From positions 310,001 through 374,000 of the forward strand of contig NZ_JAMGBE010000002.1 of assembly GCF_023516575.1 (NCBI RefSeq): 64,000 bases of DNA, read 5' to 3'. Under the pieces are notes generated by a model that was not told the origin of the DNA, made no database searches, and saw nothing but the letters and a program-made list of their open reading frames with translations. How positions within the stretch are numbered: position 1 is the first letter of the stretch; each line of letters starts with the position of its first letter. The position numbers and the translations under genes were made by a program. Origin of the DNA: Sphingomonas hankyongi (GTDB lineage: Bacteria; Pseudomonadota; Alphaproteobacteria; Sphingomonadales; Sphingomonadaceae). Below are positions 1-64,000 of this stretch, one piece after another.

Positions 1-1
1 C

Positions 2-205
2 TTTGGCACGACGATGGTCGCCACCAACAACAGCGCCACGGGCTATATCTTCAACGCCGAATTGATGAGCGGCACCAAGGCGACGGCAGCACGGACCTGC
101 ACCCTCCCCGCTGGCAACAAGCCGATACTGGAGCAATGGGACCGCAAGGCGGACTCGGTCCGGATCAGCAATTTCCGCGCGGCAGGAAACGAAGGCCGCT
201 GCTAG
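2..205 (+). CDS. Hypothetical protein, C-terminal fragment
   Basis: The reading frame is open from the window edge and stops at TAG 203-205, so this is the tail of a gene that begins upstream. About 67 residues are visible. They are polar, include two cysteines (one the last residue), and match no family I recognise. The stop lies 13 bp before truB, so it is probably co-transcribed with the truB-rpsO-pnp group; in many alphaproteobacteria rbfA stands upstream of truB, but this tail does not look like RbfA. An ATG at 14 would give a 63-residue protein, but the frame continues 5' of it. Confidence 0.5.
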   Translation, partial: FGTTMVATNNSATGYIFNAELMSGTKATAARTCTLPAGNKPILEQWDRKADSVRISNFRAAGNEGRC

Positions 206-218
206 GGGGCTGATCAGC

Positions 219-1103
219 ATGCTCCACGGCTGGATCATCCTGGACAAGCCGATCGGTCTCGGCTCGACGACCGCGGTTTCCGCGGTGAAGCGCATCCTTC
301 GCCAGGCGGACGAGCCGAAGACGAAGGTCGGGCATGGAGGAACGCTCGACCCGCTGGCGAGCGGAGTCCTTCCGATCGCGTTGGGCGAAGCGACGAAGAT
401 CTGCGGCCGCATGCTCGACGCGACCAAGGAATATGACTTTACGATCCGGTTCGGCACGGAGACCGACACGCTCGATGCCGAAGGCAGCGTAGTGGCGATG
501 AGCGAAGCGCGCCCGGGCATCCCTGAAGTCGAGGCAGTGCTGCCGCGATTTATCGGTGAGATCGAGCAAGTCCCACCGACCTTCTCGGCCCTGAAGATCG
601 AAGGCAAGGCAGCCTATGCGAGGGCGCGTGCCGGTGAGCAGGTTGCACTGAAAGCTCGGACGGTAACAATTCGAACGCTGCGCCTTTCCAACGCGTCGAA
701 GGACGCCGTCACTCTCTCGGCCGACGTTTCCAAGGGCACATACATACGCAGCCTTGCGCGCGACATCGCGCATGCGCTTGGAACCGTCGGTCATGTTTCC
801 TATCTCAGACGCACGCGTGCGGGGCCGTTCACGCTCGAACAGGCCGTTTCGCTGGACTTTCTCGAAGAAACCGCTAAGGCCCGCGCACTCGATGGGGCGG
901 TCTTGCCGCTGGAAGCGGCGCTGGACGACATCCCGGCCCTCCCCGTCACCCCCGACCAGGCTCAGCTGCTCCGCCACGGACAGCGCTTGGCCGGGTTCCC
1001 CGTACAGCCGGGGCTTGGACTTGCAACGCTGGAGGGAACTCCCGTGGCACTGATCGAAGCTTCGGCCGACGGCCTCAAGGTCGTCCGGGGGTTCAACCTA
1101 TAG
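219..1103 (+). CDS. truB: tRNA pseudouridine(55) synthase TruB
   Basis: Isomerises U55 to pseudouridine in the T-arm of tRNAs in the cytoplasm. The 294-residue length is normal for the family. The catalytic block GGTLDPLASGVLPIALG lies near residues 40-56 with the active aspartate in the TLDP motif. The N-terminal LDKPIGLGST segment and the later KGTYIRSLARDIA block are also diagnostic. The C-terminus carries a short PUA-like tail ending GFNL. ATG 219 follows a G-rich ribosome-binding stretch. It lies just upstream of rpsO (18 bp), the usual order with pnp, so a shared transcript is likely. Confidence 0.96.
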   Translation: MLHGWIILDKPIGLGSTTAVSAVKRILRQADEPKTKVGHGGTLDPLASGVLPIALGEATKICGRMLDATKEYDFTIRFGTETDTLDAEGSVVAMSEARPGIPEVEAVLPRFIGEIEQVPPTFSALKIEGKAAYARARAGEQVALKARTVTIRTLRLSNASKDAVTLSADVSKGTYIRSLARDIAHALGTVGHVSYLRRTRAGPFTLEQAVSLDFLEETAKARALDGAVLPLEAALDDIPALPVTPDQAQLLRHGQRLAGFPVQPGLGLATLEGTPVALIEASADGLKVVRGFNL

Positions 1104-1121
1104 AGACAAAGGAGTGAAACG

Positions 1122-1391
1122 ATGTCGATTACTGCGGAGCGCAAGGAAGCGCTCATCAAGGAGCATGCGCGCGGGTCTGCGGATACCGGTTCTCCTGAGG
1201 TCCAGGTCGCAATTCTGACCGAGCGCATCACCAACCTTACCCAGCATTTCAAGACGCACGCGAAGGATAATCACTCGCGCCGCGGCCTTCTGATGCTGGT
1301 CAATCAGCGCCGCTCGCTGCTGGATTATCTCCGCCGCAAGGATGAGCAGCGCTACACCGACCTCATCGCGAAGCTCGGCCTTCGCAAGTGA
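1122..1391 (+). CDS. rpsO: 30S ribosomal protein S15
   Basis: Primary 16S rRNA-binding protein of the small subunit platform. The 89-residue length is exactly that of bacterial S15, and the blocks [19 protein letters not shown] and [20 protein letters not shown] are the hallmark rRNA-binding regions. AAAGGAG sits 8 bp before ATG 1122. A strong hairpin terminator follows 2 bp after the stop, so much of the upstream transcript should end here and pnp would be reached by read-through or its own promoter. Confidence 0.98.
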
Positions 1392-1393
1392 CG

Positions 1394-1419
1394 AAAAGCC
1401 GCCCGGCGGGCGGCTTTTT
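1394..1419 (+). terminator. Rho-independent terminator after rpsO
   Basis: An 11-bp perfect stem (1394-1404 with 1408-1418) with a GGC loop, GC-rich at its top and bounded by AAAA and TTTTT. It starts 2 bp after the rpsO stop. Confidence 0.9.
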
Positions 1420-1422
1420 GGC

Positions 1423-1554
1423 ATCCTGAATTCGTTTCAGGATCCAGTCTAGGCTCCTGCCTTCGCAGGAGCACAACAAGTGCAGTCCCGCAATTCGGCG
1501 GGGCGCAGTGGGGCTTATCAAGCGCCCCGACCGAGGCGAGCCGGACAGCTCGCC
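1423..1554 (+). promoter_or_regulatory. pnp leader with four consecutive hairpins
   Basis: Between the rpsO terminator and pnp lie four perfect inverted repeats in a row: 1423-1430/1436-1443 (8 bp, TTCGT loop), 1453-1460/1465-1472 (8 bp, CTTC loop), 1500-1506/1522-1528 (7 bp) and 1535-1541/1548-1554 (7 bp). In enterobacteria the pnp leader is a structured RNase III target used for autoregulation, and this arrangement would suit such a role. The first two hairpins also resemble the dispersed palindromic repeats often seen between sphingomonad genes, so part of the region may be a repeat element instead. Confidence 0.5.
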
Positions 1555-1599
1555 AGATGATGACCCGGCAGGCATCCGGCCGCCGGCGAAGGAAAGCAA

Positions 1600-3996
1600 A
1601 TGTTCGATACCAAGACTGTAGAAATCGAGTGGGGCGGAAAGACCCTCAAGCTCGAAACGGGCCGCGTTGCCCGCCAGGCCGATGGCGCGGTGCTCGCGAC
1701 CCTCGGCGAAACCGTCGTCCTCTGCGCAGTGACGGCCGCCAAGTCGGTCAAGCCGGGGCAGGACTTCTTCCCGCTGACCGTCCACTACCAGGAAAAGTTC
1801 TCGGCCGCCGGGCGCATCCCGGGCGGCTTCTTCAAGCGTGAGCGCGGCGCGACCGAAAAGGAAACGCTGACCAGCCGCCTCATCGACCGTCCGGTTCGCC
1901 CCCTCTTCCCCGAGGGTTTCTACAACGAGATCCTCGTGATCGCGCAGGTCCTCTCCTACGACGGCGAGAACGAGCCCGATGTGTTGGCGATGATCGCCGC
2001 GTCGGCTGCGCTGACGCTGTCGGGCGTCCCCTTCATGGGTCCCATCGGCGCCGCGCGCGTCGGCTTCGACACTGAGGGTCAGTACATCCTCAATCCGACC
2101 CAGACGCAGGTCAGCGAAGGCCGCCTCGACCTCGTCGTCGCCGGCACCCGCGACGCTGTGATGATGGTCGAATCCGAGGCCAAGGAGCTCTCCGAAGAGG
2201 AGATGCTCGGCGCGGTGATGTTCGCGCACAAGTCGATGCAGGATGTCATCGGTGCGATCATCAAGCTTGCAGAGCAGGCCGCGAAGGATCCGTGGGAGCT
2301 CGCCGCCTCCGCCGACAAGGCGTCGATCAAGGGCAAGCTCAAGGACCTGATCGGCAAGGACATCGAGGCTGCCTACAAGCTCACGAGCAAGTCGGAGCGC
2401 TCAAGTGCCCTCAATGCCGCTCGCGAGAAGGCATCCGAAGCCTTCGCCGAAAGCGAGCCGCAGGAGCAACTGGTCGCTTCCAAGCTCGTGAAGAGCCTCG
2501 AGGCCGACATCGTCCGCGGTGCGATCCTGAAGGAAGGCCGCCGTATCGACGGACGCGACACCAAGACGGTGCGCCCGATCGAAGCGATCGTGGGCTTCCT
2601 CCCGCGCACGCACGGCTCCGCCCTGTTCACGCGCGGCGAGACGCAGGCGATCTGCACCACCACGCTGGGCACCAAGGAAGCCGAGCAGATGATCGATGGC
2701 CTGGAGGGCCTCTCCTACCAGCGCTTCATGCTGCACTATAACTTCCCGCCCTATTCGGTCGGCGAAGTCGGCCGCTTCGGCGCCCCCGGGCGCCGCGAGG
2801 TCGGTCACGGCAAGCTCGCCTGGCGCGCTCTTCGCCCGATGCTGCCGAGTGCGGAGGATTTCCCGTACACGATCCGCGTTCTGTCAGACATCACCGAGTC
2901 CAACGGCTCGTCGTCGATGGCGACGGTCTGCGGCGGATCGCTCTCGATGATGGATGCGGGTGTTCCGCTGAAGCGACCGGTCTCCGGTATCGCCATGGGC
3001 CTGATCCTCGAAGGCAAGGACTTCGCGGTGATCAGCGACATCCTCGGCGACGAGGATCACCTCGGCGACATGGACTTCAAGGTTGCCGGCACGTCCGAGG
3101 GCATCACCTCCCTGCAGATGGACATCAAGATCGCCGGAATCACCGAGGAGATCATGCGCACCGCCCTCGCACAGGCGAAGGAAGGCCGCGCCCACATCCT
3201 CGGCGAAATGGCCAGGGCGCTCGACCACACGCGTGAAGAGCTCAGCGCGCATGCGCCGCGCATCGAGACGATGCAGATCCCGAAGGACAAGATCCGCGAC
3301 GTCATCGGCACGGGCGGAAAGGTGATCCGCGAGATCGTCGCCGAAACCGGCGCCAAGGTCGACATCGACGACGACGGCACGATCAAGATCGCGTCCTCGG
3401 ACCTGTCGCAGATCGAGGCCGCCCGCAACTGGATCAAGGGCATCGTCGCCGAGCCGGAGCCCGGCACCATCTACACCGGCAAGGTGGCGAGCATCGTCGA
3501 TTTCGGCGCGTTCGTGACCTTCATGCCCGGCAAGGACGGGCTGGTCCACGTGTCCGAGATCAAGAACGAGCGGGTCGAGAATGTCCGCGACGTCCTGAGC
3601 GAAGGCCAGGAGGTCAAGGTCAAGCTGCTCGAGGTCGACCAGCGCGGCAAGGTCCGCCTGTCGATGCGTCTCGTCGACCAGGAGACCGGCGAAGAGCTCG
3701 AAGACACCCGCCCCCCGCGCGAACCCCGTGAGGGTGGCGACCGCGGACCCCGCGGTGACCGCGGCGACCGTGGCCGTCATGGGCGTGGCGATCGCGACCG
3801 TGGACCGCGGCGTGACCGCGGCGACCGTGGCCCCAGGGGCGAAGGACGCGGCGATCGCGACGACCGTGGCCCCAGGGGCGAAGGACGTGGAGACCGCGGA
3901 CCACGCCGGGACCGTGAAGGCGGCGAAGGCGGCGGGCGCGAACAGCGCGAGCCGGAATTCTCACCGGCGTTCCTGACGGGCGAAGGGGAAGACTAA
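1600..3996 (+). CDS. pnp: Polyribonucleotide nucleotidyltransferase (PNPase)
   Basis: 3'-5' phosphorolytic exoribonuclease, a trimeric core component of RNA decay. The order is RNase PH domain 1, helical linker, RNase PH domain 2, KH domain ([20 protein letters not shown] near residue 560) and S1 domain ([18 protein letters not shown] near residue 625). The [18 protein letters not shown] and [18 protein letters not shown] active-site blocks are present. The last ~95 residues form an Arg/Gly/Asp-rich disordered tail coded by a tandem-repetitive DNA stretch. At 798 residues it is longer than the ~710 typical of E. coli, and the tail explains the excess. ATG 1600 follows GAAGGAAAGC. A terminator follows the gene. 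Confidence 0.97.
3822..3887 (+). repeat. Tandem 39-bp repeat coding the PNPase RG-rich tail
   Basis: A 27-bp stretch at 3822-3848 recurs exactly at 3861-3887, a 39-bp (13-residue) period. It encodes [12 protein letters not shown]-type units and lies inside a longer degenerate region (about 3730-3920) rich in GACCGTGG and GACCGCGG words. The unit number could vary between strains by slippage. Confidence 0.8.
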
Positions 3997-4026
3997 GCTT
4001 TCCGCCCAGAGGCGACTGTAACATTA

Positions 4027-4054
4027 GGCCCCGCGAGCAATCGCGGGGCCTTTT
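4027..4054 (+). terminator. Rho-independent terminator after pnp
   Basis: A perfect 10-bp GC-rich stem (4027-4036 with 4041-4050) closed by a GCAA tetraloop and followed by TTTTCTTT. It starts 30 bp after the pnp stop. Confidence 0.93.
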
Positions 4055-4173
4055 CTTTGCCTGCTCATCCCCCCGACCCGCAGCGGCAGCTACGAACATG
4101 GGCTGACTCAGAGGTCTTTTTCGCCAGCCAAATCAACGCTATCGTCGTCCCGCATATCTCGGGGCAATATATT

Positions 4174-5178
4174 ATGCGTGTTTTCGCGACGGCGATCGCC
4201 TGTTGTCTTGCATTGTCATCAACGACCCCCGCCGTTGCGGGCGGGTCGAAGGTCTCATCTCCACTTCAGCTGGCCAAAGAGGCTGAAAAGCTGAAGGCTG
4301 GCGAGTGGGTGTGGGCGGCGAACATCGCCCCGCAAGGACCGATCCTGGTCTATGTCGATCTCGGCCGGCAGCGCGCGACCGTTTATCGTAACGGCGTTCG
4401 CATCGGTGTTACAACCATATCCTCCGGCAAGGACGGTTTTGAAACGCCGACCGGCGTGTTCACGATCCTGGAGAAGGACGAAGACCACCGCTCGCGCACC
4501 TACGACGACGCGTCGATGCCCTACACACTTCGGCTGACCTGGAAGGGCGTCGCAATGCATGCGGGCAACCTGCCCGGTTTCCCCGCCAGCCACGGCTGCG
4601 TGCGCCTTCCGATGGAATTCGCAAAATTGCTGTTCGCCAACATGCCGATGGGCGGCACGGTCGTGATCGCCGGCGGCCACGAAGATCCCGTCAAGCGGCC
4701 GCCGGCGGGCGTGCTGGCGCCCGTACTCGCTGGCGTCACGCCTGCGCCAGCGGCGCTTTTGACCGAGGCTGGCGAGTTCACGTGGAATCCCGATGCCGCG
4801 CCGTCGGGCCCCGTCTCCATCATCATCTCCACCGGCGATCAGCAGGTGGTCGTGCTTCGTAACGGGGTCGAGATCGGCCGCGCCCATGCGCAGGTCCAGC
4901 AATCATCGACTCAGGCGCAGGTCATGACCCTATCGGGCGGGAAGCGGCCGGAATGGATCCAGGTCGGCGTTTCCGACCTGACCGGAGAGCCCGCCGAGAT
5001 CATCAGCACCGAGCGTGTCGACGACATGCATTTGCCCGTAGAATTCGTGAAAGGGATGCGCTCCGTAATGTTGCCCGGCACAACGGTGCTGGTCACGCAG
5101 GCCAGCGTGAACAAGAGCTCGACGGGAGTTGAGGCGACCGTCCTCGAAGCGGAACAGGGCGGTGCGAAAACGGACTGA
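4174..5178 (+). CDS. Secreted L,D-transpeptidase (YkuD domain)
   Basis: Periplasmic cross-linking or anchoring enzyme acting on peptidoglycan tetrapeptides. From ATG 4174 it is 334 residues and opens with a signal peptide (ATAIACCLALSSTTPAVAG). The YkuD core has the first catalytic His near residue 129 (MHAGNLPG) and the SHGCVRLP motif with the nucleophile Cys at about 142. A second region after residue 200 repeats a PVSIIISTGDQQVVVLRNG strand pattern like the start of the YkuD domain but lacks an SHGC motif. An upstream in-frame ATG at 4057 lies in the pnp terminator loop region and would bury the signal peptide, so I prefer 4174. It converges on the DUF885 gene with a 3-bp gap. Confidence 0.88.
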   Translation: MRVFATAIACCLALSSTTPAVAGGSKVSSPLQLAKEAEKLKAGEWVWAANIAPQGPILVYVDLGRQRATVYRNGVRIGVTTISSGKDGFETPTGVFTILEKDEDHRSRTYDDASMPYTLRLTWKGVAMHAGNLPGFPASHGCVRLPMEFAKLLFANMPMGGTVVIAGGHEDPVKRPPAGVLAPVLAGVTPAPAALLTEAGEFTWNPDAAPSGPVSIIISTGDQQVVVLRNGVEIGRAHAQVQQSSTQAQVMTLSGGKRPEWIQVGVSDLTGEPAEIISTERVDDMHLPVEFVKGMRSVMLPGTTVLVTQASVNKSSTGVEATVLEAEQGGAKTD

Positions 5179-5181
5179 CGG

Positions 5182-6966
5182 CTAGGGGGCTGGCTTCGCC
5201 GCTATCTTACCCGCCTTCTGCTCGGCGATGTAGCGCCGCATCTCTTGCTCAAGCACCGGGAGCGGCACGGCTCCCATGGCAAGGATTGCGTCGTGGAAGC
5301 TGCGCTGGTCGAACTTCTCGCCGAGCTGCGCCTCGGCTTCGGACCGCAGCCGACGGATCGTCATCTCGCCAAGCTTGTAGGCGAGCGCCTGGCCCGGCCA
5401 GCTTATGTAGCGATCGACCTCGATCTCGACGTCATGCTGCGACAGCGCTGTATGGTCGGTGAGATAGGCAATCGCCTTGTCGCGGCTCCAGCCGTAGCGG
5501 TGGATGCCGGTATCGATTACGAGCCGCGCAGCGCGCCACATCTCGAAGCTGAGCGCCCCGAAGCGCTCATAGGGCGTGCGGTAGATCCCCATCTGATAGC
5601 CGAGCCATTCCGAATAGAGGCCCCAGCCCTCGCCGTAGCCCGAGAAATAGATGTTGCGCCGGAATGAGGGCAGCGCCTTGCGCTCCTCGGACAGCGCCGC
5701 CTGGAAGCTATGGCCAGGCGCGCATTCGTGCAGGGTAAGGGCCGGAATTTGATAGAGCGGCCGCGTTGGCAGATTGTATGTGTTCATCTGGCAGCTCTCG
5801 AGGCCGCCACGGCCGGATGTGTAGAAGGGCGCAAGCGCATCAGGCACGGGGATGATCGTGAACCGGCGACGGGGCAGCAGCCCGAACGTCTCCCCAAGCT
5901 TCCCGTCGACGCGCTTCGCAACATAGGAGGAGACGCCCAGAAGCTCGTCCGGCGTCTTCGCGTAAAATTGCGGGTCGGTCCGCAGGAACTTCAGGAACTC
6001 CTCGAAGGTGCCTTTGAAACCGGCGTCCGCCATCGTCTGGCGCATCGCGGCCTCGATGCGCGTTACCTCCTTCAAGCCTAGCTGGTGGATTTCTTCCGGT
6101 GGCAGGTCGACGGTCGTGAACTTGCGGATCTGCGCGCGATAATAGGCATGTCCGTTGGGCAAATCGTGCGCGGAGATCGTCGGTCGCGCGCCGCGGAGAT
6201 AATCGTTGCGATAAAAGTTCAGGAGCTCGTTGTAAGCCGGCACCACGGTTCCCGTGATGACCTGCCGCGCCTGCTGGCGCAGTGCAGCCTTTTCCGCTTC
6301 CGGAATCTGGCCGGGCATATCCTTGAACGCGCCGTAGAACGGATTCTTCTCGACATCCTGCTCAGTGAAGGAAGCGATCGAAGCGTCGCGGCCTTCGAGC
6401 GTTGCGCGAGGCACCGTGAAGCCGCGCTTAAGGCCGGCGCGCATGTTGACGATCTGCTCGCGGAAATAGCGAGGAATGTCCGCCATCCGGGCGAGGTAGC
6501 GGCGATACTCCTCGGCGCTCTGAAGTCGGTCCCGCTCGTTCAGATAGGTCCAGAACGAGCTGTCGCTGTTGAAGGGCATTTCGTAATCGCGGAACTCGAG
6601 ATCAGCGATGTCCGCCTCGATGATCGTGCGAAGCACCGACTGGTTGACGCGTTCGTCCGCCGACAATTGCGCGGAGGGAATGGCGCTCAACTGCGACAAT
6701 AATCGGCGTTCGTATTGCAGCCGCCGCTGCTGCGCGGCCACATCGACATGGGCCAGATAATCTGTCGGCTTGGTCTCGCCGTTCGCGTCCTCGAAATAGC
6801 CATATTCCTTGGCGACCCAGGCGGAATAGCCCGTGTAGAGCTGCTGTAGCTGCCGGTCGGCGGCGCTGGCCACAGCCACCGTCGGCGAAGCGGTCTGGGC
6901 CGCCGCGGGTGCGACTGCGACGGTGGAAAGACAGGCGGCGATCAGGACGCGAGAAAGCTTGCTCAT
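5182..6966 (-). CDS. DUF885 family secreted peptidase-like protein
   Basis: A 594-residue protein with an N-terminal signal peptide ending near PAAAQ. It belongs to DUF885, a family predicted to be metallopeptidases: the motif LTLHECAPGHSFQ has the HExxPGH metal-binding pattern, and GYGEGWGLYSEWLG downstream holds the distal glutamate. Substrate is unknown; periplasmic peptide degradation is the usual inference. It is one of three DUF885 proteins here (with 27158-28975 and 29053-30828) but sits apart from the tandem pair and diverges in sequence (HECAPGH rather than HEGVPGH). Confidence 0.86.
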   Translation of the reverse strand: MSKLSRVLIAACLSTVAVAPAAAQTASPTVAVASAADRQLQQLYTGYSAWVAKEYGYFEDANGETKPTDYLAHVDVAAQQRRLQYERRLLSQLSAIPSAQLSADERVNQSVLRTIIEADIADLEFRDYEMPFNSDSSFWTYLNERDRLQSAEEYRRYLARMADIPRYFREQIVNMRAGLKRGFTVPRATLEGRDASIASFTEQDVEKNPFYGAFKDMPGQIPEAEKAALRQQARQVITGTVVPAYNELLNFYRNDYLRGARPTISAHDLPNGHAYYRAQIRKFTTVDLPPEEIHQLGLKEVTRIEAAMRQTMADAGFKGTFEEFLKFLRTDPQFYAKTPDELLGVSSYVAKRVDGKLGETFGLLPRRRFTIIPVPDALAPFYTSGRGGLESCQMNTYNLPTRPLYQIPALTLHECAPGHSFQAALSEERKALPSFRRNIYFSGYGEGWGLYSEWLGYQMGIYRTPYERFGALSFEMWRAARLVIDTGIHRYGWSRDKAIAYLTDHTALSQHDVEIEVDRYISWPGQALAYKLGEMTIRRLRSEAEAQLGEKFDQRSFHDAILAMGAVPLPVLEQEMRRYIAEQKAGKIAAKPAP

Positions 6967-7005
6967 CCGGTCAGCAGACCGGCACTCGCCAGACTCGTCA
7001 AGCGA

Positions 7006-7443
7006 TCATGTGGGACGAGCAGGCTTGAAGTGCGCGGGCATGCGTGCTTCCAGCCGGTTTCCGCATTCGGACCGCCCATATTCGATTTGCCTGGCCCACG
7101 CCCGAAGCAGCCTCAAACCAGCGCCGCCTCCGCGGCTTGGTATTGCTTGCTCCGTCTCTCCCGCCGAGGGATCGAACGGCTTTGCGGAATCCCTGAGAAC
7201 AAGGACGACGTCCCCGCCCTGAAGCGCGAGCTCCAAGATCACCTCGTCGTCGGGACCGAGGCCGCCATGTTCGTACAGGTTGGTGACGAGTTCCTCGACC
7301 ACAACGGCGAGCTTCGAGACATCGCTCTCTTCGATACGCCCTTGTTCGCCGAACTGGCGCGCCGCCAGCGTGGCATCGTGAATCGGGGTCTGCCCTGATA
7401 GACAAAGACGTAACGGAGCCGGAATTGATTCGCGCGTCCCCAC
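7006..7443 (-). CDS. RsbW-like ATP-binding anti-sigma/serine kinase
   Basis: HATPase_c_2-type protein like RsbW/SpoIIAB, which phosphorylates a STAS antagonist and sequesters a target protein. The N-box is VVEELVTNLYEHGG and the G-box region is GGGAGLRLLRAWA. I use GTG 7443 (145 residues); an ATG at 7488 is in frame but would overlap the first codon of the divergent FecR gene. It is oriented away from the rest of the signalling locus, whose STAS and PP2C genes lie 4-5 kb to the right. Partner assignment is inferred from proximity. Confidence 0.8.
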   Translation of the reverse strand: MGTRESIPAPLRLCLSGQTPIHDATLAARQFGEQGRIEESDVSKLAVVVEELVTNLYEHGGLGPDDEVILELALQGGDVVLVLRDSAKPFDPSAGETEQAIPSRGGGAGLRLLRAWARQIEYGRSECGNRLEARMPAHFKPARPT

Positions 7444-7487
7444 CCGCTGCCATATGGCATGGTCGGGGAACGGGTGGGAGACGCGCA

Positions 7488-7922
7488 ATGGTTCGCAGTT
7501 CGCTTTTCCTTATTTCACTGGCCGCGTTGATTTCATCGCCGGCCGCTGCCGAGATCGGCAGGATCAAATCCAGCGTAGGTTCGGCATCAATCGAGCGGGG
7601 ATCGAACCACATCCCAGCTGCTATCGGGCAAGAGCTGATGCCGGGCGATTGGCTGGTCACCGGCAAGGATGGGCGAATGAGCCTGACCTTCGTCGACAAC
7701 ACGCGCTTCGCGGTCGGCCCGAACAGCCGCATCGCGCTCAGCAAGTTCGAATATGACAAGACGAAGCAGAACGGCTCGTTCGTGACCAAGGTCGAGCGCG
7801 GATCGCTCGCCGTCGTGTCGGGGAGGATCGCAAAGTCCGGCCGCGACGCGATGCAAGTCAGCACGCCCGAATCCCTCCTGGGCGTTCGCGGCACGCGCTT
7901 CATCGTCGAGGTGCGGCCGTGA
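7488..7922 (+). CDS. Secreted FecR domain protein
   Basis: A 144-residue protein with a signal peptide (LFLISLAALISSPAAA) followed by one FecR domain (from IGRIKSSVGSASI to LLGVRGTRFIVEV). It lacks the transmembrane anchor and anti-sigma N-terminus of true FecR regulators, so it is probably a periplasmic sensor or scaffold. ATG 7488 is chosen over an upstream in-frame ATG at 7425 because the signal peptide starts there. The stop overlaps the start of the next gene (GTGA), implying translational coupling to the OmpA lipoprotein. Confidence 0.85.
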   Translation: MVRSSLFLISLAALISSPAAAEIGRIKSSVGSASIERGSNHIPAAIGQELMPGDWLVTGKDGRMSLTFVDNTRFAVGPNSRIALSKFEYDKTKQNGSFVTKVERGSLAVVSGRIAKSGRDAMQVSTPESLLGVRGTRFIVEVRP

Positions 7923-8503
7923 ACGGGCGCGTCGTCGCGCTGTTGGCGCTATTCGGGCTCGCCGCGTGCGCGCACTCGTCGATGGTCCTGTTGCCTGACG
8001 AGAACGGCGGCCACGGCCAGGTCGCCATCCTGAAACCTGACGGGACCGGCGAGACGCTCGTCAGCGAGGCGAACAGCCGCGCGACGCTCAGTGCAACGCC
8101 TGCCATCCATCCGTTGGGATCAAAGGGCCTGAAGCCGACGGAAGCGGCGCTGCTTGCATCGCTTCCCCCGCCGCCGAAGAGCTTCACGCTCTATTTCCTC
8201 GAGGGCACGACGGAGATGACCGAGAAATCGGCACCTTTGCTGGATGAGATCAAGGCAGAGATTGCGGGTCGTCCGGGCGCCGAGGTGCAAGTCACAGGCC
8301 ATACCGATACGGTCGGCAGCGACGCGGACAATGACGCGCTTTCCCAGAAGCGGGCAGAGGAGATCATGAGCTTGCTCGCGAGCAAGGGATTCGACCGCAC
8401 GATCATGAGCGCGGTCGGACGCGGGGAGCGCGAGCTGCAAGTCCCGACAGACGATAATGTCAGCAGCCCGGTGAACCGCCGCGTGGAGGTGATCGTCCGC
8501 TAA
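7919..8503 (+). CDS. OmpA-family lipoprotein
   Basis: A 194-residue protein starting with GTG that overlaps the FecR gene by 4 bp. The lipobox GLAAC at about residues 13-17 predicts an outer-membrane lipoprotein. The C-terminal half is an OmpA peptidoglycan-binding domain: FLEGTTEMT, then VQVTGHTDTVGSDADND, with the conserved LSQKRAEEI and NRRVEVIV segments. Together with FecR it makes a cell-wall-anchored periplasmic pair next to a CHASE2 receptor, so I infer a sensory role. It converges on the phosphatase gene; the stops overlap in CTAA. Confidence 0.86.
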   Translation: MNGRVVALLALFGLAACAHSSMVLLPDENGGHGQVAILKPDGTGETLVSEANSRATLSATPAIHPLGSKGLKPTEAALLASLPPPPKSFTLYFLEGTTEMTEKSAPLLDEIKAEIAGRPGAEVQVTGHTDTVGSDADNDALSQKRAEEIMSLLASKGFDRTIMSAVGRGERELQVPTDDNVSSPVNRRVEVIVR

Positions 8504-10566
8504 CGCTCGGCATTCTGGCCGAGATAGCGCAGCACCATGACCGTGAGGTCGTCGGTTGGTTCGATTCCGCCCTCGAACGTCCGGACGGCGTCACGCAAGC
8601 CTTCGCACAGAGCGGTGGCGCTCTGAGTTCGCGATGCGGTTTCGAGCAGCAGGCGATCGCGGCCGTAGAGTGCGCCCGCCGCATCCTGCGCTTCGGTGAT
8701 TCCGTCCGTCACGAGCAGGAGGGCGTCGCCCGGCGAGAGCTTCAGGGTCTCAACGGGATAGGGATATTCGACCAAGCCTAACGGCGGGCCGCCATCGAGG
8801 CGGTGACTGCGCGCCTCGCCGCTGATTTCCACCGTGATTGGGTCCTCGTGACCGGCGCAGACCAAGGACAGGCCTCCATCGCGGAGGTCCAGCACGCCTA
8901 TGATCATCGTGACGCTAAGCGCTTCGGCGCCGCCGCGTAGCAACTCCTCGTTGACGCTCGCCACTGCGGCGCCGAGATCCCGGTTCTCACGGTTCAAAAC
9001 GAACGACGTCAGCGCCTTGGACATGGCCATGAAAAGCGCTGCGGGCACGCCCTTCCCAGTAACATCGCCCACCAGAAATCCGATGCGGTCATCGTCGAGA
9101 CGCGCGAGATCATATAAATCGCCCCCGACAGACCGCGCCGGCTCGAGCAAGGCATCGGCATCGAGCCGCGGATCGGCAGCAGCCAACTTCGAGCGGGGCG
9201 GCACCATGCTCATCTGAATCTTCCGCGCTGCCTGCAGCTCGCCTTCGGTCTTCGCCGCCGCCATCTGTTCCTGAAGGAGCGCGTTGCGCAGCCGCTCCCG
9301 CTCGCGCCGGGAGTCGGCGAACAGGCCGACGACAACGCCCGCAAGGGCGGCACCGCCGATTTCGAGCGGACGAACTGCATCGACCAGCAGCGAGAGCCGA
9401 TCGAAAGCGAGCCAGCTGGCGATGGGGACTGCGACGAACGCCGCAGTCAAGGCGAGCCTGGGCCATCGTCCCGTCCACGCGACGGCCAGGGCTGCTAGGG
9501 CCAGAAGCGCTCCACCAAGCCATTCCGCCGCCGCGGCCCATGTCGGTCTCGACAGCCAGCCCCCGTTGAGGATCGTGTCGATCGCTTCCGCCTGCACGAC
9601 AACGCCGAAATTCTCCGAGGCGAGGGGCGTGGCGACGATGTCGGACGTGCCTTCAGCGGCGAGGCCGACGAGTACGATCTTGTCCCGAAAATAATCGGTC
9701 GGAAGGGTATGGCCCAGGACTTGCCGCGCGGAGACGATATTCGCGTGCGGAAATTCGCCAAAGCGGAAGTGCATCCTTCCCCGTGGGTCGATCGGAATTC
9801 GCCGACCTGACAGCTCTACCGCTTGGGACGAAACGCGGATGGTTTCCGCGTCTAGGCTTAGCCGAGCGAGCTCGAGTGCCAGCCCCGGCATTGTTCGACC
9901 TACCACGCTTCCGATCAGCGGAACGGACCGAACGACGCCATCCGCATCCGGCTGTCCATTCACGAGCCCATGTCCCAGCGCCGTGTCCTCCAACTCCGGA
10001 ATGGCGGTGATCGCCGCCGGCCAATGGTCGGTCCCTTTCGGAGGCGTGCCCTCAAACTGCGCGTCGACAACGAGCAGGCGCGGATCGGTAACGCCTTTCG
10101 ACGCGCCGGCGCGCGCGATCACAACCGGCGATTGGCCGATGACCTGTCCGAAGAGCTGGTCCATCGACGGCAATCCGACGACTTCGCTTGCGGCTTCCGG
10201 CGTGAGCTCCGGGTACATTTTGGCGAACAGCTCCGGTTTCGCGCGATCCGGCTCGGGGAAGAGCACGTCGAAGCCGATGACCTTCGGGCCCTGGCGGTTA
10301 ATGTCCTCGGTCAGGCGGCCGAGATAGTAGCGCGACCAGGGCCACGGCCCCACGGCAGAAAGGCTCTCGCCGTCGATCAGGACGACGCGCACCTTCGGCG
10401 CCGCGCTGTCGCGCGGGCTCAGGCGCTGCCAGCCATCGAAAAGCGCCTGGCGTGTCTGCTCGCCGGTCGCCATCGAAACCAGGAGTGCGATGAAAAGCGC
10501 CGCGAGCCACGTCGGCCAGACGTTGCCGCGACGCCGGAGTCTAAAGAAGGATTTCGAGCCCGTCAT
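8500..10566 (-). CDS. CHASE2 sensor / PP2C (SpoIIE-type) phosphatase
   Basis: A 688-residue membrane receptor. A first transmembrane helix near residues 17-35 is followed by a periplasmic CHASE2 domain (VRVVLIDGESLSAVGPWPWSR to about residue 310), then three hydrophobic helices around residues 345-425, a short linker, and a SpoIIE-like PP2C domain (GGDLYDL, VGDVTGKGVPAALFM, VCAGHEDP, LLVTDGITEAQ) carrying the metal-binding aspartates. By analogy with RsbU it should dephosphorylate the STAS protein coded two genes upstream when its periplasmic domain senses a signal. It overlaps the preceding MBL gene by 26 bp, so the operon order is STAS, MBL, PP2C. Confidence 0.92.
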   Translation of the reverse strand: MTGSKSFFRLRRRGNVWPTWLAALFIALLVSMATGEQTRQALFDGWQRLSPRDSAAPKVRVVLIDGESLSAVGPWPWSRYYLGRLTEDINRQGPKVIGFDVLFPEPDRAKPELFAKMYPELTPEAASEVVGLPSMDQLFGQVIGQSPVVIARAGASKGVTDPRLLVVDAQFEGTPPKGTDHWPAAITAIPELEDTALGHGLVNGQPDADGVVRSVPLIGSVVGRTMPGLALELARLSLDAETIRVSSQAVELSGRRIPIDPRGRMHFRFGEFPHANIVSARQVLGHTLPTDYFRDKIVLVGLAAEGTSDIVATPLASENFGVVVQAEAIDTILNGGWLSRPTWAAAAEWLGGALLALAALAVAWTGRWPRLALTAAFVAVPIASWLAFDRLSLLVDAVRPLEIGGAALAGVVVGLFADSRRERERLRNALLQEQMAAAKTEGELQAARKIQMSMVPPRSKLAAADPRLDADALLEPARSVGGDLYDLARLDDDRIGFLVGDVTGKGVPAALFMAMSKALTSFVLNRENRDLGAAVASVNEELLRGGAEALSVTMIIGVLDLRDGGLSLVCAGHEDPITVEISGEARSHRLDGGPPLGLVEYPYPVETLKLSPGDALLLVTDGITEAQDAAGALYGRDRLLLETASRTQSATALCEGLRDAVRTFEGGIEPTDDLTVMVLRYLGQNAER

Positions 10567-11518
10567 AGGCGCACAGCACGTCGAGCGGAAATCCTCCGCG
10601 CGTCAGCTTCTCATAGCGGATGCTGTCCTCGTGCATGCGCTGAATGGCTTCATCGTCGTGGAACGGATCGTGATGGAACAAGGCAAGACGCCTGGCGCCC
10701 GCCTCGCGGCACAGGTCGATCGCGACGAGGTTGCTGGAATGACCGCGATCCTCTTTTGCCATATTGCTCGCCGCGAGCGAGTACATGGTGTCGCAGATGA
10801 CGAGGTCGGCTTCGCGGAAGAAAGCCGTGAAAGCATCTTCGCGGGCCATGTCGTCGATCCGATGCTCGCTGTCGGTGCTGTAGACCACGCTTCGGCCAGC
10901 GGCATCGCCGAAACGATAACCGAAGCTTCCATGAGGATGGTCCTGCTGCATCGCGGTGACGCGCAGGCCATCGACTTCGATTTCCTCGCCCGGCCTGACG
11001 GCGACGAAGCTGATCGTCGCGGCCATGGCCTCGAAGGGCACGGCCGAGAAAATCTCGTCCTGTTGGCGCCTCAATGCATCTTCGGCGTCCGGATGGCAGG
11101 AATGGATGATGATTGTCGAAGCGTCGTCCTGGGCGGGCAGGAACGACGGGAATCCCATGATGTGGTCCCAATGCATGTGCGACAGGAAGACATTGAACTT
11201 CGCAGGCCGGCCGCGCCGGCACAGCCCCATCGCCTCGCGGCCGAATTGCTGGAGCCCGCTCCCCATGTCGCAGACGAAGAAGGCGTCGTCGCCGCTTTCG
11301 ATCTCAACGCAGCTGGTGGCCCCGCCATAGGTCGCGGTCGCCGCGAAATCGAGTTCCTCGTCGATAAACCGCGCCGCATCTTCGAAGCTGGCGATCGAAG
11401 CGCCGCGAGCGACCACCAGCGCGTTGGCGATCTTGGCTCTAACCTCCCGCGCGGTCGAGGCCACGGGCACGACCCCTCGGGTTCCCCAGAACCGAACCAG
11501 CAACGGGTCGGCCGTCAA
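10541..11518 (-). CDS. Metallo-beta-lactamase fold hydrolase (COG1235-like)
   Basis: 325 residues. The N-terminal RFWGTRGVVPVAS segment is typical of the PhnP/class II phosphodiesterase branch of the superfamily. The metal motif HMHWDH holds His114, His116, Asp118 and His119, and further ligands are likely in STDSEHR and HHDPFHDDE. The start overlaps the STAS stop (ATGA) and the end overlaps the phosphatase gene, so it is embedded in the signalling operon. Its substrate cannot be read from sequence; a cyclic nucleotide or other small phosphodiester is a reasonable inference for this branch. Confidence 0.85.
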   Translation of the reverse strand: MTADPLLVRFWGTRGVVPVASTAREVRAKIANALVVARGASIASFEDAARFIDEELDFAATATYGGATSCVEIESGDDAFFVCDMGSGLQQFGREAMGLCRRGRPAKFNVFLSHMHWDHIMGFPSFLPAQDDASTIIIHSCHPDAEDALRRQQDEIFSAVPFEAMAATISFVAVRPGEEIEVDGLRVTAMQQDHPHGSFGYRFGDAAGRSVVYSTDSEHRIDDMAREDAFTAFFREADLVICDTMYSLAASNMAKEDRGHSSNLVAIDLCREAGARRLALFHHDPFHDDEAIQRMHEDSIRYEKLTRGGFPLDVLCAYDGLEILL

Positions 11519-11910
11519 GCGCCGCCACCCTCGGCAAAGGGGACGGTCTCATCGACCGCGAACAACCGATCGTAGCGGCTGATCGCAAGTATCTCGCGCA
11601 TGATGTCGTTGGGGGCCGCGAGCCTGACGGAAACCCCGGCCCCGACGCCTTCCTGCTTGGCCACGGTCAGGGCGCGAAGCCCGCGCGAGGACATATATTC
11701 GATCCCCGAGAGATCTATGATCATAGTGGGGCGAGACTGGCTCGCAGCTTCCTCGACGCCCCTGCTGAGGTGGGCGCCGAATTTTTCCCATGTAGCTTCG
11801 TCGACCCGCCCAACGGGCGCGACGATCACTGCTTCAGGCGACAGGCCGTAAGTGACCTCCACGATCGCCGCTCCCGCTGCGTAGGGACCGGATGATATGT
11901 TGATGGCCAA
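11515..11910 (-). CDS. STAS domain anti-sigma factor antagonist
   Basis: 131 residues with an RsbV/SpoIIAA fold: VIVAPVGRVDEATW strand and the phospho-acceptor loop IIDLSGIEYMSSRGLRAL, where Ser74 or Ser75 is the expected phosphorylation site. It is the first gene of the STAS-MBL-PP2C operon. In partner-switching systems the dephosphorylated form binds an RsbW-type kinase; the only such kinase in the window is at 7006-7443. No sigma factor gene is adjacent, so the final target is unknown. Confidence 0.88.
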   Translation of the reverse strand: MAINISSGPYAAGAAIVEVTYGLSPEAVIVAPVGRVDEATWEKFGAHLSRGVEEAASQSRPTMIIDLSGIEYMSSRGLRALTVAKQEGVGAGVSVRLAAPNDIMREILAISRYDRLFAVDETVPFAEGGGA

Positions 11911-11983
11911 TCGCCTTGCAAATCAGCAGTAACCCGTGGAGATCGAGTGCCCGCATTCACAGCTGTAATGGGGTAAGGGCGGC

Positions 11984-12059
11984 TGGTGGAGCTGAGGGGA
12001 ATCGAACCCCTGACCTCTGCAGTGCGATTGCAGCGCTCTCCCATCTGAGCTACAGCCCC
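11984..12059 (-). tRNA. tRNA-Ala(CGC)
   Basis: A 76-nt cloverleaf on the minus strand. The acceptor stem is GGGGCTG paired with CAGCTCC (one G-U), the D-arm starts TAGCTCAG, the anticodon stem CTGCA/TGCAG holds a loop with CGC at positions 34-36, and the T-arm contains GGTTCGATTCC. The CCA end is encoded (11984-11986). The 378-bp gap between the STAS gene and the gene at 12289 holds only this tRNA and a weak hairpin at 12245-12261. Confidence 0.95.
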
Positions 12060-12244
12060 GCGCCCCAGCCGGGCGTGGGTCCGAGGTGCCTCGAACCCTG
12101 AGAGAGCGGCTCCCCTAGCCGCGATTTTTGGCTCACGCAATCGCCTGCCCCGCCTTCATTTCGTTCTGCCGAATTCAGCCTGAAAAGCGGGCACCAGGGA
12201 GGAACGGCGGTTCCCGGCCATTCGTTTTCCCCACCAGTTTCCGA

Positions 12245-12266
12245 GCCGGCATTCCGCCGGCCCTTT
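12245..12266 (+). terminator. Possible hairpin terminator or leader element
   Basis: GCCGGC (12245-12250), loop ATTCC, GCCGGC (12256-12261), then CCTTTTT. The stem is only 6 bp but has a T-run. It lies 23 bp before ATG 12289 and just upstream of that gene's ribosome-binding site, so it could attenuate the downstream gene or be chance. Confidence 0.35.
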
Positions 12267-12288
12267 TTGGCACCCTGGAGGAAGAGAC

Positions 12289-13449
12289 ATGGCATACGAC
12301 CGTTACGATACGCGGAACGACCCGCGTGGTGACCGCTCGCGATGGCGCGAAGAGCGAGACGAAGGTCGCACCTGGGGCGGCCGCGATCAGGCGAACGAGG
12401 ACCGCGGCTTCTTCGAACGCGCGGGCGACGAGATCGCCTCCTGGTTCGGCGACGACGAGGCGGAACGCCGCCGTCGCGACGACCGCATTCGTGACGAGCA
12501 TGAACAAGGCTGGGGCCGCCGCAATCGCGAGAATGAGCGCGGCAGGTTCTCCGCCAGCGACCGGGACGAAGGGCGCGGCCGTTTCTGGAGCGATAGGAGC
12601 TGGGGCAGCGGCGATTACGATCGCGATAGCGACACCCGCAGCCGGGGCGGCTTCAGCCAGAGCGGACGCGGCTGGCGCGACGTCGATGAGGACCGTCCCC
12701 GTCAGCGCGAAATGTGGGGATCGTCGGACCGGGACGAAGGTCGCTTCGGCGGCCGCCGGAGCGGCGGTTATCGGCCCGTGACTGGCGACTATGGACGAAG
12801 CGGCGAATATCCGCATTCCGAGCAATTCTTCGCGGCGAGCGGCGTGCCGCGCGGCGGCTTTGGCCGGCACGGCAATGACCGCTTCGAACGCGAGCCGTCT
12901 CGGACACCCTACAAGGGCCAGGATCAATATGGCCGCGACGATTACCAGCGGACGAGCTTCGCCGGGTCCCAGGGCCGCGAGTCACGCGATTTCGACCCGC
13001 ATTACAGCTCATGGCGGAACCGGCACATGAGCGAGCTCGACCGCGACTACGACGACTATCGGCGCGAGAACCAGTCGCGGTTCGAGGACGACTTCGGCAA
13101 CTGGCGGCAGCGGCGGCAGGCGAAGCGTGGTCTGCTCGGCACCATCCGCGAGCATATGGAGGTCGTCGGCAGCGACGACGAGCATGTCGGTACCGTCGAT
13201 CGCATTGCCGGGGATCGGGTAATCCTGGCCAAGTCGGATCCCGAGAGCGGCGGCGCGCACCACTCGCTGAGCTGCTCCAACGTCGACCGCGTCGAGGACA
13301 ACCGCGTTATTCTGGACTGCAAGGCCGACGAAGCGAGGCGGCAGTGGCGCGACGAACATCGGTCTCGCGCGTTGTTCGAGCGAGAGGACCAGGGCGAAAT
13401 GGGCCCGCGGATTCTCGATCGGAGTTTCGAAGGCACCTACCGCGACTGA
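12289..13449 (+). CDS. Arg/Asp/Gly-rich protein with C-terminal DUF2171 domain
   Basis: 386 residues. The first ~270 are low-complexity and highly charged, rich in Arg, Asp, Gly and Ser, with no signal peptide; the segment FFERAGDEIASWFGDDEAERR near residue 40 is a module I associate with BON/DUF2171 stress proteins of sphingomonads. The C-terminal part (about 285-365, EHMEVVGSDDEHVGTVDRIAG) matches DUF2171, a PRC-barrel-like small domain. GGAGGAAGAG precedes ATG 12289. Function is unknown; a nucleic-acid- or surface-associated stress role is speculative. Confidence 0.75.
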   Translation: MAYDRYDTRNDPRGDRSRWREERDEGRTWGGRDQANEDRGFFERAGDEIASWFGDDEAERRRRDDRIRDEHEQGWGRRNRENERGRFSASDRDEGRGRFWSDRSWGSGDYDRDSDTRSRGGFSQSGRGWRDVDEDRPRQREMWGSSDRDEGRFGGRRSGGYRPVTGDYGRSGEYPHSEQFFAASGVPRGGFGRHGNDRFEREPSRTPYKGQDQYGRDDYQRTSFAGSQGRESRDFDPHYSSWRNRHMSELDRDYDDYRRENQSRFEDDFGNWRQRRQAKRGLLGTIREHMEVVGSDDEHVGTVDRIAGDRVILAKSDPESGGAHHSLSCSNVDRVEDNRVILDCKADEARRQWRDEHRSRALFEREDQGEMGPRILDRSFEGTYRD

Positions 13450-13490
13450 CGTTCGGTAGCTGATCAGCCTCTGCGTGACGGAGGCATTCT

Positions 13491-13529
13491 AGGCCCGGCG
13501 GCGCCGTCCCCTTCGCTGCCGGGCCTTTT
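13491..13529 (+). terminator. Rho-independent terminator after the DUF2171 gene
   Basis: A 9-bp perfect stem AGGCCCGGC (13491-13499) with GCCGGGCCT (13518-13526), an 18-nt loop and TTT after the stem. It lies 42 bp after the upstream stop. Confidence 0.75.
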
Positions 13530-13573
13530 CTGTGCTGCTCGACAGACGTATGCGCGCCGCCAGGAGGAACTTT

Positions 13574-14560
13574 ATGGCGCGCGCCTGGCATCTGATGAAC
13601 CGCCCGCAGGGGCTTCCCACCGACGAAGATTTCGCTCTCAAGGACGTCGACCTGCCGCCGGTGGGCGAAGGCATGCTGCGCGTCCGCAACCAATGGCTTT
13701 CCGTCGACCCCTACATGCGCGGCCGCATGAACGACGTGAAAAGCTACGTCCCCCCCTTCCAGCTCGGCCAGCCGATGGACGGCGGAGCGATCGGCGAAGT
13801 CATCGAGAGCAAGGCGGACGGCTTCGCCGCCGGCGATCTCGTCCAACATATGGCCGGCTGGCGCGATGAGGCCGTCATCGATGCGCGAACCGCGAACAAG
13901 CTGCCCAATCTCGGCGCCGCTCCCGAGTTGTTCCTCGGCGTCCTCGGCGTAACGGGCCTAACTGCCTATTTCGGATTGCTCGACGCTGCGTCGGCGAAGG
14001 AGGGCGACATCGTCTTCGTGTCGGCGGCCGCGGGTGCAGTGGGCTCGGTCGTCGTTCAGATCGCCAAGGCCAAAGGCATGACCGTGATCGGGTCGGCGGG
14101 CGGTCCCGACAAATGCGACTTCGTGCGATCGCTCGGAGCGGACAAGGTCGTCGACTACAAGGCCGGGCCGATCCTGAAGGGCCTCGCCGCGGCTGCCCCC
14201 GATGGGATCGACGTCTATTTTGACAATGTCGGCGGGGACCACCTCGATGCGGCATTCGCGCTCGCCAGGCAAAATGCCCGTTTCGCCATCTGCGGAATGA
14301 TCGAGGGTTATAACGACCCCACACCGCCCAGCTTCCGCTTCATCATGCGCACGATCGCCATGCGCATCCGGCTGAAGGGTTTCATCGTGTTCGATTACTT
14401 CCCGCGGATGGCGGAATTCTACGGCGAAATGGGCCCCTGGGTTGCGAACGGAACCGTCAAATCGCGCGAGACGGTCGTCGATGGGCTCGAAGCGGCGCCC
14501 GACGCCTTCCGCGGCTTGTTCAGCGGCGCCAACACCGGGAAGATGCTGATCCGGCTCTAG
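13574..14560 (+). CDS. NADP-dependent MDR oxidoreductase (CurA/LTB4DH-like)
   Basis: 328 residues, medium-chain dehydrogenase/reductase of the leukotriene B4 12-hydroxydehydrogenase branch, which reduces alpha,beta-unsaturated carbonyls with NADPH and has no catalytic zinc. Diagnostic parts are LSVDPYMRGRMNDVKSYVPP near the N-terminus, GVTGLTAYFGLLD, the nucleotide-binding VSAAAGAVGSVVVQIAKAKG, and YFDNVGGDHLDAAF. AGGAGG lies 6 bp before ATG 13574, which outranks an upstream in-frame ATG at 13532. It converges on the metallopeptidase gene, sharing CTAG at the two stops. Confidence 0.92.
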   Translation: MARAWHLMNRPQGLPTDEDFALKDVDLPPVGEGMLRVRNQWLSVDPYMRGRMNDVKSYVPPFQLGQPMDGGAIGEVIESKADGFAAGDLVQHMAGWRDEAVIDARTANKLPNLGAAPELFLGVLGVTGLTAYFGLLDAASAKEGDIVFVSAAAGAVGSVVVQIAKAKGMTVIGSAGGPDKCDFVRSLGADKVVDYKAGPILKGLAAAAPDGIDVYFDNVGGDHLDAAFALARQNARFAICGMIEGYNDPTPPSFRFIMRTIAMRIRLKGFIVFDYFPRMAEFYGEMGPWVANGTVKSRETVVDGLEAAPDAFRGLFSGANTGKMLIRL

Positions 14561-15438
14561 AAGCGGCAGAGCGCGGGGTCGCCGCCCTGCAGGCCGCGAC
14601 GAAGCGCTTCCATCCGCTGGGCCGACGTCCCGTGCGTGAAGCTTTCGGGAACGACCGTGCCCTGCGCCTTCCGCTGGAGGGTATCGTCGCCGATCGCCTC
14701 GGCGGCGCGCATGCCTTCCTCGACGTCCCCGGGCTCAAGGATCTTGCCCTGCGCGTCGCGTGCGTTGGCCGCCCACACGCCCGCATAGCAGTCTGCCTGC
14801 AGCTCGACCTTTACCTGAATGGCGTTGCCCTGCGCCTCACCCGCGCCAGCCTGCGCATTGTGCGCCTGGTCGAGCGTGCCCTCCAGGTCCTGGATGTGAT
14901 GGCCGACTTCGTGCGCGACGACATAAGCCATGGCGAAGTCGCCGGGCGCTCCGAAACGCTGGGACAGCTCATTGAAGAAATCGGGGTCGATGTAGATGCT
15001 CTTGTCGTTGGGGCAGTAGAACGGGCCCATGACGGCCTGGCCGAAGCCGCATGCCGTTTGCGTGCCGCCGGAATAGGCGACCATCTTGGTCGGCGTGTAG
15101 CGCTCGCCGCTCTTCTGGAAGATCTCGCCCCAGGTCTCTTCGGTGGACCCGAGCACCCGCGTCAGGAAGTCGCGCATGTTGGGGTCGAGCGTGGACCGGC
15201 CTGCCTGGCTGCTCGTGCTCGGGCCGCCCGGAAGCAGCCCGCCGCCTCCCCCGCCCAGCTGGGTCAGCGCGCAATAGCCGAGGAGCAGGATGACCACCCC
15301 GACGATGCCGAAACGGCTGAGCACGAACGGCAGCAGGCAGCCGAGCATGTTGCCGCCGCCACCCCCGAAGCCGAGACCTCCGCCTTGTCCGGTCCGGTCT
15401 TCGAAATTCCCGCTTGGACCCTCGCCGCCTAGCCGCAT
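14557..15438 (-). CDS. ypfJ: YpfJ-family neutral zinc metallopeptidase
   Basis: 293 residues from ATG 15438, which follows GGAGG at 6 bp spacing. After a Gly-rich cytoplasmic start there is one transmembrane helix (FGIVGVVILLLGYCALTQ) and then the zincin domain: VAHEVGHHIQDLEG is the HExxH zinc site, and the LQADCYAGVWA block downstream supplies the third ligand. The family (Zn_peptidase_2, KPN_02809/YpfJ) is inner-membrane anchored with its peptidase domain probably periplasmic; substrates are unknown. Confidence 0.93.
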   Translation of the reverse strand: MRLGGEGPSGNFEDRTGQGGGLGFGGGGGNMLGCLLPFVLSRFGIVGVVILLLGYCALTQLGGGGGGLLPGGPSTSSQAGRSTLDPNMRDFLTRVLGSTEETWGEIFQKSGERYTPTKMVAYSGGTQTACGFGQAVMGPFYCPNDKSIYIDPDFFNELSQRFGAPGDFAMAYVVAHEVGHHIQDLEGTLDQAHNAQAGAGEAQGNAIQVKVELQADCYAGVWAANARDAQGKILEPGDVEEGMRAAEAIGDDTLQRKAQGTVVPESFTHGTSAQRMEALRRGLQGGDPALCRF

Positions 15439-15530
15439 CTTCATCCTCCGTTGCAGGGCCGTAATGCGCGACTGTCCCACCCGGTTGCAAATCGTTGGTC
15501 AGGCGGCGACTAGCGCCTCAAGGAGACAAG

Positions 15531-16298
15531 ATGATTCTTGACGGCAAGACGGCCCTGGTGACGGGCTCGACTTCGGGCATCGGCCTGGCGATCGCCCAGG
15601 CGCTGGCGACCGAGGGCGCCAAATTGATGATCAATGGCTTCGGACCGGAAGACGAGATCGCGAGCATCTGCGACGAGCTCGGCGCCGTCCACGACGGCGC
15701 GGACATGTCCGACCCGGATGCGATCGAGCGCATGGTCGCACGCTGCGGCAAAGAGCTGGGCGGTCCGGACATCCTCGTCAACAATGCCGGAATCCAGCAC
15801 GTTTCTCCCGTCGAGGAATTCCCGCCGGAAAAGTGGGATGCAATTATCGCGATCAACCTGTCCGCCGTGTTCCACACCACGCGTCACGCGCTTCCAGGAA
15901 TGAAGCGGAAAGGCTGGGGGCGGATCATCAACACGGCTTCTGCTCACAGCCTCATCGCCTCCCCCAACAAATCGGCCTACGTCGCCGCCAAGCACGGGGT
16001 CGCGGGTTTCACCAAGACGCTGGCCCTCGAAGCCGCGCGGGATGGGGTGACCGCCAATTGCATCTCGCCGGGTTACGTCTGGACCCCCCTTGTGGAGAAT
16101 CAGATTCCCGACACGATGAAAGCCCGGAACATGACCCGGGAGCAGGTCATGAACGACGTCCTGCTCGCAGCACAGCCGACCAAGCAGTTCGTCACTCCGG
16201 AGCAGGTTGCGGCCCTGGCGGTCTTCCTCTGCCGCGACGAAGCGGCGTCGATAACCGGCGCGAACCTCAGCATGGACGGAGGCTGGACGGCAGCCTAG
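15531..16298 (+). CDS. bdhA: 3-hydroxybutyrate dehydrogenase (SDR family)
   Basis: Interconverts D-3-hydroxybutyrate and acetoacetate with NAD. 255 residues; classic SDR features are TGSTSGIGLAIA (cofactor loop), NNAGIQH, the catalytic Ser in NTASAHSLIAS and YVAAK with Tyr/Lys. The segment ISPGYVWTPLVENQIPD and the following QPTKQFVTPEQVAALAVFL are typical of 3-hydroxybutyrate dehydrogenases rather than other SDRs. AAGGAG precedes ATG 15531. It could use acetoacetate from PHB turnover or from the BKACE reaction coded at 42935. Confidence 0.9.
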   Translation: MILDGKTALVTGSTSGIGLAIAQALATEGAKLMINGFGPEDEIASICDELGAVHDGADMSDPDAIERMVARCGKELGGPDILVNNAGIQHVSPVEEFPPEKWDAIIAINLSAVFHTTRHALPGMKRKGWGRIINTASAHSLIASPNKSAYVAAKHGVAGFTKTLALEAARDGVTANCISPGYVWTPLVENQIPDTMKARNMTREQVMNDVLLAAQPTKQFVTPEQVAALAVFLCRDEAASITGANLSMDGGWTAA

Positions 16299-16308
16299 GC
16301 TCGCTCGC

Positions 16309-16932
16309 ATGCGATTGGGACTTCTCCTAGGCGTAGCATTTGCCGTGACCGGATGCAGCACGATCGCTCAGCCGACGCGGATGATCGCGCAGCACACCAA
16401 CGACTGGCGGCAGGTTGCAACCGAAGGCGATAGGCTGCGACTGCGAAATTGGCGGCGCACGTTCGTGGAAGCCATCGCCGCCGCAAACAGCAAAGGGCAT
16501 TCGGGCGAGATCGCTCGTGAAGGCGCGCTGCTGGACCCCGATGCGGCGCTCGGCGGTGGGCCAATCCCCAACGGCGAGTATCGCTGCCGCACCATCAAGG
16601 TCGGCGCGAAGACCGAAGGCATGCTCGACTATGTCAGCTATCCAGCTTTTACTTGCCGCGTCAGTGCTGCCGGGCAGCTTCAGAAGCTTCGCAAGCTGGA
16701 CGGGTCGCAGCGCCAGGTCGGGCTACTTTTTGGCGGTGACATGTTGCGGCAAATTTTCCTCGGGACCATGGCGCTCGGCGACGAGCTGGGCGCGCTTCAA
16801 TATGGATTGGATGAAACGCGCGACGTTGCGGGCTATGTCGAGCGTATCGGAAACAAGCGCTGGCGCCTGGTGATGCCGCAACCGCATTACGAGTCCCAGC
16901 TTGACGTGATGGAGCTGGTGCCGGCTACTTAG
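16309..16932 (+). CDS. DUF4893 domain lipoprotein
   Basis: 207 residues with a lipoprotein signal peptide (LGLLLGVAFAVTGCSTIA, lipid-modified Cys at about 16). The remainder matches my recollection of DUF4893, a family found in sphingomonads: it carries WRQVATEGDRLRLRNW, GGGPIPNGEYRCRTIK and RIGNKRWRLVMPQP. No catalytic motif is visible. It starts 10 bp after the dehydrogenase stop and ends 10 bp before the M20 gene, so all three could share a transcript. Confidence 0.75.
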   Translation: MRLGLLLGVAFAVTGCSTIAQPTRMIAQHTNDWRQVATEGDRLRLRNWRRTFVEAIAAANSKGHSGEIAREGALLDPDAALGGGPIPNGEYRCRTIKVGAKTEGMLDYVSYPAFTCRVSAAGQLQKLRKLDGSQRQVGLLFGGDMLRQIFLGTMALGDELGALQYGLDETRDVAGYVERIGNKRWRLVMPQPHYESQLDVMELVPAT

Positions 16933-16942
16933 AGGGGGGTTA

Positions 16943-18253
16943 GTGCAAACGTTCATGTTCCTGGCTGGATTGGCCTTGGCGGCTCCAGCCCAATCAGCCA
17001 CGCTCCAAAGCGCCATCAGCGGCGACATGCCGCAGCTCATGACGCTCTACCGCGACCTGCACGCGAACCCCGAGCTGTCGATGCAGGAATATCGGACTCC
17101 GGCCAAGCTGGCGCCGGAGATGCGCAAGCTCGGCTTCACGGTGACGGAGAAGGTCGGCAAGACCGGTCTCGTCGCCGTCATGCGCAACGGCCCCGGCCCC
17201 GTGCTCATGTTGCGTGCAGACATGGACGCGCTGCCGGTAAGGGAGCAGACGGGCCTGCCCTTCGCTTCGAAGGCCGTCGGCAAGCTTCCCGACGGCACCG
17301 AAACGCCGGTCATGCATGCTTGCGGGCACGACACGCACATTGCGTCATGGCTGGGGACGGCACGCCGCCTAGTGGCAATGAAGGATCAGTGGTCCGGCAC
17401 GCTGATGATGATCCTTCAGTCCGGCGAGGAAACCGGAGAGGGCGCAAGGGCCATGCTCGCCGAGGGCCTTTACACACGCTTTCCGAAGCCCGGCTACGTT
17501 CTCGCCTTCCACGATTCCGCAATCCTTCCCGCGGGCAACATCGGCCTGACGCCAGGATACACGACCGCAAGCGTCGATAATGTCGACATCATCGTGAACG
17601 GCGTCGGCGGGCACGGTGCGACGCCTCAAGCGACGAAGGACCCGATCGTGCTCGCCTCACGAATCGTCCTTGCGCTGCAGACCCTCGTCAGCCGGGAGAA
17701 GAATCCGCTCGATCCTGCGGTCGTCACCGTCGGCAGCTTCAATTCCGGAAACAAGCACAACGTCATCCCTGACGAAGCGAAGCTTCAGCTTACGGTCCGG
17801 ACCTACAAGCCGGAGGTACGCAAGCTGCTGCTGGACGGCATTGGACGGATCGCGCGAGGCGAAGCCATCGCCGCGGGCGTGCCGGACGACAAGATGCCGA
17901 TCGTCACCATTCGTGAAGAGCAGCACACGCCCGCGACTTTCAATTCCGAAAAGCTGTCCAACCACGAGCTCGACTTGTTCCGGGAGCATTTCGGAGCGGA
18001 CCGAACCTCGATCCTGCCACCGCTAATGGTCGGTGAGGATGTGGGCCGATACTGGCTGGACGATGCATCCGTTCAGGGAACTCTATTCTGGGTAGGCGGC
18101 GTGCCGAAGGCAAAGTGGGACGCCGTGAACGGTGATCCGAGCAAGTTGCCGTCGCTGCACAGCCCTTTCTGGGCGCCCGACGCGGAAACGGTCATCTCGA
18201 CCGCGACCGAGGCTATGACCCTGGCCGCGCTGGACATCCTCAAGAGGAGCTAG
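16943..18253 (+). CDS. Secreted M20 family amidohydrolase
   Basis: 436 residues with a signal peptide (FLAGLALAAPAQSA). M20 metallopeptidase/amidohydrolase of the hippurate hydrolase or IAA-amino acid hydrolase group: metal ligands in LRADMDALPV, MHACGHDTHIA and QSGEETGEGA. The dimerisation domain is in the middle (GGHGATPQATKDPIVL). It probably cleaves N-acyl amino acids in the periplasm. GTG 16943 follows GGGGGG; ATG 16955 is an alternative. The stop overlaps that of the convergent aldo/keto reductase gene in CTAG. Confidence 0.9.
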   Translation: MQTFMFLAGLALAAPAQSATLQSAISGDMPQLMTLYRDLHANPELSMQEYRTPAKLAPEMRKLGFTVTEKVGKTGLVAVMRNGPGPVLMLRADMDALPVREQTGLPFASKAVGKLPDGTETPVMHACGHDTHIASWLGTARRLVAMKDQWSGTLMMILQSGEETGEGARAMLAEGLYTRFPKPGYVLAFHDSAILPAGNIGLTPGYTTASVDNVDIIVNGVGGHGATPQATKDPIVLASRIVLALQTLVSREKNPLDPAVVTVGSFNSGNKHNVIPDEAKLQLTVRTYKPEVRKLLLDGIGRIARGEAIAAGVPDDKMPIVTIREEQHTPATFNSEKLSNHELDLFREHFGADRTSILPPLMVGEDVGRYWLDDASVQGTLFWVGGVPKAKWDAVNGDPSKLPSLHSPFWAPDAETVISTATEAMTLAALDILKRS

Positions 18254-19203
18254 GCCGGCACGGTCTCTGCGCTGGCCTCGTCCATGCGAGCGAGCTGCGC
18301 CGGACTCAATTTGAACTGAAATGCGGCGAGCTGCTCATCGAGCTGTCGCAGGCTCGTTGCGCTCGCAAGCGCCGAGACGATGCCCGGCTGAGCGATGGTC
18401 CATGCGAGCGCAATCGTGGCCAACGCCGCGCCCGTCTCCGCCGATATGGCGTCCATCGCTTCGAGCACGCGCATCCCGCGACCTTCGAGATATTCGATGT
18501 TGCGAAGTCCTCTCGGACTTTTGTCGAGATCCTCGCGATTGCGGTACTTGCCAGTGAGAAAGCCGTTGGCGAGCCCATAAAAAGGAACAATGCCAAGGCC
18601 ATTCTCGAGCGCCGCGTCCCGGAGCGGCCCTTCCAGCTTCCCGCGCTCGACGAGATTGTACCAGGTCTGGAGCGCGCAAGGCTTCGTAAGACCTTCGGAC
18701 GCTGCGGTTTCCATCGCCTCGTTCAGCCGCTCCGGAGTGTATTGCGACAGGCCGAGCGCGCGAATCTTCCCGGCCTTCACCAGCGCGTCCATCGCTCCCA
18801 GGCTTTCCGCCAACGGCACCTGGGCATCGTCCTTGTGATGGTAGTAAAGGTCGATGCAATCGAGCCCGAGCCGCCCAAGCGACGCATCGCAGGCCGCCGT
18901 GATCTTCTCAGGCGCAAGACCCTCAAAGAAGCCGACCTTCGTGGCGATGACAATTTTGTCGCGCTTGCCCGGATCGGCGCGCAGCCAATTGCCGATGACG
19001 GTCTCGCTCTCGCCGCCTTTGTTGCCGGGGACCCAGGCCGAATAAACGTCGGCAGTATCGATCATCGTTCCGCCGGCGTCGACGAACGCATCGAGGATCG
19101 CGAAGCTCGTCGGTTGATCAGCAGTCCAGCCGAAGACATTGCCGCCGAGGGCCAGCGGAGCAACCTCGATCCCGCTGTCACCGATCGCGCGTTTCTCGAT
19201 CAT
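18250..19203 (-). CDS. Aldo/keto reductase
   Basis: 317 residues, NADPH-dependent TIM-barrel oxidoreductase. Catalytic Asp and Tyr are in DTADVYSAW, Lys in VIATKVG, and His in DLYYHHKDD. GIVPFYGLANGFLTGKYR and the YLEGRGMRVLEA region place it with the AKR11/12-like group (YghZ, general stress protein 69). Substrate cannot be told. No clear co-transcribed partner. Confidence 0.92.
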   Translation of the reverse strand: MIEKRAIGDSGIEVAPLALGGNVFGWTADQPTSFAILDAFVDAGGTMIDTADVYSAWVPGNKGGESETVIGNWLRADPGKRDKIVIATKVGFFEGLAPEKITAACDASLGRLGLDCIDLYYHHKDDAQVPLAESLGAMDALVKAGKIRALGLSQYTPERLNEAMETAASEGLTKPCALQTWYNLVERGKLEGPLRDAALENGLGIVPFYGLANGFLTGKYRNREDLDKSPRGLRNIEYLEGRGMRVLEAMDAISAETGAALATIALAWTIAQPGIVSALASATSLRQLDEQLAAFQFKLSPAQLARMDEASAETVPA

Positions 19204-19326
19204 CTGAAGCCTCCGTCTGTCGCGAACCTGCTGCGCTGAATGCGGGGTCCGCGCAAGCGTTCACCACTTATTTGTAAAATTTAGCGACACCTGTCCCATG
19301 TCGGTGGAATTGACAGGGGCAATAGC

Positions 19327-21411
19327 GTGCAGGAGCTGATCCTGTTCTGGAGCTATGCAGCGGCGGCCTGCGCATTCGCGTCGGTCGTCTTGTGGCGCGC
19401 GCGGTTCCGCACCGACCGCTCCGAGAAGCTGCTCGTGGCGTCGTGCGCGGCGACTGCGGTCTGGGCACTCGTCGCGGCGGTGTTCGGCCGCGCCGATCCG
19501 ATGACGATGACCTTCGGCACCCTGCGCAACCTCGCCTGGGTCATGCTCCTCTACGACATGGCCGGCGGAATGCGGGGCCAGAGCCTGACCGGGGTCCGGC
19601 TGGTCTTTGGCGCCGTTGCGCTTTCGATCGGGCTCCATCTCGTGTTGAGCACGATCGCCCTCATCGTGCCGCTGTCGCCGGCCCAGTTCGACGACGTGTT
19701 GTCGACCGGGAGCCTGCTTCGCATCACGACCTCTGCTGGCGCGCTGATCCTGGTGCACAATGTATACGGTCAGGCGGCGCCGGAGAGCCGAGTCAGCATT
19801 CGCGGACCGATGCTCGGATTGACCCTCATGTGGGGCTACGACCTCAACCTCGCGACCCTGGCCTATCTCCAGGGAACGAATTCGTCCGCGGTCGAGGACC
19901 TTTTCGCGCTCCGCGGCGCGTTCATGGCCGTCACTGCACCGTTGTTCGCCTGGACCGGCGGGCTGAGGCGGACGCTCAAGATCAAGCTGTCGCGCGCAGC
20001 GACCTTTCAATCGCTGTCGCTCGTGGCCGTGGGCGGATACCTCGCACTCATGGCTGTGCTCGCCGGGGCGCTGCGGCACACAGAATGGAACTGGGGCAGC
20101 GCAGGCACGGCGGCCCTGCTGCTCGTGCTTATTGCCGGCGCCGTCATCCTGCCGCTTTCCGAATGGTCGCGCGGCTGGGTCAAGGTGAAGCTCGCCAAGC
20201 ACCTCTTCGAGCATCGTTACGACTATCGAACGGAATGGCTTCAGTTCACTGCGACGCTCGGCCGCGCGGAGCCGGATGCGCCGCCGCTGGGCGACCGCCT
20301 CATCAAGGCTTTGGCGGACATCGTCGACGCGCCGGGCGGAGTGCTGCTTGTCAGCGATTCCGGCGTGATTTCGACTGCAGCTTCGTGGAATTGGCCGAAA
20401 GGAAGTCCGGCGCCGCTGCACGACGCCGGCGAATTCTGGTCGAGGCTCGAGGCATGCCGCCGCGTGATCGAGTTTGACGGATTGCGGAACGGCTGGGCAA
20501 GCCCGCAAGATCGCGCACTTCCCGTTCCGCAGCAGCTCGTTGCCGACGACCGCGCGTGGGCTGGCATCCCGCTGGTCCACCACGACCGGCTGATCGGCAT
20601 CGTCCTGCTCGCAACGCCGGATTACAAGCGGGCGCTCGACTGGGAGGATTTCGACCTTCTTCGCGCCGCGGGCCGCCATGCGGCGAGCGCGCTGGCCGAG
20701 TCCCATGTGCAGCAGGCGCTGGCCAACGCGCAGCGTTTCGAGGAATTCAACCGCCGCTTCGCCTTCATCCTTCACGACGTGAAGAACCTGGTGAGCCAGC
20801 TATCCCTGGTGACCCGCAATGCGGAGCGTCACGCCGACAATCCCGAGTTTCGCGCCGACATGGTGCAAACGCTGAAATCTTCCGTCGGCAAGATGAACGA
20901 CCTGCTCGCGCGGCTGTCGCCCAAATCGACGTCGCGGGTTCAGCGCCTCGAACCGCAGCCGCTTCGCCCGATCCTCGCGGCGGCGATTGCCGCCAAGCGA
21001 GGGGACCATGACGTGAAGCTGCTCGGCGATGCCGGCATCAGCGCCGTCGCGGACAGTGCGGCGCTGGAGCAGGCCGTCGGCCATTTGCTCCAGAATGCCG
21101 TCGAAGCCTGCTCGCCGACGCTACCGGTGACGGTGCGCGTTTCGTCGCGCGGCGATGACGTCTCGATCGCGATTGCGGACCAGGGAACAGGGATGGATTC
21201 GGATTTCGTTCGCGATCGGCTGTTCCAGCCCTTCTCCTCTTCCAAGCCGGGCGGATTTGGCATCGGCGCCTTCGAGGCGCGGTCGCTAATCGCAGCGATG
21301 GGCGGCCAGATCAGCGTCGACAGCAATCCGGGTCGCGGAACGACCTTCACCATTCTCCTGCCCGCCGCTCCGGCGGAACAGCAATCCGAACCTGAACGGA
21401 AACGCGCATGA
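19327..21411 (+). CDS. prsK: PEP-CTERM system histidine kinase PrsK
   Basis: 694 residues. The N-terminal third holds about eight hydrophobic helices, followed by a GAF-like region (residues ~330-470) and a kinase core with H-box FILHDVKNLVSQLSLV and ATP-binding motifs LLQNAVEACSP, IADQGTGMD and GGFGIGAF. This architecture matches the PrsK family, found where PEP-CTERM/exosortase systems occur. The start is GTG 19327. The stop overlaps prsR by 4 bp (ATGA), so the pair is coupled. No exosortase or PEP-CTERM protein is present in the window. Confidence 0.9.
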   Translation: MQELILFWSYAAAACAFASVVLWRARFRTDRSEKLLVASCAATAVWALVAAVFGRADPMTMTFGTLRNLAWVMLLYDMAGGMRGQSLTGVRLVFGAVALSIGLHLVLSTIALIVPLSPAQFDDVLSTGSLLRITTSAGALILVHNVYGQAAPESRVSIRGPMLGLTLMWGYDLNLATLAYLQGTNSSAVEDLFALRGAFMAVTAPLFAWTGGLRRTLKIKLSRAATFQSLSLVAVGGYLALMAVLAGALRHTEWNWGSAGTAALLLVLIAGAVILPLSEWSRGWVKVKLAKHLFEHRYDYRTEWLQFTATLGRAEPDAPPLGDRLIKALADIVDAPGGVLLVSDSGVISTAASWNWPKGSPAPLHDAGEFWSRLEACRRVIEFDGLRNGWASPQDRALPVPQQLVADDRAWAGIPLVHHDRLIGIVLLATPDYKRALDWEDFDLLRAAGRHAASALAESHVQQALANAQRFEEFNRRFAFILHDVKNLVSQLSLVTRNAERHADNPEFRADMVQTLKSSVGKMNDLLARLSPKSTSRVQRLEPQPLRPILAAAIAAKRGDHDVKLLGDAGISAVADSAALEQAVGHLLQNAVEACSPTLPVTVRVSSRGDDVSIAIADQGTGMDSDFVRDRLFQPFSSSKPGGFGIGAFEARSLIAAMGGQISVDSNPGRGTTFTILLPAAPAEQQSEPERKRA

Positions 21412-22766
21412 GCGACAAAGACCTTCCCGTGCTCCTGGTCGTCGAAGATGACGAGGGCCTGCAGCGTCAGCTCAAATGGGCCTACGAGGGCTATCAGGTG
21501 GTATGCGCCGGCGACCGAGCATCGGCCATCGAGGCCCTGCGCGCCCATGAGCCCGCAGTTGTCACGCTCGACCTTGGCCTTCCGCCCGATCCCGACGGGA
21601 CGTCCGAAGGTCTCGCCGCGCTTGAAGAGATCCTTCGGCTCAAGCCGGACACGAAGGTCATAGTCGCCACGGGCCACGGGGCTCGCGAAAGCGCGCTCAA
21701 GGCGATCGGTCTCGGCGCCTACGATTTCTACCGCAAACCGATCGACATCGACGAACTTGGCCTCATCGTCGCCCGCGCCTTCCACCTGCACGAAATCGAG
21801 GTCGAGAACCGCCGTCTCGAAGCCGGCGACGAAACGACCGTGCTCGGCTCCATCGTCAGCGCGGCGCCCGAGATGCTGAAGGTCGCGCGCACCATCGAGC
21901 GCGTTTCCAGCGCCGACGTCTCGGTCATGCTGCTCGGCGCCAGCGGGACGGGCAAGGAGCTGCTTGCCCGCGCCGTCCACGAGCAGAGTGGCCGCAAGGG
22001 CGCCTTCGTCGCGATCAACTGCGCTGCGATCCCTGAGAACCTGCTCGAGGCGGAACTGTTCGGCTACGAACGCGGCGCATTCACTGGCGCGGTCAAGTCC
22101 AACGTCGGCAAGATCGAGCTCGCCGAAGGCGGCACCTTGTTCCTCGACGAAGTCGGCGACATCCCCCTGCCCCTCCAGGTGAAGCTGTTGCGCTTCCTGC
22201 AGGAGCGCGTGATCGAGCGTATCGGCGGGCGCCAGCCGATTGCCGTCGACACCCGCATCGTTTGCGCGACGCATCAGGACCTGGAAGCGATGATTGCGAA
22301 TGGCCTGTTCCGGGAGGACCTCTATTATCGGCTGGCCGAAATCGTGGTGAAGATCCCATCGCTCGCGGAGCGCGCAGGCGATTCCGTGCTGCTCGCCCGG
22401 CACTTCCTCAACCGCTTTAGCCGCGACTTGAACCCGAGCGTGCGCGGCCTGTCCACCGACGCACTCGCAGCGATCGACGCTTATGCTTGGCCGGGCAACG
22501 TCCGGGAGCTGGAGAACCGGCTGAAACGCGCCGTCATCATGGCCGACGGACGCACCGTCACCGCCGCCGATCTCGACCTGCCCGGACGCAGCACCGACGA
22601 GAACGTTCCGATCAACTTGCGCGCCGCGCGAGAAGTCGCCGACCGCCGCGCAATCCGCCAGGCGATGAGCCGCACGGACAACAATATCTCGGGCGCCGCC
22701 AAGCTGCTCGGGATCAGCAGGCCAACGCTGTACGACCTCCTGAAGCAATATCAGCTGAGCAACTGA
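21408..22766 (+). CDS. prsR: Sigma-54-dependent response regulator PrsR
   Basis: 452 residues: receiver domain with phospho-acceptor Asp55 (VTLDLGLPP), AAA+ domain with Walker A GASGTGKE (177-184), the sigma-54 contact motif GAFTGA (223-228), and a C-terminal Fis-type helix-turn-helix (NISGAAKLLGISRPTLYDLL). It should activate sigma-54 promoters when phosphorylated by PrsK. The receiver has an unusual insertion after the phospho-site (PPDPDGTSEG), which is typical of the PrsR family. The next gene downstream, a giant repeat protein, has candidate sigma-54 and palindromic sites upstream and is the obvious local target. Confidence 0.92.
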   Translation: MSDKDLPVLLVVEDDEGLQRQLKWAYEGYQVVCAGDRASAIEALRAHEPAVVTLDLGLPPDPDGTSEGLAALEEILRLKPDTKVIVATGHGARESALKAIGLGAYDFYRKPIDIDELGLIVARAFHLHEIEVENRRLEAGDETTVLGSIVSAAPEMLKVARTIERVSSADVSVMLLGASGTGKELLARAVHEQSGRKGAFVAINCAAIPENLLEAELFGYERGAFTGAVKSNVGKIELAEGGTLFLDEVGDIPLPLQVKLLRFLQERVIERIGGRQPIAVDTRIVCATHQDLEAMIANGLFREDLYYRLAEIVVKIPSLAERAGDSVLLARHFLNRFSRDLNPSVRGLSTDALAAIDAYAWPGNVRELENRLKRAVIMADGRTVTAADLDLPGRSTDENVPINLRAAREVADRRAIRQAMSRTDNNISGAAKLLGISRPTLYDLLKQYQLSN

Positions 22767-22774
22767 TACAGCAG

Positions 22775-22783
22775 TTATCCACA
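22775..22783 (+). promoter_or_regulatory. DnaA-box match TTATCCACA
   Basis: Exact match to the E. coli consensus DnaA box, 8 bp after the prsR stop. A second exact copy occurs at 61204-61212. A single box does not make an origin; a DnaA-responsive promoter is possible but chance is not excluded. Confidence 0.35.
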
Positions 22784-22791
22784 GCGTTCAG

Positions 22792-22805
22792 ACTCGTTAA
22801 CGAGT
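22792..22805 (+). promoter_or_regulatory. 14-bp perfect palindrome, candidate PrsR upstream site
   Basis: ACTCGTTAACGAGT is fully self-complementary. It lies 84 bp upstream of the sigma-54-like promoter core and 134 bp before the repeat-protein start, a normal distance for an enhancer-binding activator. A GANTC methylation site (GACTC, 22791-22795) overlaps its left edge. Assignment to PrsR is an inference from position. Confidence 0.5.
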
Positions 22806-22841
22806 TGAAATGATTGCCTGACCCTTACCTTTGGGTAACTG

Positions 22842-22857
22842 TTAAACTCCCGTTAAC
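22842..22857 (+). promoter_or_regulatory. CtrA box TTAA-N7-TTAAC
   Basis: TTAAACTCCCGTTAAC matches the alphaproteobacterial CtrA consensus exactly, including spacing and the trailing C. It is 82 bp upstream of the ATG of the repeat-protein gene, where CtrA could act on a promoter. Confidence 0.55.
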
Positions 22858-22875
22858 CGCAATATTCCCGCCGAC

Positions 22876-22890
22876 CGGCACAAGCCTGGC
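22876..22890 (+). promoter_or_regulatory. Candidate sigma-54 promoter core (-24/-12)
   Basis: CGGCACAAGCCTGGC has the required GG-N10-GC spacing and matches 8 of the 11 fixed bases of TGGCACG-N4-TTGC, including GGCAC. Transcription would begin around 22902, giving a leader of about 37 nt to ATG 22939. It fits a PrsR target directly downstream of prsR. Confidence 0.42.
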
Positions 22891-22938
22891 GAGCGGGGTC
22901 GCAGGGACAGCGCGCACGCCGTTGCGGGAGTAAACGCT

Positions 22939-25900
22939 ATGGCCGATTATAACGTCAAAGGGTTCGACGACGACGGCACGGATCACAGCAACGATTTTAC
23001 ATCGACCGACGAAGGCTGGTTCCGACCCTCGTATTTCACGGGCGCGACCTTTCCCTTCTATCTGAAGCACTACAATTTCGATGAGTCGCAGGAGATCGGC
23101 GCGACCGGCACCGGACTCTTCAATCCGTTCCTCAACATGAACGGCGGCAGTACGCTGCTCGGCTTCAACACCAACGAGGACATCAAGAAGCCCTATACTG
23201 ACGCCGGCCTTACGATCTCGGATCCGAACACCGACGCAATCCAGCTCGGCGATATTCCAATCGTCTACAAGGATCTCGACGGAAACGGGTCGCTCGAAGG
23301 CTATTACGTCATCAATCTCGACATCAACGAGAACGTAAACAAGGACGTCTCGTTGGAGGAGCTGCAGCTCTTCACTTCGGCTAACCCCGCAGTGCTTTCG
23401 CAATATCATTCCGGGGGCGGCACCGCATTCCTCCCGGCCGACGGGTTCACGCTTCGCTTCGACCTCGATGCAAATACGAACAACAAGCTGCTTCTGGAGG
23501 ATGACGGCGCCGGCCAGGGCAAGCTCGACTATACCTTCTATTTCCCGGTCAGCATGTTCTCGGGATCGTCACCCACCGACTACCTCACACTATTCTCCCA
23601 ATTCGGACCGGAGCCGCCCGATGACGCCGGCTTTGCCGAATGGAACGTGCTGACTGCCGCCAAGATCGAGGGCACCAAGTTCAACGACGTGAACGGCGAC
23701 GGCACTCGCGACGTCAACGGCATCGATAACATCCTCGGGAATGGCGACGACGAAGTCCCGCTCGCCGGCTTCACGATGTACATCGACCTCAATGGCAACA
23801 ACAAGCTCGACGTCGGCGAGCAGACGGCGCTGACGGATGCCAACGGCCACTTCACATTCTACAGCCTGCTTCCGAATACGAGCTACACGGTCCGCGAGGT
23901 CCTCACGGCCGCGGACGTCGGTGTTGGCCTCAACTTCTCGGATTACGATCCGCCGGCCGGAGCGTGGGAGCAGACCACGGATCCGCTGAACGACGGCGAT
24001 CAGATTGTGAACGTCACGACGGGCACCGCCACCATGCTCGTCGGTAACCACGTGAAGGTCCCGAACTTCACGATCGACAAGTCGATCGTGTCCGTCGTTG
24101 GTGGGGTCGAGCTTCAGGGCGGCGATCCGAACACGACGGCGGACAATGCCGTCAACAGTGCCGGCGACCAGATCAACTACCGGATCACGATCGTGAACAC
24201 CGGTGAACTGGCACTAGCGCTGACGAGCATTTCGGATGCGCTCGAGGGCGTCGGCGTCACCGTCAATGCGGACAGCTTCACGGAATCCGGCACCAACAAC
24301 AACATTCTCGACATCGGCGAAACCTGGACCTGGAACTGGACGGAAACCGTCAGCCAGACCGAGCTCGACGCACTGTGTGCCGATGACGAGACGATCACCA
24401 ACACAGTCACCGCTACGTTCAATTATAACGGCACGGACATCGGTCCCAAGAGCGACACGGTCAACACGTCCGTGGTGTGCAGCCCCGACTTCACGGCGGT
24501 CAAATCGATCGTCTCTGTGGAGGGCGGCGTAGAGCTTCTCGGCGGCGATCCCTCGACGACTGCGGACGACGCGGTCAACAGCGCCGGCGACAAGATCAAC
24601 TACCGCCTCACGATCGTGAACACCGGCAACGTCACGCTCGACGGCGAGACGATCACCGACACGTTCGAGGGCGCGGCAAGCGGGCTGACGGCGGCGGACT
24701 TCACCGAGACCGGCGGCAATGCCGCCCTGAACGGTAACGGCCAGCTCGATGTCGGCGAGACGTGGACCTACAACTTCACCGAGACCGTCACCCAGACCGA
24801 GCTCGATGCGCTGTGCGCGGACGACGAGACGATCACGAATACGCTTGCGGCGAGCTTCGTGTTCGACGGTGAGACGCTCGGGCCCAAGGGCAACACGGTC
24901 AACACGTCCGTCGTGTGCAGTCCCGACTTCACGGCGGTCAAATCAATCGTCTCTGTGGAGGGCGGCGTCGAGCTTCTCGGCGGCGATCCCTCGACGACCG
25001 CGGACGACGCGGTCAACAGCGCCGGCGACAAGATCAACTACCGCCTCACGATCGTGAACACCGGCAACGTCACGCTCGACGGCGAGACGATCACCGACAC
25101 GCTCGAGGGCACGGGTAGTGGACTGACGGCGGCGGACTTCACCGAGACCGGCGGCAATGCCGCCCTGAACGGCAACGGGCAGCTCGATGTCGGCGAGACG
25201 TGGACCTACAACTTCACCGAGACCGTCACCCAGACCGAGCTCGATGCACTGTGCGCGGACGACGAGACGATCACGAACACGCTGGCGGCGAGCTTCGTGT
25301 TCGACGGCGAAACGCTCGGGCCCAAGGGCAACACGGTCAACACGTCCGTGGTGTGCAGCCCCGACTTCACGGCGGTCAAATCGATCGTCTCGGTGGAGGG
25401 CGGCGTCGAGCTCCTCGGCGGCGATCCGCTGACGACTGCGGACGACGCGGTCGACAGCGTGGGCGACAAGATCAACTATCGCATCACGATCGTGAACACC
25501 GGCAACGTCACGCTCGACGGCGAGACAATCACCGACACGCTCGAGGGCACGGGTAGTGGACTGACGGCGGCGGACTTCACCGAGACGGGCGGCACCGGGA
25601 CCAACGGCGACGGCATTCTCGATGTCGGCGAGACCTGGACCTACAACTTCACCGAGACGGTTACCCAGGACGTGATCGATGAAGCGTGCGCAGACGACGA
25701 GAAGATCACCAACACGCTGGCGGCGAGCTTCGTGTTCGACGGCGAAACGGTCGGCCCCAAGGGCAACTCGGTCGACACCGCGGTCGTTTGCGCCCCATCG
25801 GTCGAGCTGATCAAATATGTCGACGTCGGCTTCGGCTGGGACGACGCGAACACCGGGCCTGGACCGAACAACGTCAACGTCGGCGGCGACGTGAATTTCA

Positions 25901-27000
25901 AGATCACCGTCGAAAACACCGGGCCGGTCACGCTGACGGACGTCGACATCACCGACACCTACCACTCGGGTGGCGCATCAGGCCCCGCCAACCTTCTGGT
26001 AGATGACGGCGTGCTGACTGCCTATGCGATCGCGCATAATGCAGTCCTTACGGGTGACGACAACGACGGCGATGCCGGCAATGGTCTCGTCGCGGATGGG
26101 ATCCTCCAGGTGGGCGAAACCTGGACGATCACCTACACCGAGGCGTTCGATCCGCTGTCAGTATCTCCGGGATCGCACCTCAACACTGCCGATGTGAACA
26201 CCGCTGAGGGCGCGACGGACGAAGATTCGGCCTACTATTTCAGCCTGGTCGACACCGGCCTGTGCCCACGCACACCCGGCTTCTGGCAGAACATGAAGAA
26301 TGGCGGCCAGTTCTGGGACCAGCAGGGTGGTGAGAAGCATGCCGGCCAGGATGGCTTCCCGGACGGTGACCTGCTGTACAAGGTCGACAGCGACGGCAAC
26401 GGCGTGGTCAATAGCAGCGACAGCAATGTCTGGGGCTTGCTGATCGGCGATTACAACAAGAACGGCATCGCAGATAACCTTGGCCTCGACGGCATCGCCG
26501 GTACCGGCGACGATTTCCAGGAAGACGTGCTGTACGTCAGCTATGCCGATGCCCGTCAGCTGATCAACGCGTCGAACAAGCAACTCAACGGCCAAAGCGG
26601 CGACGGAAAGTTCATGCTTGGTCGCGACATGGTCGCGTCCTGGCTGAACTACCTGCAAGGCTCCGGCTTCGGGGATCCGGCCGATGCCAGCGATACGCAC
26701 AGTCCCGCGCATTATCTGAACGACGCGATCGACTGGATGCAGATCTACTCCGGAACCAACAGCGGCGGCACGACCGAGACGTGGGACAAGTTCAAGCTAA
26801 GCACCGCCGTGATCAAGACGAGCGACCCGAAGTGGAACACAATCCAGTCCGGCTTCGATCACAGCGCGTCCCAGATGCATTCCGCGCTCGATTACTACAA
26901 CAATACCGGCCAGACGGAGCCGGGCGGAACGCATTATGCAAACTGCTGCACGAACGAGTTCATTACAGCGCTCGGCATTTATGAGACGGCGCACGGCTGA
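22939..27000 (+). CDS. Giant repeat surface protein with SdrD_B and DUF11-like repeats
   Basis: 1353 residues, acidic, with no signal peptide and no PEP-CTERM or LPXTG tail. Residues 1-240 form a unique N-terminal region with an EF-hand-like DLDGNGSLEGY loop. Residues 242-360 resemble an SdrD B-like (Cna-B) domain with DVNGDGTRD and DLNGNNKLDVGE calcium-type loops. Residues 376-516, 517-662, 663-808 and 809-953 are four 141-146-residue repeats of DUF11/DUF7507 type, and 954-1108 is a diverged fifth. Each of the four repeats has one Cys in DALCADDE (EACADDE in the fourth) and one in VVCxP. Residues 1109-1353 start with CPRTPGFWQN, contain a dockerin-like DSDGNGVVNSSD loop and end in a Cys-Cys motif (NCCTNEF). 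I infer an exported or surface adhesin or matrix protein; the export route is unknown. A strong terminator follows. Confidence 0.8.
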   Translation: MADYNVKGFDDDGTDHSNDFTSTDEGWFRPSYFTGATFPFYLKHYNFDESQEIGATGTGLFNPFLNMNGGSTLLGFNTNEDIKKPYTDAGLTISDPNTDAIQLGDIPIVYKDLDGNGSLEGYYVINLDINENVNKDVSLEELQLFTSANPAVLSQYHSGGGTAFLPADGFTLRFDLDANTNNKLLLEDDGAGQGKLDYTFYFPVSMFSGSSPTDYLTLFSQFGPEPPDDAGFAEWNVLTAAKIEGTKFNDVNGDGTRDVNGIDNILGNGDDEVPLAGFTMYIDLNGNNKLDVGEQTALTDANGHFTFYSLLPNTSYTVREVLTAADVGVGLNFSDYDPPAGAWEQTTDPLNDGDQIVNVTTGTATMLVGNHVKVPNFTIDKSIVSVVGGVELQGGDPNTTADNAVNSAGDQINYRITIVNTGELALALTSISDALEGVGVTVNADSFTESGTNNNILDIGETWTWNWTETVSQTELDALCADDETITNTVTATFNYNGTDIGPKSDTVNTSVVCSPDFTAVKSIVSVEGGVELLGGDPSTTADDAVNSAGDKINYRLTIVNTGNVTLDGETITDTFEGAASGLTAADFTETGGNAALNGNGQLDVGETWTYNFTETVTQTELDALCADDETITNTLAASFVFDGETLGPKGNTVNTSVVCSPDFTAVKSIVSVEGGVELLGGDPSTTADDAVNSAGDKINYRLTIVNTGNVTLDGETITDTLEGTGSGLTAADFTETGGNAALNGNGQLDVGETWTYNFTETVTQTELDALCADDETITNTLAASFVFDGETLGPKGNTVNTSVVCSPDFTAVKSIVSVEGGVELLGGDPLTTADDAVDSVGDKINYRITIVNTGNVTLDGETITDTLEGTGSGLTAADFTETGGTGTNGDGILDVGETWTYNFTETVTQDVIDEACADDEKITNTLAASFVFDGETVGPKGNSVDTAVVCAPSVELIKYVDVGFGWDDANTGPGPNNVNVGGDVNFKITVENTGPVTLTDVDITDTYHSGGASGPANLLVDDGVLTAYAIAHNAVLTGDDNDGDAGNGLVADGILQVGETWTITYTEAFDPLSVSPGSHLNTADVNTAEGATDEDSAYYFSLVDTGLCPRTPGFWQNMKNGGQFWDQQGGEKHAGQDGFPDGDLLYKVDSDGNGVVNSSDSNVWGLLIGDYNKNGIADNLGLDGIAGTGDDFQEDVLYVSYADARQLINASNKQLNGQSGDGKFMLGRDMVASWLNYLQGSGFGDPADASDTHSPAHYLNDAIDWMQIYSGTNSGGTTETWDKFKLSTAVIKTSDPKWNTIQSGFDHSASQMHSALDYYNNTGQTEPGGTHYANCCTNEFITALGIYETAHG
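24064..25797 (+). repeat. Four tandem repeats of ~435 bp within the surface-protein gene
   Basis: Units begin at 24064, 24487, 24925 and 25363 (423, 438, 438 and 435 bp). The two 438-bp units are nearly identical at the DNA level, and the fourth is also very close, while the first is clearly diverged. Such identity suggests recent duplication or gene conversion, and copy number may differ between strains or be collapsed in short-read assemblies. Confidence 0.9.
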
Positions 27001-27020
27001 GCCTCGACTTTGAGAGAAAG

Positions 27021-27055
27021 GGCCGGGAGCGTTCGACGCTCCCGGCCTTTTTTTT
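27021..27055 (+). terminator. Strong Rho-independent terminator after the surface-protein gene
   Basis: Perfect 11-bp stem GGCCGGGAGCG (27021-27031) with 27037-27047, loop TTCGA, then eight T residues (27048-27055). Confidence 0.96.
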
Positions 27056-27157
27056 GCCCAGAATCCTCTGCGAACGTAGCTCGCTTTTCGACGAGTAAAG
27101 TTGCTCGCGGCTGCACCGCCGCTATCGTCCGCGACAAACATTCACTCGGGGATTCTC

Positions 27158-28975
27158 ATGGACCGTCGCCAATTCCTTTGCACCAGCGGTGCCGCCGCGC
27201 TTTCCGCTCCGTTTCTTTCCAGCAAGGCGTTCGCTGCGCCGGCCGCCTCGGGCGACGCAAATCTCGACGCTGTTTTCGAGCGCATCTTCCAGGAGCAGGT
27301 ACGGACATTCCCCGGCTTCGCGACCTCGCTCGGCCTGGACAAGGGCAAGCTGGCGCCGCTCCGCGCCAAGCTGGACGTGAGGCCCGTGCAACGGGCGCGG
27401 GCGGAAGAAATCGCGCGCACGAACAAGTTCATCGGCTGGCTCGAGGCTGTTCCGGAGGCAGGCCTTTCCGAAAGCGCCAAGCTCAACCGCGAAGTCGTCA
27501 TCTGGGACCTCAAGACCGGCAACGTCGGTCCGGAACGCTTCGACATCTCGAACCCGCAAAGCCCGTACGTGATCAGCCAGCAGGACGGCGCCTATTTCTC
27601 CCGGCCCGACTTCCTGCACAGCACTCACCCGATCGACACGAAGAGCGACGCCGAGGCCTATCTTTCACGCCTCGCGCAATTCGCCACCGAGCTCGACAAT
27701 GAGACTGCGGAGCAGAAGCGGCAGGCTGCCCGCGGATATCTGGCGCCCGGTTGGTCCCTCGACCTTGCGCTCAAGCAGATGCGAGAGCTCCGAGCGCCCG
27801 CTGCCGACCAGAGCACGATGGCGGAATCCGTTGCGAGCCGCGCCGCGGCGAAGAAGATCCCGGGCGAGTGGCGCGAGCGCGCGGCCAAGATCGTCGCCGA
27901 TCAGGTCTATCCGGCGCTCGATCGCCAGATTGCCGCGATTGCCGCGTTGCGCCCGACCACGCCTGCGGGCGACGGCGTGTGGCGCGTTCCGAACGGCGAT
28001 GCCGTCTATGCCGCGGCGCTCGCCGAAGCGACGACCACCAATTATTCGGCGGACGAGATCCACCAGATCGGGCTTCAGCAGGTCGCCGAGATCAGCGCCG
28101 AGCTGGACAAGATCCTGCGCTCGGCGGGACTGACCAGCGGCACAGTGGGCGAGCGGCTGACCGCCTTCAACCAGATGCCGGAGCAGCTCTACCCTAACAC
28201 CGACACCGGCCGCGCCCAGCTGATCGACGACCTCAACGCCGGCGTGAATGCGATGTACGCGAAGCTTCCGCAGGCGTTCGCGACGCTGCCCAAGCAGCCG
28301 CTCGAAATCCGGCGCGTGCCCCCAGAGATTCAGGATGGCGCGTCCAACGGCTATTATCGCCAGGCGACCCTCGATGGCTCACGGCCCGCGATTTACTTCA
28401 TCAACCTCAAGTCCACTGCTGACTGGCCCAAATATACCCTGCCTTCGCTCACCTATCACGAAGGCGTTCCGGGCCATCACCTGCAGCTCAGCATCGCACA
28501 GCTGTCGAAGGACCTGCCGATGCTACGGCGCATCGCCTTCTATTCGGCCTACGGCGAAGGCTGGGCTCTTTACGCCGAACAGCTCGCCGACGAGCTCGGA
28601 GGCTACAAGGGCAACGAGCGCGCGGGCTACCTGCAGTCGTTCCTGTTCCGCGCCGAGCGATTGATCGTGGACACTGGGATGAACCACAAGAAGTGGACCC
28701 GCGAGCAGGCAATCGAGCATATGATCGCCACGACCGGCTTCGCGCGCGGCCGCGCGCAGCGCGAGATCGAGCGCTACTGCGCCTCGCCCGGCCAGGCCTG
28801 CAGCTACAAGATCGGGCACCTTGCCTGGCTGCGCGCCCGCGAAGAAGCGAAACGCACGCTCGGGTCGAAGTTCGACATCCGCCAGTTCCACGAGATCCTG
28901 CGCGAGGGCGCGATGCCGCTGTCGATCCTCGAACGACGCATCCGCGAGCGCACCGCGGCGCAGATGGCCGGCTAG
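27158..28975 (+). CDS. DUF885 family protein with Tat signal
   Basis: 605 residues from ATG 27158. The N-terminus MDRRQFLCTSGAAALSAPFL has a twin-arginine motif, pointing to Tat export of a folded, probably metal-loaded protein. The DUF885 metal motif is LTYHEGVPGHHLQ, with AYGEGWALYAEQL downstream. An upstream in-frame ATG (27101) would bury the Tat signal and is rejected. A second DUF885 gene follows 77 bp later, so the two are probably tandem paralogues with related peptidase functions; substrates are unknown. Confidence 0.88.
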   Translation: MDRRQFLCTSGAAALSAPFLSSKAFAAPAASGDANLDAVFERIFQEQVRTFPGFATSLGLDKGKLAPLRAKLDVRPVQRARAEEIARTNKFIGWLEAVPEAGLSESAKLNREVVIWDLKTGNVGPERFDISNPQSPYVISQQDGAYFSRPDFLHSTHPIDTKSDAEAYLSRLAQFATELDNETAEQKRQAARGYLAPGWSLDLALKQMRELRAPAADQSTMAESVASRAAAKKIPGEWRERAAKIVADQVYPALDRQIAAIAALRPTTPAGDGVWRVPNGDAVYAAALAEATTTNYSADEIHQIGLQQVAEISAELDKILRSAGLTSGTVGERLTAFNQMPEQLYPNTDTGRAQLIDDLNAGVNAMYAKLPQAFATLPKQPLEIRRVPPEIQDGASNGYYRQATLDGSRPAIYFINLKSTADWPKYTLPSLTYHEGVPGHHLQLSIAQLSKDLPMLRRIAFYSAYGEGWALYAEQLADELGGYKGNERAGYLQSFLFRAERLIVDTGMNHKKWTREQAIEHMIATTGFARGRAQREIERYCASPGQACSYKIGHLAWLRAREEAKRTLGSKFDIRQFHEILREGAMPLSILERRIRERTAAQMAG

Positions 28976-29052
28976 GCCGCAGCCCAGCCGGGTCTGGACA
29001 ATCCCCTCGCTGTCGCGCAGCCTTCTCCGGCTGCTTCATCGGGGGGATTTCC

Positions 29053-30828
29053 ATGCGCGTTCTGGTTGCACTTCTGGTCGGCGTCGCTGCCGTTGCGGCG
29101 CCCGCGACGATTACGCCCGCAATAGCCGCTCCCGCCGTCAGCGAAGACGCGCGCTTTGAAGCCTTCGGCGAGCGCATGGTGGATGAGCTACTCAAGCTCC
29201 AGCCGGTTCTTGCGACGCAGGTCGGGGACCATCGCTTTGACGATGCCCTTCCCGACATGTCGGCTGCGGGGCGCGCGCAGATGCGTGGCTTTGCCGAACG
29301 GTCGTTGCGGGAACTTGCGACTTTCGATCACTCGCGCCTGAGCCGCGAAAATCAGGTCGACGCGATCGTCCTCAAGGATCAGCTCGATTACGCCATTTTC
29401 AGCGACCAGCGATTGCAGGACTGGGCGTGGGATCCGCAGACCTACTCCGGAACGCTAGGAGCGGGCCTGTTCGGGCTCGTCGGAGCACGCGAGTTCGCGC
29501 CACTGCCTGTGCGCTTGCGCGCGGCTACTGGCCGGCTCGAAGCGCTGCCGCGATTCCTCGAGCAATCGAAGGCCGCACTGGTGCCGGCACGCGTCCCGCG
29601 CGTGCACGCCGAAACAGTCGCCAAGCAGAACGCCGGCCTGAGCGGACTGATTGACGGAATCCTGGCGCAGAAGGACGCGCTTTCCGGAGCGGACCGCACG
29701 CGACTGGAGGCAGCCGGTGCGCAGGCCAAGGCAGCGATGGCGAGCTACCAGAACTGGCTGGACAAGGAACTCGTGCCCAACGCCAAGGGCAATGAGCGGA
29801 TCGGAGCGGCCTTATACGACGAAAAGCTTCGTCTCGCGCTCGAATCCACGCTGAGCCGCAAGGAGATTCGTGAGCGCGCCGACCGAGAGCTGCAGTCGCT
29901 GCGCTCGAAGATGTACGATGTTGCGGCCGGAATGCTCAAAGGCCGCGCCGGCGCTCCGCCCGCTCCGGCGAACCCGACACCGGAGCAGCAGCAAGCGGTG
30001 ATCGAGGCGGGGCTCGCGATCGTCAATGCCGATGCTCCGCCGCGCGACGAAGTCCTGACATTTGCGCGCAAGGCGCTCGACGAGGCAACCGCATTCGCCA
30101 AGGCGAAGGATATCGTGGGCTTTCCCGACGCCAATTTCCGCGTGATCGAGATGCCCGAATATGCCCGCGGTTCGTCCGCCGCCTATGCCGACATGCCGGG
30201 CGCGTTCGAAAAGGACCAGAGCGGCTATTTCACGGTCATGCCGATCCCCAAAGACTGGACCGATCAGCAAACCGCATCCTTCCTGCGTGAGTATAACAAG
30301 TGGGTGATCCAAGAGCTGACGCTGCATGAAGGCGTGCCCGGCCACCTGCTGCAGCTTACCCATGCAAACCAGTACAAGTCGCGGCTTCGCGCCTTTCTTC
30401 AATCCGGCCCGATGGTCGAAGGATGGGCCTGCTACGGGCAGGACGTGATGGCGGACGCCGGCTATCTCAATCGCGATCCGCGCTATCTCCTCGCGCACTA
30501 CAAGTTTCAGATGCGCATGCCGGTGAATGCAATCCTCGACCAGGACTTCCATGCCGGCACAATGACTCGCGAACAGGCCATGGAGCTGATGACCAAGACT
30601 GCTTTCCAAGAAGAGCGCGAGGCAGCCGGCAAATGGACCCGCCTACAGCTGAGCTCCGCGCAGCTGCCGACCTATTTCGTCGGATACCAGGAGTGGAAGG
30701 ACTTCCGCGCGGCCGCCGAAAAGAAGCCGGGATTCACCTTGCGCAAATTCCACGACGGAGCGCTCAGCCACGGTTCGCCACCCGTCCGGATGATCCGCGC
30801 GCTGGAGCTCGGCGAACCGATACGCTGA
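29053..30828 (+). CDS. DUF885 family secreted peptidase-like protein
   Basis: 591 residues from ATG 29053, after a G-rich ribosome-binding stretch (GGGGGGATTTCC). It has a Sec-type signal peptide (VALLVGVAAVAAPATITPAIAA), unlike the Tat signal of its neighbour. The motif LTLHEGVPGHLLQ carries HExxPGH; the distal segment is MVEGWACYGQD. The C-terminal RKFHDGALSHGSPPVRMIRAL block is typical of the family. The 120 codons open upstream in this frame belong to the neighbouring gene and are not part of the protein. It abuts the convergent uup gene, the stops forming TGATCA. Confidence 0.88.
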   Translation: MRVLVALLVGVAAVAAPATITPAIAAPAVSEDARFEAFGERMVDELLKLQPVLATQVGDHRFDDALPDMSAAGRAQMRGFAERSLRELATFDHSRLSRENQVDAIVLKDQLDYAIFSDQRLQDWAWDPQTYSGTLGAGLFGLVGAREFAPLPVRLRAATGRLEALPRFLEQSKAALVPARVPRVHAETVAKQNAGLSGLIDGILAQKDALSGADRTRLEAAGAQAKAAMASYQNWLDKELVPNAKGNERIGAALYDEKLRLALESTLSRKEIRERADRELQSLRSKMYDVAAGMLKGRAGAPPAPANPTPEQQQAVIEAGLAIVNADAPPRDEVLTFARKALDEATAFAKAKDIVGFPDANFRVIEMPEYARGSSAAYADMPGAFEKDQSGYFTVMPIPKDWTDQQTASFLREYNKWVIQELTLHEGVPGHLLQLTHANQYKSRLRAFLQSGPMVEGWACYGQDVMADAGYLNRDPRYLLAHYKFQMRMPVNAILDQDFHAGTMTREQAMELMTKTAFQEEREAAGKWTRLQLSSAQLPTYFVGYQEWKDFRAAAEKKPGFTLRKFHDGALSHGSPPVRMIRALELGEPIR

Positions 30829-32628
30829 TCAGGCGCGCGCCAGTCCCTCAGCCATTTCGGCGACCTCCAGCCAGCGAAACTCCGCGGCTTCGATCTCGGC
30901 CCGATTACGAGCGATGCGCTCTGTGATCCGCGCAAACCGATCTGGCTCCCGGAGAAAGAGGTCCGGATCGCCGAGCGCGGCTTCATCCTTTGCGACATCT
31001 GCCTGAAGACGTTCGATCTCGTCCGGCAATCGGTCGTAATCGCGCTGGTCTTTGTAAGAGAGCTTGCGGTTCGGCTGCGAGGGGCGCGGGGCAGCATCGA
31101 CGGTCTTCGGCGCGGAAGCTTTCGTTGCCGAGCGCGGCCGATGGTCTTCGTAGCGCTTGCGGATCCAGTCCTCGTACCCACCCGCGACGACGTCCACCTT
31201 GCCCGACCCGTCGAGTCCGAGAGTCACCGTCACGGTCCGGTCGAGAAAGTCGCGATCATGGCTCACGATCAGGACCGTGCCTTCATAATCGGCGATGACC
31301 TCCTGAAGCAGGTCCAAGGTCTCCAGGTCGAGATCGTTTGTCGGCTCGTCCAGCACCAGCAGGTTCGCCGCACGTGCGAACTCTCGCGCCAGCAGCAGTC
31401 GCGATCGTTCGCCGCCTGAAAGGGAGGCTATCGGCGCGTCAGCCAGCGTCGGATCGAACAGGAATTCTTTGAGATAGCCTTTGATGTGCTTCTTCGAGCC
31501 GCGGACCTCGATCCACTCTCCGCCGTTGGCGAGCACGTCGCGCACACGCTTCCCGGGATCCATCAGCCTGCGCTGCTGGTCGATGACGATGCCGCTCAGC
31601 GTCTTGGCGAGGGTCACGGAGCCGCTGTCGGGCGCAAGCTCTCCCGTCAGAAGCTTCAGCAATGTCGTCTTTCCCGCGCCGTTCGGTCCGACGATGCCGA
31701 TGCGATCACCGCGCTGCACGCGCAATGTGAAGTCGCGGATGATCGGCCGGTCGCCATAGGCCTTGTTGACCTGGTCGGCGTCGATCACGGTCTTGGACCG
31801 CACGTCGTCCTTAACAAGCGCGAGCTTGGCCGCGCCGGCGCTTCCGAGCATCGCCGCGCGCTGGGCGCGCATATCGTTGAGCTTGGCGAGCCGGCCCTGG
31901 TTGCGCCGCCGCCGCGCCGTCACCCCGCGCTGCAGCCAGTGAAGCTCGATCTTCAGCTTGGCGTCCAGTTTCTCGGCCGCGCGCGCCTCCTCCTCATAGA
32001 CTTTCTCGGTCCACGCCTCGAAACCGCCGAATCCTATTTCTGCGCGCCGCAGCTGCGCCCGGTCGAGCCAAAGGCAGCTGCGAGTCAGCCGCGCAAGGAA
32101 CGTGCGGTCGTGGCTGATGGCGATGAAGGCGCCCTTGAACCGCTTGAGCCACTCCTCCAGCCATTCGATGGCGCCGAGGTCGAGATGGTTGGTCGGCTCA
32201 TCGAGCATCAGGACATCGGGTTGCTGCGCCAGCGCGCGAGAGATCGCTGCGCGGCGCCGCTCGCCTCCGCTCGCAGTCGCGACGGGCCTTTCGAGATCGA
32301 TCCCGAGCTGATGGGCGATGGCGTCGGCTTCGTGCGGCTGCGGCGCGTCCCGGCCATGAAGCACCCAGTCGCGAAGTGTCTCGTGTCCGTCCATCTTCGG
32401 ATCCTGCTCGAGCAGGACGACGTGCGCGCCGGGGACGATCGTACGCTTGCCTTCGTCCGGATCGATCAGACCCGCGAGGCACTTCAGGAGCGTGGTCTTT
32501 CCGGCGCCGTTGCGGCCGATCAGCGCAAGACGATCGCGTTCCCCGATGTAGATGTCGAGGTCGCGAAACAACCAGCCTTCGCCCTGTATCAGGCCCAGCT
32601 TTTCATAGGAGAGAATGGGCGCCGCCAT
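30829..32628 (-). CDS. uup: ABC-F ATPase Uup
   Basis: 599 residues, no membrane segments, two ABC domains: Walker A GRNGAGKTTLL and GPNGAGKTTLL, signatures SGGERRRA and SGGERSRL, Walker B LMLDEPTNHLD and LVLDEPTNDLD. The C-terminal extension (RKLSYKDQRDYDRLPDEIE onward, ~75 residues) is the Uup coiled coil that binds DNA or ribosomes. Uup acts at ribosomes and affects transposon excision in E. coli. I take the start at MAAPILSYEKL (32628); further in-frame ATGs exist at 32637 and 32664. Confidence 0.9.
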   Translation of the reverse strand: MAAPILSYEKLGLIQGEGWLFRDLDIYIGERDRLALIGRNGAGKTTLLKCLAGLIDPDEGKRTIVPGAHVVLLEQDPKMDGHETLRDWVLHGRDAPQPHEADAIAHQLGIDLERPVATASGGERRRAAISRALAQQPDVLMLDEPTNHLDLGAIEWLEEWLKRFKGAFIAISHDRTFLARLTRSCLWLDRAQLRRAEIGFGGFEAWTEKVYEEEARAAEKLDAKLKIELHWLQRGVTARRRRNQGRLAKLNDMRAQRAAMLGSAGAAKLALVKDDVRSKTVIDADQVNKAYGDRPIIRDFTLRVQRGDRIGIVGPNGAGKTTLLKLLTGELAPDSGSVTLAKTLSGIVIDQQRRLMDPGKRVRDVLANGGEWIEVRGSKKHIKGYLKEFLFDPTLADAPIASLSGGERSRLLLAREFARAANLLVLDEPTNDLDLETLDLLQEVIADYEGTVLIVSHDRDFLDRTVTVTLGLDGSGKVDVVAGGYEDWIRKRYEDHRPRSATKASAPKTVDAAPRPSQPNRKLSYKDQRDYDRLPDEIERLQADVAKDEAALGDPDLFLREPDRFARITERIARNRAEIEAAEFRWLEVAEMAEGLARA

Positions 32629-32750
32629 GACGGCCATATGGCGGCCACGTTGCATTCGCGCCACTCCCGGCGACCTGAACGCCGCCGTTCATGCACATTC
32701 ATAGCGCATTCAATGCACTGTGATAGAAAGCGCTTCATAAGAGTCGCGTA

Positions 32751-33050
32751 ATGATCCTGGTTCGTACCCTCCTCGCCGCAGCCGCGCTCGCTGCAGGTTT
32801 CAGCAGCGCCCCGGCGCTGGCCGAGAAGCCGCGCGATGCCGACAAGGCCTTTGAGGCGACCCAGCAGGGCCGCTCGATGCCCCTTCCGCAACTGGAGCGC
32901 CGCGTCATGCCGTTCATGGGCGGCGCGGACTATCTGGGGCCCGAGCTCAATGGCAGCACCACCCGCATGAAGTTCATGCGCAATGGCCGCGTCATCTGGG
33001 TGGACGTCGATGGCCAGGGCCGCATCGTCCGCCGCTCCCGCGACAAATAG
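32751..33050 (+). CDS. Small secreted hypothetical protein
   Basis: 99 residues with a clear signal peptide (LLAAAALAAGFSSAPALA). The mature part has VMPFMGGADYLGPELNG and RVIWVDVDGQGRIVRR, resembling a short PepSY-like secreted protein common in sphingomonads; no function is known. It diverges from uup and converges on the protease gene. Confidence 0.7.
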   Translation: MILVRTLLAAAALAAGFSSAPALAEKPRDADKAFEATQQGRSMPLPQLERRVMPFMGGADYLGPELNGSTTRMKFMRNGRVIWVDVDGQGRIVRRSRDK

Positions 33051-33059
33051 TCCCCTAAC

Positions 33060-34412
33060 CTAGCTTGTCGTTCGCTCGCTGCCCCTATGAGGCTCGCTAG
33101 CGATGTTCACGGGACTGACGCGCTGCAGGACCTTGATCGCGTAGTCGAGCTGGTAATCGTCGATGCCCTTCTTCTTGAGATCCGCAGCCGTGACGGTGAA
33201 GCGCGCGCTTGGCGGATCTTCGCGCTTCAGCAGCGCGTCTTCGTCGCCCGCCTCGGTGATGAGATGCCGTTTCAAGTCGGATTCGCGAACCTTTAGGCGT
33301 GACACGCGGCCTTCGTCGGAAAGTTGCGGAACGACGATGTCGGGATCGATCCCTCCCCCCTGCACGGACTTGCCCGACGGAAGGTAATAGAGGTCCGTCG
33401 TGAGCTTCAGCGCGCGGTCGGCACCCATGCGGAAGACCGACTGGACCGAGCCCTTGCCAAAGCTCAGCTCACCGATGACGAGCCCGCGGTGATGGTCCTG
33501 GAGCGCTCCGGCGACGATCTCGGAAGCTGAAGCGCTGCCCGCATCGACCAGGACGATCAGCGGCTTGCCGTTGGTGAGGTCGCCGGGATGCGCATAGAAA
33601 CGGCGGATGGTGTCGTTGGAACGGCCCCTCTGGGAAACGATCTCGCCTTGATCGAGGAACATGTCGGCGATCTCGACGGCCTCGTCGACGATGCCGCCGC
33701 CGTTCGAGCGAAGATCCAGGACATAACCGACCGCATTATTGTTCGTCGCGGCGTTGATTTTCTGAATGGCCTCGCGGGTCGCCTGACCGCTTTTCCCGTT
33801 GAAGATGTTGAGGTTGATGATCCCGACGCGGTTCCGGACCTCCCACTTCACGGGATTCACGTCGATCACGCCGCGCACCAGGCTGAGCTCGATCGGCTTG
33901 GGATTGCCTTCGCGGCGGATCCGCAATTCGACCTTCGTGCCGGGCTCGCCGCGCATCTTGTTGACGGATTCATCGAGGGTCGAGCCGAACATCAGCTCAC
34001 CGTTGATGTGGGTTATATAGTCGCCCGACTTTATGCCCGCGCGCCAGGCGGGAGTGTCTTCGGTCGTCGAGACAACCTTAAGCAGTCCATCCTCGATTGT
34101 GGTGACCAGGCCTAGCCCGCCGTAATTGCCGTCTGCGATTGTCTGCAGGTTTTCGAAATCCTGTCCCTCGGCATAGCTGGAGTGAGGGTCGAGCGCCGCT
34201 AGCATTCCATCGATCGCGCCGTTGATGAGGGTATGGTCGTCGACGGGCTTCACATAATTTTTCTTCACCCTTTCGAAGACGCTCATGAAGCGTTCGAGCT
34301 CGTCATAGGTCGACGGAGCCGGGGGCGCGGAGGCAGCCCCGAACGCGGGCGCCGCCAGCGCCACGGCAAGACCGATCAAAAGCGGACGGGCGAAACCGGG
34401 ACGTACGCGCAT
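33060..34412 (-). CDS. ctpA: C-terminal processing protease (S41 family)
   Basis: 450 residues from ATG 34412, with GGAGG upstream. Signal peptide (LLIGLAVALAAPAFGA), then a PDZ domain (GNYGGLGLVTTIEDGLLKVV to GTKVELRIRREG), then the S41 core. Catalytic Ser lies in DAGSASASEIVAGAL and Lys in LSFGKGSVQS. CtpA-type proteases trim C-termini of periplasmic proteins and peptidoglycan hydrolases. The frame stays open upstream to 34547, but that stretch lacks a signal peptide at its start. Confidence 0.92.
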   Translation of the reverse strand: MRVRPGFARPLLIGLAVALAAPAFGAASAPPAPSTYDELERFMSVFERVKKNYVKPVDDHTLINGAIDGMLAALDPHSSYAEGQDFENLQTIADGNYGGLGLVTTIEDGLLKVVSTTEDTPAWRAGIKSGDYITHINGELMFGSTLDESVNKMRGEPGTKVELRIRREGNPKPIELSLVRGVIDVNPVKWEVRNRVGIINLNIFNGKSGQATREAIQKINAATNNNAVGYVLDLRSNGGGIVDEAVEIADMFLDQGEIVSQRGRSNDTIRRFYAHPGDLTNGKPLIVLVDAGSASASEIVAGALQDHHRGLVIGELSFGKGSVQSVFRMGADRALKLTTDLYYLPSGKSVQGGGIDPDIVVPQLSDEGRVSRLKVRESDLKRHLITEAGDEDALLKREDPPSARFTVTAADLKKKGIDDYQLDYAIKVLQRVSPVNIASEPHRGSERTTS

Positions 34413-34603
34413 TCTGGAGACCTCCGAAGGGAACCGGTGGATGAATGGTCGGCTATCGGTGGGGCAAGCCGGAATCGACGAACGGCATTGTGAAGTTGAG
34501 CCGATTGACATTTTGCCAGCACCCGCTGTTTCGTTCCGGTAAAGCAACCGATTGCCGCAACGCGGGTTGACGGAGCGAACATGAACATCATCTGGACACT
34601 GAA

Positions 34604-35281
34604 ATGCGCGTTTTGATCGTCGAAGACGAACCCAACCTGGGCCGGCAGCTCCGCTCTACGCTGGAGGGCGCCGGCTACGCCGTGGATCTCGCCACCGACG
34701 GCGAAGACGGCCATTATCTCGGCTCCACCGAGAGCTATGATGCGGTGATCCTCGATCTCGGCCTGCCCGAGATTGACGGCCTGACCGTGCTGGACCGCTG
34801 GCGCCGGGAAGGCCGCAAGATGCCGGTGTTGGTGCTGACCGCCCGCGACAGCTGGTCGGACAAGGTCGCCGGCCTCGATGCGGGCGCCGACGACTATCTG
34901 GCCAAGCCATTCCAAACCGAAGAGCTGATCGCGCGGCTGCGGGCGCTGATCCGCCGCTCGTCCGGCAACGCGTCGTCCGAGCTGATCGCGGGCGACATTC
35001 GTCTCGACACCCGCTCAGGCAAGGTGACGAAGAGCGGCGAGCCGGTGAAACTGACGGCGCAGGAATACAAGCTGCTGAGCTATTTGATGCACCACAAGGG
35101 CAAGGTGGTAAGCCGCACTGAGCTGATCGAGCACATCTACGACCAGGATTTCGATCGCGATTCCAACACGATCGAGGTCTTCGTGACGCGCATCCGCAAG
35201 AAGCTGGGCGCTGACGTGATCACGACCATCCGAGGACTCGGCTACAGCCTTGAAGAGCCAGCGGAGGTTCGGACTAGTTGA
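34604..35281 (+). CDS. OmpR-family response regulator
   Basis: 225 residues. Receiver domain with acidic pair VEDE, phospho-acceptor Asp51 (VILDLGLPE) and Lys in LAKPFQ; winged-helix DNA-binding domain with VVSRTELIEHIYDQDFDRDSN. Resembles the PhoP/QseB group. It overlaps the histidine kinase gene by 4 bp (TTGA), so the two form a coupled two-component system. Confidence 0.92.
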   Translation: MRVLIVEDEPNLGRQLRSTLEGAGYAVDLATDGEDGHYLGSTESYDAVILDLGLPEIDGLTVLDRWRREGRKMPVLVLTARDSWSDKVAGLDAGADDYLAKPFQTEELIARLRALIRRSSGNASSELIAGDIRLDTRSGKVTKSGEPVKLTAQEYKLLSYLMHHKGKVVSRTELIEHIYDQDFDRDSNTIEVFVTRIRKKLGADVITTIRGLGYSLEEPAEVRTS

Positions 35282-36696
35282 ATAGGGAAGCCGCCCCCGT
35301 GACGGCGGCGCCCGAGGCTGACTCCGCCGCCTCCGAACGGCCGCATCGCCGACGCATCGGCTCGCTGACCAGCCGCATGATCGGCATGGCTGCGATATGG
35401 ATCGCTGCCCTGCTGCTGATCGGCGGATTTGCGCTGGATCGCGTGCTTTCAAGATCGATCGTCGACAGTTTCGACAACCAGCTGACGTTCGTGCTCAATT
35501 CGATGATCGCGGCATCGGAGATCGGCCCGGACGGTGAAGTGCGGTTCAACCGCGCGCCGGCAGACCAACGCTTCATCGAGCCTTATTCCGGGCTTTATTT
35601 CCAGATCAGCGGCGAAGGCGCGGACACGTTTGCGTCGCGATCCCTGTGGGACAGGCGCCTTCGCGTGGTCGATGAGCATGCGGATGTCGATCCGCACCTT
35701 TACGACAGCGACGAATTCTCGAGCGTCGGCCATTCCGAGCCGCTGCGCATCGCGGAGAGAGACGCAATCCTTCCGGGATCCGACGTTCGGTGGCGCTTCC
35801 AGGTCGCCCAGTCCCGCGAGACGATCGATGAGCAGATCCGCAAGCTGCGCTCGACACTCATCTGGAGCTTTACAGCCCTGGGCGTCGGCTTGCTCGTCCT
35901 GGCCGCGCTCCAGACATTTTACGGCCTGTGGCCGCTGCGACGGGTCCGGCGCGAGGTCGCTTCGATTCGATCGGGCGAAAAACATCGAATAGGATCCGAT
36001 TTCCCGACCGAGATCCGACCGCTTACGGAAGAGATCAACCAGCTTCTTGCGCACAGTGAATCCCAGGCGGAAGAAGCGCGGCGCCACGCCGGCAACCTCG
36101 CCCACGCGCTGAAGACTCCGCTCACAGTGATCACGAACGCCGCCACTGCGCGGACATCTGACCTGGCGGACACCGTCTGCCGAGAGGCGCAGGTCATGCG
36201 GCGGCAGGTCGACCACCATCTCGCCCGCGCGCGGGCCATCGGCAGGCGCGCTTCGGCGCAGGCCCGAGCCACCGTTTGGGAAAGCCTGGAGGCCGTTCAG
36301 CGGGCAGTCGAGCGTCTCCATGAAGAAGTCACCATCGACATCGCCGGGGACCAACATGCCCAGGTCCGCGTCGAGCGGCAGGATCTGGACGAGATGCTCG
36401 GCAATCTCGTCGAGAATGCCGCCAAATATGGCGGCGGACGCGTGTTTGTGACGGTCGAGCCCAAGGGGCCGAACGTCGACATCCTGGTTGAGGATGACGG
36501 GCCCGGCATCCCGGAAGCGGATCGAAGCTCCCTCTTCGCGCGCGGCGCACGGCTCGATACGACCGGCAAGCCCGGCACTGGGCTTGGATTGGCGATCGTG
36601 CGCGATGTTGCCGAAATTTACGGGGGCTCCATCCACCTCGAGGAAAGCGAGGATCTTGGGGGTGTCCTTGCGCGGCTGACGCTCCCCGCCGGCTAG
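35278..36696 (+). CDS. Sensor histidine kinase (PhoQ-like)
   Basis: 472 residues with a TTG start overlapping the regulator stop. Transmembrane helices near residues 37-58 and 198-220 enclose a periplasmic sensor of about 140 residues, followed by HAMP-like sequence, H-box GNLAHALKTPLTVITN and ATP-binding motifs LVENAAKYGG, VEDDGPGIP and GTGLGLAIV. Acidic stretches in the sensor (DEHADVDPHLYDSDEFSS) could bind cations as in PhoQ, but this is inference. A later start is possible. Confidence 0.88.
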   Translation: MNREAAPVTAAPEADSAASERPHRRRIGSLTSRMIGMAAIWIAALLLIGGFALDRVLSRSIVDSFDNQLTFVLNSMIAASEIGPDGEVRFNRAPADQRFIEPYSGLYFQISGEGADTFASRSLWDRRLRVVDEHADVDPHLYDSDEFSSVGHSEPLRIAERDAILPGSDVRWRFQVAQSRETIDEQIRKLRSTLIWSFTALGVGLLVLAALQTFYGLWPLRRVRREVASIRSGEKHRIGSDFPTEIRPLTEEINQLLAHSESQAEEARRHAGNLAHALKTPLTVITNAATARTSDLADTVCREAQVMRRQVDHHLARARAIGRRASAQARATVWESLEAVQRAVERLHEEVTIDIAGDQHAQVRVERQDLDEMLGNLVENAAKYGGGRVFVTVEPKGPNVDILVEDDGPGIPEADRSSLFARGARLDTTGKPGTGLGLAIVRDVAEIYGGSIHLEESEDLGGVLARLTLPAG

Positions 36697-36729
36697 GAAA
36701 TCTGACTCCTAACAGCTAGGGCTTCGGCC

Positions 36730-37743
36730 GTGACTGCAACCGTTCATTCCCTGGGCACCAGCCGCGAGCCGTCGCTGAGCCCACTCCTTGCGCTGGTCGC
36801 CAACGACATGAACGGCGTCAACGCCGTCATCCTCGAGCGGATGCAGAGCAAGGTGGCGCTGATACCCGAACTCGCGGGGCATCTGATCGCTGGCGGCGGC
36901 AAGCGGATGCGGCCGATGCTCACGCTCGCCTGTGCGAGCCTGCTCGGCTATCCCGGCAACCGCCATCACAAGCTCGCGGCAGCAGTCGAGTTCATCCACA
37001 CCGCAACCCTGCTCCATGACGACGTCGTCGACGGTTCGGGGATGCGCCGCGGAAAGCGGACGGCAAACCTGATCTGGGGCAATCCGGCAAGCGTGCTTGT
37101 CGGAGACTTCCTCTTCAGCCGGGCGTTCGAGCTAATGGTCGAGGACGGAAGCCTGAAGGTGCTCCGCATCCTAAGCCATGCATCCGCTGTGATCGCCGAG
37201 GGCGAGGTCGAGCAACTCACTGCCCAGCGGCAGATCGAGACCGGCGAAGAGCAGTATCTGACGATCATCAGCGCGAAGACGGCGGCGCTGTTCGCTGCGG
37301 CCTGCCGCGTCGCACCCGTCGTCGCCGAACATAGCGAAGATGCCGAGCTCGCGCTTGAAAGTTACGGCAAGAACCTGGGCATCGCCTTCCAGCTCACCGA
37401 CGATGTGATCGACTATGCGTCGGACGCCGCAACGATGGGCAAGGGCGTTGGCGACGATTTTCGCGATGGCAAGATGACCCTGCCCGTGATCCTCGCATAT
37501 GCGCGTGGCAGCGAATCCGATCGCGCCTTCTGGCGCTCCGCCATCGGCGGCGAACGCATCGGCGATGCCGATCTGGCGCATGCCATCGGTCTCCTTCGCG
37601 AGACTGACGCGCTATCGGAAACGGTCGAGCGCGCACGCCATTACGGTCGCCGGGCGATCGATGCCCTCGCCATGTTCCCAGCTAGCAAGGCCAAGGCTGC
37701 GCTTATCGAGACCGTCGAGTTCGCGATCGCGCGCGCTTACTAA
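36730..37743 (+). CDS. ispB: Polyprenyl diphosphate synthase (octa/decaprenyl)
   Basis: 337 residues. Trans-isoprenyl diphosphate synthase that makes the ubiquinone side chain. First Asp-rich motif LLHDDVVDGSGMRRG (Asp97-Asp101), second LTDDVIDYASD; GGGKRMRPML binds substrate. Sphingomonads make Q-10, so a decaprenyl product is likely, but chain length cannot be read with certainty. GTG start at 36730; it lies 33 bp after the kinase gene. Confidence 0.9.
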   Translation: MTATVHSLGTSREPSLSPLLALVANDMNGVNAVILERMQSKVALIPELAGHLIAGGGKRMRPMLTLACASLLGYPGNRHHKLAAAVEFIHTATLLHDDVVDGSGMRRGKRTANLIWGNPASVLVGDFLFSRAFELMVEDGSLKVLRILSHASAVIAEGEVEQLTAQRQIETGEEQYLTIISAKTAALFAAACRVAPVVAEHSEDAELALESYGKNLGIAFQLTDDVIDYASDAATMGKGVGDDFRDGKMTLPVILAYARGSESDRAFWRSAIGGERIGDADLAHAIGLLRETDALSETVERARHYGRRAIDALAMFPASKAKAALIETVEFAIARAY

Positions 37744-37793
37744 AACTTCCCAAGCTTCGCGAACATCACCCGTGAAGATCGAGACACCTCCCC

Positions 37794-38396
37794 CTATTTC
37801 GTATCCGAGACGGGAATCATCAGGTGCGCATAGGGCGTGCCGCCGAACATCACATAGGGCTTGCTCGTGTCCGGATCGGCGCTGGTCGGATAGAGCTTGT
37901 TGAGGGAATCCGCTCCTACGACCATCACGTGAGGCCCGGTCTCGACCCATTTACCGTTAGCGGGCTTCTCACCCCACGGATCGATGTTGCTGGCGTCGCT
38001 TCCGCCCTGAAGCATGTACATCAGGCCGACATTATCCGCGGGCGGCGGCTTATGCCCCATCCAGGCCTGTGCCCACTTCATGCCATTGGCGTCCATGCAC
38101 ATTGGGTCCTTGCCCGGCGTTGCCGGATTATCCGGCATGCAGGTCCAGCCATTGTTGCCCTGGCGAAGCATGTTCATGGCACCCTTGGCGTCGACGGTGA
38201 TCACGGCCGCATCCTTGGCGATCGAAGCGGGAGCGGCGGCTTCCGCGCTGGCCACAGGATCGTTCGAAGCCGCCGCCGATGTCTCGGTAACCTCACCCGC
38301 CGCGTTATTCTCGGCTGGCGCCGGGGCCTTGTTGCACGCAGCGAGCGCAGTCGCTGCCGCCGCCCAAAGAAGCGCCTTCGATCTCAATGCTGTCAT
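37794..38396 (-). CDS. Hypothetical lipoprotein
   Basis: 200 residues from ATG 38396, which has GGAGGGG upstream. Lipobox at ATALAAC (Cys about residue 20), then an Ala/Pro/Glu-rich linker and a domain with WTCMPDNPATPGKDPMCMD and PYVMFGGTPYAHLMIPV. I recognise no function, though similar secreted proteins occur across bacteria. Two Cys-containing motifs in the mature part may form a disulfide. Confidence 0.7.
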   Translation of the reverse strand: MTALRSKALLWAAAATALAACNKAPAPAENNAAGEVTETSAAASNDPVASAEAAAPASIAKDAAVITVDAKGAMNMLRQGNNGWTCMPDNPATPGKDPMCMDANGMKWAQAWMGHKPPPADNVGLMYMLQGGSDASNIDPWGEKPANGKWVETGPHVMVVGADSLNKLYPTSADPDTSKPYVMFGGTPYAHLMIPVSDTK

Positions 38397-38506
38397 GAGC
38401 CCCTCCGTTCGTAGTCGGGAGGACGAGCGACTTACCACAAATTCGAATCCACGACAGCCGTTCAGCAGACTTGATTTGGATGCACTGGTTTGCCAACGCC
38501 GGCTGC

Positions 38507-38788
38507 ATGACGATCGCCCGTATCTCTGAGCTTGACCGCAAGACCACGCAGTCCGGCAAGGCTAATGCCGGCCGCTGGCTACTGGAGTTCGAGCGGCAGG
38601 AGCCCCTTCGCCCGGACCCTCTTACAGGGTGGAACGGGTCGGGTGACACCAAGCCGCAGGTGCGCATGACATTCGCTACGAAAGAAGCGGCGGTTGCCTA
38701 CTGCGACAAATATGGCCTCGAATATCATGTCGTAGCCGCGTCGCCCGTCCGCATGCGCTTGCAGGCTTACGCAGACAATTTTCGTTGA
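38507..38788 (+). CDS. NDUFS4-like complex I subunit (ETC complex I family)
   Basis: 93 residues from ATG 38507. Accessory subunit of NADH:ubiquinone oxidoreductase found in alphaproteobacteria and mitochondria. Family motifs are TTQSGKANAGRWLLEFE, DPLTGWNGSGDTKPQVRMTFATK, a mid Tyr-Cys-Lys-Tyr stretch and the RLQAYADNF end. It is unlinked to the nuo operon, as is usual. An upstream in-frame ATG (38471) adds 12 residues without homology. Confidence 0.88.
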   Translation: MTIARISELDRKTTQSGKANAGRWLLEFERQEPLRPDPLTGWNGSGDTKPQVRMTFATKEAAVAYCDKYGLEYHVVAASPVRMRLQAYADNFR

Positions 38789-38838
38789 GCTTGATCCCTG
38801 ACGGAGGCTAGACTGCTTCCGCCGAGCTAGGGGGATGG

Positions 38839-39963
38839 CTGCTTTCTGCGCACATCTGGCTGGTCGTTGGGACCAGGCCTGAAGCGATCAAACTCAAGCC
38901 TGTTGCGGAAGCCCTCTCGAAACAGGGCCTAGCACCGGCCATCATACTCACGGGGCAACATCCGCTTGCGCCGGAGGAGTGGGGGCTGAACCGCACCCCC
39001 GTCCTCCACCTGGGCTGTCCGGGCGAGGAAGATCCCGACAGCCACGTGCGAAAAGTCACCGCAGCACTGGTTCCGTGGTTGGGAGACCCTCCGCCCTTGC
39101 TGGTCGTGCAGGGCGATACGTCGAGCGCCTTGGGGGCCGCATTAGCCGGCTTCATGGCTGGGGTGCCAGTAGCGCATGTCGAAGCAGGCTTGCGCACCCA
39201 CGACCCGTCGCAACCTTGGCCGGAAGAAGGGTATCGAATAGCGGTTGACGCGCAGGCGGACCTGCTTTTCGCCCCAACCGACCATGCAGCGAAAAACATC
39301 GCTCGCGAAGGCGCCCCCGGCGAAATTCACGTGACCGGCAACACCGGCATTGATGCGTTGCTCGCAAGGGTCGCCATGCTTCCTATGCCGCGACCCAAGG
39401 ATAGATCGCTCTCAAAGATTCTGGTGACTTGTCATCGCCGCGAAAGCTGGGGTGACGGCCTGACCGAAATTGCCTCGGCGCTTGTCACTCTTGCCAGCGA
39501 CCCAAAGGTCCACATCGACTTCGTTCTCCACCCGAATCCCAATGTCGCAAATCGCATGGCGGATTTGCTGGATCGCAGATCCAATATCGTCCTGCGCAAG
39601 CCCTGCAGTCATGCTGCCCTGATTGGGCTGATGCGCGAGGCAGATATCATTCTCAGCGATTCCGGGGGCATCCAGGAGGAAGCGCCAGCTCTTGGCGTCC
39701 CGCTACTTGTCCTTCGAGATAAGACCGAGCGGCCCGAAGGACTTGAAACCGGCAACATGCGGCTCGTCGGAACCGCGGCGGAGAATATCCTGAGCGAGAC
39801 ACGCCTTCTGCTGTCCGATCCAGCGACATTGGCGGCCATGGCGAAGCCGGCGTTTCCTTATGGAGACGGTCATGCCGCGCCGCGTATTGCTGCGGTGATA
39901 GCTCAGTGGTTGGCAAAACGGTCAGAACTGACCCAGCGGCCTGCGACGGGCCGTTCAGCTTAA
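38839..39963 (+). CDS. wecB: UDP-GlcNAc 2-epimerase WecB homologue, 5' end defective
   Basis: Converts UDP-GlcNAc to UDP-ManNAc for surface polysaccharide. The frame carries the whole family sequence: WLVVGTRPEAIKLKPV at the start, VQGDTSSALG, HVEAGLRT, TCHRRESWGDG, SDSGGIQEEAPALG and RDKTERPEGLETGN. But no ATG, GTG or TTG exists in this frame between the stop at 38809 and residue ~70; only CTG 38839 is near an AGGGGGA site. An ATG at 38835 sits after that same site but one frame off; removing one T from CTTTCT (38842-38847) would give MAASAHIWLVVGT. So this is either a frameshifted gene, an error in the sequence, or a rare CTG start. Automated tools may call only GTG 39046 onward. Confidence 0.8.
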   Translation: MLSAHIWLVVGTRPEAIKLKPVAEALSKQGLAPAIILTGQHPLAPEEWGLNRTPVLHLGCPGEEDPDSHVRKVTAALVPWLGDPPPLLVVQGDTSSALGAALAGFMAGVPVAHVEAGLRTHDPSQPWPEEGYRIAVDAQADLLFAPTDHAAKNIAREGAPGEIHVTGNTGIDALLARVAMLPMPRPKDRSLSKILVTCHRRESWGDGLTEIASALVTLASDPKVHIDFVLHPNPNVANRMADLLDRRSNIVLRKPCSHAALIGLMREADIILSDSGGIQEEAPALGVPLLVLRDKTERPEGLETGNMRLVGTAAENILSETRLLLSDPATLAAMAKPAFPYGDGHAAPRIAAVIAQWLAKRSELTQRPATGRSA

Positions 39964-40994
39964 TGACCGACGCTTGCGCCTGCTGTGCCCGACTGGACCT
40001 CGCGCCGTCCGGCCGACGGCGTGCGATTGAAACGGTTGCGGTACCAGGTGCTGAACGAAGCCAGGCTTGAATATCCGAGCAGGTGCGCAACGTCGGTCAG
40101 CCTGAGATGACGAGCGGCGAAATGCTGGCTGACCTGTTGAACACGAACGCGATCGAGAAGATCGCTGAACGCGAAACCTTCCCGTTCCAGCCGGCGCTGC
40201 AGCGTTCTCACGTTCGAGCCGAGCGCATGCGCGACTTCGCCAATCGAAGCGCGCCCGGCGGGCATGAGAATCCTGATCGATTGTTCCACCTCTTCGGCTA
40301 CGGTTCGCGTTTCCGGAGTCAGCGCTCCTGCAACCAGTTCGCGCGCATGTGACGCTAGTGCTGCGTCGAAGCGCGGATTGACGCTATCCAGATCGTTGGC
40401 GTCGATCACGATGCCATCGAAGTCAGACCCGAAATGCAATGCGCAATCGAACAGCGTGTCGTACAGCCGGCGGTCGACCGGACCAGGCCGTTGGTAGCTG
40501 AAGCAAACGCATTGAGGGCGCCAATTGTCCGGCATGATCGCGCGGCATGTCTTGTATAGAACGGCGAGTGCCAGGTCGCTTACCTGCCGCGTATAAATCG
40601 GCGGGGTCAGCGCAAAATGCTCGCGCAGGAAAACGTCCCTTTCGTGACGCTCGATCTGCAGCGTCAGGTTCGAATTTATGCGGTTGCGATATTCAGAAAG
40701 AACATCCAGCGCCTCACCGAGCGTCGGCTGATGCACGATCAGAAGGCTCACCATGCCGATGTCGGATAGCTGGCGCCGGTCCGCCATCCTCAGACCCAAA
40801 GTCAGGCATCCGGACGCCGCGGCGCTGCTCTCCAGAAGATCGACGACAGCACGCGCGGGCAGCATCTGCTCCGGATTGCTCATCGAGCTGCGCGAAAGCC
40901 CGGCGTTCCTCAGCAAGCGCGGCGTATTGAGCCCGAGCTCCTCAGCTACTGCGAAATAGCCGGTCAGCGACGCGGCTCTCACCAGTTCCACGGT
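39960..40994 (-). CDS. AraC-family transcriptional regulator
   Basis: About 344 residues from GTG 40994. N-terminal Arabinose_bd-type ligand domain (GLNTPRLLRNAGLS to TRQVSDLAL) and a C-terminal AraC helix-turn-helix pair (GEVAHALGSNVRTLQRRLEREG, RLTDVAHLLGYSSLASFSTWYRNRF). An ATG at 41057 is also in frame, but would leave only 39 bp to the divergent operon; the GTG leaves about 100 bp for promoters. Its position suggests control of the operon 41097-50484. Confidence 0.87.
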   Translation of the reverse strand, partial: TVELVRAASLTGYFAVAEELGLNTPRLLRNAGLSRSSMSNPEQMLPARAVVDLLESSAAASGCLTLGLRMADRRQLSDIGMVSLLIVHQPTLGEALDVLSEYRNRINSNLTLQIERHERDVFLREHFALTPPIYTRQVSDLALAVLYKTCRAIMPDNWRPQCVCFSYQRPGPVDRRLYDTLFDCALHFGSDFDGIVIDANDLDSVNPRFDAALASHARELVAGALTPETRTVAEEVEQSIRILMPAGRASIGEVAHALGSNVRTLQRRLEREGFAFSDLLDRVRVQQVSQHFAARHLRLTDVAHLLGYSSLASFSTWYRNRFNRTPSAGRREVQSGTAGASVGH

Positions 40995-41096
40995 ACCTCC
41001 GCCTGTCGCGAGGTAATCAACAAATGTCGCGATCCATGAAATGCCACGGCCGCACAAGGGTTATTTGCGCCGCCTTATTCAATCCGGAAAGTCCCC

Positions 41097-42077
41097 GTGG
41101 CAAAAGCTGTACGTTTCTACGAAGCAGGCGGCGCCGACGTGCTCCGCCTCGAAGATGTTCCCGTCGGAAAGCCCGGCGAAGGTGAGGTTCGTGTCCGCCA
41201 CGTAGCGGTCGGCCTGAACTTCGCCGACACCTATTTCCGCCAGGGATATTATCCCGTGCCGCTGCCGAATGGCATGGGCGTCGAGGCATCGGGCGTGATC
41301 GAGGAAATCGGCCCAGGCACGAACGGCTTCAGGGTCGGCGACCGCGTAACATATACGGGCAGCCCGCTTGGCGCATATTCGACCGAGCGGGTCATGCCCA
41401 TCGGATCGCTGTTCAAGCTTCCGGTCGACATCGACCATCAGACTGCTGCCGCCATGACCATGCGCGGCCTGAGCGCCGCTTACTGGCTGCTGAAAACCAA
41501 CCCGTGGATGAAGCCCGGCGACACGATCCTCCTGCACGCCGCGGCCGGCGGCGTCGGCCTGATCGCCTCGCAATGGGCAAAGCTGCTGGGCCTGCGAGTG
41601 ATCGGCACGGTTTCGACTGAGCAGAAGGCCGATCTAGCCAAGGCGCATGGCTGCGACGAGATCATCTATTACCGTCGCGAAGATGTGCCGGCGCGGGTCA
41701 AAGAGCTGACCGACGGCAAGGGCGTTGCGACGGTTTACGACACCGTTGGCAAGGACACTTATGAAGGCTCGCTGAAATCGCTCAAGCGGCGCGGCGTGCT
41801 CGTCGGCTGCGGAACCGCGTCGGGGTCGTTCCCACCGATCGATGCGCTGCAGCTGGCAATCCAGGGATCGGTCTATTTCACCCGGCCCGCGCTGGCGGAC
41901 TATCTTGCTGATCCCGCCGAACGCGCTGAGCTTTCGAGCGCGCTTTTCGATCATGTCGCGAGCGGGCGGATCAAGATCGAGATCAACCAGCGTTACGAGC
42001 TCGACGACGCCATCCAGGCGCACCGCGATCTCGAAGCAGGGAAGACGACGGGCTCGTCGATCTTCGTAATCCCATGA
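41097..42077 (+). CDS. NADPH:quinone oxidoreductase (QOR type)
   Basis: 326 residues, MDR superfamily, zeta-crystallin-like. Motifs: VGLNFADTYFRQGYYPVPLP, GVEASGVIEEIGPG, MRGLSAAYWLL and LLHAAAGGVGLIASQWAKLLG for NADPH binding. No zinc-ligand cysteines. Starts with GTG. First gene of a tightly packed operon and overlaps the dioxygenase gene by 4 bp. In this setting it may reduce an enoyl or quinonoid intermediate; the specific role is unknown. Confidence 0.9.
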   Translation: MAKAVRFYEAGGADVLRLEDVPVGKPGEGEVRVRHVAVGLNFADTYFRQGYYPVPLPNGMGVEASGVIEEIGPGTNGFRVGDRVTYTGSPLGAYSTERVMPIGSLFKLPVDIDHQTAAAMTMRGLSAAYWLLKTNPWMKPGDTILLHAAAGGVGLIASQWAKLLGLRVIGTVSTEQKADLAKAHGCDEIIYYRREDVPARVKELTDGKGVATVYDTVGKDTYEGSLKSLKRRGVLVGCGTASGSFPPIDALQLAIQGSVYFTRPALADYLADPAERAELSSALFDHVASGRIKIEINQRYELDDAIQAHRDLEAGKTTGSSIFVIP

Positions 42078-42922
42078 AAATCGAGAAGCTCACCACGCAT
42101 ATCGGTGCGGAACTGAGCGGCGTCAGCCTCGCCGAAGCGGTGGGCAATGACGACCTGTTCGGAGCGATCAAGGACGCTCTGCTTCAGCACAAGGTCCTGT
42201 TCGCTCGCGACCAGCAGATCAGCAAGGCCGAGCACGTAGCATTCGCGCAGCGCTTCGGCGACCTCGAGGACCATCCGGTGGCCGGCAGCGACCCCGATTA
42301 TCCGGGCCTCGTCTGCATCTACAAGGATCTGGATTCACCGCCCGACCATTACGAGAATGCGTGGCATTGTGATGCGACCTGGCGCGAGAAGCCCCCGCTT
42401 GGAGCCGTCCTCCGCTGCCTGGAATGCCCCCCGGTGGGTGGAGACACGGTGTGGGCGAATATGGGCCGTGCCTATGAGGACCTTCCGGATCACATCAAGG
42501 AAACCATCGACGGGTTGTACGCGCGCCATTCGATTGAATCGACTTTCGGCGCGCGCATGCCGATCGAGAAGCGCCACGCCTTGAAACAGCAATTTCCGGA
42601 CGCCGAGCATCCAGTGGTTCGACAGCATCCGGAGACCGGCGAGAAGGTGCTGTTCGTCAACAGTTTCACCACCCACTTCACCAATTTCCACACGGCTCAG
42701 AATGTTCGCTACGGCCAAGATTATTCGCCCGGCGGATCGAGCCTGCTCAACTACCTGATCGCGCGTGCGGCGATCCCCGAATATCAGGCCCGCTGGCGGT
42801 GGAAGCCGAACAGCGTCGCCATCTGGGATAATCGCTGCACCCAGCATTACGCGGTCATGGATTATTGGCCCGCCGTCCGGAAAATGGAGCGCGCGGGCAT
42901 CATCGGCGACAAGCCTTACTAA
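42074..42922 (+). CDS. TauD/TfdA family Fe(II)/2-oxoglutarate dioxygenase
   Basis: 282 residues. Facial triad: His98 and Asp100 in AWHCDATW, His258 in TQHYAVMDY; 2-oxoglutarate-binding Arg269 with Arg273 close by. The GAELSGVSL and FARDQQISKAEHVAFAQRFG N-terminal blocks are typical of TauD, TfdA and alkyl-sulfatase AtsK. These enzymes hydroxylate a carbon next to a sulfonate, sulfate ester or ether, releasing sulfite, sulfate or a phenol. The exact substrate is not deducible. Neighbouring YeiH-type exporter and TonB receptor support a sulfur-containing substrate. Overlaps its upstream gene (ATGA). Confidence 0.9.
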   Translation: MKIEKLTTHIGAELSGVSLAEAVGNDDLFGAIKDALLQHKVLFARDQQISKAEHVAFAQRFGDLEDHPVAGSDPDYPGLVCIYKDLDSPPDHYENAWHCDATWREKPPLGAVLRCLECPPVGGDTVWANMGRAYEDLPDHIKETIDGLYARHSIESTFGARMPIEKRHALKQQFPDAEHPVVRQHPETGEKVLFVNSFTTHFTNFHTAQNVRYGQDYSPGGSSLLNYLIARAAIPEYQARWRWKPNSVAIWDNRCTQHYAVMDYWPAVRKMERAGIIGDKPY

Positions 42923-42934
42923 CGGAGAAGAGCC

Positions 42935-43987
42935 ATGCAGTTCATGGACGATAGCCTGCTGCCCGAAAACCAGGATCCACTGGTCATTCAAGTCGCGCCT
43001 TACGCGCCGAGTTTCTTCCCACGGGATTCGGACGACATTCCGCTAACCATGGCCGAGCAGGTCCAGAAGGCGGTGGATTGTTACAATGCCGGCGCAACGC
43101 TGCTGCACGTGCACGTTCGCGAACCGGACACCGGCAAAGGCTCAAAGCGCCTCGAAATGTTCAACGAAATGCTCGATCGGCTTCGGACAGCGGTTCCGAA
43201 GATGATTTTGCAGGTCGGCGGGTCGATCAGCTTCGCGCCCAAGGATGAAGGCGAGGCCGCCAAGTGGCTGAGCGACGACACGCGCCACATGCTGGCCGAG
43301 CTCAATCCGAAGCCGGACCAGGTCACCATTGCGATCAACACCAACCAGATGAACGTGATGGAACTGATTACCGACGAGGATGCCGCGGGGACCTCGATGG
43401 GCGAGCCCGACTATAAGCACGCCTATACCGAGATGTACTACGAGTCCGGTCCCGGCTTCGTGAAAGAGCATCTCAAGCGCCTGGTCGCAGCCGGCATCCA
43501 GCCGCACTTCATGATCGGTTCGATCAAGGACCTGGAGACGGTCGAGCGCATCGTTCGCCAGGGCCAGTATATGGGTCCATACGTATTGAATTGGGTCTCT
43601 ATCGGGGGTGGCCACGATGGACCGAACCCGCGCAACCTGATGGAATTCATCAATCGCGTTCCGCAAAATGCGGTGCTGACCGTCGAGGGCCTGATGCGCC
43701 ACGTCTACCCTTTGTGCACGATGGGGATCGCCATGGGCCTCCATGTGCGCGTCGGGCAGGAGGACAATCTCTACGGCCGCCGCGGCGAGCGGGCGACCTC
43801 GGTCCAGCAGATCGAGAAGATGGTGAAGATTTCCAGCGAACTGTGGCGACCCATCGCGACCGCCGAGCAGGCGCACGAGATCTACAAGATCGGCACCTTC
43901 TATTCGAGCATTGACGAGACGCTCGAGAAGAACGGCTGGCTGCCCAACCGCAAGGCGACCCCGGTCGCGCAGCGTCAGGCCGCGTGA
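42935..43987 (+). CDS. Beta-keto acid cleavage enzyme (BKACE, DUF849)
   Basis: 350 residues. Family of 3-keto-5-aminohexanoate cleavage enzymes: condense a beta-keto acid with acetyl-CoA to give acetoacetate and a new CoA ester. Zinc ligands His58 and His60 are in LLHVHVREPDTGKGS; the GGSISF, PHFMIGSIKDLE and RVGQEDNLYGRRGE blocks are conserved. ATG 42935 follows GGAGAAGAGCC. It lies between a dioxygenase and an MFS transporter, so it should act late in a catabolic route. Known substrates of the family include 3-keto-5-aminohexanoate, dehydrocarnitine and beta-ketoadipate-like acids. Confidence 0.92.
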   Translation: MQFMDDSLLPENQDPLVIQVAPYAPSFFPRDSDDIPLTMAEQVQKAVDCYNAGATLLHVHVREPDTGKGSKRLEMFNEMLDRLRTAVPKMILQVGGSISFAPKDEGEAAKWLSDDTRHMLAELNPKPDQVTIAINTNQMNVMELITDEDAAGTSMGEPDYKHAYTEMYYESGPGFVKEHLKRLVAAGIQPHFMIGSIKDLETVERIVRQGQYMGPYVLNWVSIGGGHDGPNPRNLMEFINRVPQNAVLTVEGLMRHVYPLCTMGIAMGLHVRVGQEDNLYGRRGERATSVQQIEKMVKISSELWRPIATAEQAHEIYKIGTFYSSIDETLEKNGWLPNRKATPVAQRQAA

Positions 43988-45231
43988 TCCACTCGAATGT
44001 CAGCAAGCCGGCGATCCCGGCTTATGCCTGGGTGGTCTTTGCGCTGACCTTCGGGCTGCTGATTTCCGATTATATGGCGCGGCAGGTCCTGAACGCCGTG
44101 TTCCCGCTGCTGAAGGCGGAATGGGCCTTGTCCGACGGCCAGCTCGGCCTTTTGTCCGGGATTGTCGCGGTGATGGTGGGGCTGCTCACCTGCCCCATCT
44201 CGCTGCTCGCGGACCGCGTCGGGCGAGTGAAAAGCATCGCTGCAATGGCGATCATGTGGAGCGTCGCGACTTTGCTCTGCGGCCTCGCTCAAAGCTATGG
44301 CCAGATGCTCGCGGCCAGGGTGCTCGTTGGCGTCGGAGAAGCCGCTTACGGCAGCGTCGGCATTGCCGTGATCATCAGCGTGTTTCCGCGTCATCTGCGC
44401 GCAACGCTCACGGCGGCTTTCATGGCGGGCGGACTTGCCGGCCAGGTGCTCGGCGTCGGCGTCGGCGGTGCAGTCGCTGCGTCGCACGGATGGCGCCTCG
44501 CCTTCCTAGCGATTGGCTTGGGCGGCCTCGTGCTTGCGCTCGCCTATCCGTTGATCGTCCGCGAATCCAAGCTGGCGGGCGAAGGGCCGATCGAGCGCGC
44601 GCAAGTGAGCTGGGCGAACATTCGTCTGCTGTTTGCGGGGCGCAACCTCAAATGCGCTTATGTCGGCAGCGGCCTCCAACTGTTCGTCGCAGGCGCGCTT
44701 CCAGCATGGCTGCCGACTTACTTCGTCCGCTACTACGACATGCCGCTGAAGGAAGCGACTTCGATCGCCGCAATCTTTCTTGCGATCGGCGGCGCGGGAA
44801 TGATCGTATGCGGAATAATCAGCGACAGGCTGGTCGCCGGCTCTGCACGCCGGGCTGTCCTGGCCGCTTGCTATTGTCTCGGTTGCGCGGTGCTGGTCAC
44901 CGCCGCGCTGAGCTTCGGGCCGGGCAGCGCGCAGCTGGTACTGCTCGCCGCAGCAATGTTCCTCGCGGGATCTACCGCAGGCCCGTCGGGAGCGATGGTC
45001 GCGAACCTCACCCCAGCCGCGCTTCACGGCACCGCATTCGCAGTTTTGACCCTTGCGAATAATGCGTTCGGTCTCGCCCCCGGCCCTATCGTCACGGGCT
45101 GGCTGGCCGACCGCATCGGCTTGCTTGGTGCAATGCAATGGCTGCCGGTCGCCAGCATGTGCGCGGCTCTGGTTTTCGTCGCGGCAGCCAGGAACCCCCA
45201 GCCTGAGCTGGCAACCGCAAGAGCGGGATAA
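43984..45231 (+). CDS. MFS transporter
   Basis: 415 residues with about twelve hydrophobic helices. MFS signature LADRVGRVKSIAAMAIMWSVATL follows helix 2, and the VGVGEAAYGSVG and GGLAGQVLGVGVGGAVAA blocks are typical of the Spinster-like/aromatic acid branch. Starts with GTG, overlapping the BKACE stop by 4 bp. Likely the inner-membrane uptake step for the operon's substrate after the TonB receptor. Confidence 0.88.
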   Translation: MIHSNVSKPAIPAYAWVVFALTFGLLISDYMARQVLNAVFPLLKAEWALSDGQLGLLSGIVAVMVGLLTCPISLLADRVGRVKSIAAMAIMWSVATLLCGLAQSYGQMLAARVLVGVGEAAYGSVGIAVIISVFPRHLRATLTAAFMAGGLAGQVLGVGVGGAVAASHGWRLAFLAIGLGGLVLALAYPLIVRESKLAGEGPIERAQVSWANIRLLFAGRNLKCAYVGSGLQLFVAGALPAWLPTYFVRYYDMPLKEATSIAAIFLAIGGAGMIVCGIISDRLVAGSARRAVLAACYCLGCAVLVTAALSFGPGSAQLVLLAAAMFLAGSTAGPSGAMVANLTPAALHGTAFAVLTLANNAFGLAPGPIVTGWLADRIGLLGAMQWLPVASMCAALVFVAAARNPQPELATARAG

Positions 45232-45234
45232 GAC

Positions 45235-46236
45235 ATGCTGAAATCGAAGCTGTGGGCGCCGCTGAGCGGCGTCGGTCCCGGGCTGTTTGCGTCCGCGATA
45301 GTTGCGGGCGCGGCCGGCTTGCTCGCCACATGGACCAGCGGCCCGATCATGCTGTTCGCATTGCTGCTCGGAATTGCCGTGAACTTCCTGGGAAAGATCG
45401 ACCGCTTCAACGGCGGAATCTCCTTCACGTCGAAATTCGTGCTGCGGTTGGGCGTCGCCTTGCTCGGCCTGAAGATCACGCTTGGCGAAGTGATCTCGCT
45501 TGGCTGGGCGCCGCTCTTGCTCGTCGTTGCAGCCATCTCGCTGACCATTCTTTCCGCGACTGCGGTCGCCCGGTGGATGGGCTTCGATCCGCGGTTCGGT
45601 GTTCTTTCGGGCGGTGCGACAGCCATCTGCGGAGCATCCGCGGCGATGGCCTTGTCGGCTGCGCTTCCGAACCATCCGAACAAGGAGCGCGCGACTCTCT
45701 ACACGGTCGTCGGGGTGTCGACCTTGTCGACGATCGCGATGCTTCTCTACCCCGCGATTGTCCGCATTCTGGGCCTCGATAGCCAACATGCGGGCATTTT
45801 CATTGGCGCCACGATCCACGATGTCGCGCAGGTCGTCGGCGCGGGCTATGCGATCTCACCGGAAACGGGCGACACTGCCACTATAGTCAAGCTGGCGCGC
45901 GTTGCGATGCTGTTGCCCGTGATTCTGACCGTAGGGTTTCTGACGCGGCCAAAGGACCTGCCGGCGGAGGACCGGCCGCCGCTGCTGCCCTGGTTCGCAA
46001 CCGTTTTTGCCGGCCTCGTCATCTTCCAGGCCTTCGTCCCGATCGAAGCCTGGATCCGCGACATCGGCAATGGCGCTTCACGCTTCTGCCTCGTCGCATC
46101 GATCGCCGCGCTGGGCATGAAGACCCGCTTCAAGGACATACTGGATGCCGGTTGGCGTCCTGTCGTCCTGATGCTCTTCGAAACGGCATTCGTCGCCGCA
46201 ATCGCCCTCGTCGCGATCGAGGCCCATTGGGTCTGA
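45235..46236 (+). CDS. YeiH family putative sulfate exporter (UPF0324)
   Basis: 333 residues, about ten membrane segments. Family marks are ALLLGIAVNF, KFVLRLGVALLGLKITLGE, GGATAICGASAAMALSAALP, IGATIHDVAQVVGAGYAIS and FCLVASIAALGMKTRFKDI. Proteins of this family are annotated as putative sulfate exporters. It starts 3 bp after the MFS gene. In an operon with a TauD-type dioxygenase it could remove sulfite or sulfate released from the substrate; this is inference. Confidence 0.88.
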   Translation: MLKSKLWAPLSGVGPGLFASAIVAGAAGLLATWTSGPIMLFALLLGIAVNFLGKIDRFNGGISFTSKFVLRLGVALLGLKITLGEVISLGWAPLLLVVAAISLTILSATAVARWMGFDPRFGVLSGGATAICGASAAMALSAALPNHPNKERATLYTVVGVSTLSTIAMLLYPAIVRILGLDSQHAGIFIGATIHDVAQVVGAGYAISPETGDTATIVKLARVAMLLPVILTVGFLTRPKDLPAEDRPPLLPWFATVFAGLVIFQAFVPIEAWIRDIGNGASRFCLVASIAALGMKTRFKDILDAGWRPVVLMLFETAFVAAIALVAIEAHWV

Positions 46237-46257
46237 CGGCACAAATTAGAAGGGATC

Positions 46258-47856
46258 GTGCCGATGAACTTTGGCGCAATGCAGGATTGGCCGCTCCGCG
46301 TAACGCGACTCATCGATCACGCCGAACGCGAGCACGCGGCGCGCGAAATCGTATCCGCACGCGCGGATGGTACGATCTTCCGAACGAACTGGAAGCAGGT
46401 CTCGCATGATGCGCGGCGGATGGCGCAGGCGCTCGAACGCGTTGGCGTGCGTCCCGGCGATCGCGTTGCAACGCTCGCGATGAACCATGACCGCCATCTG
46501 GTGTCATGGTTCGGGACGGTCGGGTCGGGAGCGGTGCTGCACACGCTGAACCCGCGATTGTTCGAGGATCAGCTGCACTTCATCGTCAACGATGCCGAAG
46601 ACCGGGTGCTGATCTACGATGCCGCCTTCGCTCCGTTGGTTGAGCGCATGAAATCAAGCTGGCCGACAATCGAACATTACGTCTGTTTCGACACGGAATT
46701 CGACGCTTGGCTGGACGCCGAGGATGGCGATTACCGCTGGTTCGAAGGCGATGAGCGGGACCCCTGCGGCCTTTGCTACACGAGCGGTACCACGGGCAAC
46801 CCGAAGGGCGTGGCGTACGAGCACCGCTCGACCGTTCTGCACGCGATGTCCGTCATGGTGCCCGACGTGTTCAACGTCTCCGCGCGATCAGTCATGCTTC
46901 CGATCGTGCCCATGTTCCACGCGAACAGCTGGTGCATTCCCTATGCGGCGGCCATTGCGGGTTTCAAGCTTGTTATGTGCGCGGACAACCAGCCGGAACG
47001 TCTGTGCGGACTGTTCGAGGAAGAAGGCGTAACCCATTCCGCAGGCGTACCCACGATCTGGCTTGGCATCATCGATCATGTAGAACGCACCGGCTCTTCG
47101 ATCGGCAAGCTCGAGATGGTGGTGGTCGGGGGCGCGGCAGCTCCGCCCGCCACGATCCGTTGGCTTCGCGATCGCGGAATCAACGTCAATCATTTGTGGG
47201 GAATGACCGAACTGTCCCCAGTCGGCAGCGTAGGCGCGCGACCGCCCGAATGGGAGGCGATGAGCGAAGACGAGCAGATCGCCTACACTTGCCGCGCCGG
47301 CCGCGCTCTGTTCGGCGTGGAACTCCGCACCGTAAATGATGATGGGACAACGCTCCCGCGTGACGGAGTTGGCTCAGGACGCCTTCAGGCCAGGGGCGCG
47401 GCAGTCGTGCGCCGTTACTTCGGCCAGGATGTGGATTGCGTCGATGCAAACGGCTGGTTCGACACGGGCGATGTCGCCACGATTCACTCGGACGGGTCGA
47501 TTCAGATCACCGATCGAGCCAAGGACGTCATCAAGTCGGGCGGCGAGTGGATCAGCTCGATCGACCTTGAGAATGCCGCCGTCGGCTGTCCCGGCGTAGG
47601 CGAGGCCGCGGCGATCGGAATTCCGCATCCGAAATGGGACGAGAGGCCACTTCTCCTCGTCGTCCGCTCGAATGGTTTCGACGTCTCCGAACAAGCCATC
47701 CGCGACCATCTGTCAGCGCGGATTCCGCGTTGGTGGCAGCCCGACGCGATCGAGTTCGTGCAGGAGTTGCCTCACACCGCGACCGGCAAGATATCGAAGA
47801 AGATGTTGCGCGATTCCTACTCTGGCTATCGTTTCGCATCGGCGGTCGAACGGTAG
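46258..47856 (+). CDS. AMP-dependent acyl-CoA ligase
   Basis: 532 residues, ANL superfamily. Motifs: P-loop [35 protein letters not shown], and the catalytic Lys in [13 protein letters not shown]. Resembles medium/long-chain fatty-acyl or aryl-acid CoA ligases. GTG 46258 is used, with ATG 46264 two codons on. In this operon it would activate a carboxylic acid formed from the substrate for further breakdown. Confidence 0.92.
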
Positions 47857-47967
47857 CTTCGGATCGGCGCATTCTGGCACGGATGCGAAAGTTTCTGACG
47901 CCGACGGACAAAATGCCCACGGCGATTTCTTTATGGCTCCGCGGCTTACTTGGGAGGGGAGTCCGGA

Positions 47968-50484
47968 GTGTTTTTTCGAAATCGTTTGCTCGCGTGCGCT
48001 AGTGCCGCGTCCTTGGCCTACGGGCTGTGTTCAGTTCCAGCTGCGGCGCAGGACGCGGCTGCGTCAGCAACTCCGGCGGAAAATGCTCCCGCCGCGAATC
48101 TGTCAGCGGCTGAACCCGAGGCGCCGGCCCAGACCGAAGCGCCGGCTGCTCCAGCCGACGACACGCAGATCGTAATCACCGCGCAAAAGCGCTCCGAGAA
48201 CGTCCAGGACGTGCCGATCTCCGTCGCTGCCTTCTCGGGCGCGACGCTGGAGAAGATGAACGTCGTCAACATCGAGGGACTGGCCAAGGTTACGCCTAAC
48301 CTCAACGTCGCGAAGGGCGCGCAAACGTCTTATGTGCGTCTGGCGATCCGCGGCATCGGCGCGGCCAGCAACACGACGGTCGAGCCCAGCGTCGCCGCAT
48401 TCCTGGACGGCGCCTATGTGCCACGCGTCGGCGCAGTCATCAGCTCGATGCTCGACATGGAAAGCGTCGAAGTCCTCCGCGGTCCGCAGGGTACGTTGTT
48501 CGGACGTAACGCCAGCGTCGGCGCCGTATCGTTCCATACTGCCCGGCCGAAATTCGGCGATAACGTCTCCGGCGACGTCACGGCAGAGATCGGCAACGGC
48601 GACCGCTACAAGCTGACGGGCGTCGTCAACGTCCCGATCGGCGACAAGGCAGCGTTCCGCTTTGCCGGCTCGCAACAGTGGTTCAAGGGCTATTGGCACA
48701 ACGACTTCGACGACAAGCAGGTCGGCGGCACCGACGATTCTATCCTTCGCGGCAGCTTCCGCGCGGACGTTGGCCCGGTCGAGTGGGTGTTCCGGGCGGA
48801 CTACGCCAAGATCAAGGGCGACGCCGCGACCAACATCGACTTCGATCGCAGCAGCGTCAGCGAAAAGCAATTTGCCGGGATCACCGCATTTTTCGGAGCC
48901 CCGGACACCAATCTCAACGACAAGCACATGAACCAGTTTCTCACGGCTCACGTCAATGACGAGCAGTGGGGTCTGAACAGCACTTTGTCGTGGGATGTCG
49001 GTGGTGGATCGACGGTTCGCCTGATCAATGCCTATCGCGACTGGCAGAACACGCAGCTCGACGGGGACGTCGTCTTCATGCCGAGCAAGTTGGTATCGCG
49101 TACGGCGCCCTATGATTCAAAGAGCCAGAATCATGAGCTGCAGTTCATCTCGCCAACCAACCAGTGGCTCGACGGCCGCTTCGACCTGGTCGCAGGCCTC
49201 TATTATTTCCACGAGAAGTACGAGCAGGGAGAGCGGCTGCGCCTGAACTCGCAGTTCTGCAAAATCGTGCCCAACTCCGCGCTTCCATCGCCGCCATTCC
49301 CGCCGGGCTCGACGCAGAAGATGCTCTGCAACCAGCTTCTCGCGGCAAGTGGTGGAACGGTTGAGGACGCGGCCGTCCAGGACGTTCACCAGACGACCGA
49401 CAGCTACGCCGCTTACGCGCAGGCCAACTTCCATTTCACCGATCAGTTCTTCGCCACGCTCGGCGGGCGGTACAGCAAGGATCAAAAGGAAGGCTCGTAC
49501 GATCAGCAGGCCAATGTCCTGCTGAGGACGACGGTTCGCGCGCCTGAATCGCTCACGCTTCCGGATATCGACGACAGCCGGTTCACTTATCGCCTGGGCC
49601 TGAATTACGAGCCCAACAACGACATGCTGTTCTTCGGCACCTACTCGACCGGCTACAAGTCGGCGGGTTACAATTCCGGGGCTGGTTTCCCCTCGATCAC
49701 CCAGCCGGGTGGAGCAGGCACTCCAGTGTTCCCCGAAAGGCGCGTCTTCGATCGCGAGACGACCGGCGACTGGGAGCTCGGCGCCAAGACCAGCTGGCTC
49801 GACCACAAGCTGACGCTGAACCTCACCTTGTACCGGATGAACATCAAGGGCTTCCAGGATCGTTCGTTCAACGGGACGAGCTTTACCGTTCGCAACGCCG
49901 GCAATTTGCGCCACCAGGGCTTCGAGTTCGACGGCGTCGCCAAGCCTTGGCGCAACGTGTCGCTCTTCGCCAGCGTCGCCTATCTCGATTCGGAATTCAC
50001 CGACTATCCGGACGCGTCCAACTGGCCGGGCTTCGGAAGCATTCCAGGCTCACCGCTTACGCAAGACCTGAAGGGCAAGCCGGCAACCTTCGCCCCGAAG
50101 TGGAGCGGACGCCTTGGCTTCGATGTGAACGGCGACATTGGATCGGGCGGATATAGCTGGAACTTCAATTCCAACCTCGCATTCACGTCCAAGTTCTACG
50201 GCGGCCTCGTCAACGACGCGAACCCGCAGACGATCGTCGATGGTTATGCGTTGCTCGGCGCGCGCGCCTCGCTCAACGGCCCGGGTGATCGGTGGACGCT
50301 ATCGCTGTTCGGCAACAACCTGCTCGACAAGCAATATGAGGCCGGGAACCTGTATCAGTTCCTGGAGGGCTCGGGCGCGCTCGCGGCGCTGTTCCGCAAC
50401 GGCGAGTTCAACGGGAGCACGGCGGTTCGCCGCCTTCATGCCGACCCGCGGACGGTCGGAGCATCACTGACCTTCCGCTACTAA
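47968..50484 (+). CDS. TonB-dependent receptor
   Basis: 838 residues from GTG 47968, giving a signal peptide FRNRLLACASAASLAYGLCS ending near PAAAQ. A 60-residue Ala/Glu/Pro-rich linker precedes a TonB-box-like IVITAQKRSENVQDVP and the plug domain (VLRGPQGTLFGRNASVGAV). The barrel ends with the expected terminal aromatic-rich strand (ASLTFRY). 111 bp from the ligase gene. In sphingomonads these receptors import many organic compounds besides siderophores, so it likely takes up the operon substrate across the outer membrane. Confidence 0.92.
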   Translation: MFFRNRLLACASAASLAYGLCSVPAAAQDAAASATPAENAPAANLSAAEPEAPAQTEAPAAPADDTQIVITAQKRSENVQDVPISVAAFSGATLEKMNVVNIEGLAKVTPNLNVAKGAQTSYVRLAIRGIGAASNTTVEPSVAAFLDGAYVPRVGAVISSMLDMESVEVLRGPQGTLFGRNASVGAVSFHTARPKFGDNVSGDVTAEIGNGDRYKLTGVVNVPIGDKAAFRFAGSQQWFKGYWHNDFDDKQVGGTDDSILRGSFRADVGPVEWVFRADYAKIKGDAATNIDFDRSSVSEKQFAGITAFFGAPDTNLNDKHMNQFLTAHVNDEQWGLNSTLSWDVGGGSTVRLINAYRDWQNTQLDGDVVFMPSKLVSRTAPYDSKSQNHELQFISPTNQWLDGRFDLVAGLYYFHEKYEQGERLRLNSQFCKIVPNSALPSPPFPPGSTQKMLCNQLLAASGGTVEDAAVQDVHQTTDSYAAYAQANFHFTDQFFATLGGRYSKDQKEGSYDQQANVLLRTTVRAPESLTLPDIDDSRFTYRLGLNYEPNNDMLFFGTYSTGYKSAGYNSGAGFPSITQPGGAGTPVFPERRVFDRETTGDWELGAKTSWLDHKLTLNLTLYRMNIKGFQDRSFNGTSFTVRNAGNLRHQGFEFDGVAKPWRNVSLFASVAYLDSEFTDYPDASNWPGFGSIPGSPLTQDLKGKPATFAPKWSGRLGFDVNGDIGSGGYSWNFNSNLAFTSKFYGGLVNDANPQTIVDGYALLGARASLNGPGDRWTLSLFGNNLLDKQYEAGNLYQFLEGSGALAALFRNGEFNGSTAVRRLHADPRTVGASLTFRY

Positions 50485-50497
50485 CGTTCCGGAAGCA

Positions 50498-50540
50498 GAA
50501 GCCCCGGCGCTTTCTCCACTGGCGCCGGGGCTTCGACTTT
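50498..50540 (+). terminator. Rho-independent terminator after the catabolic operon
   Basis: Perfect 13-bp stem (50498-50510 with 50522-50534), 11-nt loop, followed by GACTTTTAG. It closes the 41097-50484 transcript. Confidence 0.9.
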
Positions 50541-50583
50541 TAGTGGGGAGATTGCGCGGCTGACATGGCCGCTCGTCCGCTGC

Positions 50584-50659
50584 TGGTGACCCCTACGGGA
50601 CTCGAACCCGTGTTTTCGCCGTGAGAGGGCGACGTCCTAGACCGCTAGACGAAGGGGCC
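50584..50659 (-). tRNA. tRNA-Glu(CTC)
   Basis: 76-nt cloverleaf on the minus strand. Acceptor GGCCCCT pairs with AGGGGTC (one G-U). The D-arm region is TCGTCTAGCGG, typical of tRNA-Glu. Anticodon stem TCGCC/GGCGA has CTC at 34-36. T-loop GGTTCGAGTCC. CCA is encoded (50584-50586). Confidence 0.95.
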
Positions 50660-50705
50660 ACACCTTTCGGGTGAGGCGGCCATATGTGGGTTGATCACGC
50701 GCTAG

Positions 50706-51167
50706 TCAATCAGCGGGAATGGCATGCTTGGGAGCCTCTGCCGACGACCAGTGGATATGGACGATCTTCCAGCCGGCGGACGTTTCCTGGAGTACCATCG
50801 TTTCCGTCGTCAGCCGATCGATCCGCTTGCCCTTGTAGCTGCCCTTCATCCGTCCCTCGCTCGCGACCCAGGCCAGCCCGCTCCCGTGATCCCCGAACCG
50901 GCGTGCGGTCGACATGCGAACCACTTTGGCGAAAGCCGCATCCGCCGGCAGATGATGCGCGGAATATTCCGCCTTGGTCCGTTCGACCCCGCCTTCCTCG
51001 AAGATAACCGCCTTGTCGGTGAGCAAAGCCGCGACCGCTTTCGTGTCACCCATGGCAAGAGCTGCATGGAACGCGTCGACGGTCTGCTCAGGCCCGTAGA
51101 CGTCAGCTGCCCCGGCCTCGGATCCCACAGCCAGCACAAGCGCTGCAACACCTAGTAATCCACGCAT
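50706..51167 (-). CDS. Secreted SnoaL/DUF4440-like (NTF2 fold) protein
   Basis: 153 residues with signal peptide (GLLGVAALVLAVGSEAGA). The mature part looks like an NTF2-like domain: TVDAFHAALAMGDTKAVAALL, VIFEEGG, a long helix-strand layout and WKIVHIHWSS near the end. No catalytic residues can be assigned. It ends the minus-strand metal-related cluster starting at 53767, with a 12-bp gap to the upstream gene. Confidence 0.75.
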   Translation of the reverse strand: MRGLLGVAALVLAVGSEAGAADVYGPEQTVDAFHAALAMGDTKAVAALLTDKAVIFEEGGVERTKAEYSAHHLPADAAFAKVVRMSTARRFGDHGSGLAWVASEGRMKGSYKGKRIDRLTTETMVLQETSAGWKIVHIHWSSAEAPKHAIPAD

Positions 51168-51179
51168 TCATGTTCCCCC

Positions 51180-52616
51180 TCAATCCAGCTTCAGCCTGAA
51201 GAAGCCCATCGCCCCGACCGGATTATGCCCACCGTAGAGCGGTGCCAGTTCGTCCGGCACGAAATTCAATGCAACGAGCGCGCCGGCGCCAAGCGATAGA
51301 TGCTCGGCAACCTGAAGGTCGCGCACCGCGCCGAGCGAAATTTTGCCCACGTCGAAAGCCGGCCCGTGCTCATCGACGTCGATCAGCTCGCGGTTCTCCG
51401 TCATCTCGCCACGCCCGAAAATCGTCCACGGTCCCTTCTTGAGCGAAGCCTCAGCGACATAGGCATCGTCTTTCAGGGCTTCGCCATGATGATCCACGGT
51501 CTTGCGGCCCCAGGCGAGCGTGCTTGCCAATTTCCACCCCGACCCAATGTCGCGGGCATGGAGGAGGCTCGCCGACCAGCGCTTTTGATCCACGCCAGGC
51601 TCGAGTTGCTCCGGGTCCTGGAAATGGCCCCAGCTTCCCTGCAGCGCGAGCGCTCGCGTCGGGTTCCACGAAATGCGTACTGCAGTCGAATCCAGCGGAC
51701 CCGTCTCGATGTTCCACCGATGCTGGTCGGGCTCGCGCGCGTTGAAACGGCTCGTCTCGATCTTCACGCGATCCAGCACAACGCCAGCCGTCACCACGCC
51801 GAAGGTGATGTGCGTCGAATCCAGCCAATGATGACTGATCGGCGCCTCGGGGGAGTCGAGGATCGCTTCGCGATGCATGAAGGCGGGCGGTCCGAATGCC
51901 GGCTCCCCGGGAAGCCCCGCATACAGGAAGGCGCTGCCTTTCGTTCCCAGGTTCTGTGAGATCGATCCGGACAGCTCCATGAAGAAGTCGTGCGGATGCT
52001 GGCGATCGATCAGCCTGTCGACCCCGTTCGCCGTTTCTCCGCTAGCTAGCAGAAGCGGATAGCCGCTTTTGCCCATGATCGGGTCCGGGCTGACCATCGC
52101 CTTGAACTGCAGGGTCCCATTGCCGAGCGGCCGCCGCGCCATGCCCATCAGCATGCCCGACGCGAAGATCTTGTCGTCGCCTCGGCGTCCGCCTTGATCA
52201 TCATAGACCAGGTTGAGGATTCCGTGCGCCATCAGCTGCCAGCTGCCTGACGAGCTCATCAGTCCCATGTGCTCGGACGTATCTGGAGCCCAGGCCGTTC
52301 CCGACGCCTCGCGCGTCATCGGGTACGCGCCCAATGCTCCCCGCATGCCGCCGTGAATGCCGGCGGCCGCGCCGTGCTCCATCCGGGAATGATCCATCGT
52401 GGCATGATCGATGACTGGGGTCGCGGGCGCTGGCTGGGGTGCGTCCGCGGGCGGCATCTGCATGCCTGGCATGTGCTCATGCTCGGTCGCCGGAGGGGTT
52501 TTCTGCTTGGGAGACGGCATTTCCATGCCTGGCATCTGCTCATGCTGAGCTAGTGCGGGAGTCGTGGTGACAGCAAGCGCAAAAGCGCTTGCCGCCGAAA
52601 GCAACTTCGTTGTCAC
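51180..52616 (-). CDS. Met/His-rich secreted protein, probably outer-membrane, metal-related
   Basis: 478 residues, GTG start with GGAGATAAATT upstream. Signal peptide ends near PALAQ. Residues 20-90 are rich in Met, His and Pro (HEQMPGMEMP, EHEHMPGMQMPP, DHATMDHSRMEHG), a pattern seen in copper-binding proteins such as CopB. The rest has alternating hydrophobic strands and a C-terminal FFRLKLD, suggestive of a beta-barrel. Function unknown; copper or other metal handling is inferred from the N-terminus and from the neighbours. Confidence 0.7.
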   Translation of the reverse strand: MTTKLLSAASAFALAVTTTPALAQHEQMPGMEMPSPKQKTPPATEHEHMPGMQMPPADAPQPAPATPVIDHATMDHSRMEHGAAAGIHGGMRGALGAYPMTREASGTAWAPDTSEHMGLMSSSGSWQLMAHGILNLVYDDQGGRRGDDKIFASGMLMGMARRPLGNGTLQFKAMVSPDPIMGKSGYPLLLASGETANGVDRLIDRQHPHDFFMELSGSISQNLGTKGSAFLYAGLPGEPAFGPPAFMHREAILDSPEAPISHHWLDSTHITFGVVTAGVVLDRVKIETSRFNAREPDQHRWNIETGPLDSTAVRISWNPTRALALQGSWGHFQDPEQLEPGVDQKRWSASLLHARDIGSGWKLASTLAWGRKTVDHHGEALKDDAYVAEASLKKGPWTIFGRGEMTENRELIDVDEHGPAFDVGKISLGAVRDLQVAEHLSLGAGALVALNFVPDELAPLYGGHNPVGAMGFFRLKLD

Positions 52617-52676
52617 AATTTATCTCCGTACGACGGGGCGCCGAGAACAACGGCGCCCCGCGCTCACATTCCGATT

Positions 52677-52904
52677 TTAGTGCTTGTGTTCGTTGGTGTC
52701 GGAGTGGCCAGAATGCATTTTGGCCATCATCTCCTCACAGCACTTGGCGCAGTCCTCAGCGCTCATTTTCCCCATCTGCCCATGCTCATGCATCTGGCCG
52801 GGCTGGTGCTCCATTGGCTGAGCCGGAGTCGCAGCCTGAGCCGGGGAATTGTCCGCAACGGGCTGTGCAGCCGCGACGGCCGCGGCAATCAAAGTCGTGA
52901 TCAT
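52677..52904 (-). CDS. Small secreted Cys/His/Met-rich protein
   Basis: 75 residues. Signal-like start (LIAAAVAAAQPVA), then Pro/Met/His-rich sequence and SAEDCAKCCEEMMAKMHSGH ending in NEHKH. Cys-x2-Cys-Cys with flanking His and Met suggests soft-metal binding. It sits between two other secreted metal-type proteins in a minus-strand series. No family recognised. Confidence 0.65.
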   Translation of the reverse strand: MITTLIAAAVAAAQPVADNSPAQAATPAQPMEHQPGQMHEHGQMGKMSAEDCAKCCEEMMAKMHSGHSDTNEHKH

Positions 52905-52939
52905 GATATTCGCTCCTAAATTCGAATTGGGTCGAAGTG

Positions 52940-53260
52940 TCAGGAGCGCTTCGGAGGTGGGGTGGCTATTTCGGGGTGGAGTCCGTGCAACTGGTGCACA
53001 GGCAATGCGATCGCGAGCGAACGCTCGGCCGATCGCTCATTGTCAGGCGATGCGCCAACGGCAGGAAGCGCAGCGGCGCATGCCATCGTGCAATCGGCAA
53101 AACCCAGTTTTCCCTTCTGCTCCGGCGCCTGCTCGGGACAGTGCTGCATCGGCATCGACGCCATTTCATGATGAGGCGCTGCCGCGGCAGGGACCGCCAT
53201 GCCTAATGGCATCAACAGCGCTGCAAGCAGCACCAGCAGCTTTATAAAGGCGCTGATCAT
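52940..53260 (-). CDS. Small secreted His/Cys-containing protein
   Basis: 106 residues with signal peptide (LLVLLAALLMPLGMAVPAAAA). The mature part opens HHEMASMPMQHCPEQ and has FADCTMACAAALP: a possible Cys pair and Met/His ligands. The C-terminal half is low in motifs. No family recognised; its place between the DUF4396 gene and the other Met/His-rich genes suggests metal or redox stress. Confidence 0.6.
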   Translation of the reverse strand: MISAFIKLLVLLAALLMPLGMAVPAAAAPHHEMASMPMQHCPEQAPEQKGKLGFADCTMACAAALPAVGASPDNERSAERSLAIALPVHQLHGLHPEIATPPPKRS

Positions 53261-53294
53261 CGCGACGACCGAATAAGCTTATGGGATTCGATGA

Positions 53295-53767
53295 TCAATG
53301 ACAGGCCTTTAGCTCGCGCTTGATCAGCCAGTAATTGACCGGCCAGGCGGCCAGGAAACCAGCTGGCACAGCGAACAGAAGACCCCGCCAGAAGCTCCAA
53401 TGGACGATCGATGGCGCGCCCATTCCACCCAACTGATAGTCGATAAAGTTCATAACGATCTCCATCACGCCGATGGACGTGACTTCGCCAATCCAGATGA
53501 TTCGAAACGCTATAATCCGACTCTCTGCTCTCGCATGATGGGGACGAGCCCGAGCGTGATTCCCGAAAAATAAGACAGGGCCGTCGCCAGAATAATGGTC
53601 GGCCATGCCGCCATCCCAAGGCTCACGCCAATCATTAACCCCGCGAGCTCGCCGATGATGCAGCCGGTTAGGCAGTGCAACGTCGCATGCGCCGAAGTCG
53701 TGAACGCGCCTTCTCCATGGCCGGAATGATGGTGATGGTGATGGTGATGGTGGTTCATGTCCGACAT
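53295..53767 (-). pseudogene. DUF4396 membrane protein gene with an apparent frameshift
   Basis: ATG 53767 opens MSDMN, nine histidines, SGHGEGAF, then TSAHATLHCLTGCIIGE and a hydrophobic helix pair, ending in IMREQRVGL at a TAG near 53510. The rest of the DUF4396 sequence continues in another frame: AFRIIWIGEVTSIGVMEIV, then WSFWRGLLFAVPAGFLAAWP and WLIKRELKACH to the stop at 53295. Together they give a normal ~155-residue multi-helix protein. A one-base deletion near 53512 (in GGATTATAGCG) would explain it. Either a recent inactivation, a sequence error, or programmed shifting, though no slippery heptamer is visible. A polyhistidine N-terminus points to metals. Confidence 0.75.
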
Positions 53768-53798
53768 CCAGTTTCTCCGGATTTTGCAGTCGGCAACG

Positions 53799-53829
53799 AT
53801 ATAGGGTCCGTACCATAGTACGGTGTCAA
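53799..53829 (-). promoter_or_regulatory. MerR-type promoter/operator (mer-like)
   Basis: Read on the minus strand: -35 TTGACA (53824-53829), spacer of exactly 19 bp, -10 CTATAT (53799-53804). The spacer contains the dyad CCGTAC-TATG-GTACGG (53808-53823), the GTAC-N4-GTAC core of mercury-resistance MerR operators. Such overlong spacers are activated by DNA-twisting MerR-family regulators. It faces the DUF4396 gene start at 53767, 32 bp away. No merR gene is in the window. Confidence 0.7.
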
Positions 53830-53839
53830 GGCGCCGCGA

Positions 53840-54145
53840 TCAGTCCTTATCTCGCTCGCTCAGGTACCGCATCAGCTCCGCGAGCGTGCTCTCCATCTGG
53901 TCCTGCATCTGCGTCACGAGCTCATTCTCGCGCATGCCGACATGGTCGAGCGGCTTCGAATAGCTGTCGGAGAAGGACTGCAGGTCGGCCCGGTCGAAAA
54001 CGCCTCTGGCCACTAGCTTCGCAAGTATCACCAGAAGCCCGTTGGTGTTGGCGATCGTCCCAGCCACCAGCGCTTCGTCCACCATCGACAGTCTCTTGTC
54101 GCTGTCATCCAATTCTTCGTCGGTCGGGATCATCACGGCAATCAT
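53840..54145 (-). CDS. Hypothetical protein
   Basis: 101 residues from ATG 54145 (a second ATG, four codons later, is also possible). Helical and charged: DDSDKRLSMVDEALVAGTIAN, LVILAKLVARGVFDRADLQSF, then QMQDQMESTLAELMRYLSERDKD. No signal peptide, membrane segment or known domain. Lies between the glycosylase gene and the mer-like promoter, on the same strand. Confidence 0.55.
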   Translation of the reverse strand: MIAVMIPTDEELDDSDKRLSMVDEALVAGTIANTNGLLVILAKLVARGVFDRADLQSFSDSYSKPLDHVGMRENELVTQMQDQMESTLAELMRYLSERDKD

Positions 54146-54179
54146 GCCGTGCTCTACGCTCAGCGCAAGTGAAAGGGTC

Positions 54180-54677
54180 CTACGGCTGCAGGAATTGCGC
54201 CAGCAATGCCCACGCTTCCGCCTTTTCCACAAAGGCCCGAGTATTCGCCGCGCTTGAAGACGGAAGGTCGAGCAGCTGGAGACCCGGGGGCGGCTTCCCT
54301 ATCAGCGCTCGACCGATGCGCGCTGCTGTCGAACCGTTGAACGCTATCGCGCGCAAATGCGGAAAATCGCGCAGCAGATGCTCGACCCGATTGTGCTCGG
54401 CGTTGCGGATCGCCTGATCGAGGCTGCCCTCGCGGGCCGCCGAGGCGATTACGTCCCAGAGTCCCACCCTTCGCTCCGCCAGGCGAACAAGGCGTTGCTC
54501 GTAGGGGAGCGGCTGAAGCTCCTCCCCGATCGCGGTTCCCAGCAGCCGCCAGAACTGATTGGTCGGGTGCGCATAGTAGCGCTTGGCGGCCAGCGACGCT
54601 TCGCCGGGCAGGCTGCCGAGTATGAACAGCCGTGCATCGCTGCGCGCGACGGGCGGCAGTCCCACTTTGACGACCAC
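54180..54677 (-). CDS. Hypoxanthine/deoxyinosine DNA glycosylase (UDG superfamily)
   Basis: 165 residues from GTG 54677. Motifs of the family that removes deaminated adenine (hypoxanthine) and mismatched uracil: ARLFILGSLPGEASLAAKRYY near the start, HPTNQFWRLLG, VGLWDVIASAAREGSLD, and the late FNGSTAA and LDLPSSSAANTR stretches. Cytoplasmic base-excision repair. The frame stays open far upstream (to 55475), but that is antisense to the glycosyltransferase. The start is 24 bp from the divergent gene. Confidence 0.88.
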   Translation of the reverse strand: MVVKVGLPPVARSDARLFILGSLPGEASLAAKRYYAHPTNQFWRLLGTAIGEELQPLPYEQRLVRLAERRVGLWDVIASAAREGSLDQAIRNAEHNRVEHLLRDFPHLRAIAFNGSTAARIGRALIGKPPPGLQLLDLPSSSAANTRAFVEKAEAWALLAQFLQP

Positions 54678-54701
54678 TGAGAAACCCCTACAGCGCTGCC
54701 G

Positions 54702-55871
54702 GTGCAGCCGAGCGATATCCGTGTCGCCCTCTTCTCGGGCAATTACAATTACGTGCGCGACGGGGCCAACCAGTCGCTGAATCGCCTCGTCGACTACCTG
54801 CTGCGCCAGGGCGTCAAGGTCAGGATCTATTCGCCTACGGTAGAGAACCCGGCCTTCCCGCCGACGGGCGACCTGATCAGCATTCCGGCGATCCCCATCC
54901 CGGGCCGCGCCGAGTACCGCTTGCCAATCGCGATCCCGGCGCGGGTGAAGCGCGACCTCGCGGAGTTCGACCCCAACGTCGTGCACGTGGCCAGCCCCGA
55001 TATCGTGGCCCATCGCGCTGTCACATGGGCGCGACGGCATAAGATCGCTGCGGTCGCCTCTGTCCACACGCGCTTCGAAACCTATCTTTCCTATTACCAC
55101 CTCGAATGGATCGAGCCTGAGGTTCGTGCGATCCTCCGCCGTTTCTACCACCGCTGTGAAGTCGTGATGGCGCCTGCGGAATCGACTGCCGCAATCCTCC
55201 GCGCCCAGCGCATGAACCGCGACATCACTATCTGGTCGCGTGGGATCGACCGGGAGCAGTTCAAACCCGAACGCCGCGACATGGACTGGCGGCGGTCGCT
55301 CGGCATCGCGGACGACGAATTCGTGATCGTCTTCCTCGGCCGCATCGTGATGGAAAAGGGCCTCGATGTTTTCGCCGACGCGATCCACGCACTGGCTGAC
55401 CGGGGTGTTAAATATCGAGTATTGGTCATCGGCGACGGACCAGCCGGCCAGTGGTTCGAAGAGCAGTTGCCCCAAGGCGTTTTCATCGGCCAGCAGACCG
55501 GCACCGACCTTGCCCGCGCGCTCGCGAGCGGTGACGTCCTGCTCAACCCCTCCGTTACAGAGGCGTTCGGCAACGTAACGCTTGAAGCGATGGGCTGCGC
55601 TTTGCCTGTCGTGGCGGCGGTTGCGACTGGAACAAACAATCTCGTCCGAGACGGCGAAACGGGCGTACTCGTCGATTCATCGGACATCGACGGCTTTGCC
55701 GATGCGCTCGAAGCCTATGCCCGAGATCCCGAGATGCGGCGACAGCACGGCGAAGCTGGCCTCGCCGTGGCGAAGACGCGCGACTGGGACCGCATCAATT
55801 CCGCGGTGATCCGTGCCTACCAGCGCGCGATCGTCAAGCGCGAGCGGCTCGCAAGGCTCACCGGCAGCTAG
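54702..55871 (+). CDS. Glycosyltransferase family 4
   Basis: 389 residues. GT-B fold: N-terminal VALFSGNYNYVRDGANQSLNR, SVHTRFETYLSYYHLEW, then C-terminal FLGRIVMEKGLDVF, VIGDGP, and the EAFGNVTLEAMGCALPVVA nucleotide-sugar block. GTG start at 54702. Resembles bacterial enzymes that add sugars to membrane diacylglycerol or lipid acceptors (MgtA, DgdA-like); the acceptor is uncertain. Sphingomonads carry glycosphingolipids, so a lipid acceptor is plausible. Confidence 0.88.
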   Translation: MQPSDIRVALFSGNYNYVRDGANQSLNRLVDYLLRQGVKVRIYSPTVENPAFPPTGDLISIPAIPIPGRAEYRLPIAIPARVKRDLAEFDPNVVHVASPDIVAHRAVTWARRHKIAAVASVHTRFETYLSYYHLEWIEPEVRAILRRFYHRCEVVMAPAESTAAILRAQRMNRDITIWSRGIDREQFKPERRDMDWRRSLGIADDEFVIVFLGRIVMEKGLDVFADAIHALADRGVKYRVLVIGDGPAGQWFEEQLPQGVFIGQQTGTDLARALASGDVLLNPSVTEAFGNVTLEAMGCALPVVAAVATGTNNLVRDGETGVLVDSSDIDGFADALEAYARDPEMRRQHGEAGLAVAKTRDWDRINSAVIRAYQRAIVKRERLARLTGS

Positions 55872-55872
55872 G

Positions 55873-56505
55873 TTATTTGATGCGCTCGATCCGCTGCGCA
55901 GCCTCGTCGAGGATTGCCGCGATCTCATGCAGCAGCTCGTCGTGAAGGCCGTCCCGACCGATCCGGTGGCTTAGCGCCGTCATGACATTCTTCACCGCAC
56001 GGCCCAGCACGGGCCCGGCGCTGGTCCGCTCTTCCGGTTTAAGGTCTGCTAGCCGTTCGAGCAGCCCGTCCACCTCGTCCTGACGCTCCTCAAGATGCTT
56101 GCGGCCGTCATCGGTAACCTGGAACGGTCGGCGTGATCCTTCGCCGGCCGCCTCCTCGATCAGGCCCATGTCCTGCAGCAAGGTAAGGGTCGGATAGACA
56201 ACGCCCGGGCTTGGCGCATATTCGCCGCCGGTCAGCTCCTCGATCGCTCGGATGAGGTCATAACCATGCCGTGGCTCATCGGCGATGAGCTTCAGAAGGA
56301 CGAGCCTTAGCTCGCCGGACTCGAACATCCGCCGGCCGCGCCGGCCGCGGCGACCGCCGCTCCAGCCCTCATCTCCGAAGTCAAAATGGAAGGGACCCCA
56401 GCTGCCCTGCCACCCGCGGGTGCCAGCCATGGCGAGCAGGCCTTCGGGAAGGTCGATTTCGAAACTGCCGCGGGGTCCGCAGCCGTGGCGATGCTTATGT
56501 CCCAT
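55873..56505 (-). CDS. PadR-family regulator (YqjI-like)
   Basis: 210 residues. The N-terminus MGHKHRHGCG is a His/Cys cluster as in E. coli YqjI, a nickel-sensitive PadR protein. Wing-helix core: ELRLVLLKLIADEPRHGYDLIRAIEELTGGEYAPSPGVVYPTL, and a C-terminal dimerisation helix. Metal-responsive repression is inferred. A perfect 16-bp palindrome lies 22 bp before its start, suggesting autoregulation and possibly control of the divergent rarA. Confidence 0.86.
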   Translation of the reverse strand: MGHKHRHGCGPRGSFEIDLPEGLLAMAGTRGWQGSWGPFHFDFGDEGWSGGRRGRRGRRMFESGELRLVLLKLIADEPRHGYDLIRAIEELTGGEYAPSPGVVYPTLTLLQDMGLIEEAAGEGSRRPFQVTDDGRKHLEERQDEVDGLLERLADLKPEERTSAGPVLGRAVKNVMTALSHRIGRDGLHDELLHEIAAILDEAAQRIERIK

Positions 56506-56526
56506 TAAAGACTCCTTTCGATGTGT

Positions 56527-56542
56527 CTAAGATATATCTTAG
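56527..56542 (+). promoter_or_regulatory. Perfect 16-bp palindrome, PadR operator candidate
   Basis: CTAAGATATATCTTAG is fully self-complementary and A/T-rich in a GC-rich genome. It is in the 97-bp region between padR (start 56505) and rarA (start 56603). Confidence 0.65.
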
Positions 56543-56602
56543 TTCTTTCTACATCAAGCCGGATCGTGCATTTTGGATCGCGCGTTCTATGGTCTGTCAA
56601 CG

Positions 56603-57943
56603 ATGTCGGATCTGTTTGCAGACCAGGAATTGCCGACCGCGAGCCGCGAGGCCCCGCCGGACTCTGCTCCTCTTGCCGACCGTCTGAGACCGCGGACGCT
56701 CTCAGAGGTTGTAGGTCAGGAGCATTTGACCGGCGCCGACGGCGCCATTGGCCGCATGGTCGCTGCCGGAAAGCTTGCCTCGATGATCCTGTGGGGACCC
56801 CCGGGGACCGGGAAAACGAGCATCGCTCGCTTGCTCGCGGATGCAGTGGGCATGCGCTTCGTCAACATCTCCGCGGTCTTTTCGGGTGTCGCGGACCTCA
56901 AGAAGGTCTTCGCGGAGGCGCGCACCGCGGCCCGCTCTGGTCAGCAGACATTGCTGTTCGTGGACGAAATCCATCGCTTCAATCGTGCCCAGCAGGACGG
57001 ATTCCTGCCCTACGTCGAGGATGGGACCGTCACGTTGGTCGGGGCCACGACGGAAAATCCGAGTTTCGAGCTCAATGCCGCCCTCCTGTCGCGCTGCCAG
57101 GTCCTGATCCTGAGACGGCTGGACCACGACGCTCTGGACGAATTGGTGCGCCGTGCAGAAGGGCTCGACCGGCGGCCGCTGCCGGTGACCGAGGAAGCCC
57201 GCGACGCCCTGATCGCCAGCGCCGATGGCGACGGGCGCTTCCTGCTCAATCAGGTCGAGACGCTCTTCTCGGTGGACATCGATCGGCCTCTAGGCCCGGC
57301 CGAGCTGAGCGACCTCCTTCATCGCCGGCTCCCCGTCTACGACAAGGATCGCGAGGGCCATTACAACCTGATCTCCGCGCTTCACAAAAGCATTCGCGGA
57401 TCGGATGCGCAGGCGGCGCTCTATTACCTCGCTCGTATGCTCGTCGCCGGTGAGGAGCCGCTTTACGTGCTCCGCCGCCTCACGCGCGCCGCCGTCGAGG
57501 ATATCGGCATGGCGGACCCGAACGCCCTGCTGCAGTGTCTGGCCGCGAAGGAGATGTACGATTTCCTCGGATCGCCCGAGGGTGAGATCGGGATCGTCCA
57601 GGCTTGCCTTTACCTGGCCACAGCGCCCAAATCGAATGCGGCCTACATGGCCCAGAAGGCCGCTTGGCGCAGCGCGAAGGAAACCGGCTCTTTGATGCCG
57701 CCCATGCACATCCTTAACGCGCCGACGAAGCTGATGAAGAGCGTCGGCTACGGAAAGGGTTACGCCTATGATCATGATGCCGACGAGGGTTTTTCCGGTC
57801 AGGATTATTGGCCGGAAGAGATGGAGGCCCAAAGCTTCTATGAGCCCACCGACCGAGGCTTCGAGGCGCGGGTGCGGGAACGCCTGGAATTTTGGGAGCA
57901 GCGTCGACGCGAGTTGAAACAATCGGGCGGCGCGGCGGGTTAA
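56603..57943 (+). CDS. rarA: Replication-associated recombination protein A
   Basis: 446 residues from ATG 56603. AAA+ ATPase of the clamp-loader group that acts at stalled forks. Walker A WGPPGTGKTS (64-73), Walker B LLFVDEIHRFN, sensor 1 LVGATTENPSFELN, and the C-terminal tetramerisation region with AVEDIGMADPNAL and LMKSVGYGKGYAYDHD. N-terminal LADRLRPRTLSEVVGQEHL is diagnostic. An in-frame ATG at 56573 adds ten residues without homology. Confidence 0.94.
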   Translation: MSDLFADQELPTASREAPPDSAPLADRLRPRTLSEVVGQEHLTGADGAIGRMVAAGKLASMILWGPPGTGKTSIARLLADAVGMRFVNISAVFSGVADLKKVFAEARTAARSGQQTLLFVDEIHRFNRAQQDGFLPYVEDGTVTLVGATTENPSFELNAALLSRCQVLILRRLDHDALDELVRRAEGLDRRPLPVTEEARDALIASADGDGRFLLNQVETLFSVDIDRPLGPAELSDLLHRRLPVYDKDREGHYNLISALHKSIRGSDAQAALYYLARMLVAGEEPLYVLRRLTRAAVEDIGMADPNALLQCLAAKEMYDFLGSPEGEIGIVQACLYLATAPKSNAAYMAQKAAWRSAKETGSLMPPMHILNAPTKLMKSVGYGKGYAYDHDADEGFSGQDYWPEEMEAQSFYEPTDRGFEARVRERLEFWEQRRRELKQSGGAAG

Positions 57944-57971
57944 TCGACCGTCCGGGAACAGGGAGCTGTCA

Positions 57972-59270
57972 ATGTATCAAGTGGACCAGGGCGCCTATTG
58001 GCAGGCGCAGGCGACTTACTGGGCGCCAAAGGTGCTCATTGCCCTACTCATCATCGTCGCGACATGGATCGTTGCGCGGGCCGTCAAATGGGCAATCCAG
58101 AAGATGGTCGACCGCACGCCAGCGCTGCGCAAGCACGCGCCGGGCAAGCCGGGTGAAACCGTGGGGCATCAGCTGGGCACCATCGCCAAGCTGATCATCT
58201 GGCTGGTCGGCATCATGGCCGCGCTGCAGTTCCTGGGCATTGGCCAGATCCTGGCTCCGATCAATGCGCTGACCTTGCAGATCTTCGAGTTCCTTCCGCG
58301 ACTCATCGGCGCGGGCCTCATTTTCTTCGTCGGCCTGATCGTGGCGCGAATAGTGCGCCAGCTGGTCGAAACGGTGCTGAATGCCGCGCACGTCGATGGC
58401 CTGCTCAGCCGCATCGGTATCGCCGCTACCGACGGATCCGCACCGAGCAGCACGGATGCAGCCGCGGGATCGCCCTCCACGCGCGCTAGCCTTGCCCGCG
58501 CGGCGGGAGTGCTCGTCTACGCGCTGATCATCATCCCCGTCGCAATCGCGGCTTTGCAGGTGCTCGGAATCGACGCAATCTCCGGGCCTGCGATCGCGAT
58601 GCTGAACCAGATCCTGACCGCGATCCCGCGCGTGCTCGCGGCAGCCTTGTGGATCGGGATCGCCTTCATTGCGGCCCGCTTCATGAAGACGATCATCGAA
58701 GCGATCCTGCCCCCGACCGGTTTCGACCAGGCGATCAAGTCGACGGGCGTTGTCCCGGCTTCGACGACGCCGTCGCGTGTCGTCGCCAACATCGCAATGA
58801 TCGCAATCATCCTGGTGGCCTCCATCGAAGCGGCCAAGCAGCTGGGCGGCGACCAGATCGCGATCTTCCTCGCGCAGGTGACCGAGCTCGGCGGAAAGGT
58901 GATCTTCGGCACTCTGATCATCGTCGTCGGCATCTTCCTTGCCCGCATCGTCGCCAACCTTGTCGGCAGCGGCACGGGCGAAGGGGGCTATGCTCAGACG
59001 ATCGTCCGCTACGCGATCATCGCACTGTTCACCGCGATCGGCCTCACCTTCATGGGTCTCGCCGATCAGATCGTGATGCTCGCCTTCGGCCTCATCCTGG
59101 GCTCGGCAGCGGTCGCGACCGCTCTCGCCTTTGGGCTCGGCGGACGAGATGCAGCGGCACGTGTCCTCGAACGGCACGCGGACGGCGCTGGAACGCCTCC
59201 GGCGCCGCGAAGGACGCCGCGCGCGCCGACGTCCGGCGGTTCTGACGACAGCCAGCCGCCCCTTGTGTGA
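57972..59270 (+). CDS. Mechanosensitive ion channel protein (conserved TM-helix repeat)
   Basis: 432 residues with about six to eight membrane helices arranged as repeated units: LIALLIIVATWIVARAVKW, the LPRLIGAGLIFFVGLIVARIVRQ helix, LTAIPRVLAAALWIGIAFIAARF and VIFGTLIIVVGIFLARIVANLV. These match the conserved TM helix found in MscS-related proteins. The final AFGLGGRDAAARVL resembles the MscS beta domain start. Ends with a low-complexity tail. It follows rarA by 28 bp. Confidence 0.85.
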   Translation: MYQVDQGAYWQAQATYWAPKVLIALLIIVATWIVARAVKWAIQKMVDRTPALRKHAPGKPGETVGHQLGTIAKLIIWLVGIMAALQFLGIGQILAPINALTLQIFEFLPRLIGAGLIFFVGLIVARIVRQLVETVLNAAHVDGLLSRIGIAATDGSAPSSTDAAAGSPSTRASLARAAGVLVYALIIIPVAIAALQVLGIDAISGPAIAMLNQILTAIPRVLAAALWIGIAFIAARFMKTIIEAILPPTGFDQAIKSTGVVPASTTPSRVVANIAMIAIILVASIEAAKQLGGDQIAIFLAQVTELGGKVIFGTLIIVVGIFLARIVANLVGSGTGEGGYAQTIVRYAIIALFTAIGLTFMGLADQIVMLAFGLILGSAAVATALAFGLGGRDAAARVLERHADGAGTPPAPRRTPRAPTSGGSDDSQPPLV

Positions 59271-60121
59271 CGGATCGCTTCGCGGCCTACGTCGCGATCG
59301 ACTGGTCGGGCGCGAAGGGAAGCCGTCATCGGGGTATCGCCATCGCCGAAGCATCCGGCGATGGCCCTCCCCGTCTCGTTCGCCCAACCCACGTCTGGTC
59401 CAGGCAGGAAGTGCTGCAATGGCTGGCCAGGCGCGCGGCGCGCGAGCCGACCTTATTCGGTTTCGACTTCAGCTTCGCGCCGCCACTCATCGAAAAAGGC
59501 GAGTATCTCCCAGGCGAGCCGGGCGTACCGGGCACCGCGCGCGAGTTCTGGGCCTACGTTGACGATAAAAGCACCGACGAGGACCTCGGCGCAGCAAGCT
59601 TCCTCGAGCTAGTCCATCGGCGCCACTTCTATTTCGGGATCGCGGATGGGGTGAAGGCCGAATTCGTGCGATTTCGCCAGTGCGATGCACGGCTGAACGC
59701 ACAGGGCGGCCGAAAGACCGCAAGCGCGTATGACGCCATCGGCGCTGCTCAAGTCGCCAAGGCCAGTTTTTCCGGAATGCGCCTGCTGAACCGCCTACAC
59801 GGTAGAGTTGCGATCTGGCCCATGGACCCGCTGCCCGAGCGGGGCAGCGCCATCGTCGAGATCTACACGCGCATCTATATTCGGCGCTCAGGCCTGTCTG
59901 GCACCAAGCTGCGAAGCCGCGCCGAACTGAACCGAGCGCTGAAAGGCCTTGGAAGCCCGCCCGCACGGCTCCGGTTCGAGCCGAACGACCACCAGACCGA
60001 TGCGCTTGTGACTGCTGCCGGGATGCGGGCGCTCGCCCGCGGAGAAGCGCGCGCTTTCGACCCTGAAGGACTGACCGCTCAAATCGCACTCACCGAAGGC
60101 TGGACCTTCGGCGTTCTTTGA
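59267..60121 (+). CDS. Conserved hypothetical protein, RNase H-like fold (DUF429-like)
   Basis: 284 residues, GTG start overlapping the preceding stop by 4 bp. YVAIDWSGAKGSRHRGIAIA at the N-terminus and FGFDFSFAPP resemble the first strands and acidic residues of RNase H-like/DUF429 proteins; NDHQTDALVTAAGMRAL near the C-terminus fits the last conserved Asp. No confirmed activity; a nuclease role is only suggested by the fold. Confidence 0.68.
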   Translation: MTDRFAAYVAIDWSGAKGSRHRGIAIAEASGDGPPRLVRPTHVWSRQEVLQWLARRAAREPTLFGFDFSFAPPLIEKGEYLPGEPGVPGTAREFWAYVDDKSTDEDLGAASFLELVHRRHFYFGIADGVKAEFVRFRQCDARLNAQGGRKTASAYDAIGAAQVAKASFSGMRLLNRLHGRVAIWPMDPLPERGSAIVEIYTRIYIRRSGLSGTKLRSRAELNRALKGLGSPPARLRFEPNDHQTDALVTAAGMRALARGEARAFDPEGLTAQIALTEGWTFGVL

Positions 60122-60138
60122 CCCAAATGCCCCCCAGC

Positions 60139-60214
60139 GCCGGATTAGCTCAGTTGGTAGAGCAGCGGTTTTGTAAACCGAAGGTCGCGGGTTCGAATCC
60201 TGCATCCGGCACCA
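60139..60214 (+). tRNA. tRNA-Thr(TGT)
   Basis: 76-nt cloverleaf. Acceptor GCCGGAT/ATCCGGC, D-arm TAGCTCAGTTGGTAGAGC, anticodon loop TTTGTAA with TGT, T-arm GGTTCGAATCC, encoded CCA (60212-60214). It lies between the DUF429-like gene and xthA. Confidence 0.97.
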
Positions 60215-60217
60215 GCT

Positions 60218-61009
60218 TCAGACCCGCACCTTCACCCACATCGGCGCATGATCGCTGGTCTTTTCCCAACTGCGCGGCTCGCGGTCGACGCCAGCCGCTC
60301 TGAGTGCCTTGGCCAAGGCAGGGCTGAGCAAAGCATGATCGATGCGGATGCCGGCGTCGCGCTGGAACGAATTCCGCCAATAATGCCAGAAGGTATATAT
60401 TCGCGCGTCAGGGTGCAGGGAACGAAGCGCGTCGATCCATCCCTGGCCCACCAGGTCCCGGAACTTCTCCCGGGCGTCGGGCGAGAAGAGAGCGTCCTTG
60501 GCCCAGCGCTCGGGCTTGTAGACGTCCTGATCGGTTGGGATCACGTTGAAGTCGCCGATGAGCATCGCGGGCAGGCCGCTGTCGAGCAGGTTGCGCGCAT
60601 GCTCACACAAACGATCCATCCACTCGAGCTTGTAGTCGAATTTCGGCCCTGGCCATGGGTTGCCGTTGGGCGCGTACAAATTGCCGATCAGGAGCCCGCG
60701 GACGGCCGCTTCGATATACCGGCTCTGCTCGAGCTTTGGATCGTTGGGTAGCGCCCGTCGCGTTTCGACCGGCTCGCCGACGCGGCTTAGGATCGCGACG
60801 CCGTTCCAGCTGCGCTGGCCGTGCCAGATTGCGGAATAGCCAAGCGCTTCGATCGCTTGCGCTGGGAAGGCTTCATCCGTGCACTTGAGCTCCTGGAGCC
60901 CGACGACGTCGGGCTGGAATTCGGCCAGCCAGCGGGTGAGCACATGCAGCCGCGAGTTGATCCCATTGATGTTGTAGCTCGCGATCTTGAGCTCGTTTGT
61001 CTTCGCCAT
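60218..61009 (-). CDS. xthA: Exodeoxyribonuclease III
   Basis: 263 residues from ATG 61009. AP endonuclease/3'-5' exonuclease of the EEP superfamily. Motifs: ASYNINGINSR, VGLQELKCTDEAFP (metal Glu), IGNLYAPNGNP, MLIGDFNVIPTDQDVY (catalytic Asp/Asn), RIDHALLS and the final SDHAPMWV His/Asp pair. Initiation five codons earlier (61024) is possible. Ends 3 bp from the tRNA-Thr gene on the opposite strand. Confidence 0.94.
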   Translation of the reverse strand: MAKTNELKIASYNINGINSRLHVLTRWLAEFQPDVVGLQELKCTDEAFPAQAIEALGYSAIWHGQRSWNGVAILSRVGEPVETRRALPNDPKLEQSRYIEAAVRGLLIGNLYAPNGNPWPGPKFDYKLEWMDRLCEHARNLLDSGLPAMLIGDFNVIPTDQDVYKPERWAKDALFSPDAREKFRDLVGQGWIDALRSLHPDARIYTFWHYWRNSFQRDAGIRIDHALLSPALAKALRAAGVDREPRSWEKTSDHAPMWVKVRV

Positions 61010-61147
61010 CAGTCGTCGGAACACATGGGGGGACGATCCGTTCTATCGGCGTGCTTCGGATCCGAAGATGCGCATTCTCGGATGCGGACGGCGGATGCAA
61101 GTTTGCGGTTCGCGCCGTCTAGGCGGATCGCTGGATAGGAAGGATGA

Positions 61148-61179
61148 AGCCCCGACAGGCAAGCGCCTGCCGGGGCTTT
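61148..61179 (+). terminator. Intergenic terminator, usable on both strands
   Basis: 13-bp stem (61148-61160 with 61165-61177; one mismatch), AAGC loop, then TTTC. It is in the 357-bp space between xthA and threonine synthase; both flanking genes run on the minus strand, so on the plus strand it has no obvious gene. Confidence 0.65.
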
Positions 61180-61193
61180 CTACTAGGCGCTCC

Positions 61194-61242
61194 GAGTCGC
61201 GGTTTATCCACAGCTTTACGCACCGATTCATCCCCCAGAATC
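61194..61242 (+). other. DnaA-box match within a GANTC cluster
   Basis: TTATCCACA at 61204-61212 plus three GANTC sites (GAGTC 61194-61198, GATTC 61225-61229, GAATC 61238-61242) within 49 bp, in the intergenic region between two terminators. GANTC is the CcrM methylation target in alphaproteobacteria. Confidence 0.35.
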
Positions 61243-61249
61243 TGTTTAG

Positions 61250-61363
61250 CTCCAACGATTTGGGCTGGACCATCCGGCGGCTTCAGCTATTGTTGCTTTG
61301 TGCTTCGGAGCTCGAAAGAGAAACGAAGCATGGAGCCCCGGCAACTTCGGTTGCCGGGGTTTA
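61250..61363 (+). ncRNA. Candidate small RNA
   Basis: After a terminator at 61148-61179 there is no open gene on the plus strand, yet the stretch ends in a very strong plus-strand terminator. Within it, TGCTTCG (61301-61307) pairs with CGAAGCA (61324-61330), a 7-bp hairpin just before the terminator stem. That layout suits an sRNA of roughly 100 nt. No convincing promoter could be fixed, so boundaries are approximate. Confidence 0.28.
61336..61363 (+). terminator. Strong UUCG-loop terminator
   Basis: 10-bp perfect stem CCCCGGCAAC (61336-61345) with GTTGCCGGGG (61350-61359), closed by a C(UUCG)G tetraloop, then TTTACTTTTA. Its T-rich side is on the plus strand, opposite to the flanking genes; on the minus strand no T-run follows. 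Confidence 0.75.
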
Positions 61364-61366
61364 CTT

Positions 61367-62566
61367 TTATGTGCCGCGCGCGAGCGCTTCCGGCTCCGCC
61401 TCAGCCAGCTCCAGCCTCTTCGATCGATCCGCCAGCGGGTACTTGTTGCCGTTCGCGCAATTGAAAAGCAGCACCGTCTCATCGCTGCCGACCAATCCCT
61501 GATCGCGCGCAAGGCGCCAGGCCGCCAGGACTGCGCCACCTTCCGGGCAGAACAGGAGGCCGTCGTCCCGGGCAGTGTCTTCGACAGCTTGAAGGATTGC
61601 CTGCTCGGACACGGCGATCGCTCCGCCGCCGCTCTCGCGAACGGCACGAAGGATGAGGAAATCGCCCACGGCTTTCGGGACGCGGATCCCCGTCGCGACG
61701 GTCGCGGCTCCTTCCCAACGCTCCGCGAACTCCTCGCCATTTTCAAATGCGCGCACGATAGGGGCGCATCCTTCGGCCTGCACGGCGTACATGCGCGGGC
61801 GCTTCGACCCAATCAGGCCGATGGCCTCCAGTTCATCGAACGCCTTCCACATGCCGATAAGACCGGTCCCGCCACCCGTCGGATAGAAGATCGCGTCGGG
61901 GAGCTCCCAACCGAGCTGCTCGGCGAGCTCGAACCCCATCACCTTCTTGCCCTCGAGACGGTAGGGCTCCTTCAGGGTCGAGCAATCGAACCACAGCCCT
62001 TGCACTGCACCCTTCCCGACGAGCGCGCCGCATTCGTCGATCTGTCCATCGGCGACATAGACGTGCGCGCCATAAGCCGCCGTCTCGGTCACGTTGATTT
62101 CCGGCGTCTCCGACGGGCAGATCACGATCGTATCGATACCGGCTCGGGCTCCGTACGCCGCGAGCGCGGCGCCCGCATTGCCATTGGTCGGCATGGCAAT
62201 CCGCTCGATCCCGAACTCCCGCGCCATCGTGACGGCCATCGCCAGTCCGCGGGCCTTGAATGAGCCGGTCGGAAGGCGACCCTCGTCTTTCACCAGGAGA
62301 TTCGCTCCTCCGGTCCGCGTGAGCGGCACGATCGGGGTTTCGATCTCACCTAGGCTGACCGGCCCTCCTTCGTTCGGAAGCAGTTCACGCCACTTCCACA
62401 TGCCGGGCTCGCGCGCCGCGAGAGCTTCGCGGGTCAGCGTTCGCCTCGCTGCCTCCAGGTCGTAGCGGACCAGCAAAGGCTTTCCCGCGCGGCTCAGATT
62501 GTGGACCTGTCCGGCCGCATAACGCTCGCCCGTTAGCGAGCATTCGAGGTGTGTCGCGTTCGTCAT
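61367..62566 (-). CDS. thrC: Threonine synthase (PLP-dependent)
   Basis: 399 residues from ATG 62566. Type II fold PLP enzyme; the PLP lysine lies in LPTGSFKARGLAM, phosphate-binding Gly-rich loop PTGGGTGLIGMWKA, and MPTNGNAGAALAAYGARAG. The N-terminal LECSLTGERYAAGQVHNLS extension is seen in plant-type threonine synthases. Converts O-phosphohomoserine to threonine. Its start overlaps the CDF stop by one base (TGATG), so the two are probably co-transcribed, an unusual partnership. Confidence 0.85.
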   Translation of the reverse strand: MTNATHLECSLTGERYAAGQVHNLSRAGKPLLVRYDLEAARRTLTREALAAREPGMWKWRELLPNEGGPVSLGEIETPIVPLTRTGGANLLVKDEGRLPTGSFKARGLAMAVTMAREFGIERIAMPTNGNAGAALAAYGARAGIDTIVICPSETPEINVTETAAYGAHVYVADGQIDECGALVGKGAVQGLWFDCSTLKEPYRLEGKKVMGFELAEQLGWELPDAIFYPTGGGTGLIGMWKAFDELEAIGLIGSKRPRMYAVQAEGCAPIVRAFENGEEFAERWEGAATVATGIRVPKAVGDFLILRAVRESGGGAIAVSEQAILQAVEDTARDDGLLFCPEGGAVLAAWRLARDQGLVGSDETVLLFNCANGNKYPLADRSKRLELAEAEPEALARGT

Positions 62567-63471
62567 CAGCAGGTCGTGTCTTCGAGATGCGTGCGCTCGA
62601 TCTGCAGCGTGCAATGCTCGATGTGGAAGCGGTCGTGCAGCATGGCCTGCGCCGCTTTCACCAAGGCGTCCGTCGATGCGACATCCGGCGCCACGAGGTG
62701 AGCGGTCAGGGCTGTCTCCGTCGTGCTCAGCGGCCAGACATGAAGGTCATGAACCGTTTCGACACCCTCGAGGCGCGACAGCGCGGCCTCCACCGCATCG
62801 ATATCGATGCCGCTCGGCACGCCTGCCAGGGACATCCAAACGGATTCCTTGAGAAGGCCGATGCTGCTCCACAGGATCACCGCGGCGACCGCCAGGCTCA
62901 TGACCGCATCGATCCACTGCCGGCCGGTCCATAGGATCATCAGTCCCGCGAGCACGACTGCAGCCGAGACTGCCGCATCGGCAGCCATGTGGAGATAGGC
63001 CCCGCGAATGTTGATATCGTCGTGGCGGCCCTGTGCGAACAATAACGCCGTAGCGCCGTTAATAACGATTCCGATTCCGGCCACGATCATGACCGTCCCG
63101 CCCTCGGTTACCGAAGGATTGAACAGCCTCCGCACCGCCTCGGCTCCGATCGCACCAACCGCGACGAGCAGGAACAGCGCATTGGCCAGGGCGGCAAGGA
63201 TCGGGGCCTTCTTCAACCCGTAGGTGAAGCGCGGGGAAGCCGCCCGCTTCGCCATGACCGCGCCAGCCCAGGCGACGACCAGGCCAAGGACGTCCGAAAG
63301 ATTATGGCCAGCGTCTGCGAGCAGGGCCATCGAATTTGCAAGGAACCCGAACACCGTCTCGGCCGCAACGAACCCGAGGTTGAGCGCGATCCCGATTGCA
63401 AACGCGCGTCCATAGTCGTGGTCGTGCGCATGGCCGTGATCATCGGAAGCGTGAGAGTGAAACCCACCCAT
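62566..63471 (-). CDS. CDF-family zinc/cation efflux transporter
   Basis: 301 residues. His-rich N-terminus (HSHASDDHGHAHDHDY), six helices, metal-site motifs HNLSDVLGLVVAWAG (His/Asp of helix 2) and HMAADAAVSAAVVLAG (His/Asp of helix 5), and a cytoplasmic C-terminal domain. Exports Zn(II) or similar ions by proton antiport. The divergent gene encodes a ZnuD-like receptor, so a zinc-homeostasis locus is likely. Confidence 0.92.
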   Translation of the reverse strand: MGGFHSHASDDHGHAHDHDYGRAFAIGIALNLGFVAAETVFGFLANSMALLADAGHNLSDVLGLVVAWAGAVMAKRAASPRFTYGLKKAPILAALANALFLLVAVGAIGAEAVRRLFNPSVTEGGTVMIVAGIGIVINGATALLFAQGRHDDINIRGAYLHMAADAAVSAAVVLAGLMILWTGRQWIDAVMSLAVAAVILWSSIGLLKESVWMSLAGVPSGIDIDAVEAALSRLEGVETVHDLHVWPLSTTETALTAHLVAPDVASTDALVKAAQAMLHDRFHIEHCTLQIERTHLEDTTC

Positions 63472-63550
63472 GTCGCGCCCCTAGCCGAGCGTGGGCGCTA
63501 CATTCAAACCTCCGTTCGTCGAACGAGCCGAGACGTTCGCCCGGAACTGC

Positions 63551-63566
63551 GCTTGCGATAATATAT
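63551..63566 (+). promoter_or_regulatory. AT-rich near-palindrome, possible Zur-type operator
   Basis: GATAATATATC (inside GCTTGCGATAATATATC) has matching GATA and TATC arms around ATA, lies between the CDF exporter and the ZnuD-like gene, and is strikingly AT-rich for this genome. It may simply be a -10 region. Zur assignment is a guess from the genes around it. Confidence 0.25.
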
Positions 63567-63591
63567 CATGCCCTTTACGAGCGGCTCGCTC

Positions 63592-64000
63592 ATGACATCG
63601 AAATCGTTCCTGCTCGCGGCCGTTGCCGCATTTGCCCTTCATGTAACTCCGGCTCGTGCGGCCGACGCTGCGGAGGCGGCCGAGGCTTCCGAGCCAGTCC
63701 CAGGCGATGCGGCGACTGCGCATCCGGACGAGGATCAGGCGATCGTCATCACGGGCAGCAAACGGCCGGCCGGAGACGTGCTTGGCGGCGTCTCAGTTGT
63801 CGACACCGCGGAACTGGCGCACGACTTGAAGCCCAGCCTGGGCGACACGCTCGCCGACTTGCCCGGAGTCACCTCGTCGAGCTTCGGGCCATCCTCCTCA
63901 CGACCGATCCTTCGCGGCCTTTCGGGCGAAGACGCGCCCATCCTGATCGACGGGCTGACCAGCCTCGACCTGTCGTCGTCGGACCCCGATCACGCAGTGT
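63592..64000 (+). CDS. TonB-dependent receptor, ZnuD-like (N-terminal part)
   Basis: Runs off the window; 136 residues visible. Signal peptide SFLLAAVAAFALHVTPARA, TonB-box-like AIVITGSKRPAGDVLGGV, then plug sequence LKPSLGDTLADLPGVTSSSFGPSSSRPILRGLSGEDAPILIDGL, which resembles zinc receptors of the ZnuD type (SFGPSSSRPILRG and DHAV motifs). Start taken at ATG 63592, where the signal peptide begins; ATG 63568 is an in-frame alternative. Divergent from the CDF exporter. Confidence 0.82.
   Translation, partial: MTSKSFLLAAVAAFALHVTPARAADAAEAAEASEPVPGDAATAHPDEDQAIVITGSKRPAGDVLGGVSVVDTAELAHDLKPSLGDTLADLPGVTSSSFGPSSSRPILRGLSGEDAPILIDGLTSLDLSSSDPDHAV

Follow-up and report, generated by a model that had tools for sequence, protein, structure and literature searches.

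Partner switches are best known as controls of sigma factors, and some of those in Proteobacteria have no known client. In the SiaABCD system of Pseudomonas aeruginosa, we take the diguanylate cyclase SiaD to be the target of the STAS protein. The system is titled a threonine phosphorylation pathway (PMC7647112), and SiaC is reported to activate the enzyme SiaD (PMC8457831). For RbaVWY of R. capsulatus, no sigma partner is identified and no sigma gene lies near rbaVW in the accessible part of its description (PMC3999984). CHASE2 receptors and FecR proteins occur together in two further settings: Campylobacterota clusters of a CHASE2-adenylate cyclase, a phosphodiesterase, FecR and TPR (PMC9239204), and the BiofilmReg operon of Burkholderia contaminans, with an RR, a LysM-FecR protein, a CHASE2-histidine kinase and DUF4136 (PMC5192318). 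YhfI and Apyc1 are reported to cleave cyclic mononucleotides (PMC9117128).

The locus described here occupies positions 7006-11910 of the window, the 64,000-nucleotide stretch of Sphingomonas hankyongi DNA that was analysed. All six of its families exceeded the Pfam cut-offs in a profile search; together with the coordinates, this confirms the gene set, families and overlaps put forward in a first-pass annotation, and its remark that it knew of no such described system agrees with the open-licence PMC text, in which no description was found. At 7006-7443 (reverse strand) lies an RsbW-type HATPase_c_2 serine kinase (PF13581, E = 1e-15; HisKA absent). Its GTG start yields the N-terminus MGTRES, in agreement with MNKRES and MSPRES in relatives, and its ATP-binding boxes are intact (E50/E51/N55, D85 and G105/G106/G109 invariant in 10/10 rows). 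A 44 bp gap (7444-7487), within which no sigma-70-like site was found, separates this start from the divergent start of a FecR-domain protein (7488-7922, forward strand; Pfam FecR, E = 5.5e-11) with a signal-like N-terminus as judged by eye. The FecR gene overlaps by 4 bp that of an OmpA-domain protein (7919-8503, forward strand; PF00691, E = 2.2e-17), whose Cys17, within a sequence that by eye resembles a lipobox, is invariant together with R145 in 9/9 rows. Tail-to-tail with the OmpA gene, with a 4 bp overlap, is a phosphatase receptor gene (8500-10566, reverse strand) encoding CHASE2 (E = 1.7e-53), a membrane part and a PP2C (SpoIIE) domain (E = 3.2e-42), in which the acidic residues D483, D501, D621, D672 and D673 are invariant in 12/12 rows. 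It overlaps by 26 bp the gene of an MBL-fold hydrolase (10541-11518, reverse strand; Lactamase_B_2, E = 2.3e-19), the HxHxDH motif of which (H114-H119; 11162-11179, reverse strand) has H114, H116, D118 and H119 invariant in 64/64 rows. The MBL gene in turn overlaps by 4 bp that of a single-domain STAS protein (11515-11910, reverse strand; Pfam STAS, E = 5.1e-12). These overlaps follow the listed starts; match to relatives suggests that the true STAS and MBL starts are probably later, at GTG 11862 and TTG 11503 respectively. Ser75 of the STAS protein (codon 11686-11688, reverse strand) is invariant in 12/12 rows and corresponds to the site at which STAS proteins of the RsbV/SpoIIAA type are phosphorylated.

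A PP2C phosphatase, a STAS protein with a Ser phosphosite and a HATPase kinase are shared with RsbU/V/W and RbaY/V/W, and a sigma gene is not nearby, as for rbaVW in the available part of that account (PMC3999984). However, the module phosphatase has CHASE2 instead of REC, and the module differs from RsbUVW and Rba by adding FecR, OmpA and an MBL protein that adjoins or is fused with STAS. SiaABCD is alike in its PP2C-kinase-STAS set and in a STAS protein that acts on an enzyme (PMC8457831, PMC9239204); here, in contrast, the STAS-adjacent enzyme is an MBL hydrolase rather than a diguanylate cyclase, the phosphosite is Ser, and FecR/OmpA are added. The Campylobacterota clusters resemble the module in their CHASE2 receptor, FecR and hydrolase, with the phosphodiesterase likened by description and not by fold (PMC9239204); they have a cyclase output and TPR, whereas the module has PP2C, STAS and HATPase, and OmpA in the place of TPR. 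In BiofilmReg, a FecR protein with a peptidoglycan-binding domain likewise adjoins a CHASE2 receptor, but the output there is two-component, and STAS, PP2C and MBL are not among the parts described in the accessible text (PMC5192318).

Loci were picked by the MBL protein alone and, out of at least 478, the 80 best were read; these are not 80 genomes, since one MAG contributes both L097 and L124, and L094 and L045 are a single locus. All six families share one arrangement of order and strand (STAS> MBL> CHASE2-PP2C> <OmpA <FecR HATPase>) in 52 of these best 80 loci (of at least 478), which span Alpha-, Beta- and Gammaproteobacteria and Rokubacteria MAGs and among which MBL identity falls as low as 43%. 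The commonest family in the 3.5 kb flanks is common to just 5/52 full loci, and the six-gene set, ordered in 52 of the best 80 (of at least 478), is therefore far beyond chance. A chance neighbourhood was rejected, order and orientation being kept while flanking genes are rarely common. Conversely, STAS-MBL immediately precedes every full-length CHASE2-PP2C gene (12/12) found across 246 genomes of the order. The co-occurrence search suggested in the first-pass annotation, which had staked its reading on a conserved neighbourhood, thus returned the same families in the same order across related and distant genomes. The system is nevertheless patchy, because in a wide phylum sample the MBL clade was found, at a strict 1e-80, in 3/398 genomes, S. 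hankyongi included. A class sample of 385 genomes gave 82 with a match at 1e-40; 16 matches exceeded 280 bits, that of S. hankyongi included, and those outside the 16 were mostly shorter sister MBLs. A plasmid search at 1e-20 returned 214 records, every one below 60% identity, and one of the three regions read carried a CHASE2-cyclase.

Could the locus instead consist of separate units, with a sensor of CHASE2, FecR and OmpA lying next to a STAS/MBL pair that has no part in it, and be kept together by chance or shared transfer? The set does split into blocks in G065, G203 and G982, where FecR-OmpA/HATPase sit elsewhere in the genome, and STAS-MBL as a lone pair and MBL alone both occur. However, the split genomes still contain all parts, and order and orientation hold to 43% MBL identity without common flanks. 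We consider this explanation very improbable.

The hallmarks of an RsbUVW-type switch, namely a single-domain STAS protein with Ser, a HisKA-free HATPase and a conserved PP2C domain, are all present, and their intact motifs support the partner-switching set that had been proposed. Genome-wide, S. hankyongi has one short-frame STAS and one short-frame HATPase_c_2 match, both in the module. The HATPase profile was matched in 12/12 module genomes versus 0/14 module-free congeners, a count that leaves out two weak matches in frames of 341 and 368 residues. As sole short-frame matches, with a HATPase that tracks module genomes, kinase and STAS are likely partners, as had been surmised. Also as stated earlier, no sigma factor is nearby: neither the window nor its contig encodes one, and the genome has five. 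An adjacent sigma-factor output was rejected, none being linked. In a classical switch, the HATPase would be an anti-sigma factor (or hold another unlinked client), STAS would free the client, and the MBL protein would tune the input, e.g. by making or destroying a ligand. The five genomic sigma factors are possible clients, the HATPase shows similarity, at 1.7e-11 and 44 bits (cut-off 210), to the kinase portion of RsbA anti-sigma proteins (NF041045), and in one genome a STAS/CHASE2-PP2C/HATPase cluster (L221) does not include MBL. On the other hand, the contig is without a sigma gene, no extra family is common to more than 5/52 full loci, and this model does not readily account for the STAS-MBL fusions or for a STAS-MBL pair that is maintained separately. 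We therefore regard the classical switch as unlikely.

The linkage between STAS and MBL is close. In 74 of the best 80 loci (of at least 478), STAS lies directly upstream of, or is fused to, MBL. The pairing persists without CHASE2-PP2C, FecR or OmpA nearby at L124-L128, L133, L169 and L167, the last cut downstream; the two are fused in a single frame at L153, where HATPase adjoins, and at L163. A structure model of the fusion reached a pTM of 0.71, too low to place STAS, and the interface taken from it was discarded. Ser stands at the STAS phosphosite in 52/52 full loci among the best 80 (of at least 478). L124-L128 are second STAS-MBL pairs with Ala at this site in 5/5; the genomes of L124 and L126-L128 (L125 left out) also have a complete six-gene module with Ser, so the pair is duplicated and then kept as a unit. 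The idea that loss of the phosphoserine goes along with loss of kinase and phosphatase was refuted, as 4/5 Ala-pair genomes have the complete module elsewhere; at L133, L163 and L167, Ser is kept though kinase and phosphatase genes are not near. Trees of the module genes correlate (rho 0.70-0.88), which may reflect shared descent only.

Between WGTRG and YGG, the MBL protein carries a mostly helical, clade-specific insert of 48 residues (11330-11473, reverse strand), which measures 46-51 residues in 64/64 aligned clade rows versus 11 in 21/21 sister MBLs; in the comparison with the sisters, the length is 47-48 for most of the clade. It is perhaps a candidate STAS dock; it does not strictly track STAS, because it is also present in the MBLs of L116, L122 and L140. 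STAS adjacency, STAS-MBL fusions, the duplicated Ala-type pair, the clade-only insert and a contig without a sigma gene are the reasons for reading MBL as the output. The first-pass annotation had left MBL as adding an input or output; the output half is sharpened here, MBL being most likely a STAS-gated output. By a narrow balance, we favour the view that the module is a conserved envelope-responsive partner-switching system with an enzyme as output. FecR in the periplasm and the OmpA lipoprotein at the outer membrane and peptidoglycan would report the envelope state to CHASE2. Intact motifs and co-occurrence suggest that the HATPase phosphorylates STAS Ser75 and that the PP2C domain takes the phosphate off. 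Unphosphorylated STAS would then bind MBL and set its activity, as fusions, adjacency and the duplicated pair suggest, perhaps docking via the clade-only helical insert, and MBL, from its modelled fold, would cleave a small phosphodiester signal. Unlike partner switches without a known client, the unit itself would likely encode its output, and CHASE2 and FecR, widespread sensor parts, would gain an enzyme read-out. Found from Alphaproteobacteria to Rokubacteria MAGs, the unit is testable with three small soluble proteins.

What might the enzyme act on? In a predicted model, its closest fold is YhfI (Foldseek 1.1e-16; Z 27.5, rmsd 2.5, 237 aligned), with which the RNase Z fold is tied (Z 28.3, rmsd 2.5, 249 aligned). 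The hallmark of class II phosphodiesterases such as YhfI and Apyc1, an MBL fold with HxHxDH, is present in this model, but the module MBL has in addition the helical insert and the STAS linkage, and its activity is a prediction. Neither the class II cyclic-nucleotide phosphodiesterase model NF041851 (65.9 bits, cut-off 400) nor the RNase Z model TIGR02651 (65.1 bits, cut-off 292.95) was matched at its cut-off. From the modelled fold, MBL is most likely a YhfI/class II-type phosphodiesterase on a small phosphodiester signal. Because S. hankyongi has neither a class I nor a class III cyclase in its genome, a firm claim of a cAMP phosphodiesterase was lowered to a possibility; the lack of these cyclases speaks against a cAMP/cGMP role in this host. 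Class III cyclases occur in 11/11 other module genomes tested versus 4/14 module-free congeners. Lineage and genome size confound this co-occurrence, which is not used as proof. On an Ensifer plasmid (L194), the gene of a sister MBL with 38% identity shares an overlap with a CHASE2-cyclase gene next to FecR, the same combination of CHASE2, FecR and hydrolase as in the Campylobacterota clusters, with an MBL as the hydrolase. Few of the 20 sister MBL neighbourhoods read show a cyclase, with CHASE2 in two (L209 and L211, the latter a CHASE2-cyclase followed by the sister MBL) and without it in two more (L210, L216), so the CHASE2-cyclase link is a minority trait. An RNase Z-like nuclease with RNA processing as output, compatible with the main wiring, would suit the ties in fold and in sequence score, both scores far under cut-off, and the lack of class I and III cyclases in the S. 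hankyongi genome. Against it speak the sister MBLs at L194 and L211 and the lineage-confounded cyclases of the other module genomes, and we think such a nuclease improbable.

On the sensor side, the CHASE2 receptor has its FecR neighbour and a SpoIIE output domain instead of a cyclase. FecR beside CHASE2 recurs among the loci read here, also with cyclase outputs, and this recurrent pairing, here and in print, fits the idea of FecR/OmpA-to-CHASE2 signalling. Opposite-strand genes are nested between co-oriented genes in 52/52 full loci among the best 80 (of at least 478), and the PP2C and OmpA stops lie at most 60 bp apart in 43/52. With FecR-OmpA antisense between PP2C and HATPase, the four cytoplasmic genes are laid out as a noncontiguous operon, with co-transcription putative, and the module offers a conserved case of nested antisense operons. 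A more tentative joint reading, unlikely as a whole, would run from an OmpA-FecR-CHASE2 sensor through a Ser switch to a phosphodiester hydrolase gated directly via the docking insert, with the noncontiguous operon coupling the sensor to the kinase level by antisense transcription and the CHASE2/FecR chassis elsewhere driving a cyclase. If true, this would be an undescribed class of bacterial signalling, in which one receptor family controls the synthesis as well as the breakdown of a nucleotide signal. A role as a defence system was rejected, the only PADLOC matches (2.7e-8, 1.2e-5) being those of the OmpA domain with MotB-like ZorB models.

Outside the full set fall 28 of the best 80 loci (of at least 478). 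L121 was counted as full, an extra weak CHASE2 match upstream having made the script label it 'other'; CHASE2 or PP2C is split across two frames in L134, L149 and L161, possibly through sequencing faults, and OmpA was not detected at L052. A contig end cuts the downstream side of L103, L135, L139, L141, L145, L147, L156, L164 and L167. At L164, where the clade MBL is followed by CHASE2, no STAS lies in the 3.3 kb upstream and no HATPase match occurs in the genome, which speaks against the favoured reading. MBL stands alone at L111, L116, L122 and L140. Counter to a switch-gated MBL, three of these genomes keep MBL without a matching HATPase: neither HATPase nor SpoIIE is matched in that of L116, and in L122 and L140 the HATPase matches are all weak, in frames of 942 and 597 residues. 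Counter to an MBL output, the L111 genome, although among the split genomes that keep the parts, has a STAS/CHASE2-PP2C/HATPase cluster with MBL apart from it, and the Ala phosphosite does not track kinase/phosphatase loss. L104, on a short contig, is without CHASE2-PP2C; L124-L128 (L125 being a short contig) and L133 are STAS-MBL pairs. L099-L101 have only three linked genes, with the other three elsewhere in the L099 genome, and L143 has three, the remainder being absent from 3.3 kb past PP2C. Besides the fusions L153 and L163, other arrangements are L169, with STAS-MBL-HATPase, and L154, with MBL, HATPase and STAS (0.95 kb upstream covered).

Translation and Pfam searches verified all six genes of the module (window 7006-11910), bearing out the six-gene set claimed in the first-pass annotation. 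In the window proteins, motif checks found intact Ser75 of STAS, the residue position phosphorylated in RsbV/SpoIIAA, together with the ATP boxes of the RsbW-type kinase (HATPase), the aspartates of the PP2C domain and HxHxDH of the metallo-beta-lactamase-fold hydrolase (MBL). Comparison with relatives places the probable true starts of STAS and MBL at GTG 11862 and TTG 11503 respectively, each downstream of the listed one. The module HATPase (a 167-residue frame) is the top PF13581 match of the Sphingomonas hankyongi genome; the twelve remaining matches sit in longer frames, 279 to 801 residues, as histidine kinases typically have. Besides the module STAS there is one STAS only, within a 589-residue frame. 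The strong SpoIIE match (148.9 bits) is the module receptor, CHASE2-PP2C, and a second scores 30.6 bits, above the cut-off of 25. These counts leave the switch proteins few alternative partners of the same kind in this genome. Sequence evidence gives good support to the partner-switch reading.

The six-gene unit is real and conserved. CHASE2-PP2C was matched in 28 of 246 genomes of the order and was full-length in 12, S. hankyongi included. STAS-MBL lies directly upstream in all 12, and in nine the complete set of six families was found, arranged and oriented alike. OmpA was undetected at one of the 12 loci (L052), and at L049 and L050 linkage is limited to STAS, MBL and CHASE2-PP2C, the FecR-OmpA pair and HATPase forming one divergent block at another site. 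Such FecR-OmpA and HATPase groups, apart from STAS-MBL-CHASE2-PP2C, were seen in three genomes (L189 6116-7610, L190 7388-8879 and L223 5439-6924). Flanks of the 12 loci are mostly unlike, except for genes common to the window, L044 and L047 and to the pairs L046/L047, L049/L050 and L052/L053; at L043 one flank family is present twice. A neighbour gene near the module, common to L046 (2870-3922) and L047 (15579-16601), has, by eye, a TIR-domain-like N-terminus. At L054, L056 and L061, further PP2C proteins from the order have STAS and HATPase genes no more than ~7 kb away but no MBL; these are separate partner switches.

The first-pass annotation had proposed a genome search for the six families in this order. 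We searched the best 80 of at least 478 loci from an MBL-profile scan with profiles made in this analysis; 52 of them carry all six families with gene order and orientation conserved, at MBL identities of 43 to 94%. Carriers include Sphingomonadales, Caulobacteraceae, Rhodospirillales and one Rhizobiales genome, Burkholderiales and other Betaproteobacteria, Lysobacter and Stagnimonas MAGs, four Rokubacteria MAGs and one Deltaproteobacteria-labelled MAG, although MAG labels can be wrong. Of these 52 full loci, 49 contain ORFs on both sides within 3.5 kb, and the commonest flank family is common to five of the 52. Trees of the other parts have distances that correlate with those of the MBL (rho 0.70 to 0.88; 0/500 permutations above 0.21), for which shared descent alone could account. 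One full module has tandem STAS genes ahead of the MBL (L131 2093-2923), and a short MAG contig (L104 1-3447) has STAS-MBL and OmpA/FecR/HATPase with CHASE2-PP2C absent between, through deletion or assembly fault. The unit is apparently undescribed: literature searches on CHASE2/FecR, partner switching, STAS, PP2C/SpoIIE, MBL and HATPase combinations yielded no description, in keeping with the earlier remark that the set was unfamiliar, and a text find in the STAS-only review PMC8256260 did not return the words lactamase, phosphodiesterase or CHASE.

FecR-OmpA is antisense and nested between PP2C and HATPase in 52/52 full loci. PP2C and OmpA stops lie ≤ 60 bp apart in 43 of them (median gap 6 bp); between the HATPase and FecR domain edges there are 37 to 308 bp, and in the window the two gene starts are separated by 44 bp. 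This is the layout, as judged from gene arrangement, of the noncontiguous operons covered in the review PMC7154746. One promoter-like site (11921-11892) precedes the likely STAS start, close to the chance expectation of 0.8, and no terminator-like site was found at the PP2C/OmpA junction.

STAS is directly upstream of, or fused to, the MBL in 74 of the same best 80 loci. Reduced forms exist (STAS-MBL-HATPase at L169, MBL/HATPase/STAS at L154), as do single-frame STAS-MBL fusions (L153, L163). Eight loci carry STAS-MBL but show no PP2C and no free HATPase close by; the weak HATPase matches at L126 and L127 fall within frames of 344 and 529 residues. Of these eight, L124-L128 have Ala at the phosphosite, and L133, L163 and L167 have Ser. 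That Ala followed from switch loss was refuted by a genome-wide check: the genomes of L124, L126, L127 and L128 each also contain a complete six-gene Ser-type module (L217-L220). The STAS-MBL pair was therefore duplicated and remained paired while the phosphosite was lost, which still favours the view that STAS and MBL function as a pair. The gene after the pair in L124, L126 and L127 resembles TruB, judging from its first residues. We hold, with confidence a little better than even, that the MBL as a STAS-gated output is the best explanation. Counting against it, genome-wide checks found neither HATPase nor SpoIIE matches in the L116 genome and no HATPase match in that of L164, and the sole HATPase matches of the L122 and L140 genomes are weak ones within long frames. 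In the L111 genome the MBL lies apart from a STAS/CHASE2-PP2C/HATPase cluster (L221 5035-7833) from which FecR, OmpA and MBL are absent.

A candidate STAS dock is an insert of 46-51 residues between two motifs in 64/64 aligned clade MBLs (selected from 92 rows, one locus among these in duplicate); the interval is 11 residues in 21/21 sister MBLs outside the clade. The insert is modelled by AlphaFold2 as mainly helices (pLDDT 75-86) and is present also in MBLs without a nearby STAS; a STAS-MBL fusion model gave no placement of STAS on the MBL.

The nearest solved folds to the predicted MBL model are YhfI and RNase Z, tied. According to passages of PMC9117128, YhfI prefers cAMP/cGMP and Apyc1 cleaves cyclic mononucleotides. 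An Ensifer plasmid encodes a sister MBL (38% identity) whose gene overlaps that of a CHASE2-cyclase, with FecR and TPR genes alongside, and at L211 a sister MBL follows a CHASE2-cyclase. These Ensifer genes (L194 452-5765) adjoin NHLP bacteriocin export genes. Of ten partial CHASE2 matches in the order, six were examined, and each of these has cyclase domains. At L055, L059, L060 and L062 the FecR gene lies tail-to-tail with the CHASE2-cyclase; it is divergent at L057 and was not found in the L058 neighbourhood. CHASE2/FecR therefore resembles a sensor chassis that can be exchanged. A search for class III and class I cyclases found neither in S. hankyongi, which disfavours a role for cAMP there; class III adenylate cyclase is present, by contrast, in the 11 further module carriers checked for it.
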